A stretch of DNA of 34,931 bases, from the NCBI GenBank assembly GCA_007695175.1, contig REEH01000138.1, positions 1-34,931 on the forward strand, written 5' to 3'. Shown here one piece after another: positions 1-34,931 of this stretch. The position numbers and the translations under genes are program-made. The stretch comes from Spirochaetaceae bacterium. GTDB taxonomy: Bacteria > Spirochaetota > Spirochaetia > DSM-27196 > Alkalispirochaetaceae. Each line of letters opens with the position of its first letter. Within the stretch, counting starts at the first letter, position 1. The notes beneath the pieces were generated by a model. It searched no databases. It was not told where the DNA came from and worked only from the letters and a program-made list of their open reading frames with translations.

Positions 1-6
1 TATGGC

Positions 7-52
7 GTGTTCTCAAAGTGAAGGGGACTTGTCCCCTTCACTTTGAGAACAC
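7..52. repeat. Perfect palindrome, 22-bp arms (REP-like)
   Basis: Bases 7-28 are the exact reverse complement of bases 31-52, leaving only TT at the centre. The arm holds a GTTCTCAAAG part and a GAAGGGGAC part. It lies just past the stop of the ABC-F gene, with no T-tract on either side, so it is not a textbook intrinsic terminator, although the RNA hairpin could still protect or end that transcript. Its size and GGGGAC core resemble dispersed REP/RAYT-type palindromes known from other genomes. No second copy is visible in this window. Confidence 0.8.
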
Positions 53-80
53 CTGACGCGATCCGGCCGGCCTCGCGGGA

Positions 81-1733
81 CTACAGTTCCAGCACGTGGT
101 GACCGTGGTAGAGGCTGTCCCTCAGCTCCCGTATTTCCTCACTTCGCAGGTAATCATCAAAGGGCATCGTTCGGTCGATCACTCCCCCCGGCGTGAACTC
201 GATAATGCGGTTGGCCACGGTGTTGACGAACTCGTGATCGTGACTGTTGAAGAAGACGTTGCCGGGAAAGTCGATGAGAGCGTCGTTGAGGGCGGTGATG
301 GATTCCAGGTCCAGGTGGTTGGTGGGCTCGTCCATGATGAGTGCGTTGGGACGGCTGAGCATGAGCATGGAGAGCATGCAGCGCACCCGTTCACCCCCGG
401 AGAGGACCTTCACGCTCTTGAGCGACTCGTCCCCGGAGAAGAGCATCCGCCCCAGGAATCCCCGGACATAGGCTTCCTCCTCCACCGCGGTATACTGTCG
501 CAGCCACTCTATCAGGGCGAGATCAGTTTCGAAGTGGCGCGTGTTCTCCTTGGGAAAGTAGCCGGGGCGCATGGTGGTGCCCCATTCGATCTCGCCCGCG
601 TCGGGTGTGCGCTCCCCCGCGAGGACCTCAAAGAGCGCGGTCTTGGCCTGGTGATATGGTCCGACCAGGGCGATCTTTTCCCGCGGGTGCGCCGTGATGG
701 TGAGGTCCCGGATTATTCCGGGACTGGCGACACCATCCTCACCCTCCAGCACGCAGGATAGTCCCCGTATCTCCAGCGCTTTCTTGCCGGGCTCCCGTTC
801 CGGGTCAAAGTTGATGTAGGGACGCTTGCGGCTCGAAGGGGGGATGTCGTCAATGGTGAGTTTCTCCACCAGCTTCTGCCGGCTCGTAGCCTGCTTGGAT
901 CGGGCCGCATTGGAGGAGAAGCGCGCGATGAACTCCTTGAGCTCCACGATCTTGTCCTCCCGGCGCTTGCGATCGTCCTTCATCTGCTTCTGGATGAGCT
1001 GGCTCGCGTGGTACCAGAAGTCGTAGTTGCCCACGTAGAGCTGGATTTTGGCGAAGTCGATGTCCACGATGTGGGTGCAGACGGTGTTGAGAAAGTGCCG
1101 GTCGTGGCTCACCACGATCACCGTGTTGGGAAAGTTGTAGAGAAACTCCTCCAGCCAGGAGACGGACTCCAGATCCAGGTTGTTCGTCGGCTCGTCCAGG
1201 AGGAGAATATCCGGCTCGCCAAAGAGCGCCTGCGCCAGGAGGACGCGCACTTTCTGGCTGCCGTCGAGGTCCTTCATCAGCTTTCCCTGGTGCTCCTCGG
1301 CGATTCCGAGCCCGGAGAGGAGACGGGCCGCCTCGGATTCCGCTTCCCAGCCGTTGAGTTCCGCAAACTCTCCCTCCAGCTCCGCCGCGCGCATCCCGTC
1401 CTCATCGGAGAAGTCCGGTTTCTCGTAGATTGCGTCCTTCTCGGTCATTACTTCGTAAAGATGCCGGTGCCCCATTATCACCGTGTGAAGAACGCTGAAC
1501 TGGTCAAATTTGAACTGGTCCTGCTCCAGTACGGTCATGCGCTCGTTCTTGCCGATCGAGACGGAGCCCGCGTCGGGCGAGATCTCACCGGAGAGGACTT
1601 TCACGAAGGTGGACTTGCCCGCGCCGTTGGCCCCGATCACGCCGTAACAGTTGCCCGGCGTAAATTTGATATTGACGTCCTTGAAAAGGACTCGATTTCC
1701 GAAGGAAAGAGTTATGTCATTTGCACTTATCAT
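81..1733 (-). CDS. ABC-F family ATPase, YbiT-like, with one degenerate ATP site
   Basis: A soluble tandem ATPase of the ABC-F class, whose characterised members bind the ribosome and act in translation or antibiotic protection. The 550 residues match full-length YbiT. NBD1 has Walker A GANGAGKS (34-41), a degenerate signature DGSQ (157-160) and Walker B LLLDEP (177-182). A basic coiled-coil linker (about 245-300) precedes NBD2. NBD2 has a normal signature LSGGE (444-448) and Walker B (466-470), but its P-loop reads GPYHQAKT (358-365) in place of GxxGxGKS/T. ABC sites are composite, so one site (NBD1 Walker A plus NBD2 signature) is canonical and the other is degenerate on both sides. Family assignment is firm; the cellular target is inferred. 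A TATACT box lies 11 bases before the ATG. Confidence 0.93.
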   Translation of the reverse strand: MISANDITLSFGNRVLFKDVNIKFTPGNCYGVIGANGAGKSTFVKVLSGEISPDAGSVSIGKNERMTVLEQDQFKFDQFSVLHTVIMGHRHLYEVMTEKDAIYEKPDFSDEDGMRAAELEGEFAELNGWEAESEAARLLSGLGIAEEHQGKLMKDLDGSQKVRVLLAQALFGEPDILLLDEPTNNLDLESVSWLEEFLYNFPNTVIVVSHDRHFLNTVCTHIVDIDFAKIQLYVGNYDFWYHASQLIQKQMKDDRKRREDKIVELKEFIARFSSNAARSKQATSRQKLVEKLTIDDIPPSSRKRPYINFDPEREPGKKALEIRGLSCVLEGEDGVASPGIIRDLTITAHPREKIALVGPYHQAKTALFEVLAGERTPDAGEIEWGTTMRPGYFPKENTRHFETDLALIEWLRQYTAVEEEAYVRGFLGRMLFSGDESLKSVKVLSGGERVRCMLSMLMLSRPNALIMDEPTNHLDLESITALNDALIDFPGNVFFNSHDHEFVNTVANRIIEFTPGGVIDRTMPFDDYLRSEEIRELRDSLYHGHHVLEL

Positions 1734-1784
1734 ATGTTTGCTTCAGTATATCGGTCGCGGCACCCCCGAGGCAATGCGGGACGG

Positions 1785-2546
1785 TTAATTGACCACCATC
1801 ACCACCGCCGCCGCCAGCAGTATCAGGAGTATTCCGATCCGCAGCAGATCCCGGGGAACGCGGTTGACGTAACGGGCGCCCACAAGGGAGCCCAGCAGCA
1901 CGCCCGGCACGAGGGCGGACAGCACGAACCAGTCCACATTTCCACTTTGGATGTGCGCCACCGATGCGATTGCCAGAGAAATCGCCGAAACCACGCTGGT
2001 CGTGCCGATCGCGTGGGGTGAGGGCAGTTTGAGCAGGATTATGAAGGAGATCACGATCACGGACCCGGAGATACTGGTGGCACCCATGAGAACACCGATC
2101 ACCGCTCCCACAAGAGCCGCTCCCGCGAGGTGTACCCGCCGCACCTTCAGGGGCCGCGGCGCGGGACGGAGGATCATATACCGGTGAAAGAGAAGTACCA
2201 CCGAGATGAGGATAACCACGGCGATTACCGTCTCCAGGGGAACAATACTGTTGATCCGCCTTGCGTAGGACGCCGCAATGTATGTGGTGGGTATCGCCGT
2301 GATGGAGAATAGAAATGCAATCCGCGGTTCAACGTTACCGTTGCGATAGTGCGCGACCGCCCCGTTGGTCATCATCGCTACTCCGGCTACGGCCATTGTA
2401 CCCACGGCGGTAACCGCGTCCATCCCGAACAGAATAATCAGACCGGGTGTACCGAGCAGACCGGTGCCGATGGCGGTAAAGCCTACGACAAGACCTACCG
2501 CCACACCCCAGGCGGAAACCGCGGCCAGATACAACGCTAATACCAT
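1785..2546 (-). CDS. TauE/SafE (DUF81) family membrane permease
   Basis: A 253-residue, almost wholly hydrophobic protein with about eight predicted membrane helices in two similar halves. Each half opens with a G-rich helix: GVAVGLVVGFTAIGTG near residue 14 and GAVIGVLMGATSISGS near residue 147. This is the hallmark of the TauE/SafE family, whose members are thought to export sulfite, sulfoacetate or other organic anions. Nothing in the sequence fixes the substrate. The gene follows the VTT-family gene on the same strand after an 86-base gap and precedes the ABC-F gene by about 50 bases. A TAATAT box and a GGGG stretch lie just upstream of the ATG. Confidence 0.85.
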   Translation of the reverse strand: MVLALYLAAVSAWGVAVGLVVGFTAIGTGLLGTPGLIILFGMDAVTAVGTMAVAGVAMMTNGAVAHYRNGNVEPRIAFLFSITAIPTTYIAASYARRINSIVPLETVIAVVILISVVLLFHRYMILRPAPRPLKVRRVHLAGAALVGAVIGVLMGATSISGSVIVISFIILLKLPSPHAIGTTSVVSAISLAIASVAHIQSGNVDWFVLSALVPGVLLGSLVGARYVNRVPRDLLRIGILLILLAAAVVMVVN

Positions 2547-2632
2547 TATCGCCCCATATTACGGACGAAAACGAATCAGGGTGTCAACCGATGCTATTGT
2601 AGGGCGCGGCCCGTGGTGTTCCTCGCCGTTTC

Positions 2633-3238
2633 CTATCCGGTCAGCAACAACCCCGCCTGCAAAAGAAACCAGTACCCCACCACACGGGGAATACGCCAGA
2701 GCGCGGCAAGAAAGAATCGCTGAAAGGGCAGGCGCACCATCCCCGCTATCCAGGAGACGGTGGAAAAGGGCAGCGGTGTAAGCGCCGCCAGAACAACACC
2801 CCAATAACCGTATCGTCCGATGATCCGCACGCCCCGTGCGTAGTAACCCGCCACGGTACGGCGCACAAAAGGGAGATGGTACAGCAGGCGTCCGATCCAG
2901 TATCCCAGGGTGCCCCCCATGATCGAAGCGACGCTCATCACCGAGAGCAGCGGAAAAGGAACCCAGCCCCGGGTAAAGGGAAAGAGCAGATCCAGCGAGG
3001 CCGGCACGGTGAAGGTATCCACCACCAGCACAAAAACGAACACCCCCGGAAGCCCCCCCCGACGCGCCAGGGCGGCGGCGCGTTCCTCAAGCGGGAGATC
3101 GAGGCGGATCAACCAGAGGGAGACGAGAAGAAATGCCAGCAGCACCACCACCGACCGCACCACCAGCCGACCCGTGTCCACCACGGGCTCGACCGATGGA
3201 TCCGGGGCGGGCACGGGGACACTATCCCGTTTGCGCAT
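2633..3238 (-). CDS. VTT/DedA-like (YqaA/TVP38 type) membrane protein
   Basis: A 201-residue integral membrane protein with the SNARE-associated/VTT domain of the DedA-TMEM41/64 superfamily, some members of which flip or scramble lipids. The N-terminal 25 residues are Pro- and charge-rich and probably cytoplasmic. One helix follows (about 27-46). The VTT core contains GGTLGYWIGR (about residue 108) and the re-entrant motif LTPLPFSTVSWIAG (about 150-163). A TATACT hexamer ends six bases before the ATG, so this gene probably makes a leaderless mRNA. Family membership is good; the function is not established from sequence. Confidence 0.8.
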   Translation of the reverse strand: MRKRDSVPVPAPDPSVEPVVDTGRLVVRSVVVLLAFLLVSLWLIRLDLPLEERAAALARRGGLPGVFVFVLVVDTFTVPASLDLLFPFTRGWVPFPLLSVMSVASIMGGTLGYWIGRLLYHLPFVRRTVAGYYARGVRIIGRYGYWGVVLAALTPLPFSTVSWIAGMVRLPFQRFFLAALWRIPRVVGYWFLLQAGLLLTG

Positions 3239-3244
3239 GGCCGG

Positions 3245-3250
3245 AGTATA
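3245..3250 (-). promoter_or_regulatory. -10 box TATACT, six bases before the VTT gene ATG
   Basis: On the minus strand TATACT is followed by six bases and then ATG (3238). A start site 6-7 bases below the box would fall on the ATG. No Shine-Dalgarno sequence is present in between. Confidence 0.5.
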
Positions 3251-3257
3251 TCACGGC

Positions 3258-5018
3258 CTATTTCACCGTACCTCGCTTGATTTTTTTGGTGGAGGTCATT
3301 TCCATCTCTTCATCCACCAGAATCGTGCGATTGATCCGCTGATAGGGCTGAAGCCGGTGATTGACTTCCGCCACGATTGCCTTGATACGAGCCTCGATCT
3401 CTTCCGGCGTCGCGGCAGTACCATCCCCCGGAGCGGCGGCTCCGCCCGAGGCAAAAAGTTCCTTGTTGGGATATACCAGAGCCTCGATGAGTTCACCACC
3501 GTGGCCCGTTTCAGCGTGGTAGCCGCGTACCAGAATCTGGGCGATCTCGTCGTACAGCTGAAATTCGTTTTCAATCTCTTCCGGGAAGACGTTTTTCCCG
3601 CCCTCCCCCACTATGAGGTTCCGGGCACGGCCGGTAAGGTAGAGGTAGTTCTCTGCATCCAGGTACCCCAGGTCACCGGTACGAAAAAACCCGTCCTCCG
3701 TAAAGACCTCCGCCGTCTCCTCCGGCATCCGGTAATAGCCCTGCATGACCATGGGACCTTTTACGATTATCTCCCCCACACCCCGCTCGTCGGGATCCAG
3801 GATCCGCAGATCCGCCTGGGGAATCACCTTGCCTACGCTGGTTTCCTTGTAGTGTTCCACCGGGTTGAGCGTCAGAATGGGTGATGTCTCGGTAAGGCCG
3901 TATCCCTGCACGAAATCTATCCCCAGCTGGTTGTACTGCCGGAAGATACTCGGAGCCAGAGGGCCTCCGCCGGAAATGCAGATCCGGATCGATGCGAGTG
4001 ATGCTTTGTCGAGAACGCTGTGAAAGAGTTTCTTGCCCGGGTTTTTTCCGGTTACTTTCTTGGTCGCTCCCGAGATCGCCATGAGCGTACGGATGATCCC
4101 GTATACCACCGGTCCCTTTTCCCGGATTCCCCGCATGATCCCGGCGAGCAGCTTGTTGAAGAGCATGGGCACGCCGAGAAACATCGTCACCTGGGCTGCC
4201 TTGAGATCGCTCAGGATCTGCTTGACCACAACCCGCTTGCCGAAGACAGTCTCGGCCCCCACGGAGAAACTCTCGATGAAGACCGCCAGCATGCAGTAGC
4301 TGTGGTGTATGGGAAGGAGCGCGTAAAACACGTCCGTATGAAGGATCGTAAGGTTTGCCTGCGCCAGAAAACAGTCCGCCACCAGGTTCTGATGCGTCAG
4401 GACGACGCCCTTCGGGCGGCCCGTCGTGCCGGAAGTAAAGAGGATTGCCGCCGTATCGGACTCTCCCGCGGGCACAACGGGATAACTCGTCTCCGTTCTC
4501 AGCTCGTAAATGTACGGCTTATGCGCCCGGGACAGGCTTACCACGGCATCAAGCTTGACCGGATGGCGTGTATCCCCGGGGCCACCGCCGGCAAAGACCT
4601 CAAATCGTTCCTCGTCGATGAAAAGAACCCGGGCGCCGCCGGCGTGAATCAGGTTGGCGATTTCCCCGTCGTGCAGCTGGTAATCTATGGGAACGACCAC
4701 GGCACCGGCAAAAAGTGTCGCCAGGTACGCTATGGCCCACTCGGGGCTGTTTTTCCCGGATACCGCAACGCGATCGCCCCGTTCCACCCCGAGTGACCGC
4801 AGGTGTTGCGCCACCGCCAGGATGCGGGCATGAGCCTCCCTGTAGGTCAGGCTTACCCGTTCCGGTTCGTACACGGTAAAGCAGGGACGATCGGGAAAAC
4901 GGTTCACCGATATTCCGAAGAGCTCCGGCAGGGTGGGCCACGTTCCGGAGAAGACTTTGCCATGGTATTCCTTCAGGAAGTCCCAGGGATTCGTTTCGGT
5001 AGTTCTCTTGTGCGCCAT
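3258..5018 (-). CDS. Long-chain fatty acid--CoA ligase (AMP-forming)
   Basis: A 586-residue ANL-superfamily adenylate-forming enzyme that would activate a fatty acid with ATP and transfer it to CoA. The order of motifs is complete: P-loop FTSGTTGRPKG (194-204), A5 GYGLTETSP (372-380), A7 RTGDLGYLD (446-454), the hinge region with TGRARNLIV (462-470), and the C-terminal catalytic lysine region TSTKKIKRG near residue 577. Between A3 and A5 it has the lid segment usual for long-chain FadD-type enzymes. It is an intact paralogue of the split acyl-CoA synthetase at 14.5-16.9 kb. A TAGACT hexamer ends six bases before the ATG and there is no Shine-Dalgarno sequence. Acyl chain preference cannot be read from the sequence. 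Confidence 0.93.
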   Translation of the reverse strand: MAHKRTTETNPWDFLKEYHGKVFSGTWPTLPELFGISVNRFPDRPCFTVYEPERVSLTYREAHARILAVAQHLRSLGVERGDRVAVSGKNSPEWAIAYLATLFAGAVVVPIDYQLHDGEIANLIHAGGARVLFIDEERFEVFAGGGPGDTRHPVKLDAVVSLSRAHKPYIYELRTETSYPVVPAGESDTAAILFTSGTTGRPKGVVLTHQNLVADCFLAQANLTILHTDVFYALLPIHHSYCMLAVFIESFSVGAETVFGKRVVVKQILSDLKAAQVTMFLGVPMLFNKLLAGIMRGIREKGPVVYGIIRTLMAISGATKKVTGKNPGKKLFHSVLDKASLASIRICISGGGPLAPSIFRQYNQLGIDFVQGYGLTETSPILTLNPVEHYKETSVGKVIPQADLRILDPDERGVGEIIVKGPMVMQGYYRMPEETAEVFTEDGFFRTGDLGYLDAENYLYLTGRARNLIVGEGGKNVFPEEIENEFQLYDEIAQILVRGYHAETGHGGELIEALVYPNKELFASGGAAAPGDGTAATPEEIEARIKAIVAEVNHRLQPYQRINRTILVDEEMEMTSTKKIKRGTVK

Positions 5019-5024
5019 GGCGCC

Positions 5025-5030
5025 AGTCTA
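5025..5030 (-). promoter_or_regulatory. -10 box TAGACT, six bases before the acyl-CoA ligase ATG
   Basis: Minus-strand TAGACT, then six bases, then ATG (5018). A TTTTCA hexamer at 5048-5053 sits 17 bases upstream as a possible -35 (4 of 6 matches to TTGACA). The arrangement predicts a leaderless transcript. Confidence 0.5.
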
Positions 5031-5140
5031 ACTGGAAGCGCTCCGATTGAAAAGTGTTTTTCGGTCGTCTGACCGCCTTATTTTTCCATCCCTGTTATTC
5101 CACCTGACGGACGGCGATCGTGGCAGACGGCGGTCGGCGG

Positions 5141-5170
5141 TTGACAACCGGCGGGGGTGGTTCGTACTAT
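5141..5170 (+). promoter_or_regulatory. Sigma-70-type promoter of the slyD-like gene
   Basis: TTGACA at 5141-5146 and TACTAT at 5165-5170 are separated by 18 bases. The expected start near 5177 gives a leader of about 145 bases. The rest of the 303-base gap between the acyl-CoA ligase and slyD holds the ligase promoter (5025-5053), the leader hairpin (5222-5254) and a ribosome binding site. I see nothing else in 5055-5140. Confidence 0.7.
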
Positions 5171-5221
5171 AGAAACAGATTTATAAAGATGTACTCCGCA
5201 GCATCCGTACAGTCAGTCAAC

Positions 5222-5254
5222 GCCGGCCGGGCACCCCGACCGGCTTTTATTTTT
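5222..5254 (+). terminator. Terminator-like hairpin inside the slyD leader
   Basis: Arms 5222-5231 and 5235-5244 pair over 10 positions with one C.A mismatch and a three-base loop. The stem is GC-rich and is followed by TTTTATTTTT (5245-5254). It lies about 45 bases after the predicted transcription start and 67 bases before the slyD-like ATG. It could be an attenuator, or it could end a separate RNA of about 75 nucleotides. Confidence 0.65.
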
Positions 5255-5321
5255 GACCGCCCGTCGGAACGGTGCAGGTACATAAATCCCGAACCGGGCA
5301 AACCCCAGGGAGGCAGATAGC

Positions 5322-5804
5322 ATGACAGTTGGTAATGATTCGGTAGTGACGATCGCGTACACCCTGTACAACCAGGAAGGAGCGCTTATCGACTCTTCGG
5401 AGGAGAACGGCAGCATCGCCTACCTCCACGGACACGGAAACATCGTGCCCGGGCTGGAAAAGGCCCTGGCGGGGAAAACGGTGGGGGATACGGTAAACGC
5501 CCAGGTCGCCCCGGCGGAAGCCTACGGTGAGCGCCGGGAAGAACTCGTTTTTTCCGTTCCCCGGGACCGGCTGCCGGAGGAAGAGGAGCTCGTGGAGGGG
5601 ATGCAGTTTCGTGCGCAGGTATCGGAGGGGCAGGACCTGGTGGTAACCCTGGTTGACCTGGACGAGAAAGAGGTCACCCTGGACGGCAATCATCCCCTGG
5701 CGGGGGAGACCCTCGTTTTTGACGTGGAGATCCAGGACGTTCGGGAAGCGACGCCGGAAGAGATCGACCACGGCCACGTTCACGACGGGACGCACCAGCA
5801 CTGA
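5322..5804 (+). CDS. slyD: FKBP-type peptidyl-prolyl isomerase, SlyD-like
   Basis: A 160-residue cytoplasmic cis-trans prolyl isomerase and chaperone. The FKBP half-domain starts with VVTIAYTLYNQEGALIDSS and continues with the loop GNIVPGLEKALAGKTVGD (about 39-56). The insert-in-flap chaperone domain follows (about 68-127), containing AYGERREELVF and a DLDEKEVTLDGNHPLAGETL segment typical of SlyD. The C-terminus ends in a short His-rich tail (HGHVHDGTHQH), as in SlyD proteins that bind nickel, though it is far shorter than the E. coli tail. The start is supported by GGGAGG about 8 bases upstream. It faces the glycosyltransferase gene tail to tail. Confidence 0.92.
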   Translation: MTVGNDSVVTIAYTLYNQEGALIDSSEENGSIAYLHGHGNIVPGLEKALAGKTVGDTVNAQVAPAEAYGERREELVFSVPRDRLPEEEELVEGMQFRAQVSEGQDLVVTLVDLDEKEVTLDGNHPLAGETLVFDVEIQDVREATPEEIDHGHVHDGTHQH

Positions 5805-5810
5805 GACCTC

Positions 5811-5828
5811 CCGGCCCGCTCCGGCCGG
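5811..5828. terminator. Short hairpin between convergent genes
   Basis: CCGGCC (5811-5816) and GGCCGG (5823-5828) pair around a six-base loop in the 27-base gap between the slyD-like gene and the glycosyltransferase gene. There is no T-tract, so its role as a bidirectional terminator is only suggested by position. Confidence 0.3.
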
Positions 5829-5831
5829 CGT

Positions 5832-7142
5832 TTACATCTCGGGAAAGACGGGAAAGGGCGGCGGGGTCTCGTCCGGCTTATAGGGTCCCGGCTTGGCGCG
5901 ACCGGGCCGGTAGGTGCCGGCCACGGCGTCGGCGTAGATCTTTTCGAGCAGATCCGCGCTGCGGTTGACATCGTGCCCCGCCGCGATAGTCAGGCTCTCC
6001 CGGGAGAGCGCCCGGTACCGTTCCGGGTCCGACGTGACCTGGATAGCGTGCTCCGCGATGGCGGCGTCGTCAAATGGTCTGGCCAGATAACCGTTCCGGC
6101 CATGGTGAATCAGTTCCGGCAGAGCGTAGGCATCCACGCCCACGGCGGGCAGACCGCTCGCCAGTGCCTCCAGCACCACGAGTCCCTGCGTCTCCATGGT
6201 GGAAGCGGTAAGAAAGCAGTCGTACCGCGGGTACAGCTCCGGCAGCGTTGCGCGGTCCACGAATCCGTGAAACCGCACTGCCGAATCGAACCCGAGCCGC
6301 TTCGCCTCCTGCCGGAGGGAGGCGAGAGCCGGACCGTCCCCGACGATATCAAAGGTTGCATCGGGCTGGTTCTCCCGGATTCGGGTGAACGCCCACAGAA
6401 GCACATCCACGTTCTTCTCAAAAGATATGCGGCCCACGTGCAGGTACTTTATCGACGGCCCGGTGAGAGTACGGGGTTCGCCGTGAAACCGCTCCAGATC
6501 AAGACCGTTGGAGACGATCTCCAGAGGACGCTTCACACCGGCCCCGCGCAGTTCCGCGGCGATCAGCTCCGTCGGTGAGATAACGACCTCGCACCGGTTA
6601 TACAGCTCATTGGTCAGCCGCAGTATCAGCCGGTTGCTGAGGGACTTCCTGGGCGAATACTCCGCCTTCTTGAGCTCCGTCCGCAGTTCCATGGAGAGCG
6701 TGTCCTTGACCTTCTCCACGAGCTTGTCCAGCTTCAGGAGCCGATAGGGGGAGAGGTACATCCCCACCTCGTTGACCATGGTATGGTACGTGCCCACCAC
6801 CGGCACGGAATAGAGGCGAGCCGCGGCTATGCCATACTGCCCCAGGAGGCCCGGACTCTGAATGTGCACAAGATCCGGCTTGCCCGCCATGGCCTCCCGG
6901 ATGCGTCGCAGGGAAAGGTTTGCAAGCTTCACCTCCGGATAGGAGGGGAGCGGCCGATTGGTGAAGCGGATCACCCGAATCCGCTCACCCGAGCCGACGG
7001 CGTCGTCGTCCTGGCCGTACTGAGGTGCACAGACGGTAAATTCGTGCCCCCGCTCAGCCAGAAGCCGGCAGAACTGATCGGTGGATATGCCCACGCCGTC
7101 TATCTTGGGCAGATACGTATCGGAAAAAACAACAATCTTCAT
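5832..7142 (-). CDS. GT4 family glycosyltransferase
   Basis: A 436-residue GT-B retaining glycosyltransferase. The N-terminal Rossmann half begins MKIVVFSDTYLPKIDGVGIS, the glycine-rich acceptor-side loop typical of GT4 enzymes. The C-terminal half has the phosphate-binding R238 and K243 (GRISFEKN) and the EX7E motif E317-E325 (ETQGLVVLE). The opening and the GTYHTMVNEVGMYL segment (117-130) resemble bacterial diacylglycerol glucosyltransferases, so a membrane glycolipid product is plausible but not proved. Its ATG overlaps the stop of the MFS gene by four bases (ATGA), so the two are translationally coupled. The last 30 residues are Pro-rich and lie outside the fold. Confidence 0.88.
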   Translation of the reverse strand: MKIVVFSDTYLPKIDGVGISTDQFCRLLAERGHEFTVCAPQYGQDDDAVGSGERIRVIRFTNRPLPSYPEVKLANLSLRRIREAMAGKPDLVHIQSPGLLGQYGIAAARLYSVPVVGTYHTMVNEVGMYLSPYRLLKLDKLVEKVKDTLSMELRTELKKAEYSPRKSLSNRLILRLTNELYNRCEVVISPTELIAAELRGAGVKRPLEIVSNGLDLERFHGEPRTLTGPSIKYLHVGRISFEKNVDVLLWAFTRIRENQPDATFDIVGDGPALASLRQEAKRLGFDSAVRFHGFVDRATLPELYPRYDCFLTASTMETQGLVVLEALASGLPAVGVDAYALPELIHHGRNGYLARPFDDAAIAEHAIQVTSDPERYRALSRESLTIAAGHDVNRSADLLEKIYADAVAGTYRPGRAKPGPYKPDETPPPFPVFPEM

Positions 7143-8371
7143 ACCCGTACCCTGTCATTATACCACTGCATCCGGCTGCGGACAGCCCAGGCGCCGGCCG
7201 TCAGGGCAAATAGCAGGAAAAGCATATATCTCCTCTCCTGCCCGAGCAGCTCCAGCACCAGACCGGTAAGGATATAGCTCACCGGTGCCACCAGGGAATT
7301 GCCCGCTTCCAGCAGCGAAAAAAGGCGACCGTGGAGCTCCGGAGCGTTCCGTACCTGTATCCACGTCACCGTATAGAGGTACACCGTACCCGCTCCAAGG
7401 CCAAAGAGGAAGGCCGCTACCAGAAGCGTCGCCGGAAATATCAGCACACCCAGCAGCAGAAATGCGCAAGCCAGCATCGCGTAGGCGAGGGACAGAACGG
7501 GAGCGTCCAGGACCCTCTCTACCGATACCCGTCCCGCCAGGAGGAACGCGACAATTCCACCGGCCAGGGAAATGGCGAAATAGAGCCCCACCACGGCACC
7601 GGAAAGGCCCAGTTCATCGATCACGATGAAGGGCAGGGAGAGAAGCAGCACCGGAGAAAGGAAGAAGAGACCAACCTGGGACAGGAAGACCACCAGGGCG
7701 GTACTGCTCCTCGTGACGACGGTCACTCCTTCCATGAGTTCCCGGATGAATCCTCTCCCGCCCCCGAGGGAAGAATGAACCCCGGCGCCTGCTCTTCCCC
7801 GATCGCGCGGTGCCCGGATCGCCATTTCCTGAAGGGCGGAAAGAAGAAAGGTGATCCCGTTCAGCAGAAAGACCAGGGGCGCGCCGAGCAGGGTATACAG
7901 CACGCCCCCGAGAGCATTACCCGCCAGGTTGAATCCCTGATTCGAGGCGGCCCGGGCGCCGTTTGCCCGCTGCAGGTCCTCCGGCGGAACAAGGTCCGGG
8001 ATCAGAGCCTGGGCGGCGGGCACAAAAAACGCGTTTCCCGCGCCGACCAGGGCGGATACACCCAGAACGAGCGCGGGAGAACGCAGGGCCGGGACGGCCA
8101 GGCCCGCGGCGGCACCGACCATCACGAGGCCCCGCAGGAGATCCGCCCGGATGATGATCGTGCGACGGGAGGAGCGGTCCACGAGAACTCCCGTGAGGGG
8201 ACTCAGGAGAAAGCCGGGTATGAGCGCCACAAACTGAAAGAGACCCAGAAGAAAGACGGACTGCGTCATGTCCTTGAGCAGGAGCAGCACCGTCACGAGA
8301 TATACCGATGTACCCAGAGTGGAAACTCCGTTGCCCCAGAGAAGCAGGCCCAGATCACGACTGATTCTCAC
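7139..8371 (-). CDS. MFS transporter (MFS_3, multidrug/macrolide-efflux type)
   Basis: A 410-residue major facilitator with 12 predicted helices. The loop between helices 2 and 3 reads GVLVDRSSRRTIIIRADLLRG, the signature of the MFS_3 group that exports drugs, siderophores or lipids. The start is GTG at 8371, chosen because AAGGA lies about 8 bases upstream. That ribosome binding site and the start codon lie in the last unit of a 4 x 14 bp tandem repeat. The upstream CDP-alcohol transferase ends 24 bases before, and the downstream glycosyltransferase overlaps by four bases, so all three form one operon. A role in moving a lipid product across the membrane would fit, but it is inference. Confidence 0.88.
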   Translation of the reverse strand: MRISRDLGLLLWGNGVSTLGTSVYLVTVLLLLKDMTQSVFLLGLFQFVALIPGFLLSPLTGVLVDRSSRRTIIIRADLLRGLVMVGAAAGLAVPALRSPALVLGVSALVGAGNAFFVPAAQALIPDLVPPEDLQRANGARAASNQGFNLAGNALGGVLYTLLGAPLVFLLNGITFLLSALQEMAIRAPRDRGRAGAGVHSSLGGGRGFIRELMEGVTVVTRSSTALVVFLSQVGLFFLSPVLLLSLPFIVIDELGLSGAVVGLYFAISLAGGIVAFLLAGRVSVERVLDAPVLSLAYAMLACAFLLLGVLIFPATLLVAAFLFGLGAGTVYLYTVTWIQVRNAPELHGRLFSLLEAGNSLVAPVSYILTGLVLELLGQERRYMLFLLFALTAGAWAVRSRMQWYNDRVRV

Positions 8372-8425
8372 GTGCCGTTCCTTACGTGCCGTTCCTCACC
8401 TGTCGGCCCTCACCTGTCGGCCCTC
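8370..8425. repeat. 4 x 14 bp tandem repeat across a gene junction
   Basis: On the minus strand, four 14-mers follow one another: GAGGGCCGACAGGT twice, then GAGGAACGGCACGT, then AAGGAACGGCACGT. The first two copies encode the end of the CDP-alcohol transferase and its stop. The last copy supplies the Shine-Dalgarno sequence and the first bases of the GTG start of the MFS gene. Each unit carries an RAGG motif that could serve as a ribosome binding site. Confidence 0.9.
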
Positions 8426-9241
8426 GCTGCCTGCCGTTTTTGCGCGCAGCACCAGATCCCAGGAGAAGGAAATCGCCTGCATTCCCAGAGCACCGTACAC
8501 GAAGGCGCCCCGCAGAGCGTGAGGCAGGAGAGGAACGTAGATCACTATGAGCGCAATCATGAGCGTAGCCGTGGTTGATTTCGCAAACAGCTTGTACCCC
8601 GGGTGTTCCCCCACGGGATCACCCTCGGCACGGACCAGAAGAAAATAGAAATAGCGCATCGCTCCGATGGCCAGCACCACCAGAGGGATCCCCACTATCT
8701 GCCAGGCGGCAAAGGAGAGGGCCAGGGCGAAAAAGGAGTCGTTCTCCATATCCCATACCGCACCAAAGGAGGAGGGGATACCGGCCGACCCCGCGTCAGG
8801 ACCGCGTCGTGCCAGGTGCCTCGCCAGCCGTCCATCGATCAGGTCACTCGTCTCAACCAGGGCGAGGAGGAGAAAGAGGGCCCACCCGGCCGGTGGAGCA
8901 AGCAGGAAGGGGCCTACGCCAAGCGCTTCAGGGGATCCGCCCCGCCCGCCGTGAATGCCCACCAGGACCAGAACAAATACCGCCCCCATCGAACGCAGCG
9001 CCGTAATGAGGTGCACCGTACCGACAGGAGATCTCAAAGGCCGCCGGCGCGATTCCATGAGTACTCCCCGGAAAAAAAGCGATCCCATCGCAGCCGCGCC
9101 CCAGCCGGCCAGAAAAAACGCCCCGGCCACGGGAGTCAAGGGAAAGAGGGGAGTAACGAGAAGGAATACCGTCAGGAATAGTGCAGACTGGATATACACC
9201 CAGCGGCGGTGAAAGCGCGCAAACCGTTCGTCCTTGTCCAT
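8396..9241 (-). CDS. CDP-alcohol phosphatidyltransferase family protein
   Basis: A 281-residue membrane enzyme with about seven helices. It should transfer a phospho-alcohol from a CDP-linked donor to an acceptor during phospholipid synthesis. The catalytic signature is present: D133-x2-D136-G137-x2-A140-R141, then G160-x3-D164-x3-D168. The eighteen residues between AR and the second G exceed the usual eight, because of a Gly/Pro/Ala-rich insert at about 146-156. All four metal-binding aspartates are kept. It is the first gene of the operon with the MFS exporter and GT4 transferase. The ATG follows AGGGGGCG, and a TACCTT box lies eight bases upstream. The exact donor and acceptor cannot be read. 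Confidence 0.8.
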   Translation of the reverse strand: MDKDERFARFHRRWVYIQSALFLTVFLLVTPLFPLTPVAGAFFLAGWGAAAMGSLFFRGVLMESRRRPLRSPVGTVHLITALRSMGAVFVLVLVGIHGGRGGSPEALGVGPFLLAPPAGWALFLLLALVETSDLIDGRLARHLARRGPDAGSAGIPSSFGAVWDMENDSFFALALSFAAWQIVGIPLVVLAIGAMRYFYFLLVRAEGDPVGEHPGYKLFAKSTTATLMIALIVIYVPLLPHALRGAFVYGALGMQAISFSWDLVLRAKTAGSEGRQVRADR

Positions 9242-9331
9242 CGCCCCCTAAGGTACAGATAAAAGCCGTGATTTGAAACCCAAAACATCGGAAATGTAGC
9301 GGCGGTACTCGTCACGCCCGGGCCGCATGGA

Positions 9332-9337
9332 TACACT
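9332..9337 (+). promoter_or_regulatory. -10 box TACACT, six bases before the GPH symporter ATG
   Basis: TACACT ends at 9337 and the ATG is at 9344, with CTTCCC between and no Shine-Dalgarno sequence. TCGTCA at 9309-9314 is a weak -35 at 17 bases. Confidence 0.45.
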
Positions 9338-9343
9338 CTTCCC

Positions 9344-10687
9344 ATGCAGCAGTTGTCCAAGCGTGTCAAACTGGGGTTTGGCGTGGGTGATCTGGGAGGG
9401 AACCTCTTCTTCACGATGAGCGGGTTCTACCTTCTCTTCTACCTCACCGATGTTGTGGGAATGGCGGCGGGACTCGCCGGTGCGGCCCTCATGATCGGCA
9501 AGATCTGGGACGCCGTGAGCGATCCGATAACGGGATACCTCTCGGATCGAACCCCCGGCCGCTTCGGCCGGCGCCGCCCCTGGATCTTCTGGGGCGCATT
9601 TCTCACCTGGGGGAGCATGGTACTGATGTTCTCTCCGCCCACCGGCCCCACCTTCCTCTACATCATCCTCGTCTACTGCCTGCTCAACACGGGGTACACC
9701 TTCATAAACATTCCCTACGGAGCGCTCACGCCTGATCTCACGCCGGACTTTCACGAGCGGACGATACTGAACGGGTACCGCATGACCTTTGCCGTGGTGG
9801 GGACCTTTATCGGAGCGGCGGCCATACTGCCCCTGGTGACGCTCTTCGGCGACGGCGATCGCGGATGGACTGGTATGGGCGTCGTCATCGGCGGGGTGAT
9901 CGCCCTGACCAGCCTCATCGTCGTGGCCAGTGTCCGCGAAAAAGCTCATACGGACGAGCGGCCCCGGAAGGGACTGATATCATCCCATCTGGAAATACTG
10001 CGTCTGAAACCTTTCCTTCTGGCTCTGATTCCCTGGGCTCTACACATAACGGGGGTCAACATCATCCAGGGCGCTCTCCTGTACTACTTCCGCTTTATCT
10101 ACGGCGACGCGGGAGCGTTTCAGATCGCGCTGCCGATCCTGCTGACCGCGGCAATCATCTTCATCCCGATCTGGGTGAAAATCTCGGGCATCATCGGCAA
10201 GCGTGCCTGTTACAACATAGGCATGTCGATCTTCGCGATCTCCGTACTGGTGTTTTTCTTTATCGGGCACCACAGCGGACCCACCGTAGCGTACGTGATC
10301 ATGGCGATCGCCGGTACGGGCTTCGCCACCCAGTACGTCATGCCCTTCTCGATCATTCCCGACGTGGTGGAGTACGATTACGCCGAGACGGGCGTGCGCC
10401 GGGAAGGCGTCTTCTACGGGCAGTGGACGTTCATGTCCAAACTCGGACAGGCCTTCGGTATCGCGATCAACGGACTCGTGCTGTCGCTCTTCGGGTACCA
10501 GGAAGCCCGGGCCGGTATGGTTGTGGAACAAAGTGAATCGGCCCTGCTCGGAATCCGTCTCATCGCCGGGCCGATCCCGGCCGCGTTTTTTATCGCCGGA
10601 GTCATCATCCTGCGATACTACCCGATCACCAACGAGTACTACCGGAAGATACAGGAGAAGATCGCCCAGCGCGGTTTCGATAGCTGA
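9344..10687 (+). CDS. GPH family sugar:cation symporter (MelB-like)
   Basis: A 447-residue, 12-helix secondary transporter of the glycoside-pentoside-hexuronide family within the MFS. The diagnostic motif between helices 2 and 3 reads KIWDAVSDPITGYLSDRT (about 53-70) and is followed by FGRRRPWIFWG. The aspartates of the D-x3-D pattern that bind the coupling cation in MelB are present. It would bring in a sugar with Na+ or H+. The sugar is not evident; a D-lyxose/mannose-type isomerase encoded 1.2 kb downstream hints at pentose or hexose use. It is divergent from the CDP-alcohol transferase operon, 102 bases away. Confidence 0.9.
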   Translation: MQQLSKRVKLGFGVGDLGGNLFFTMSGFYLLFYLTDVVGMAAGLAGAALMIGKIWDAVSDPITGYLSDRTPGRFGRRRPWIFWGAFLTWGSMVLMFSPPTGPTFLYIILVYCLLNTGYTFINIPYGALTPDLTPDFHERTILNGYRMTFAVVGTFIGAAAILPLVTLFGDGDRGWTGMGVVIGGVIALTSLIVVASVREKAHTDERPRKGLISSHLEILRLKPFLLALIPWALHITGVNIIQGALLYYFRFIYGDAGAFQIALPILLTAAIIFIPIWVKISGIIGKRACYNIGMSIFAISVLVFFFIGHHSGPTVAYVIMAIAGTGFATQYVMPFSIIPDVVEYDYAETGVRREGVFYGQWTFMSKLGQAFGIAINGLVLSLFGYQEARAGMVVEQSESALLGIRLIAGPIPAAFFIAGVIILRYYPITNEYYRKIQEKIAQRGFDS

Positions 10688-10713
10688 GCGGGAAAGCTCT
10701 CCCTCTCTGGTGA

Positions 10714-10719
10714 TATACT
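10714..10719 (+). promoter_or_regulatory. -10 box TATACT, six bases before the ferric-reductase-like ATG
   Basis: TATACT (10714-10719), six bases (CTGACC), then ATG at 10726. No Shine-Dalgarno sequence lies between, and no good -35 is visible. The placement predicts a leaderless mRNA. Confidence 0.5.
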
Positions 10720-10725
10720 CTGACC

Positions 10726-11382
10726 ATGAACAACGGGAACAGACGCAGCAATACCGGCCGGCCAGGCCCTGCCCTACCGGCCGTAATCATATTGGCCGGG
10801 GCGATCCTTCTCTTTCCCGCTCTTGCCTGGGCAAGGGAAACGGCCTCGTTCTACGGAGTCGGCCTGGACGCCTCCTTCCTCTTTATCTATCTGCCGGCAC
10901 GCCTCCTGGCGCTGCTCGGTCTTACCCTCATGTTCTTCCAGTTCCTGCTGTCCGCCCGATTCCCTCCGGTGGAGAGGCACTTCAAGCGCTCGGCGATGCT
11001 GAAAACGCACCGATCCCTGGGCAAGATCGCTTACATAATGGTTCTGCTGCACGGCCTGGGGATGATCGCCTTTGATATCGTTGCGGCGGGAGAAGTCTAC
11101 TGGTACCGGGAGAACATCGCCGGCCTCATCGCGCTTGTTCTGCTCACGCTGGCCGTTCTGGCAGCGTGGTTCTTCAAGCCCCTCAGGCTCTCTCTTGGCC
11201 AATGGCGCGCAATTCACCTCTTCACCTATCTTGTTTTCCCGATCGTTATCTGGCACGCACTCATGCTCGGCTCCACCGTCAACGCGGTGCCCTCCCTGCG
11301 ATATCTGCTCTACTTCTTTCTCGCGGGGTATTGTCTGGTGGTGATTCACCGCCTTTACCGGCGTCTGACCGGCAAAAAGTGA
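10726..11382 (+). CDS. Ferric reductase-like heme b membrane protein
   Basis: A 218-residue membrane protein with six or seven helices, matching the ferric-reductase-like transmembrane domain (MsrQ/NOX family). Two pairs of histidines have the spacing for two stacked b hemes: H95 and H109 in one helix region (KTHRSLGKIAYIMVLLHG), and H164 and H177 in the next (IHLFTYLVFPIVIWH). There is no fused FAD/NAD domain, so electrons must come from another protein or a quinol. The adjacent cupredoxin is a plausible periplasmic partner, but no experiment-like evidence supports that. The N-terminus (res 1-16) is polar, followed by a helix that could double as a signal anchor. Confidence 0.8.
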   Translation: MNNGNRRSNTGRPGPALPAVIILAGAILLFPALAWARETASFYGVGLDASFLFIYLPARLLALLGLTLMFFQFLLSARFPPVERHFKRSAMLKTHRSLGKIAYIMVLLHGLGMIAFDIVAAGEVYWYRENIAGLIALVLLTLAVLAAWFFKPLRLSLGQWRAIHLFTYLVFPIVIWHALMLGSTVNAVPSLRYLLYFFLAGYCLVVIHRLYRRLTGKK

Positions 11383-11383
11383 T

Positions 11384-11412
11384 TTGACGGTTCTGGGATA
11401 TGGTCGTACCTT
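11384..11412 (+). promoter_or_regulatory. Leaderless-type promoter of the cupredoxin gene
   Basis: TTGACG (11384-11389), 17 bases, TACCTT (11407-11412), six bases, then ATG at 11419. Both hexamers and the spacing are good, and no Shine-Dalgarno sequence precedes the ATG. The promoter begins just after the stop of the ferric-reductase-like gene. Confidence 0.7.
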
Positions 11413-11418
11413 GTGTAC

Positions 11419-11814
11419 ATGATGAAAACACTAAGATTATTTTGGGTTCTTTTCGTATTGTTATCGGCTCTCGTAATCACGATGCCCGTGGTCGCCCAGA
11501 CCGGTGTTGTTGATCTCACCGGTGAGACCGGCAGCGTGAAAGAAGTGGAGGTTCACAGCCGCGGGATGGCATACACAACGTCGGAGATTCGTGTGAACCT
11601 GGGAGACACTGTTCGGGTCACCTATGTAAACGGCGGAGGACGCCATGACTGGGTGATCGACGAGTTTGAGGGTGCCCGCACGGCCGTTATCGCGGGAGGA
11701 CGCTCCGAGACGGTGGAATTCACAGCCGATCAGGCAGGGACCTTCGAATTCTACTGCAGTGTTCCGGGACACCGGCAGGCAGGTATGTACGGCGCCTTTG
11801 TCGTCCTGGACTGA
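11419..11814 (+). CDS. Secreted cupredoxin (type 1 copper protein)
   Basis: A protein of about 131 residues with an N-terminal signal peptide (hydrophobic res 8-25, AxA-like cleavage near VVAQ) and one plastocyanin/azurin-type domain. The four copper ligands are visible: H76 (GGRHDW), C113 (FYCS), H118 (PGHRQ) and M123 (AGMYG). It should carry single electrons outside the cytoplasmic membrane. I chose ATG 11419 (or ATG 11422) because the in-frame GTG at 11413 lies directly against the -10 box. Downstream, 11845-11862 can form a small hairpin before TGCTTTTC, a possible weak terminator. Confidence 0.88.
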   Translation: MMKTLRLFWVLFVLLSALVITMPVVAQTGVVDLTGETGSVKEVEVHSRGMAYTTSEIRVNLGDTVRVTYVNGGGRHDWVIDEFEGARTAVIAGGRSETVEFTADQAGTFEFYCSVPGHRQAGMYGAFVVLD

Positions 11815-11844
11815 CTCCTCTTCCGCCCTCAACGCTATTCCTCG

Positions 11845-11862
11845 TACCGGGAAAAACCGGTA
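11845..11862 (+). terminator. Weak hairpin after the cupredoxin gene
   Basis: TACCGG and CCGGTA pair around GAAAAA, followed by TGCTTTTC. The stem is only 6 bp and the T-run is broken, so termination here would be partial at best. Confidence 0.3.
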
Positions 11863-11888
11863 TGCTTTTCCATCGGAGGGCGATACGG

Positions 11889-12581
11889 ATGCGGCGGAGC
11901 GAAGTCAACGAGCGGATCAGGGAAGCGGAAGCGTTCCTCCAGCGCTTCCTTTTCCTGTTGCCCCCCTGGGCCCACTGGGATCCCGAACAGTGGCGGCGGG
12001 AATCAACCCGCACGCGGCAGGTACGGGAACACTACCTCGGGTGGGATTTGACTGATTTCGGTCAGGGCAATTTTTTGCGGCAGGGTCTGGTGCTTTTCAC
12101 GCTTCGCAACGGGAGTCCCGCGGTTCCGGAAGGGAAGACCTATACCGAGAAGGTCATCATGCTGAGGGATGGTCAGGTAAACCCCTTTCACTTTCACTGG
12201 AACAAGATGGAGGACATCATCAATCGTGGGGGCGGAACCCTGGTCATGGAACTGATGCCGGCGGATCGGGAAACGGAGGAGGCCTCCCGGGAGTCCTTCA
12301 CCGTGTACATCGACGGAGTGGCACGCCGGTGTGAAGCAGGCGAACGGATCGAGCTTGCACCCGGGGAAAGTATTACTCTCTACCCCTACCTTTATCACAA
12401 GTTCCAGGCGGAGGGCTCCGACGTCCTGGTGGGAGAGGTGAGCAAGGTGAATGACGACAAGCGGGACAACCGCTACCTGAAACCGCTCGGCCGCTTTCCC
12501 ACGATCCTGGAGGATGAGCCCCCCTACCGCCTCCTCGTCTCGGACTACGATGATCCCCGATTCGGCCTGACGGAAGGGTGA
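11889..12581 (+). CDS. D-lyxose/D-mannose-type ketol isomerase (cupin)
   Basis: A 230-residue cupin enzyme of the D-lyxose isomerase family, which interconverts D-lyxose and D-xylulose (and D-mannose and D-fructose) with a divalent metal. The metal site is visible as H101, H103 and E108 (PFHFHWNKMED) plus H170 (LYPYLYHKFQ). The GEVSKVNDDKRDNRY stretch is also characteristic. The start at 11889 is preferred over the in-frame ATG at 11862 because GGAGGG lies 8 bases before 11889 and nothing suitable precedes 11862. With the sugar symporter upstream it suggests use of pentoses or hexoses. Confidence 0.88.
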   Translation: MRRSEVNERIREAEAFLQRFLFLLPPWAHWDPEQWRRESTRTRQVREHYLGWDLTDFGQGNFLRQGLVLFTLRNGSPAVPEGKTYTEKVIMLRDGQVNPFHFHWNKMEDIINRGGGTLVMELMPADRETEEASRESFTVYIDGVARRCEAGERIELAPGESITLYPYLYHKFQAEGSDVLVGEVSKVNDDKRDNRYLKPLGRFPTILEDEPPYRLLVSDYDDPRFGLTEG

Positions 12582-12634
12582 TAACCGCTTTTCCCGGCGC
12601 GGCACGTAATTCTCGGCCCGGGACCGCATTTTTA

Positions 12635-12663
12635 TTGACAGCATTCACAGGGTGGAGTAGTTT
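12635..12663 (+). promoter_or_regulatory. Sigma-70-type promoter of the symporter operon
   Basis: TTGACA (12635-12640), 17 bases, TAGTTT (12658-12663). The expected leader is about 30 bases and ends in a strong AGGAGGT ribosome binding site (12690-12696) before ATG 12701. Confidence 0.75.
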
Positions 12664-12700
12664 GTTTCCCTGTTTCGATTTACCCGATCAGGAGGTAGGC

Positions 12701-12934
12701 ATGCGGGAGATAATGGGGCATACCCCAGGCAAGATTTATCTGTTCATTCTGCTCGTGTCCATTGTGGCACTTGCAGCGGCGGCGTTTACGGGAGTGATGG
12801 ACACCCCGGAGGGCGCGGCACCGACTCTGGTTCTCGGTTGGATGACGATGCCCCTGGTGCTGGGATTCGCCTTTGTGGCGGTCTGGCTGGTGGCGTATCT
12901 CGTCTATTTCTTCTTCTTCTGGCCATACCGGTGA
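12701..12934 (+). CDS. Small two-helix membrane protein paired with the SSS symporter
   Basis: A 77-residue protein with two clear membrane helices (about 12-29 and 44-68), ending in aromatic residues (FFFFWPYR). The start is fixed by AGGAGGT five bases upstream; a longer in-frame reading from 12578 would run through the promoter. It lies 23 bases before a sodium:solute symporter gene. Small membrane proteins of this size preceding SSS transporters are known (YhdT before PanF, DUF485 before ActP), and this is probably an accessory subunit of the same kind. I cannot assign it to one named family. Confidence 0.75.
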   Translation: MREIMGHTPGKIYLFILLVSIVALAAAAFTGVMDTPEGAAPTLVLGWMTMPLVLGFAFVAVWLVAYLVYFFFFWPYR

Positions 12935-12957
12935 TGACCGGGATCGGAGCGTAAACC

Positions 12958-14481
12958 ATGGATCTACTTGTTCTTGGCATTTTCGGCCTTATTATCATCG
13001 CCCTTGCCGCGTACGGCTACAAGATCTCCGCCCGTACCGCCGAGGATTTCATGTTGGGGGGGCGCACCATCGGCGTGGTGGTGATGTTCTTCTTCGTCCT
13101 TTTCGCGGTCTCCTCAAGCTGGACATTCTACGGTTTTCCCGGAATGCTCTACCTGGAAGGACCGGGATACGTATTCTTCGTCTGGGGTTCCGTCGCCGGT
13201 TTTGCCGGGCTGTACATGTTTCTCGGACCACGCCTCTGGGCCCTGGCCAAGCTCAATCGCTTTCTCTCCCCGGTGGAGGCGCTCTCGGAACGGTACCAGT
13301 CCAAGGCGCTGCGGGTGATACTGAGCGTAACGATACTGGCGTTCATCATTCCCTACGTAGGGGTGCAGCCCCTCGGCGTGGGCCGGGGATTTGAGGCGCT
13401 TACGGGCCTCCCCCTCTGGGTGGGCGCGGTGTACACCGCGACCCTTCTGGTCTTCCTCGTACTGCTGGGCGGTATGAGAATCGTTGCCTGGGTCAATATC
13501 TTCCTCGGCACCGTCTATGTCACGGCGCTTCTGGGGTCCCTGATCTGGATCGTGGCAGTACTCTTTCCCGAGGGCGGACTTGCGGAAGCAGCAGCGCGAG
13601 TGGCAGCGACCGCTCCTGAGAAACTGAGCACGCCCGGGCCCAACGAGACATTCACGCCGGTGCTGGTCTTCGGCACGTTCCTTGTGGGTCTGCTGGCGTT
13701 TTCCTGGCCCCATATCACGATCGGTGCGATGACCGCCCGCGACAAGAACCTCTTCAAGTGGTTTCCCCTGCTGATTTTTATCCTTGGCGGTTTCTTTTTC
13801 TACACCATTCCCTTTCTCTGGGGATCCATCGTCGCTCCCGCGATCATGCCCGGCGTTACCGACGTGGCCGAGGCGGACCGGATCGTGCAGACGATCATCC
13901 AGACCTATCTCCCGGCATGGTTCGGTGTCTTTGTGCTGATGGGCGTTATCGCCGCGGCTATATCAACGGCCGCGGTACAGCTGATGATGTCCAGTATCCT
14001 GGTGGCCCGGGATATCGTTCAGGGTGTCTTCATGCCCGATGCGACCGACGAACAGATCACCACGATCGCACGCTGGTCCGTCATCGGAATCGTCGTGGCG
14101 AGCCTGGCGGTGACCGCGGCGGTGGAACTGGGACTCGGCCAGGAAGCGATGGCGCTCTACCTCACGGACGTGAGCGTACCGGGCTTCGCCCAATGGGGTC
14201 CCGCCCTGGTAGGTGGATTACTCTGGAAACGGGGCACCAAGCAGGGAGCGATCGCCGCAACGGTGGTGGGCACCCTCTACCTTGTATTGGGACTGATTAT
14301 TACCGGGCCGGACGGATCACGGTTCCTCCTCTTCAACCTGCACCCGGTGATCCCCACCCTTCCGGTGAACATCCTGGTTTACATTGTGGTCAGCCTTGTG
14401 ACGCCGCGCATGGACGCGCAAACGGAGGCCATATTCTTTGACGAGGTGGAGGATTTCCTCCTGACGGAGACAAACACGTAA
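12958..14481 (+). CDS. Sodium:solute symporter (SSS family)
   Basis: A 507-residue LeuT-fold transporter with about 13 helices. Recognisable SSS features are the ARTAEDFMLGGRTIG entry (about 26-40), ALSERYQSKALRVI after helix 3, GGMRIVAWVNIFLG (about 166-179) and the helix 8 region AAAISTAAVQLMMSSILVARD, with the Na+-site small residues. The substrate is likely a small carboxylate or nutrient, but no subfamily signature is decisive. The stop and the next ATG are separated by a single base, so the downstream chimeric gene is translationally coupled to it. The order small protein, symporter, acyl-activating genes suggests uptake followed by activation of a carboxylic acid. Confidence 0.9.
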   Translation: MDLLVLGIFGLIIIALAAYGYKISARTAEDFMLGGRTIGVVVMFFFVLFAVSSSWTFYGFPGMLYLEGPGYVFFVWGSVAGFAGLYMFLGPRLWALAKLNRFLSPVEALSERYQSKALRVILSVTILAFIIPYVGVQPLGVGRGFEALTGLPLWVGAVYTATLLVFLVLLGGMRIVAWVNIFLGTVYVTALLGSLIWIVAVLFPEGGLAEAAARVAATAPEKLSTPGPNETFTPVLVFGTFLVGLLAFSWPHITIGAMTARDKNLFKWFPLLIFILGGFFFYTIPFLWGSIVAPAIMPGVTDVAEADRIVQTIIQTYLPAWFGVFVLMGVIAAAISTAAVQLMMSSILVARDIVQGVFMPDATDEQITTIARWSVIGIVVASLAVTAAVELGLGQEAMALYLTDVSVPGFAQWGPALVGGLLWKRGTKQGAIAATVVGTLYLVLGLIITGPDGSRFLLFNLHPVIPTLPVNILVYIVVSLVTPRMDAQTEAIFFDEVEDFLLTETNT

Positions 14482-14482
14482 T

Positions 14483-16024
14483 ATGGGACTATTCGGATTC
14501 GGAAAAAAGACGACGGGCGGCCCGGCGGCCGGCCCGGGTGGCCCCGCCGATTCTGAGGGCGCCGCCGGCCTGGGCGCCCCCGCAGGTTCCGCGGGCGCCG
14601 CCGGCCCTCACCCGGGCTGGCGACTTATCTACAACCCAAAGGGTGATGCCGCGGACATTCTGGCCAATGCGACGGGCCTCACGGAGGGCCGGATCGCGGG
14701 GAAGTACATGCTTTCCAAGGAACGCCTCCCCGATACGGTCGTGATCCAGGGAGTAATCCGCAAGGGCATCATCGCCGGAGCGGACCTCAACGTGGATCAG
14801 GAAGCGGCGCAGCGGGAGAAAATCGACGTGGCGCGCCAGCCCCGGAGCGGCCGCTCCGGCATTCAATCGGTGGGCACCGTCTCCCTGGCCGACTTGATAA
14901 CCAAGTCCTCCGATTCCTTCCACGCCCAGCCCGTTGATCTTGATCAGCCGGCGGTACTTCTTTACACCTCCGGCACCACGGGGAAACCCAAAGGCGTGAT
15001 GCTGACCCACAATAACTTCTACGCCCAGTGTTCCCAGGTGGTGCCTTCCGTATTCGACATGAAGCCGGAAGACCGGGTAGTGATGGTGCTGCCCCTCTTC
15101 CATGTGTACGCCCTGTCCAACGGACTGGTGGCATCGATCTACAACGGCTGCTCCATGGCTCTCGTTTCGCACTATTCTCCCACCAATCTCCTGAGCGCGA
15201 TCGCGGACCAGGGGGCAACGCTGCTGATCGCGATCCCCACGATGTACCAGCACCTGCTCCAGTCGGCGCGCATCCGCAAGCAGTCGATTCCCAGGACGCT
15301 CCGGGCGTGTATTTCCGGCGGAGCACCCCTGGCAGTTGCGACGATCAAGGAGTTCGAGGAGCTCTTTGACACCCGCATCAACGAGGGGTACGGCCTCACC
15401 GAGACGTCCTCCGCCGTATCGCTCAACCCCAGCGGTGAGGGCTACAAGGAGGGATCGATCGGACCTCCCGCAAATGGCGTGGAGATGGCGATCATGGACG
15501 ACGAGGGCAATCTCCTGGGCAACAACCAGGAGGGAGAAATCGTCATCCGCGGTGGCGTCGTGACAAAGGGATACTGGAATAACCCGGAGGCCACGGAGGA
15601 ATCGATTTACGGCGGATGGTTTCACTCGGGTGATCTGGGCCATCGCGATGACGACGGGTACTACTTCATCACGGATCGCAAGAAGGATCTTATCATCCGC
15701 GGCGGATTCAATATTTCGCCCCGGGAGGTGGAGGAAGCGATCGCAACCAACCCCAAGGTGCAGGAAGCGGCCGTGGTAGCGGTCCGGGACAAGCGGGAGC
15801 GGGAAGCGGTGAAGGCTTTCGTGGTTCTCAAGGAGCCTGGCTCGATAACCACGAGCGAGCTGTCCGAGTTCTGTACCGCCAACCTGGCCCCGTACAAGGT
15901 GCCCAAACTCTTCGAGATCGTGGAGGCCCTGCCCAAGAATGCCTCGGGGAAAGTACTCCGACGGGAGCTCCGGGGGGAAGCTACGGACGATCGCCTGATA
16001 GAGAAGGAAGACCATGAGCAATAA
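14483..16024 (+). CDS. Chimera: lipoate-ligase-like N-half fused to acyl-CoA synthetase C-part
   Basis: A 513-residue protein made of two unrelated pieces. Residues 1-45 are a Gly/Ala/Pro-rich extension. Residues 46-131 match the N-terminal half of LplA/LipM-type ligases: WRLIYNPKGDA, PDTVVIQGVIRKGIIAG, NVDQEA, and RQPRSGRSGIQSVG in the position of the usual RRxxGGGAxxHDxG. From T132 the sequence is an acyl-CoA synthetase entered midway: SLADLI, P-loop YTSGTTGKPKG (161-171), GYGLTETSS (302-310), SGDLGHRDD (382-390), DRKKDLIIRGG (398-408) and the terminal SGKVLRR. The synthetase's N-terminal subdomain is absent here but present in the next gene. The switch occurs at GCACC, 14874-14878. Pieces are certain; whether the protein is active is unknown. 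Confidence 0.9.
   Translation: MGLFGFGKKTTGGPAAGPGGPADSEGAAGLGAPAGSAGAAGPHPGWRLIYNPKGDAADILANATGLTEGRIAGKYMLSKERLPDTVVIQGVIRKGIIAGADLNVDQEAAQREKIDVARQPRSGRSGIQSVGTVSLADLITKSSDSFHAQPVDLDQPAVLLYTSGTTGKPKGVMLTHNNFYAQCSQVVPSVFDMKPEDRVVMVLPLFHVYALSNGLVASIYNGCSMALVSHYSPTNLLSAIADQGATLLIAIPTMYQHLLQSARIRKQSIPRTLRACISGGAPLAVATIKEFEELFDTRINEGYGLTETSSAVSLNPSGEGYKEGSIGPPANGVEMAIMDDEGNLLGNNQEGEIVIRGGVVTKGYWNNPEATEESIYGGWFHSGDLGHRDDDGYYFITDRKKDLIIRGGFNISPREVEEAIATNPKVQEAAVVAVRDKREREAVKAFVVLKEPGSITTSELSEFCTANLAPYKVPKLFEIVEALPKNASGKVLRRELRGEATDDRLIEKEDHEQ
14557..14606 (+). repeat. GC-rich direct repeat in the Gly/Ala/Pro linker
   Basis: The 14-mer GGGCGCCGCCGGCC occurs at 14557-14570 and again at 14593-14606, 36 bases apart and therefore in frame. 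It encodes a repeated GAAG segment. The surrounding 100 bases are almost entirely G and C and form the N-terminal low-complexity extension of the chimeric protein. Confidence 0.8.
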
Positions 16025-16439
16025 CAGCATCATCACGGAACCGGCCACGCTCGGACAGATTCTCGAACAGGTAGCCCATAAGTACAAGCGGAAGGAAGCG
16101 ATTCTGTTTGGTGGCCGTACGATCACCTACGGAGAGCTGGACAAGAACGCAAACCGCGTGGCCAACGGACTCAGGAAACTCGGTATCGAGCCGGGGGACA
16201 GGGTAGCCATGATGCTCCCCAACATCCCGGAGTTCATCTACACCTTCTACGGGATACAGAAGCTGGGTGCCACGGCCGTTCCCTTCAACGCAATGTACAA
16301 GGGCCGCGAGATTGTTCATATCATGAACAACAGTGGCGCCCGGGCAATCGTGGCGCTGGCAAATTTTATCAACCTGATCAACGAGATACGGGACGAGATG
16401 CCCGCCCTGGAGCATGTGATCATGGCAGGGGAGCGCACC
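14874..16439 (+). other. Apparent insertion of a circularly permuted acyl-CoA synthetase gene into a lipoate-ligase-like gene
   Basis: The bases GCACC occur at 14874-14878 and 16435-16439. Everything between is acyl-CoA synthetase, but with its C-terminal part first and its N-terminal part second. Joining the outer sequences at one GCACC gives an uninterrupted 295-codon ligase-like frame (391 + 497 bases). Joining the inner sequence into a ring gives an uninterrupted 523-codon synthetase frame (421 + 1151 bases, overlapping itself by 11). Both products are in frame and read through conserved motifs at the join (GTLVF for the ligase, ERTVSLADLI for the synthetase). Confidence 0.8.
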
Positions 16440-16931
16440 CTCGTATTTGTCAGTCCGGAATCAACGGTGAATGTGCAGTTCGTTGTGGACAAATCGAGTT
16501 TTGGCGACGGCGATGCGGCATTCCGCACCGTGGGAGAAATGCTGGAGCAGACCTTTCATGACCTGGGCGCCACCGACGCGTGGTACAAGCACCGGGGCAG
16601 CATCCGCGCAAAGGGTCGAAAGCTGGCGACCGTTCTCGTCTCGGAGATCGAGAATCTGTACATCGTGAACACGGTGTCCTTTCTCGGTCCTCTGAAAACG
16701 GAGGATTTCTTTCGCGTCATCTGGGTTACCCCCGAGGTCAAGGACAAAGTGGTTGAACCGATGACCAGCGTGGAAGAACTCATCGGCCGACGTCCTTCGC
16801 TGGAGGAATTCCGGGACGCTTTCGTGCGACGCCTGGAGGAACGCTTCGGGAGCTCCGTCGAGCCGGGCGACCTGAAACGGGACGAACTCTTCGGGTACGA
16901 GAAAACGCGCGCCCTGGCGTACAGGAAATAG
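16014..16931 (+). CDS. Chimera: acyl-CoA synthetase N-part fused to lipoate-ligase-like C-half
   Basis: A 305-residue protein. Residues 1-140 are the N-terminal subdomain of an acyl-CoA synthetase (GGRTITYGELDKNANRVANGL, GDRVAMMLPNIPEFIYTFYGIQKLGA, then MPALEHVIMAGE) and stop before the ATP-binding P-loop. From R141 the sequence is the C-terminal half of an LplA-like ligase: TLVFVSPES, the helix FRTVGEMLEQTFHDLGATDAW, the GSIRAKGRKLAT segment with the lysine (K203) in the position of the lipoyl-AMP-binding lysine, and the accessory region TSVEELIGRRPSLEEFRDAFVRRL. It is the exact complement of the preceding gene, overlaps it by 11 bases and has its own GAAGGAAG ribosome binding site inside that gene. 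Neither piece should act alone; a complex of the two proteins could restore both folds. Confidence 0.88.
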   Translation: MSNNSIITEPATLGQILEQVAHKYKRKEAILFGGRTITYGELDKNANRVANGLRKLGIEPGDRVAMMLPNIPEFIYTFYGIQKLGATAVPFNAMYKGREIVHIMNNSGARAIVALANFINLINEIRDEMPALEHVIMAGERTLVFVSPESTVNVQFVVDKSSFGDGDAAFRTVGEMLEQTFHDLGATDAWYKHRGSIRAKGRKLATVLVSEIENLYIVNTVSFLGPLKTEDFFRVIWVTPEVKDKVVEPMTSVEELIGRRPSLEEFRDAFVRRLEERFGSSVEPGDLKRDELFGYEKTRALAYRK

Positions 16932-16974
16932 CGGCCTTCACCTTTTCCTGTTTCGTGATATAGTCTGGCGCGGA

Positions 16975-18711
16975 ATGAAGCAACTGCTGCTGGTTGATAA
17001 CGACCCGGAAATACTGGAGCTCCTCCGCATCGGTCTTGAGGATATGGGACTCACCATTCGCACCGCCGGGAGCGGAGTGGAGGCGCTCCGGGCGATTGAG
17101 GAGGAGTTACCGGATATTCTGGTAACGGACCTGGTGATGCCCAACATCGGGGGAGAAAAGCTTCTGAAGATCGTCCGGACGGTGCCCGAGTGGGACGCTC
17201 TGAAGACGATCGTCATCTCCGGCGTGGCCGCGGAGGCGCCGGAGTTCAGAGATCGCGTGCCCTGTGACGTCTACATCGCAAAGGGACCGATCGCGCGCAC
17301 GCTCCAGCACCTGCGGGAATCGATCGACCGGTTCCGGCACGGCGGGGAAAGCAGTCACACCGGGATTCTCGGGATCGAAGAAATCCATAGCCGCCATATA
17401 ACGCGGGAGCTCTTCGAGTTCAAGGCGGAAGTGGACTCAGTCATGGACCAGATCGCCGACGGTATCTGCCGCCTTGACAGATGGGGAACGCTGCTCTGGA
17501 TTAACCAGGCATTCAGCCGACTGATCGGTATTCCCGAGGAGCGGATGCTGGGTCGTCTCATTTACTCCTTTCTCCCTGAAAAGAGCCGGATGCGCGTTGA
17601 GGAACTCGCTTCCGCCTCCAGCCCGGTCCCCGTTGAGATTGAACTGGAGCAGGACGGCCCACGCCGGATACTGCGCGCTACCCGTCTCGCCGGCCTGTCC
17701 GAGAGTGACCCCTTCACCACCATCGCGTGGCAGGATGTTACGGAACGCCTCATTTCCGAGGAGCAGTACGAGAATATCGTGGAAAGCACGAGCGACCTCG
17801 TTCTGACCACCGATCTCAAGGGGCGTATCGACTTCGCAAGCAGCTCCAGCCGGCGCGTCACCGGCCGCGCCCCGGAGGCGCTGCGACGACACTTTCTGTG
17901 GGAGCTGGCCCCGGCGGATGACCGGGAACCCGTTCGGGATCGGTTTCTCCGTACTATTTCCGGTTTCCTCGCGGACACCGCACAGGAGCAGGATCTATGG
18001 GAGATGCCCCTGCACGGACCGGAAGACGAACCGCGCCTGGGATCGGTCACGTGTTCTCCTTTCAGGAGCAAGGGGGGAACGATAATGGGCACCCAACTGG
18101 TGATCACGGACATCACCGACCGTCGTCGCCTTGAGGAGGAACGCACCGCACTGCTGCACGAGGTGCAGCACCGGGTCCGGGACAACCTGCAGCTCGTGGC
18201 CAGTCTTGTCCGACTGAGCGGTCCGGAGCAAATGGACATGAGGATTGCCGCGGTAAGCGAGGTCTTTGATGAACTGTACCGTGAACGATCATTTTCGCGA
18301 ATTCACGCACGGTCGCTGCTGGAACGGGTGGTCGCCCTGGGCATCGCGGAAGGATGCCACTGCCGCCGATACCCTGTCCGTTATCGCATCGAGACGGAGT
18401 ACGTCCCGATGCGGACCGCGGTCCCCCTCTCGCTCCTGGTGGTGGAAGCGATCAGTGAAATCGGCCGCAGACAGGATAACGACTGCTCCCTTTCGGTGGA
18501 ACTTTACCCCGTGGAAGGGGAAACGGTGATGTCGGTCAGCTGTGCCGACGGAACGCCCCAATGGGAATCCGCCGCTGAGCGGGAGCCGGAGGAAGAGGGG
18601 ATCATATCTATTCTGACCAGCCAGCTCAACGGGCGCTGCCGCATCCTGGAGGGGCCATCATCCGCGATGAGCTATACCTTTGTCTTCGTCCCGGAGCGTC
18701 CGGTACCGTGA
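16975..18711 (+). CDS. REC-PAS-PAS-HisKA_2 protein with eroded ATPase domain
   Basis: A 578-residue cytoplasmic signalling protein. An N-terminal receiver (1-118) keeps D9/D10, phospho-acceptor D52, S82 and K103. Two PAS domains follow (about 152-260 and 264-382); the second ends in DITDRRRLEEE. Next is a HisKA_2 dimerisation region, LLHEVQHRVRDNLQLVASLVRL (394-415), with H399 as expected phosphate acceptor. The ATPase domain is poorly kept: the N-box that should read NELxxNAxKH is VVEAISEIGRRQD (489-501) with no asparagine in place, and no glycine-rich G boxes are recognisable. It may bind but not hydrolyse ATP, or act as a phospho-relay. TATAGT (16959-16964) lies 10 bases before the ATG. 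Its last 54 bases overlap the convergent HD gene. Confidence 0.82.
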   Translation: MKQLLLVDNDPEILELLRIGLEDMGLTIRTAGSGVEALRAIEEELPDILVTDLVMPNIGGEKLLKIVRTVPEWDALKTIVISGVAAEAPEFRDRVPCDVYIAKGPIARTLQHLRESIDRFRHGGESSHTGILGIEEIHSRHITRELFEFKAEVDSVMDQIADGICRLDRWGTLLWINQAFSRLIGIPEERMLGRLIYSFLPEKSRMRVEELASASSPVPVEIELEQDGPRRILRATRLAGLSESDPFTTIAWQDVTERLISEEQYENIVESTSDLVLTTDLKGRIDFASSSSRRVTGRAPEALRRHFLWELAPADDREPVRDRFLRTISGFLADTAQEQDLWEMPLHGPEDEPRLGSVTCSPFRSKGGTIMGTQLVITDITDRRRLEEERTALLHEVQHRVRDNLQLVASLVRLSGPEQMDMRIAAVSEVFDELYRERSFSRIHARSLLERVVALGIAEGCHCRRYPVRYRIETEYVPMRTAVPLSLLVVEAISEIGRRQDNDCSLSVELYPVEGETVMSVSCADGTPQWESAAEREPEEEGIISILTSQLNGRCRILEGPSSAMSYTFVFVPERPVP

Positions 18712-19416
18712 CCACAGGGCCCGGTAGAGATCGCGACCGGCCGTCGTAAGAAACCGCTCACGGCAGGTAGCAAAAAACTCGTCCAGCGCCGGATAATCGG
18801 GAAAATTTTCGGCGCCCGCCCCGGGTTCGTAACGCGCTCCCCGCTGGTAGACGACCGCCTGGAGACACATATCGATCAGGTTCATATCCCGCGCAAACTG
18901 TGCCTCTCCAGTTTCTCCCAGCAGGTACTCCTCCCAGAGACTCCGGATCTCCTCCAGGCGTTCCGTTGGATACGGTCCCGGCGTTGAGGATGCTCCCACC
19001 CCGGCATGCTCCACCGCCGCGGTGAGATTGCGCATTGCCGCCTCTTCCCGCCTGTGTTTCTCCGCCTCCGAAAGCGTTTGCGCCCCGGGAGCGACGCGCC
19101 GGGGTATATCCCCCGTTTCCACTTCCGCCAGGTCATGAACAAGGGCGATCATGATTGCCCGGTTCCGATCGATCCCGGGAGGAGCCAGGAGCAGGCAGAG
19201 CTGCGCCGTCCCCCAGCTGTGGTCAGCCACTGATTCAGGGTCCCGTATACCACGGAGTACCCATCCGGTGCGTGGCACGTCCTTAAGCTCCACCAGCCGT
19301 TCCAGTCGATCCAGCAGGTCTGGGCTCACACTGGACTCGCTCACACCGGACTCTTTCACCTCGCCCTCCCTCCCTCGGCTCTCATCCATACCGCACGCTA
19401 CCGCAAAGCAGTTCAT
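18658..19416 (-). CDS. HD-domain phosphohydrolase (YfbR/HDDC2-like)
   Basis: A 252-residue metal-dependent phosphohydrolase. The HD core is complete: H66 (VADHSWGT), H94-D95 (ALVHDLAEVETGD) and a distal D in RDMNLIDMCLQ (about 178). The DPESVADHSW and HDLAEVETGDIP stretches are those of the YfbR/HDDC2 5'-deoxynucleotidase group, so hydrolysis of (deoxy)nucleoside monophosphates is likely. The first 30 residues are polar and poorly supported; ATG 19389 is an alternative start and neither has a Shine-Dalgarno sequence. The C-terminus overlaps the end of the kinase-like gene by 54 bases on the opposite strand. Confidence 0.82.
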   Translation of the reverse strand: MNCFAVACGMDESRGREGEVKESGVSESSVSPDLLDRLERLVELKDVPRTGWVLRGIRDPESVADHSWGTAQLCLLLAPPGIDRNRAIMIALVHDLAEVETGDIPRRVAPGAQTLSEAEKHRREEAAMRNLTAAVEHAGVGASSTPGPYPTERLEEIRSLWEEYLLGETGEAQFARDMNLIDMCLQAVVYQRGARYEPGAGAENFPDYPALDEFFATCRERFLTTAGRDLYRALWSRYRTLRDEDKGIAHRG

Positions 19417-19472
19417 AGAATCAACAAAACACGTTCACGAAGGGTTCAAGAGAAACGCCTAACCTTGCATAC

Positions 19473-19934
19473 ATGAAAAGAACAGCATTGATAGGATTGA
19501 TTTTACTGGCGGGCCTTGCCATTGCGGTAAGCGCCCAGGGATTCCGGGGTCACCATTCCGGCCGCGGCGCCGGTCCGGGTATGGCGGGAACAATGATGAA
19601 CGCCGAGGAGGTCACCTATACCGGCCGTATCCGCCTCGTTCAGGGCGAAATGCCGACACTCCTGGTGAACAACGAGCGCTACTCCCTGCGTTTTGATCCG
19701 ACTCTGGCCGGGGAGATACGGGTCAGCGACAACGCTACCGTGGATGTGACGGGATACCTCAGGGAGCTCCGCTCCTTAGACCTGCTTTCGGAAGAGCGGA
19801 TCATCCACGTGCGGTCGATTGAAATCGAGGGTACGCGCTACGTGAGCACCGGGGGGATGCATGGCCACCGGGACTCCATGCGGGGTTCGGGGCCGTCCCG
19901 CACCCCCTCGCAGCGTCCCGGTGGACGGTGGTAG
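19473..19934 (+). CDS. Secreted small protein of unknown function
   Basis: A 153-residue protein with a clear signal peptide (MKRTALIGLILLAGLAIAVSAQG, cleavage probably after SAQ). The mature part starts with a Gly/His/Met-rich stretch (res 23-42). A compact beta-rich domain of about 80 residues follows, and the protein ends in a disordered Ser/Pro/Arg tail. The Met/His-rich flanks recall metal-binding exported proteins, but there is no definite motif. I do not recognise the family. A TAACCT box ends seven bases before the ATG with no Shine-Dalgarno sequence, another leaderless candidate. It ends seven bases from the stop of the convergent purD-hisI gene. Confidence 0.7.
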   Translation: MKRTALIGLILLAGLAIAVSAQGFRGHHSGRGAGPGMAGTMMNAEEVTYTGRIRLVQGEMPTLLVNNERYSLRFDPTLAGEIRVSDNATVDVTGYLRELRSLDLLSEERIIHVRSIEIEGTRYVSTGGMHGHRDSMRGSGPSRTPSQRPGGRW

Positions 19935-19941
19935 AGGCGGA

Positions 19942-21639
19942 CTACAGGTCCAGCTCAAGCAGGCCGTCCGGGGTCAGGCGGCGGTAAAAACACCGTCGCC
20001 TGTGGTCTCCCGCCTCGTTCCCCGCCTCGTTCCGGGTGTGACACACCCCCGTGCCGTTCATGGTAACGAGGAAAAGAAGCGCATCCTGGTCGCAGTCCAC
20101 GCGTATCTCCTCAACGGAAAGCGTGTCACCACTGGTCATGCCCTTGGTCCATATCTCCCTGCGACTGGTACTCCAGAACGTGGCCAGTCCCGTTTCCACC
20201 GTTCTCCGGAGCGCTTCCGCGTTCACGGAGGCCATCATGAGGATATCACCTGTTTTCGCGTCCTGAACGGCAACGGGCAGAATACCTCCCCGTTTCCCGA
20301 ACTGGGGCAGGAAGACCGATTCCTCCTCAATCACCTGCTCCATAACGGACTCTCCCCCGATGTCCCGCCGGAAAGCCATATCCTCAAAGGAAACCTGCAT
20401 CAGGCGAGCGTACGCCGCTCGCCGCGCTGCCGTGAGTGTTGATCCGGTGCCGGTAACGGTGAGAACCCGTCCACCGGCGGTAACCAGTTCTTCACCGGAG
20501 GGGGCGATTTCAACTGCGTGGTAATAGAGGTTGTCCCCGCCGCCACCGGCGTCGGTGACAGTTTTTCCCCTGGCAAAAGGCCCCGGATACCCCGCCGCGA
20601 TGGCAACGACCGCACAGGTCGTTCCGGAACGTATAGCGAACCGGGATTCCCCGATCGCATCGGCCAGGTTATTCCGGGCCAGGCCATGCATCAGGAGACC
20701 AAAGTCGCCCTCCAGGAGGGGCAGAATCGCCTGAATCTCGGGATCGCCAAACCGCACCTTGTAACTCAGCAGGGACGGTCCCTCTTCGTTCAGTATAAAA
20801 ACACAGTGAAGCACGCCCCGATACCCCTCGTCGCCCGCTGCCTCCCGAAAGGCCTCAACGCTGGGTCGTATGATACGAGATTCGATCCGGCGCCCCACCT
20901 CGTCCGTAACGGCCGGATTCGGCACGATGGAGCCCATACCGATCGTGTTCGGTCCCGTTCCGCCCTCACCCACCTGAGGGTGATCCAGGACCGACGGCAG
21001 GATGAGGTACGCCGAGGAGTCCAGCAGCACCGTGACCGACGCGGCGATCCCCGGCACGAATTGCTCGATCACGATCCGGTCCCCGGCGCTTCCAAACCGG
21101 CGCTGCCGCAAGGCTCCATCGATTGCGATTTCCGCCCCCTCCCGGGAATGACACAAGGTCACTCCCGTGCCACGAGCGGGCCCGTCGGCCTTTATGAGCA
21201 TCGGTGTCTGGAAATCCTCGATCAAACGAAGTGCCTCGTCCAGACTCGTACTGTCCCGGTACGCCGGCGTGGGAATCCCGTAGCGCTCCATCAGTGCCTT
21301 GGCGGAAGCTTTGCTCCCGCCGGTCAGGGCGACCGAGCGGGAGGGACCCACCACGGCGAAACCATCGCTTCTCAGATCATCGGCCAGGCCCGCCCGGAGC
21401 GGCTCCGTCGGTCCCACCAGGACCAGATCCGGCTGCTCCTCCGCCACGAGCGACCGCAGTTCACCGGCCGTCAGTGCGCTTTCCGCCGCCCCGATTCCGC
21501 GGACGGTGCAGCATGGATCACGGGCGATTCCGGCGTTGCCCGGAAGAACGGTAACGGAGGAGACGCTCTCACTGTCCGCCAGGCGCCGCGCCAGGGCATG
21601 CTCCCTCCCGCCCGATCCGATTACGAGAGTCTTCAACAT
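19942..21639 (-). CDS. Fusion of a PurD-like domain with phosphoribosyl-AMP cyclohydrolase (HisI)
   Basis: A 565-residue fusion. Residues 1-432 follow GAR synthetase (PurD): VIGSGGREHALA (6-17), VGPTEPL (75-81), GTGPNTIGMG (227-236), RFGDPEIQ (296-303). The metal-binding Glu and Asn of the usual EFN-RFGDPE motif are S292 and K294, and the AGKGV loop is RGTGV, so GAR synthetase activity is doubtful. Residues about 445-554 are HisI, which opens the purine ring of phosphoribosyl-AMP in histidine synthesis. Its DCDQD (515-519), C533 and C550 metal ligands and WTKGMTSG (497-504) are kept, with an extra NEAGNEAG insert between the last two cysteines. ATG 21639 is chosen because conserved PurD sequence begins there; a TAGAAT box lies 10 bases before it. 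It follows purB by 13 bases. Confidence 0.88.
   Translation of the reverse strand: MLKTLVIGSGGREHALARRLADSESVSSVTVLPGNAGIARDPCCTVRGIGAAESALTAGELRSLVAEEQPDLVLVGPTEPLRAGLADDLRSDGFAVVGPSRSVALTGGSKASAKALMERYGIPTPAYRDSTSLDEALRLIEDFQTPMLIKADGPARGTGVTLCHSREGAEIAIDGALRQRRFGSAGDRIVIEQFVPGIAASVTVLLDSSAYLILPSVLDHPQVGEGGTGPNTIGMGSIVPNPAVTDEVGRRIESRIIRPSVEAFREAAGDEGYRGVLHCVFILNEEGPSLLSYKVRFGDPEIQAILPLLEGDFGLLMHGLARNNLADAIGESRFAIRSGTTCAVVAIAAGYPGPFARGKTVTDAGGGGDNLYYHAVEIAPSGEELVTAGGRVLTVTGTGSTLTAARRAAYARLMQVSFEDMAFRRDIGGESVMEQVIEEESVFLPQFGKRGGILPVAVQDAKTGDILMMASVNAEALRRTVETGLATFWSTSRREIWTKGMTSGDTLSVEEIRVDCDQDALLFLVTMNGTGVCHTRNEAGNEAGDHRRRCFYRRLTPDGLLELDL
20011..20034. repeat. 12-bp tandem duplication inside the HisI domain
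   Basis: CGCCTCGTTCCC is followed directly by CGCCTCGTTCCG. On the coding strand this duplicates four codons and gives NEAGNEAG, placed between the two C-terminal zinc-ligand cysteines of HisI. Confidence 0.85.
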
Positions 21640-21652
21640 GATACCGACTATT

Positions 21653-23062
21653 CTACAGCGTTTTCCGGTGGTGCGCGCATATTTCCCGTGTTTTCTCGAC
21701 CGCTTTTCCGATATACCGCGAGGGATCGGCAAAAACAAGGGCCGGGTCCTTCCCCGTGAGGCGTCGGCACGTTTCCTCCACCTGGCGCCAGAGCTCGCGG
21801 TCCTCCCGGGCAAGGTCCAGGACGGGACGGTTCTCTCGTTCCGCTGTCAGGGTTATGCGCCTCACCTGTTCGTGAGCATCGGCGGCGCCTCCCGCGGCGA
21901 GGAGGATGTACAGAGGCTCAGCCACGATCCGGCGTGATCCCTCCCGGAGATTACGCTCGATTCCCTCGTGATCCACCCGCAGCCTTTCCACGATGGATCG
22001 CATGCGTTCCGCCGCCGCGACGAATCCCGCTATGAACTCCACCACGAACCGCCCGGAGGCGGAGTTGGAGAGGTCCCGCTGATGCTCCGAGATCTGGTCC
22101 ATGAACCATGTCATCGCCCGGGGACTGAAAGCCTTCCAGAGACTCTTCACGTGCTCCGCGTTCCAGGGATTCCGTTTATGGGGCATCGTGGAGGACCCGA
22201 CCTGCCCGGCGGAGAAGTACTCCGAGAACTCTCCGATCTCCGAACGCTGCAGGTGTCGCAGGTCATCGGCGAGATTCGCGATCACCCCGAAGGCGATGTT
22301 CATTTCCAGGAGCAGCCGCAGGAGATACTCGGGACTCACGATCTGGGTCGCGTGTTCTCCCGGTGTCAGACCCAGGTCCGCCAGTACCGCCCGCTCAAAC
22401 GCTTCCGGGTCAGGGTGCAGAACCGCTGTAGCGTTGTACGCGCCTACGGCACCGGCCAGTTTTCCCCGCAGATCTCCCGCGGCGCTCTCGATGCGGGTGA
22501 TGCTGTTGCCAAGACGGGAAACATACTCCGCCAGGGCAAATCCGACGGTAATCGGTACCGCATGCTGTCCGTGAGTCCTCCCGATCGAGACAGTCTCCGC
22601 TTCCCGGTCCGCCAGCCCGATGAGAGCTTCTTCCAGACTCCGCAAGAGAGGCACCACCACCTGGCGGGTCACGTCCCTGTACCGGATCGCGGCGGCCGTA
22701 TCCAGAATATCCACCGAGGTCGCTCCGAGGTGCACCAGATGGCGCACGCTCTCGGGGAGGTGGCGCTGAATCACGTTTACCACCGCCCGGATATTGTGGT
22801 GTGTCGTTTCCTCTTCCCGGTACACCTCGGAAACGTCCACCCGATCCGGGAGCGTCCTGATCTCCTGCAGCACCGGTTCCTTCGTCCCGGGCAGGAGGTG
22901 CCGCACCAGGTGATCCAGCAGTACGGACTCCACCAGAACACACTGCCCTACGGATGCTTCCTCGCTCAGAAAGTCCGCAAGGCGTTCAAAGAGTTCCTCG
23001 TTTGCGAGGTAGTAACGATGATCCAGGGGTGACAGATTGCGAAAACGGTTTCCTGCGTGCAT
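21653..23062 (-). CDS. purB: Adenylosuccinate lyase
   Basis: A 469-residue member of the fumarase/aspartase superfamily. PurB cleaves adenylosuccinate to AMP and SAICAR to AICAR, releasing fumarate. The N-terminus reads RNLSPLDHRYY. The catalytic histidine region is GRTHGQHAVPIT, and the mobile catalytic loop is GSSTMPHKRNPWNAEH. The ATG at 23062 is preferred over the longer frame from 23248, because residues encoded upstream are Arg/Pro-rich and unlike the family; no strong Shine-Dalgarno sequence is seen. It is the first gene of a two-gene unit with the PurD-HisI fusion. AICAR is a product of both the histidine and the purine pathway, so the pairing is metabolically sensible. Confidence 0.88.
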   Translation of the reverse strand: MHAGNRFRNLSPLDHRYYLANEELFERLADFLSEEASVGQCVLVESVLLDHLVRHLLPGTKEPVLQEIRTLPDRVDVSEVYREEETTHHNIRAVVNVIQRHLPESVRHLVHLGATSVDILDTAAAIRYRDVTRQVVVPLLRSLEEALIGLADREAETVSIGRTHGQHAVPITVGFALAEYVSRLGNSITRIESAAGDLRGKLAGAVGAYNATAVLHPDPEAFERAVLADLGLTPGEHATQIVSPEYLLRLLLEMNIAFGVIANLADDLRHLQRSEIGEFSEYFSAGQVGSSTMPHKRNPWNAEHVKSLWKAFSPRAMTWFMDQISEHQRDLSNSASGRFVVEFIAGFVAAAERMRSIVERLRVDHEGIERNLREGSRRIVAEPLYILLAAGGAADAHEQVRRITLTAERENRPVLDLAREDRELWRQVEETCRRLTGKDPALVFADPSRYIGKAVEKTREICAHHRKTL

Positions 23063-23168
23063 GGGCCATGATGCAGAAATCGGGACCACTGTGTAAAGCC
23101 CGGAGTCCTCGGGGTGCCGGCCCGCTTCCCCTTGTAATCCCGCCGGAACCCGGCGTAGCCTCAGGGCG

Positions 23169-23858
23169 ATGAGGTGCGATGCGATAACACCGGATGCTCT
23201 GCTCCGGCGTCTGGGAGGTGCTCTCCCCGGGGCGGAAGCGCACTGCACGATGAAACCGCGGCGGCGGCCGGGCGAGTTCCACCGCGTTCCGGAGAATCTC
23301 TCCCGCCGGAGCGCCGTACTGATCCTGGTCGTCCCCGGGGAGGAGGGGAACCCACCCGGTCCAGCGGTGATCCCTCTTATAGAGCGGACCGATGACGGAG
23401 GTCCTCACGCGGGTCAGATTGCGCTCCCCGGCGGCAGTATGGAGCACACGGACGGATCGATCGTGGAAACAGCCCTGCGGGAGGCCCGGGAGGAAATCGG
23501 CGTGGCATCCTCGGCGTGCCGCGTTCTCGGTACTCTGACACCCCTGCATATCGACGTGAGCGGTTTCGTCGTTACACCGGTGGTGGCATGGTATGACGGG
23601 CCGCATCCGGGTGACGTTCCGGGCGACGATCCTCTCTTCTCTCCCTTCACCCCGGACCCGAGGGAAGTGCGCCGCATCATTCCCGTCGATCCCTCGATGC
23701 TGGCACGGACCCGAACAGTCGCGGAAGTCGTCGCCCGGGGGTACCGCTTTCCGGCGCCCGTCTACCGCGCGGGCAATACCGTGATATGGGGAGCTACGGC
23801 CATGATCCTGGCGGAGTTCATCTCCCTCTGGGATGGCCGCGGGTATGACAACCCATGA
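23169..23858 (+). CDS. Nudix hydrolase, CoA pyrophosphatase (NudL)-like
   Basis: A 229-residue Nudix protein. The Nudix box ALPGGSMEHTDGSIVETALREAREEIGV holds the metal-binding REAREE helix (about 104-109), and the upstream HAGQIALPGG is the PROSITE-type signature of the CoA-cleaving NudL/YeaB group. Such enzymes split CoA to 3',5'-ADP and phosphopantetheine. The Nudix domain starts near residue 45; the first 45 residues are Arg-rich and of uncertain relevance. The gene is divergent from purB (106 bases apart) and ends 29 bases from the convergent aminotransferase. Confidence 0.82.
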   Translation: MRCDAITPDALLRRLGGALPGAEAHCTMKPRRRPGEFHRVPENLSRRSAVLILVVPGEEGNPPGPAVIPLIERTDDGGPHAGQIALPGGSMEHTDGSIVETALREAREEIGVASSACRVLGTLTPLHIDVSGFVVTPVVAWYDGPHPGDVPGDDPLFSPFTPDPREVRRIIPVDPSMLARTRTVAEVVARGYRFPAPVYRAGNTVIWGATAMILAEFISLWDGRGYDNP

Positions 23859-23887
23859 GATTCAGGACGCGGAATACTCGCGGACGT

Positions 23888-24748
23888 TCAAACAGAGAGG
23901 AGTGGCTCCAGGTGCGCCTCAAGCCAGCGCTCATAGGCGGTCGCGATCTCGCGTGTAACGGGCCCGACGGCGTCAAGTTCCATCGTTCCGATCCGGCGGA
24001 CAGGCACCACGCCCCGCGTCGCGGAGGTTATGAACGCTTCCTCCACCTCCCCGAGACGTGCCAGCGGTAGCGGCTGCAACCGTACCGGCACGATCCGGGG
24101 AGTCACCTCCAGTACGATCCGTCGAGCGGTGCCCTGGAGCACGCCCTCCCGGGCAGTCCACAACTCCCCCGCCAGTACCGCATAGAAGTTTGAAGTTGCC
24201 CCCTCCAGGATGTATCCCGCCTCGTCGGCGAGCAGAAACTCGTAGGGCGGCGTCTGATCCGCGGGAAACTCCCCGCGAGGGAGAAGCCTCCGTTCATGCA
24301 TCCAGGCGGTAGACTTTACCTCCGCGTCGTGCCGGGCGGCCCCCTGCAGGACCTGGCACGTCACGCCCTCCCGCAGCACCCGCTCCGGCAGAGGCTTTGC
24401 TTCCTCCAGGGAAATAATAAAGCGCAGCGTCCCCTCCAGCACGGCGGTGACCCGGAAGCGCCCGTCCCGTATACGACCGTCCCGCCGTGGAAGATTGGTC
24501 GCGATGATCTGCCGGATCATCCGGCGCGGCACCTGCACCGCTTTTCCCATCGCCCGGGCAGACTGTTCCAGCCGGTCAAAATGGGCGTCCAGATCCAGAA
24601 CGTACCCCTGGCGCCAGGTGCGCGCCACCAGGTAGACCCCCAGCCGCGGTTCCTCCCGGGCGGATTCCTCCAGTGACCGGGCCTGTGTGGGCGAGACCCT
24701 GGCGTGAAAGGAACTGTCCTCCCCTTCCAGAACAATGCGGGTAATCAA
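23888..24748 (-). CDS. Class IV (fold type IV) PLP aminotransferase/aminodeoxychorismate lyase-like
   Basis: A PLP enzyme of about 286 residues in the group that includes branched-chain and D-amino acid aminotransferases and aminodeoxychorismate lyase. The PLP lysine is in DAEVKSTAWMHERR (K145). The cofactor-phosphate loops are ILEGATSNFYAV (about 180-191) and FITSATRGVVPV (near 243). Substrate cannot be chosen among the three. I place the start at TTG 24748, because GGAG sits six bases upstream of it; another in-frame TTG at 24760 has no such site. The start region lies within the putative Rrf2 operator, so expression may be linked to that regulator. Confidence 0.82.
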   Translation of the reverse strand: MITRIVLEGEDSSFHARVSPTQARSLEESAREEPRLGVYLVARTWRQGYVLDLDAHFDRLEQSARAMGKAVQVPRRMIRQIIATNLPRRDGRIRDGRFRVTAVLEGTLRFIISLEEAKPLPERVLREGVTCQVLQGAARHDAEVKSTAWMHERRLLPRGEFPADQTPPYEFLLADEAGYILEGATSNFYAVLAGELWTAREGVLQGTARRIVLEVTPRIVPVRLQPLPLARLGEVEEAFITSATRGVVPVRRIGTMELDAVGPVTREIATAYERWLEAHLEPLLSV

Positions 24749-24753
24749 TTTTG

Positions 24754-24768
24754 ACTCCAAACTTGAGT
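24754..24768. promoter_or_regulatory. Possible operator of the Rrf2-type regulator
   Basis: ACTCCAAACTTGAGT is an imperfect palindrome (five of seven pairs match) overlapping the -35 box of the rrf2 promoter and the translation start area of the divergent aminotransferase. Its position would allow autoregulation. The assignment is positional. Confidence 0.35.
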
Positions 24769-24791
24769 AATTTTATTGAGCATATTATACT
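24763..24791 (+). promoter_or_regulatory. Promoter of the Rrf2-type regulator gene
   Basis: TTGAGT (24763-24768), 17 bases, TATACT (24786-24791). The leader of about 33 bases ends in GGAGGAG (24820-24826) before ATG 24830. On the opposite strand TATAAT (24784-24789) could serve the aminotransferase gene, so the two promoters overlap. Confidence 0.7.
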
Positions 24792-24829
24792 TCCGGTGAA
24801 ATTGGTTCAGGGAGACAGCGGAGGAGCTC

Positions 24830-25300
24830 ATGAGGATTACGACTAAAGGCCGGTACGCCTTGCGTGCCATGGCAAATCTTGCGGCCACGTCGCAGGGTAA
24901 ACCAAAGCCAATCAAGACGATTGCCAAAGAAGAAGAGATCTCTCCCGAGTTTCTCGAGCAGATTTTTTTCAAGCTCAAGAAGGCTGGTGTCATAGAATCG
25001 GTTCGCGGGCCGGGAGGAGGTTTCATCTTCCACCGTGATCCTGCGGGCATCACCATAAAGGAAATCTTTCTTGCCGTGGAGGAGGGGCTCGATCTTACCC
25101 CCTGCACGGTCTGTGCAGTCCAGGCCGGGGAAGAACCGTGCGTGCGTATTGAGGAATGCATCGTCCACGCTATCTGGAAGGATATCTCCGATCACGTTGT
25201 TTCATACCTCGACGGAATCACTCTCGCCGCCGTACTGGAGAGGAACAAGGACAAGATCAATCGCCTTCTCGAGAGGACCGGCCAGGCCCGGGCAGACTGA
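24830..25300 (+). CDS. Rrf2/IscR-family transcriptional regulator with Fe-S-type cysteines
   Basis: A 156-residue winged-helix regulator. The N-terminus MRITTKGRYALRAMANLA and the recognition region ISPEFLEQIFFKLKKAGVIESVRGPGGG are standard for Rrf2. The sensory loop carries C92, C95, C104, C110 and H113 (PCTVC then PCVRIEECIVH). IscR uses three cysteines and a histidine to hold a [2Fe-2S] cluster; the last three ligands fit that pattern and C92 or C95 is additional. It probably senses Fe-S status, nitric oxide or redox state. The start is fixed by GGAGGAG three bases upstream. Its final 44 bases overlap the convergent MscS gene. Confidence 0.88.
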   Translation: MRITTKGRYALRAMANLAATSQGKPKPIKTIAKEEEISPEFLEQIFFKLKKAGVIESVRGPGGGFIFHRDPAGITIKEIFLAVEEGLDLTPCTVCAVQAGEEPCVRIEECIVHAIWKDISDHVVSYLDGITLAAVLERNKDKINRLLERTGQARAD

Positions 25301-26429
25301 CTCCACTTCGCACGTGCAGATCCATCTGCGGGAAAGGGATTTCGATCCCGTTCTTCCTGAAGGCCCGCCAGATCTCCAGGTTGCCCCAGCTCATGGCGGG
25401 TATGCGCTCCCGGGCGTCCCGGATCCACGTGCACAGGCGCACCGATATTCCTGAATCGTCAAAGGAGACCACCCGGTAGCGCGGCTCCTCGCCGGCTACG
25501 CCGTAGGGATTGCGCCGCCCCACCTCCATCAGCACCTCCCCCACCTGGTCCAGGTCACTGTTGTAGCTCACCTGAACATTGTTGCACAGCAGGATCGAAA
25601 TATCGTCATAGGAGTAATTGTGCATGGAGTTGCTGGTAATCACCGAGTTTGGGATTATCAGCGTTTCGTTGACCACGGTATTCACGATGGTGTGAATAAA
25701 CTTGATCTCCTTCACCGTTCCCTCTATGTCTCCCACCAGGATTCGATCGCCTTCCTTGATCGGGCGGGTCAGAACGATGATCAGCCCCGCGAAACTGTTG
25801 GCCACCACGTCCTGCAGGCCGAAACCGACACCAATTCCGAGTACACCGAAGAACACGGTAAGGGAGGAGAGGTTGATACCGATCACGCTGAGACCGATCA
25901 CGATGGTAATCGCCATCACCGTGAAACGGATGATGCTAAGCAGGGAGAACGCCCGGGCGGGATCAACACTCAGATGGCGCCGAAACCCCTGCTCCACCGA
26001 ACTCCGGGCGAGACGTGAAACCCACCCGGCCACATAAAAGACGGGAATCACCAGGAGCAGCGTCACCACCGATATGGACGTACCACCGGAGGTGAAGAAG
26101 GGCTGGTTCAGCGCCCGCAAAGCGAAAAGGATCCAACGGGCGAGCTCCGCCCGTAGAAGGCGGGAAGCGAGAAGCAGGATCGCCAATGTCCAGATCAGCC
26201 GCGCCGCGCGCCGGATCCAGCGAAGAGCCGTTTCCCTGGGTTTCTCCTCGATCCTCGTCTTCTGAAGGGATCGCCGCAGGAGTTTGAGGCCAAGCCAGAG
26301 GAGGCCGGCGAGTAAAAGAAGAGGAAGGAAAAACTCCAGAACCAGCTGCAGTATCGAGAAGGGCAGTTCCACCGGGCCCAGTACCAGAGGACCGGTAATC
26401 GCCGGCGGGAGTTCAAAAAGGCTGTTCAT
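25257..26429 (-). CDS. Small-conductance mechanosensitive channel (MscS family)
   Basis: A 390-residue inner-membrane channel. Four or five helices precede the pore-lining TM3, GVLGIGVGFGLQDVVANSFAG (about 203-223), where the alternating Gly/Ala pattern is typical of MscS. The beta domain follows with RPIKEGDRILVGDIEGTV and IPNSVITSNSMHNYS, then the alpha/beta cytoplasmic domain. It would open on hypo-osmotic shock. The last 30 residues are variable. Its 3' end overlaps the rrf2 gene by 44 bases on the other strand, and its ATG is only 17 bases from the divergent isochorismatase-like gene. Confidence 0.9.
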   Translation of the reverse strand: MNSLFELPPAITGPLVLGPVELPFSILQLVLEFFLPLLLLAGLLWLGLKLLRRSLQKTRIEEKPRETALRWIRRAARLIWTLAILLLASRLLRAELARWILFALRALNQPFFTSGGTSISVVTLLLVIPVFYVAGWVSRLARSSVEQGFRRHLSVDPARAFSLLSIIRFTVMAITIVIGLSVIGINLSSLTVFFGVLGIGVGFGLQDVVANSFAGLIIVLTRPIKEGDRILVGDIEGTVKEIKFIHTIVNTVVNETLIIPNSVITSNSMHNYSYDDISILLCNNVQVSYNSDLDQVGEVLMEVGRRNPYGVAGEEPRYRVVSFDDSGISVRLCTWIRDARERIPAMSWGNLEIWRAFRKNGIEIPFPQMDLHVRSGVSLPGPGRSSREGD

Positions 26430-26446
26430 TCCACCATAATAAGCAT

Positions 26447-26992
26447 ATGCGCATAATACGTGACAATACGACAGCAGTAATCATCGACGTGCAGGAACGG
26501 CTCCTGCCGCATATGGACCGGAAGGAGCACACCATCGACCGGATCGTTACGCTCGTGCGGGGTCTGAATACTCTCGGCATCCCGATGACGCTGACCGAGC
26601 AGTATCCGAAGGGACTCGGACCAACGGTACCGGAGTTGGTGGACGCCTTTGAGACTCCCCCTCAACCCATGATTAAAGCCACCTTCAGCTGCTGCGACGA
26701 CCAGCCCTTTCTGGAGCATCTCAGATCACAGGAGCGCACCGCCGTGATCGTCGCCGGCATTGAGGCGCACGTGTGTGTCCTTCAGACGACGATAGATCTG
26801 TTAGAACTGGGGTTTCTTCCCTTCGTCGTGATGGATGCGGTCTCCAGCCGATCCGCCCTGGACCGGGAAATCGCCGCCCGCCGCATTGAGGCTGAAGGGG
26901 GGCGCCTCACCACCGTGGAGTCCCTCCTTTTTGAACTCACGCGGATCAGCGGCTCCGAGGAATTCAAGGCAATCTCCCGCCTGGTCAAGTAA
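26447..26992 (+). CDS. Isochorismatase-like cysteine hydrolase
   Basis: A 181-residue cytoplasmic hydrolase of the isochorismatase/nicotinamidase superfamily, closest in layout to the YcaC/ISOC1-type members. The catalytic triad is visible as D14 (IIDVQERL), K77 (MIKATFS) and C110 (GIEAHVCVLQT), with the conserved cis-peptide region before the cysteine. Reaction and substrate are not predictable. No Shine-Dalgarno sequence precedes the ATG, and TAATAA lies just upstream within the 17-base divergent gap, so a leaderless transcript is likely. Confidence 0.88.
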   Translation: MRIIRDNTTAVIIDVQERLLPHMDRKEHTIDRIVTLVRGLNTLGIPMTLTEQYPKGLGPTVPELVDAFETPPQPMIKATFSCCDDQPFLEHLRSQERTAVIVAGIEAHVCVLQTTIDLLELGFLPFVVMDAVSSRSALDREIAARRIEAEGGRLTTVESLLFELTRISGSEEFKAISRLVK

Positions 26993-27037
26993 ACCGGTGG
27001 CAAGGAAGCCACGCGATGGAGCCGCGCGGGGCATCGG

Positions 27038-28063
27038 TCAGGAAAAGCGCAGCCACATAACCTCCCGGGGCTGCAGTTCCAGTGAGAAGAGGGCACCCTC
27101 GGGGGAGGGAAAAATGAGGTCCTCCGAGAGGATTTCCCGGAGCACCCCCTCCTCCGGCCAGTGGTACCGATCGCGACGGTCCCGAAACTCGACGGAGTCG
27201 CCGGAGAAGTTGTGCAGGCACAGAACTGTTGCGTCCCCCGCCGCCCCGCCGTTCGTCTCCCGGGGTCCGCGCCGTACCGCCAGGATTCGGGGGTCGCTCC
27301 GCAGGACCGTCTGCGGGCTGAGCGGATCAAGGGCGGGCTCGGAGAGACGCGCTTCCACCAGATCCGTGAAGCCGCCGGATTCGGCGTCCGGCTCAAGGGC
27401 GGACAGTTCGATACCCGGTACGCCCGCTACCGCCAGGCACGCGGCCTGTTGGGGCGTGGCGCTTCGGCCCGGAAGTGAGAGGGGCCGGACCAGGTGAAAG
27501 GGAGAGGCCGCCTTCCCGTAATCCCAGGTACCGCCGAGAGCTTCCTGTACCCGGGACGTATCCTCCCGATCGGCAGCGTCCCGGACGAGCTCGGAGAGGA
27601 GGTCACTGTAGATGAGATGAGGCAGATCCCGCGGTTCAGGGGAATCGCTCATCAGGTACGATCCGTGGCCCAGCGCATCCAGCACGTCCCCGATCATGCG
27701 GAAGCGGTCGGGATCGGCATCTTTGCACAGCACGATCTGCACCCCCATGGCGAGCATCTCCAGAAGCGCCGTCGCCCGCTCGGAATCGGACTCGCCCCTG
27801 TCCACCAGATCCGTCATGAGCCGGAACCCCTCAGCCGCCGTCCGGAGGTCTTCCTCGCGGCAGTTCTCAAGACCTCCCCGGAGGTATAATCCGGTAAAGG
27901 CTGCCGGAATATCTGTGGTGATGTCGCGACTCAACCGGTCCAGGACGAGAAAGACTTCCCCGCTTTCCAGGTAGGCCGAGTCGTCCTGCCGGGCAAAACG
28001 ATCGCGGTGCGCCTCAACACCGGACCGGTATTTTTCGACCAGATTCCGTATCTCCCTGTCCAT
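27038..28063 (-). CDS. Protein with a GH13_18 (sucrose phosphorylase-type) C-terminus but no TIM barrel
   Basis: A 341-residue protein. The last 145 residues follow the end of GH13_18 sugar phosphorylases: QQAACLAVAGVPGIE (about 204-218, the end of the barrel), then LVEARLSEPALDP, a QTVLRSDPRILAVRRG stretch matching the usual AFHP-region, and a C-terminal beta domain with VLCLHNFSGDSVEF and LELQPREVMWLRF. The first 200 residues are helical and acidic and show none of the barrel motifs or catalytic Asp/Glu of GH13, whose members are usually about 500 residues. It may be a decayed phosphorylase or a new regulatory use of its end. I do not assign a function. A TAGAAT box lies six bases before the ATG. 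Confidence 0.6.
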   Translation of the reverse strand: MDREIRNLVEKYRSGVEAHRDRFARQDDSAYLESGEVFLVLDRLSRDITTDIPAAFTGLYLRGGLENCREEDLRTAAEGFRLMTDLVDRGESDSERATALLEMLAMGVQIVLCKDADPDRFRMIGDVLDALGHGSYLMSDSPEPRDLPHLIYSDLLSELVRDAADREDTSRVQEALGGTWDYGKAASPFHLVRPLSLPGRSATPQQAACLAVAGVPGIELSALEPDAESGGFTDLVEARLSEPALDPLSPQTVLRSDPRILAVRRGPRETNGGAAGDATVLCLHNFSGDSVEFRDRRDRYHWPEEGVLREILSEDLIFPSPEGALFSLELQPREVMWLRFS

Positions 28064-28069
28064 TTTTTC

Positions 28070-28075
28070 ATTCTA
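28070..28075 (-). promoter_or_regulatory. -10 box TAGAAT, six bases before the GH13_18-like ATG
   Basis: Minus-strand TAGAAT, then GAAAAA, then ATG (28063). TTCACG at 28092-28097 lies 16 bases further upstream. This fits the leaderless arrangement seen at several other genes here. Confidence 0.5.
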
Positions 28076-28134
28076 TCATTATCGCTTTTATCGTGAATAC
28101 CGGAACAACAAACGTCTCCTCCGTACGTTCACCC

Positions 28135-28163
28135 TTGCAACAACGGCAAAACCGCGCTATAGT
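28135..28163 (+). promoter_or_regulatory. Promoter of the pyruvate:ferredoxin oxidoreductase gene
   Basis: TTGCAA (28135-28140), 17 bases, TATAGT (28158-28163). The leader is about 65 bases, with a hairpin at 28188-28211 and an AAGGAAG ribosome binding site (28224-28230) before ATG 28235. Confidence 0.7.
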
Positions 28164-28187
28164 GGGGCTATTATTTCTCCACAACAA

Positions 28188-28211
28188 GTCGGGCGGTATC
28201 ACCGGCCCGAC
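28188..28211 (+). promoter_or_regulatory. Hairpin in the nifJ leader
   Basis: GTCGGGCGGT (28188-28197) pairs with ACC and GCCCGAC (28201-28203 and 28205-28211) around a three-base loop, with G28204 bulged. No T-run follows, so it is not a terminator. It stands 12 bases before the ribosome binding site and may stabilise the highly expressed mRNA or control access to it. Confidence 0.5.
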
Positions 28212-28234
28212 GATCACGAGATAAAGGAAGCGTT

Positions 28235-31200
28235 ATGCCAAAGAAATTCATTACACTCGACGGTAACGAGGCCACATCCCGCATCGCTTATGCGTTCAGC
28301 GAGGTAGCCGCGATCTACCCGATCACACCCAGTTCCAACATGGGTGAGTTTGCGGATGCCTGGGCCGCGGAGGGTCGGAAGAACCTCTTCGGGGAAACTC
28401 TGGAGATCATCGAGATGCAGAGCGAGGCGGGAGCGGCCGGCGCCGTCCACGGCGCACTGACCGGAGGCGCCCTGACCACCACCTTCACCGCGAGCCAGGG
28501 CCTGCTTCTGATGGTGCCCAACATGTACAAGATCGCCGGTGAGCTGCTGCCGACGGTCTTCCACGTATCGGCCCGATCCCTGGCGTGTCAGTCCCTCTCC
28601 ATCTTCGGAGATCACTCGGACGTGATGGGCGTTCGTCAGACGGGATTCGGCCTGCTCTCCAGTTCCAATGCCCAGGAGGCACAGGACCTGGCGGCAATCG
28701 CCCACCTCTCGTCGCTGGAATCGCGTATCGGCTTCGTCCATTTCTTTGACGGTTTCCGGACCAGTCACACGGTCATGAAGATCGAGGAGCTGGATTACGA
28801 CACGATGCGGGACATGCTGGACATGAAGTACGTGGAGGAGTTCCGCAAGGTTGCCATGCGTCCGGAGAGTCCCGTGGTCAAGGTGGGCGCCCAGAACCCG
28901 GACGTATACTTCCAGGGCCGCGAAACGGTGAACACCTTTTACGAAGCTACCCCGGGAATCGTCCGCAAGTACATGAAGCTCTTCGCCAAGAAGACGGGAC
29001 GTGTGTACGACCTCTTTCAGTACGTAGGTGCGGAAAACCCCGATCGCGTAGTCGTGGCCATGGGTAGCGGTGTCGAGACGATCGAGGAAACGGTCAATTA
29101 CCTCGTGGCCAAAGGTGAGAAGGTCGGTCTGGTCAAGGTACGGCTCTACCGGCCCTGGTCCACCGAGGACCTGCGCAAGGCGATCCCGGAGTCGGTCAAG
29201 ACCATCGCCGTCCTGGACCGGACAAAAGAACCGGGCGCCCCGGGTGAGCCCCTCTACCTGGATGTGGTGCACTCCATGCAGGGACGCAACGTCAAGATTG
29301 TCGGCGGACGGTACGGACTGTCCAGCAAGGAGTTCACCCCGGTAATGATCAAGGCCGTCTACGATCACGCCGCGGGCAAGGCCACCCACGATTTTACCGT
29401 GGGCATCAACGACGATGTGACCAACAAGAGCCTGCCCCTGGGTGATATGATCGACACGGAGCAGAAGGGCATCGTGCGCTGCAAGTTCTGGGGCTACGGT
29501 TCCGATGGTACGGTGAGTGCCAACAAGAACTCCATCAAGATCATCGGCGACGAGACGGACATGTTCGTGCAGGCCTACTTCAGCTACGACTCCAACAAGT
29601 CCGGAGGGTTCACGGTGAGCCATCTCCGGTTCGGCAAGGAGAAGATCCAGTCCGAGTACCTGCTCACCAACAGTGACTTCATCGCTCTGCACCGCCCGCA
29701 GTATATCGGGCGTTTTGACATCCTTGAGGGTATCACCGAGGGCGGGACCTTCCTGATCAACACCACCGCAACCCCGGAAGAGACCTTTGACACCTTCACC
29801 AAGTCAATGCAGGACACTATCCTCAAGAAAAAGGTCAAAGTGTACTGCGTGGACGCCGGTAAAATCGCGAAGGAAGCAGGCCTGGGCAACCGGATCAACA
29901 CGGTCATGCAGGTGGCCTTCTTCAAACTCGCAAATGTAATTGAGCCGGACAAGGCGATCGAGCTGGTGAAGAAGTACGTGGAAAAGCAGTTTGCCAGCAA
30001 GGGTCGCGAGATCGTGGAGATGAACTGGAACGCGATCGACCTGTCTCTGGACGCGGTGAAGGAAGTGCCGGTACCCAAAAAGGCCGAGAAATGGGCCGAG
30101 GAAACGGTACTCGTCCCGGACGGAGAGAAGGGATTCGGCAAGGAAATCGTGGAGACGATCTGGAAGATGAAGGGCGACACGATACCCGTGAGCAAGATGC
30201 CCGTGGACGGACGCATTCCCAGCGGCACCAAGCGCGTGGAAATGGGCGGTCGTCCCGGCCCGGTCACCACCAAGTGGGCTTCCAAGAATGAACAGGTCCA
30301 GCAGATGGACGTGCAGTTTGAGGACGCCTATTTTGAGTACCCCGGTAGCTGCTTCGGATGCGGTGAGATTCCCTACATCAGCCTCATCACCCAACTCTAC
30401 GGTGACCGCATGATGATAGCCAACGCTACGGGTTGTTCCTCGATTTATGGCGGAACGTTTCCGGCGGTACCCTATACTACGGACAGCAAGGGCCGCGGGC
30501 CGATCTGGGCCAACAGCCTCTTCGAGGACAATGCGGAGTACGGCTTCGGCATGCGACTGGCCATCGATTCAAACCGACAGCAGCTCAGGAGCAACGTAAA
30601 GGCACTGCTGGAGAAAGGCACAACCGGTGAACTGACGGCGTCGCTCAAAAAGAACATGGACCTCTGGAAGGCCACCAGCAAGGAAGCGAAGGAGGCGGCC
30701 GAACGGACCCGCTCACTCCTGCCGGCGGCGCTCAAGAACGCTACCACCGAGACGAAGCCGATCATAGCCAAGATCATCGAGCTGGGCGACTACTTCGTGG
30801 ATCGCTCGGTCTGGATCTTTGGAGGTGACGGCTGGGCCTACGATATCGGATACGGCGGTCTGGACCACGTAATGGCACAGCAGAAAAACGTGAACGTCCT
30901 CGTGATGGACACGGAAGTGTACTCCAACACCGGCGGTCAGGCCTCCAAATCGACGCCGCGCGGTGCGATCGCCAAGTTTGCCGCCGACGGAAAAAAGACC
31001 GGGAAGAAGAACCTGGGCCTTATGATGACAACCTACGGACACGTCTACGTGGCGAGCGTCAACATGTCAACCAGCCGGGAGCAGGTGCTTCAGGCGGTTC
31101 TTGAGGCGGAAGCCTACGATGGACCCTCCATCATCATCGCCTACAGTGCCTGTATCGCCCACGGATACGATATGAAGAACTCCGTGAAGCAGGCCAAGCA

Positions 31201-31444
31201 CGCCGCCGACTCCGGCTACTGGCCGATCTACCGCTACAACCCCGCCAACGAGCTGGTGGGCAAGGCTCCCTTTATCTGGGAAACCCCGGAGAAGACGGTG
31301 GACTTCAGCGTCTTTACGAGCGGTGAAATCCGCTACCGCGCTCTGGAGCTCTCCCAGCCGGAAGAGGCGGAGAGGCTGCACGTGCTGGCGGAGAAGGACA
31401 ACAAGCGCCGCTTTGAGGACATCAAGAAGCTCGCGGACTCGTAA
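28235..31444 (+). CDS. nifJ: Pyruvate:ferredoxin (flavodoxin) oxidoreductase lacking the 2x[4Fe-4S] domain
   Basis: A 1069-residue single-chain PFOR that oxidises pyruvate with CoA to acetyl-CoA and CO2. It has the N-terminal domain with YPITPSSNMGE (residues 28-38) and the catalytic gamma region, then the EKR linker (FGKEKI), and the C-terminal TPP-binding domain with GDGWAYDIGYGG and SNTGGQ. The four ligands of the TPP-proximal cluster are all present: C706, C709, C734 and C973. Ordinary NifJ proteins (about 1170-1230 residues) carry a ferredoxin-like domain with two CxxCxxC...CP motifs between PVSKMPVDG and the FxGxCxGCGE motif. Here that interval is only about 40 residues, with no cysteine. 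The medial and distal clusters are therefore missing, while everything else is intact. Confidence 0.92.
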   Translation: MPKKFITLDGNEATSRIAYAFSEVAAIYPITPSSNMGEFADAWAAEGRKNLFGETLEIIEMQSEAGAAGAVHGALTGGALTTTFTASQGLLLMVPNMYKIAGELLPTVFHVSARSLACQSLSIFGDHSDVMGVRQTGFGLLSSSNAQEAQDLAAIAHLSSLESRIGFVHFFDGFRTSHTVMKIEELDYDTMRDMLDMKYVEEFRKVAMRPESPVVKVGAQNPDVYFQGRETVNTFYEATPGIVRKYMKLFAKKTGRVYDLFQYVGAENPDRVVVAMGSGVETIEETVNYLVAKGEKVGLVKVRLYRPWSTEDLRKAIPESVKTIAVLDRTKEPGAPGEPLYLDVVHSMQGRNVKIVGGRYGLSSKEFTPVMIKAVYDHAAGKATHDFTVGINDDVTNKSLPLGDMIDTEQKGIVRCKFWGYGSDGTVSANKNSIKIIGDETDMFVQAYFSYDSNKSGGFTVSHLRFGKEKIQSEYLLTNSDFIALHRPQYIGRFDILEGITEGGTFLINTTATPEETFDTFTKSMQDTILKKKVKVYCVDAGKIAKEAGLGNRINTVMQVAFFKLANVIEPDKAIELVKKYVEKQFASKGREIVEMNWNAIDLSLDAVKEVPVPKKAEKWAEETVLVPDGEKGFGKEIVETIWKMKGDTIPVSKMPVDGRIPSGTKRVEMGGRPGPVTTKWASKNEQVQQMDVQFEDAYFEYPGSCFGCGEIPYISLITQLYGDRMMIANATGCSSIYGGTFPAVPYTTDSKGRGPIWANSLFEDNAEYGFGMRLAIDSNRQQLRSNVKALLEKGTTGELTASLKKNMDLWKATSKEAKEAAERTRSLLPAALKNATTETKPIIAKIIELGDYFVDRSVWIFGGDGWAYDIGYGGLDHVMAQQKNVNVLVMDTEVYSNTGGQASKSTPRGAIAKFAADGKKTGKKNLGLMMTTYGHVYVASVNMSTSREQVLQAVLEAEAYDGPSIIIAYSACIAHGYDMKNSVKQAKHAADSGYWPIYRYNPANELVGKAPFIWETPEKTVDFSVFTSGEIRYRALELSQPEEAERLHVLAEKDNKRRFEDIKKLADS

Positions 31445-31467
31445 TAAAGAGGACGAGTTAAATGACA

Positions 31468-31507
31468 ATGGCCTGTTTCCCTACCGGGAAACAGGCCATC
31501 TTTTTTT
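31468..31507 (+). terminator. Strong intrinsic terminator after nifJ
   Basis: Perfect 14-bp arms (31468-31481 and 31486-31499) with a four-base loop TACC, then C and seven T (31501-31507). It lies 24 bases past the nifJ stop and 20 bases from the stop of the convergent histidine kinase. Confidence 0.95.
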
Positions 31508-31527
31508 GCCGTAAGGGTGTGCGGCGT

Positions 31528-33120
31528 TCACACCGGGGGTATCGAGAGAACGAAGCATGTACCCTGAAGTCCGGTATAGCGAACGCTCACATCCCCGCCA
31601 TGGGCGGCCATGATGTCCCTTACCAGAGGCAGTCCCAATCCCGTACCACCCTCCCCGGCCGTACCGGGACGACTGGTCTTGATATCCTGGCGGAAAAGGT
31701 TAGGCAGGTCTTCCTCGGGCACTCCTCCCCCCTGGTCGATAACCCGGACCTCGCCACCGCCGTCGGGCAAAACCTCGCCCTCAATGCGGATCGTGCGCCC
31801 TAAAGGGGAAAACTTGACTGCGTTCGATATGAGATTGAAGAGGGCCTCCCGGAAAAGCGCCTCATCCACGCACAGGGAGAAGCTCTCAGGTATCGCCGTG
31901 TCCACGGACAGGCTTTTTTCACTGACCTGGCGGCTCAAGCTCAGCAAGATGTCCCGGGCAATCGGCCGGATCTCGGCGCGGGTTCGTTCCGCTCTCAGCT
32001 GTCCCGATTCAAGACGGTGAATATTCAGCAACTGTTGAATCATCTCCATCATCAGGGCCGTACTGCTGCGCAGATCCCGTATCGCCTCGTCACGATCCTC
32101 TTCGGAAAAGGTGTTTCCCGCCGTAGCAAGGAGATCGAGCATCGCGTAGATACCGGAAAGGGGAGATTTGAGATCGTGCGAAACAAGGGACAGAAAGGTA
32201 TCTTTGATCCGTGCCGCGTTTTCCGCCTGGGTTCTCTGCTCCCGGAGAACCCGTTCCTTTTCTTTCCGGTCGGAGATGTCGTAAAGGGCCAGGAGGTCAT
32301 AGGAGGTTCCCTGTATATTCAGATTCGTGAAGTACACGTTGACCGGCAGAACGCCACCAACCTCGTTATGCAGTTCCGTCTCCAGGACAACACCGGGGTT
32401 CTCGGGCTGCTCCTTCAGAAAACGTGCCAGCATCTTTCCGTTCAGCAGTGCTGTATCACCGTCCGTAACAAGGGCTGCAAAGACGTGATTGGCGCGCCGG
32501 ATTATGCCCTCCTCCGAGAGCACGAGAGGAACCGGAGCAACCTCAAAGAGCGTGGTGAAGGTCTCGCGCTCCGCCTCCAGGGCGACGTTGGTCCGGCGCA
32601 GTTCCAGTAGCGCCGTCACCTGTTCCGCAAGCTTCTCCATGGCACTGATAACCGTAGGACTCATCCGCCGTGGCACGAAATCCGCAACGCAAAGGGTGCC
32701 CAGAACGCTCCCGGTATCACCGCGAAGAGGAACACCCAGGTAGAACCGGATGGAACCGGCGTTGTTCCGCGGAGGATCAAGCGTTCCGCCTGGCCCACAG
32801 TCTCTCCGTTGTATCGTCCCGTCAGGAGCGACATCAAAGCGGGGATCGGTCCAGGTGTCCTCGATGAGAAGGTGCGCACCCGTCTCCACCACGAACTGGC
32901 AGAACGTACGTTCCCGGGGAATATCCCGGTCAGGCAAACCAACCACGCTCTTGAACCAGAGCCTGGCGGTATCCACGAATGTGATGTACGCCGCCGGCGT
33001 CTCCGCTATGAGCTTAGCCAGCTCAACCACGTGATCGTAATTATCCTCGGCCGGGGTATCAAGTATCTGAAAAGACCGCAGGTCTGCGATCCGTCGCTGT
33101 TCGTGCGTAGTCTGTCCCAT
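31528..33120 (-). CDS. GAF-PAS sensor histidine kinase
   Basis: A 530-residue kinase without membrane helices. The GAF domain (about 10-172) begins IADLRSFQILDTPAEDNYD and holds RTFCQFVVE and LGVPLRGDTGSVLGTLCV, a form common in soluble hybrid kinases. A PAS domain follows (about 185-285), then HisKA with H315 (LVSHDLKSPLSG). The ATPase domain is complete: N433 (LFNLISNAVKF), G1 DQGGGVPEEDLPNLF and G2 GGTGLGLPLV. A receiver is not attached and no response regulator is adjacent. TATAAT (33130-33135) sits nine bases before the ATG on its strand, giving a very short leader. It ends against the nifJ terminator. Confidence 0.92.
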   Translation of the reverse strand: MGQTTHEQRRIADLRSFQILDTPAEDNYDHVVELAKLIAETPAAYITFVDTARLWFKSVVGLPDRDIPRERTFCQFVVETGAHLLIEDTWTDPRFDVAPDGTIQRRDCGPGGTLDPPRNNAGSIRFYLGVPLRGDTGSVLGTLCVADFVPRRMSPTVISAMEKLAEQVTALLELRRTNVALEAERETFTTLFEVAPVPLVLSEEGIIRRANHVFAALVTDGDTALLNGKMLARFLKEQPENPGVVLETELHNEVGGVLPVNVYFTNLNIQGTSYDLLALYDISDRKEKERVLREQRTQAENAARIKDTFLSLVSHDLKSPLSGIYAMLDLLATAGNTFSEEDRDEAIRDLRSSTALMMEMIQQLLNIHRLESGQLRAERTRAEIRPIARDILLSLSRQVSEKSLSVDTAIPESFSLCVDEALFREALFNLISNAVKFSPLGRTIRIEGEVLPDGGGEVRVIDQGGGVPEEDLPNLFRQDIKTSRPGTAGEGGTGLGLPLVRDIMAAHGGDVSVRYTGLQGTCFVLSIPPV

Positions 33121-33129
33121 GCCGTTGTT

Positions 33130-33135
33130 ATTATA
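33130..33135 (-). promoter_or_regulatory. -10 box TATAAT before the histidine kinase
   Basis: Consensus TATAAT on the minus strand, nine bases before ATG 33120. The predicted leader is about three bases, and no Shine-Dalgarno sequence is present. Confidence 0.5.
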
Positions 33136-33221
33136 TCGGGAGCCGGGCGATTATTCAGCCCCGGCCGTTTATCATATAGCAACGATTGCAGCAATTTTTA
33201 TATCCAATAATAACTTTTTTC

Positions 33222-33250
33222 TTGACAATCACATGGCAGGACCATAGGAT
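33222..33250 (+). promoter_or_regulatory. Promoter of the PEGA/DUF1566 protein gene
   Basis: TTGACA (33222-33227), 17 bases, TAGGAT (33245-33250), in an AT-rich stretch. The ribosome binding site GGGAG (33261-33265) is six bases before ATG 33272. Confidence 0.75.
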
Positions 33251-33271
33251 TGTTTTAAAAGGGAGTATATA

Positions 33272-34828
33272 ATGTCCACAAAAATCCGTGTCACCTCCGG
33301 AATGGTACCGGTTGCAGTGTGTGTTCTCCTCTTCCAGGTTACCACCCTGGCCTCGCAGGCCTTACCGCGTGTAGGTGTAACGTCTCTATTGAACACCTCC
33401 GACGATCCCGGTTCGGAAGTGTTGGCGGATACGATATCCCGGGCTATCGCACTCAACCTGGACCTTCTGGGGGGGTATGATGTGCAATCCTTCCCGGATT
33501 CCCTGCGCAGCACCGCGCCGGCGGATCTTGACGCCTTTGCCGCCCGCAACCGGCGTGACAATCTTGTTTTTGGTTTTATCGAAAAACCGGATGCGCGCAC
33601 GACGGTTTTTCGCGTTGCCTTGTATGATCGGGGCAGTGGTGCCATCACGTACGAAAACGAGTGGACAATCTCCTCCGTACTGGAGGTGTTCGACACGGCG
33701 GATCTGGTTGTTGAAGCAATGCTGAGCCAGTTTTCGGACGAACGCATTTCCTTCGGCGAGCTTGTTATAAGCAACGACGGAACCCGGGGTACCTACCGTG
33801 TGTACGTTGACGATAACTATCTGGGAGAAGACGTTACGCAGACACGAATACTGGCGGGAACGTACCAAATACGGGTGGAACAGACACGAATGTTTGGTAC
33901 CCACACCGTGCGGGAAGCCACTATCCTCGTCCCCGAGGATGGTATCGGTCGTCTCCCGATCACTATTCCCGGCTTGACTTCGGAGGAGAGCGAGCGTCTC
34001 GTGCGTTTCCGCTCCCGCCTGGACACATCTCCCGCCGCTTCCCGCCAGACTGTTGATTTTCAATCTGTGGTAAACGAATACATCACTCTCGCCCGTGACA
34101 TGGAGGAAGCCAACTACTCCCGGGCAATCAACGAGCAGAAGGAAGAAATCGATCAAGCTTTTAACGCCTTCGTTGCATGGTACTCGCAATCGCCCGCACC
34201 AGAAACCATTCCGGAAGCCGAGGTAGGCACAATTCAAGCAACAACCAGATCGGCAGGTACCGTATACCTTGACGATGTGGTAATAAAGCAGGTCCGGGCC
34301 GGGGATTCCTTCCTTCTCGAAAACGTCCCGCCCGGAAGCAGGCAGGTTCACGTACGATATCCCGACGGAGAAGAAGAAATTCGAATCGTCACCGTAACTG
34401 GCGGTACCAGAGCAACTGCATCCTTCAATTACGAGCTCCGTCCCGAACCACAGTATCGGGTCGGGGGTCGCGGCCCCGCAGGTGGCATCATTATCCACGA
34501 CAAGCGCGGTACTGCCGGCGGTTGGCGGTACGTGGAAGTCTCACCCCGTGACATCGCCAATGACCGCGTCAGCTGGACTGATGCATTCGATCTGGCGCGC
34601 AGGTATCGTCAGGGAGGTTATTCAGACTGGAGATTACCCTCGCGAAGCGAGCTTCAATGGATGTATGCCCAACGAAACCGTATACCAAACATCGCCTCGG
34701 CCCGTTACTGGAGCATGGAGGAAAACAATCGTTTCACTGCATGGAACCTGAATTTCCTGACAGGTCAGGAATCGAGCGCTCTGAAAGGACTTCTGAGCGG
34801 TCGCGCCCGAGTGGTGAGGACGTTCTGA
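33272..34828 (+). CDS. Secreted TolB_N/PEGA/DUF1566-type protein
   Basis: A 518-residue exported protein. Residues 1-30 form a signal peptide (hydrophobic MVPVAVCVLLFQVTTLA). The region 31-150 looks like the TolB N-terminal-like fold found in FlgO/CsgG-type envelope proteins (PRVGVTSLLNTSDDPGSEVLADTIS). A first PEGA-like beta unit lies at about 162-205 (YRVYVDDNYLGEDVTQTRIL), a helical linker at 235-310, and a second PEGA-like unit at 318-388 (GTVYLDDVVIKQVRAGDSF). The C-terminal domain (400-518) is DUF1566-like, with GWRYVEVSP, GYSDWRLPSRSELQWMY and ARYWSMEE. Multidomain surface proteins of this build are common in spirochaetes; the role is unknown, perhaps cell-surface or periplasmic binding. 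About 100 bases follow it to the window end without a recognisable feature. Confidence 0.85.
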   Translation: MSTKIRVTSGMVPVAVCVLLFQVTTLASQALPRVGVTSLLNTSDDPGSEVLADTISRAIALNLDLLGGYDVQSFPDSLRSTAPADLDAFAARNRRDNLVFGFIEKPDARTTVFRVALYDRGSGAITYENEWTISSVLEVFDTADLVVEAMLSQFSDERISFGELVISNDGTRGTYRVYVDDNYLGEDVTQTRILAGTYQIRVEQTRMFGTHTVREATILVPEDGIGRLPITIPGLTSEESERLVRFRSRLDTSPAASRQTVDFQSVVNEYITLARDMEEANYSRAINEQKEEIDQAFNAFVAWYSQSPAPETIPEAEVGTIQATTRSAGTVYLDDVVIKQVRAGDSFLLENVPPGSRQVHVRYPDGEEEIRIVTVTGGTRATASFNYELRPEPQYRVGGRGPAGGIIIHDKRGTAGGWRYVEVSPRDIANDRVSWTDAFDLARRYRQGGYSDWRLPSRSELQWMYAQRNRIPNIASARYWSMEENNRFTAWNLNFLTGQESSALKGLLSGRARVVRTF

Positions 34829-34931
34829 AAGAAAGGCTCCCTCACCTTCGGTTCGGGTACGCGCTGCGGTATGTCGGCGCGTTCCAGTGGTTGTGTTCGT
34901 GTTCCTCGCCGCTGCGCGGTTGCGGTACGCG

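Follow-up and report, generated by a model that had tools for sequence, protein, structure and literature searches.

The bovine lipoate-activating enzyme is a medium-chain acyl-CoA synthetase, and among the ADP-forming acyl-CoA synthetases whole domains have been shuffled between subunits. In known lipoate ligases, an accessory domain is tied to the formation of lipoyl-AMP (PMC7253636; PMC10332631), and ATP-dependent activation has been connected with the acquisition of LplB (PMC10332631). LIPT1 of vertebrates, a half-ligase, transfers pre-formed lipoyl-AMP and cannot make lipoyl-AMP itself (PMC7253636), and the human multivitamin carrier SMVT (SLC5A6), which transports lipoate, biotin, and pantothenate, belongs to the sodium symporter family (PMC8747999). 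In the locus described here, the pieces of an LplA-like ligase domain and of an acyl-CoA synthetase are distributed reciprocally over two adjacent genes, which follow a gene for a sodium:solute symporter. The locus lies in a stretch of 34,931 nucleotides from a Spirochaetaceae bacterium (GCA_007695175.1, contig REEH01000138.1), which is referred to below as the window.

Gene arrangement

The features of the locus, all on the + strand, are as follows.

12701..12934, +, small membrane protein, 77 aa from the ATG at 12701, before the symporter; ORF homologues present in 9 of the first 37 loci compared
12958..14481, +, sodium:solute symporter (SSF), directly 5' of gene 1; Pfam SSF E 1e-28
14483..16024, +, gene 1, LplN-synC chimera, 513 aa; residues 46-510 align through the junction in relatives
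14483..14617, +, Gly/Ala-rich N-terminal extension of gene 1, unconserved, missing from most relatives; pLDDT ~30
14618..14878, +, LplN, the N-terminal half of an LplA-like catalytic domain (residues 46-132), ending PRxGRxGA...GT; hhalign to the LplA N-terminus, A and R invariant, G-R near-invariant
14874..14878, +, junction 1 (GCACC), LplN to synC, by sequence reading
14879..16021, +, synC, the synthetase from just 5' of the P-loop (YTSGTTG) through the C-terminal domain, which holds the catalytic Lys; Pfam AMP-binding and AMP-binding_C, conserved motifs, structure match Z 25 to 8wev
16014..16931, +, gene 2, synN-LplC chimera, 305 aa; its start overlaps the end of gene 1 by 11 bases
16014..16439, +, synN, synthetase residues 1-142; Pfam AMP-binding profile 1-121
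16435..16439, +, junction 2 (GCACC), synN to LplC, by sequence reading
16440..16928, +, LplC, the C-terminal half of an LplA-like catalytic domain, WYKHxGxxRxxGxKhA including the LplA Lys equivalent; Pfam LplA-B_cat, with Lys, WY, H, G, R, and G invariant in 40/40 rows

Exchange of the tails at GCACC yields an open ligase-like frame of 295 residues and an open synthetase frame of 523 residues with neither gap nor overlap, synC making up the last two thirds of an ANL acyl-CoA synthetase and synN supplying the absent front. A first, sequence-only reading of the window had described the two genes as reciprocal chimeras of an LplA-like protein and an acyl-CoA synthetase, and Pfam, hhalign, and the alignments of the restored frames agree with this description; its coordinates, reading frames, 11-base overlap, and positions of GCACC (14874-14878 and 16435-16439) are likewise correct, and the two frames that it restored by swapping are both open and seamless. 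The nearest NCBIfam models to the symporter are panF and putP, both under cut-off (panF at 135 bits vs 328 needed), and the small membrane protein before it has no Pfam match.

Other reading frames of the window include a 545-aa antisense ORF opposite gene 1 (14489-16126, - strand), which recurs in two other relatives and looks like a shadow of codon composition. An intact, unsplit AMP-binding enzyme of 586 aa (3258-5018, - strand), a different synthetase, is encoded ~9 kb from the chimeric pair. A 623-aa ORF (19942-21813, - strand) fuses PurD (GARS_N, GARS_A, GARS_C) to HisI (PRA-CH, phosphoribosyl-AMP cyclohydrolase), an unusual fusion of purine and histidine enzymes with a 609-aa homologue in the relative L024.

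The synthetase and its cut

The Pfam AMP-binding domain is split between the two genes. Gene 1 covers positions 129-384 of the profile (E 3e-64) and also has AMP-binding_C, and gene 2 covers positions 1-121 (E 3e-32), the composite being PF00501 + PF13193. Alignment of the restored synthetase to solved synthetases continues across the junction (8weu, E 1e-85), and the synthetase motifs, all intact according to the earlier reading, are conserved in 40 rows of the composite, including the P-loop YTSGTTG-KG, YGxTE, GD...D...DRxKD, and the C-terminal GK lysine. By sequence, the composite is a member of the ANL acyl-CoA synthetase family with a predicted activity of that kind. Relative to intact synthetases, the cut falls in a variable loop that follows the first part and precedes the P-loop. 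Both synN (0.95) and synC (0.999) recover the split synthetases as one monophyletic group, and of the intact synthetases in the set used, L070 is the closest to either piece, as expected for one ancestral synthetase source.

The ligase and its changed motifs

Gene 2 passes the Pfam LplA-B_cat cut-off, matching the back part of the profile, and this model (PF21948) matches the restored ligase of relatives in 11/11 cases (best E 7e-10). The profile of the restored ligase aligns with that of true LplA over 226 columns (hhalign E 5e-16), the N-half and the C-half both being collinear with true LplA, and in one comparison LplN alone was collinear with the LplA N-terminus (E 7e-5). These profile alignments, together with the fold comparison described below, bear out the LplA-like nature proposed for the N-half of gene 1 and the C-half of gene 2. 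A PDB sequence search with the restored ligase profile gave no match up to E 10, and the restored ligase is linked to an LplA structure by fold comparison only.

The cut in the ligase is placed after the substrate loop, which reads RRxSGGGAV...G in LplA and PRxGRxGA...GT in the chimeras. Three hallmarks of the Lpl part are changed, namely RRxTGGGA to PRxGRxGA, the ND before the lysine to G-x, and KxSG to KxAT. Since the signatures of canonical ATP-dependent ligases (the RRxSGGGAV loop, the ND before the lysine, and the Gly of KxSG) are absent from the composite, it was not filed as a canonical ligase, and with these residues altered the Lpl part may be a pseudoenzyme or a scaffold. The equivalent of the LplA catalytic lysine of KxxG is invariant in 40/40 rows together with the WYKHxGxxR motif, which suggests a working site. 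The accessory LplB domain (PF10437) had no match in gene 2 or in the restored protein; gene 2 stops after the catalytic domain, and no such domain occurs among the conserved neighbours. LplC has no invariant Cys; the octanoyltransferases LipB and LipM place their catalytic cysteine differently.

The nearest unsplit relative found is a 370-aa protein of L229 (5154-6266, - strand) with a canonical GGGG loop, an AWYRHIGD motif, and a C-terminal extension; it has AWYRHxG in common with the split family, with 29% identity over 205 positions, and its gene adjoins genes that read, by eye, as a TRAP transporter. Long LplA proteins of ~520-590 aa are encoded in L186-L192, the one in L186 with Lip_prot_lig_C and DUF116, and these genes adjoin others reading as Hdr-like, GcvH-like, and FAD-dependent reductase.

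Conservation and distribution

In a first search, 60 relatives were queried with the restored ligase and 38 genomes matched, from eight families of the window's order; in most of the 38, the ligase halves lie ~1.5-1.9 kb apart on the same strand, and no strong match spanned both halves in one piece among the 60 relatives searched. Adjacent chimeric pairs were extracted from 42 genomes (42 pairs) of Spirochaetota, including the window's order and a second class, and of a second phylum. Whole-chimera alignments of gene 1 and gene 2 run through both junctions in these relatives, and the recurrence of the same junctions in related genomes, by which the sequence-only reading had proposed to check itself, is seen in the 42 pairs. 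L064 is a MAG named Deltaproteobacteria; its class has the arrangement in 13 of 291 genomes, and its phylum in about ten of 395. In L230, a 2.07-Mb contig of the second phylum, the small membrane gene, the symporter, and both chimeras are present, the small gene standing directly before the symporter (by eye). Genome G012, which we take to be Spirochaeta africana, carries the arrangement on one contig of 3,285,855 bp. The genome of Salinispira pacifica (G008), PacBio sequenced at 365x (PMC4511686), carries it on one contig of 3,782,798 bp, and the earlier concern that long reads might expose an assembly chimera is answered by this closed genome.

The symporter is directly 5' of gene 1 in 38/42 pairs. 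The stop-start spacing ranges from -53 to +160, with an overlap in most of the pairs, and no single ORF fusing all four pieces was found among the 42. Beyond the symporter and the small membrane gene, no conserved neighbours were found in the 37 loci first compared. The parts are under purifying selection, with dN/dS of 0.02-0.12 against congeners (nine part comparisons, covering all four parts), and the part-to-part distance correlations among the four parts are 0.74-0.84. The trees of gene 1 and gene 2 have 19 strongly supported splits in common and one conflict, those of the Lpl and synthetase parts have 18 in common and no conflict, and the rows of the two phyla separate in the gene trees. 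The arrangement is ancient, conserved, and of single origin, and it is not an assembly error, a pseudogene, or a recent insertion.

Halves that appeared unlinked in G063 and G841 (L165, L164, L227, and L228) were considered as a sign of action in trans and set aside, the separations being N-filled scaffold joins inside genes.

Predicted structure of the pair

For structure prediction, the overlap was read with one four-letter step (TAAC=N), which gives a single chain of 815 residues, and gene 1 alone served as a control; the AlphaFold2 alignments were shallow in both cases (24 rows for the linked pair, 13 for gene 1 alone). The linked pair was predicted with pLDDT 81 and pTM 0.76, values that belong to one artificially linked chain and not to a two-chain prediction. 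In VIA-align, residues 43-815 of the model match the LplA of T. acidophilum (3r07) with Z 22.0 over 228/255 residues at rmsd 3.2, a predicted LplA fold built from both genes. Residues 133-493 match synthetases (Z 25), and the top Foldseek rows for the linked model are synthetases; the pieces of the synthetase stand in permuted order, and so no full-length superposition is obtained, the docking of synN on synC being implied by the pTM of the model. In gene 1 alone, the mean pLDDT of LplN is 35 vs 83 in the linked chain and that of the junction-proximal part of synC is 66 vs 87, with the remaining synthetase at ~80. The linked-chain prediction and its control favour complementation without proving it, and the earlier suggestion of a two-protein complex with complementing halves gains support from the predicted composite LplA fold of the linked model and from the collapse of LplN in gene 1 alone.

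Proposed mechanism and function

The arrangement, its conservation, the selection on its parts, the seamless complementarity of the pieces, and the predicted composite Lpl fold are results of computation, and they are best explained by an obligate heterodimer whose subunits interlock, with the two enzyme folds interlaced, a reading to which we give a probability of about 0.8. In such a heterodimer, synN of gene 2 and synC of gene 1 would form one AMP-forming acyl-CoA synthetase, and LplN of gene 1 and LplC of gene 2 would form one LplA-type acyl-transferring domain. The path LplN-synC / synN-LplC would correspond to a circularly permuted synthetase within the ligase domain, in a single chain cut once, between the synthetase's own ends. 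Neither protein would be expected to be active alone.

With the linked symporter, the heterodimer would serve the uptake and activation of an external carboxylic acid, and we infer that the locus is a carboxylate import-and-activation operon. The presence of a half-ligase-like domain, an acyl-adenylating enzyme, and an SSF symporter further suggests a relay, in which the synthetase half-pair would turn the imported carboxylate into an acyl-adenylate (or acyl-CoA) and the LplA half-pair, with no activating capacity of its own, would pass the acyl group to a protein lysine; we propose this relay tentatively as the leading idea on function, at rather less than even odds. Its least certain step is the last, in which the Lpl part, with the LplA lysine kept and no LplB accessory domain, would take over the acyl group made on the synthetase and transfer it to an acceptor such as a protein lysine. 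Since each polypeptide holds half of both enzymes, neither enzyme of the relay would exist without the other. All 26 genomes tested have a match to the glycine cleavage H protein and canonical LplA-family matches, so that the pair is not the sole ligase of its hosts, and lipoate is only one candidate substrate.

Alternative explanations

A substantial share, short of half, of the probability placed on the heterodimer goes to a form of it in which catalysis is left to the synthetase and the Lpl domain acts as a scaffold or as a sensor, binding acyl-AMP, for instance, or coupling to the symporter. The loss of the GGG, ND, and KxSG signatures and the canonical LplA-family proteins of the same genomes are in favour of such a role, and the invariance of the Lys equivalent and of WYKHxGxxR in all 40 rows, suggestive of a working site, weighs against it.

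It is unlikely that the two chimeras fold independently and have activities of their own (e.g., gene 1 as a shortened synthetase and gene 2 as a regulator), with selection for adjacency but not for complementation. The altered Lpl active-site motifs would fit such proteins, and the symporter linkage could be their sole functional link, but each protein would then hold halves of two catalytic folds while its neighbour supplies the missing pieces without overlap. Gene 1 alone is moreover predicted poorly exactly where gene 2 is needed, and the pair is found together wherever contigs permit.

A programmed rearrangement, in which excision of the 1561-bp segment at the GCACC repeats restores intact genes in some cells, would account for the exact restoration of both frames but is very improbable. 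The identity of GCACC at the two junctions is peculiar to the window's genome; in most relatives, Thr (or Ser) is encoded at both junctions, with codons that differ between the two, and the longest common run around them is 2-5 bases and varies in place. No excision site is thus indicated, and neither the conserved core repeat nor the linked recombinase gene of a programmed excision element was found at the junctions and neighbourhoods of the relatives. The residues at the chimeric junctions hold their place, the window's genome has one copy of the region, and no restored form was seen among the relatives searched; GCACC is not a recombination core at present. The sequence-only reading had favoured integration of a 1561-bp circle with a crossover at GCACC, which as written is not supported, given the age of the event (common to two phyla, with a single-origin tree) and the unconserved GCACC. 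Circle integration is one possible ancient origin of the arrangement. Another route with the same outcome, equally compatible with the data, is that a nested synthetase was duplicated in tandem, after which the outer parts were lost and the gene underwent fission.

An assembly chimera, or a pair of pseudogenes left where an insertion recently disrupted two genes, as the 256-contig draft state of the window's genome and the apparently distant halves in G063 and G841 might suggest, has close to negligible probability in view of identical junctions in dozens of independent assemblies, closed ones included, the purifying selection on the parts, and the N-filled joins behind both exceptions.

Significance and comparison with known systems

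If the heterodimer is real, the locus is a natural, conserved case of two unrelated enzymes with chains exchanged inside their catalytic folds, in which the assembly of one enforces that of the other. It would bear on protein evolution by insertion, circular permutation, and gene fission, would provide a naturally evolved design for coupling enzymes obligately, and may bring to light a bacterial route of acyl transfer resembling mammalian lipoate salvage. Annotation is affected as well: both genes score as incomplete acyl-CoA ligases, and the second enzyme can readily be missed. No report of such a pair was found in the open-access literature searched, and we know of no case in which the domains of two unrelated enzymes are exchanged internally and reciprocally between adjacent genes and kept so across phyla.

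Like the ANL acyl-CoA synthetases (FadD13, 3r44; feruloyl-CoA synthetase, 8weu; oxalyl-CoA synthetase, 5ie0), the restored synthetase has all motifs and both domains and aligns end to end, whereas here its N-terminal domain is cut, its pieces are carried by two polypeptides with their order on the DNA reversed, and each piece is fused to half of the other enzyme. With the LplA catalytic domain (3r07 of Thermoplasma acidophilum; L229), the pair has in common the predicted composite fold, the LplA-B_cat profile, and the lysine; it differs in the split after the substrate loop, the altered loop signatures, the missing LplB part, and the interposed synthetase. The bipartite LplA-LplB ligases of archaea also need two polypeptides for one ligase, but there the cut separates two domains, whereas here it runs through the catalytic domain and the other fold belongs to an unrelated adenylating enzyme. 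The ADP-forming acyl-CoA synthetases likewise have subunits with exchanged pieces, while here both folds are cut internally and the exchange is reciprocal. Mammalian lipoate salvage (SMVT, the lipoate-activating enzyme, and LIPT1) similarly combines a sodium symporter, an acyl-adenylating enzyme, and an LplA-fold transferase without its own activation (PMC8747999; PMC7253636), as separate proteins in contrast to the physical interlacing predicted here. The folds of the pair are themselves known ones.
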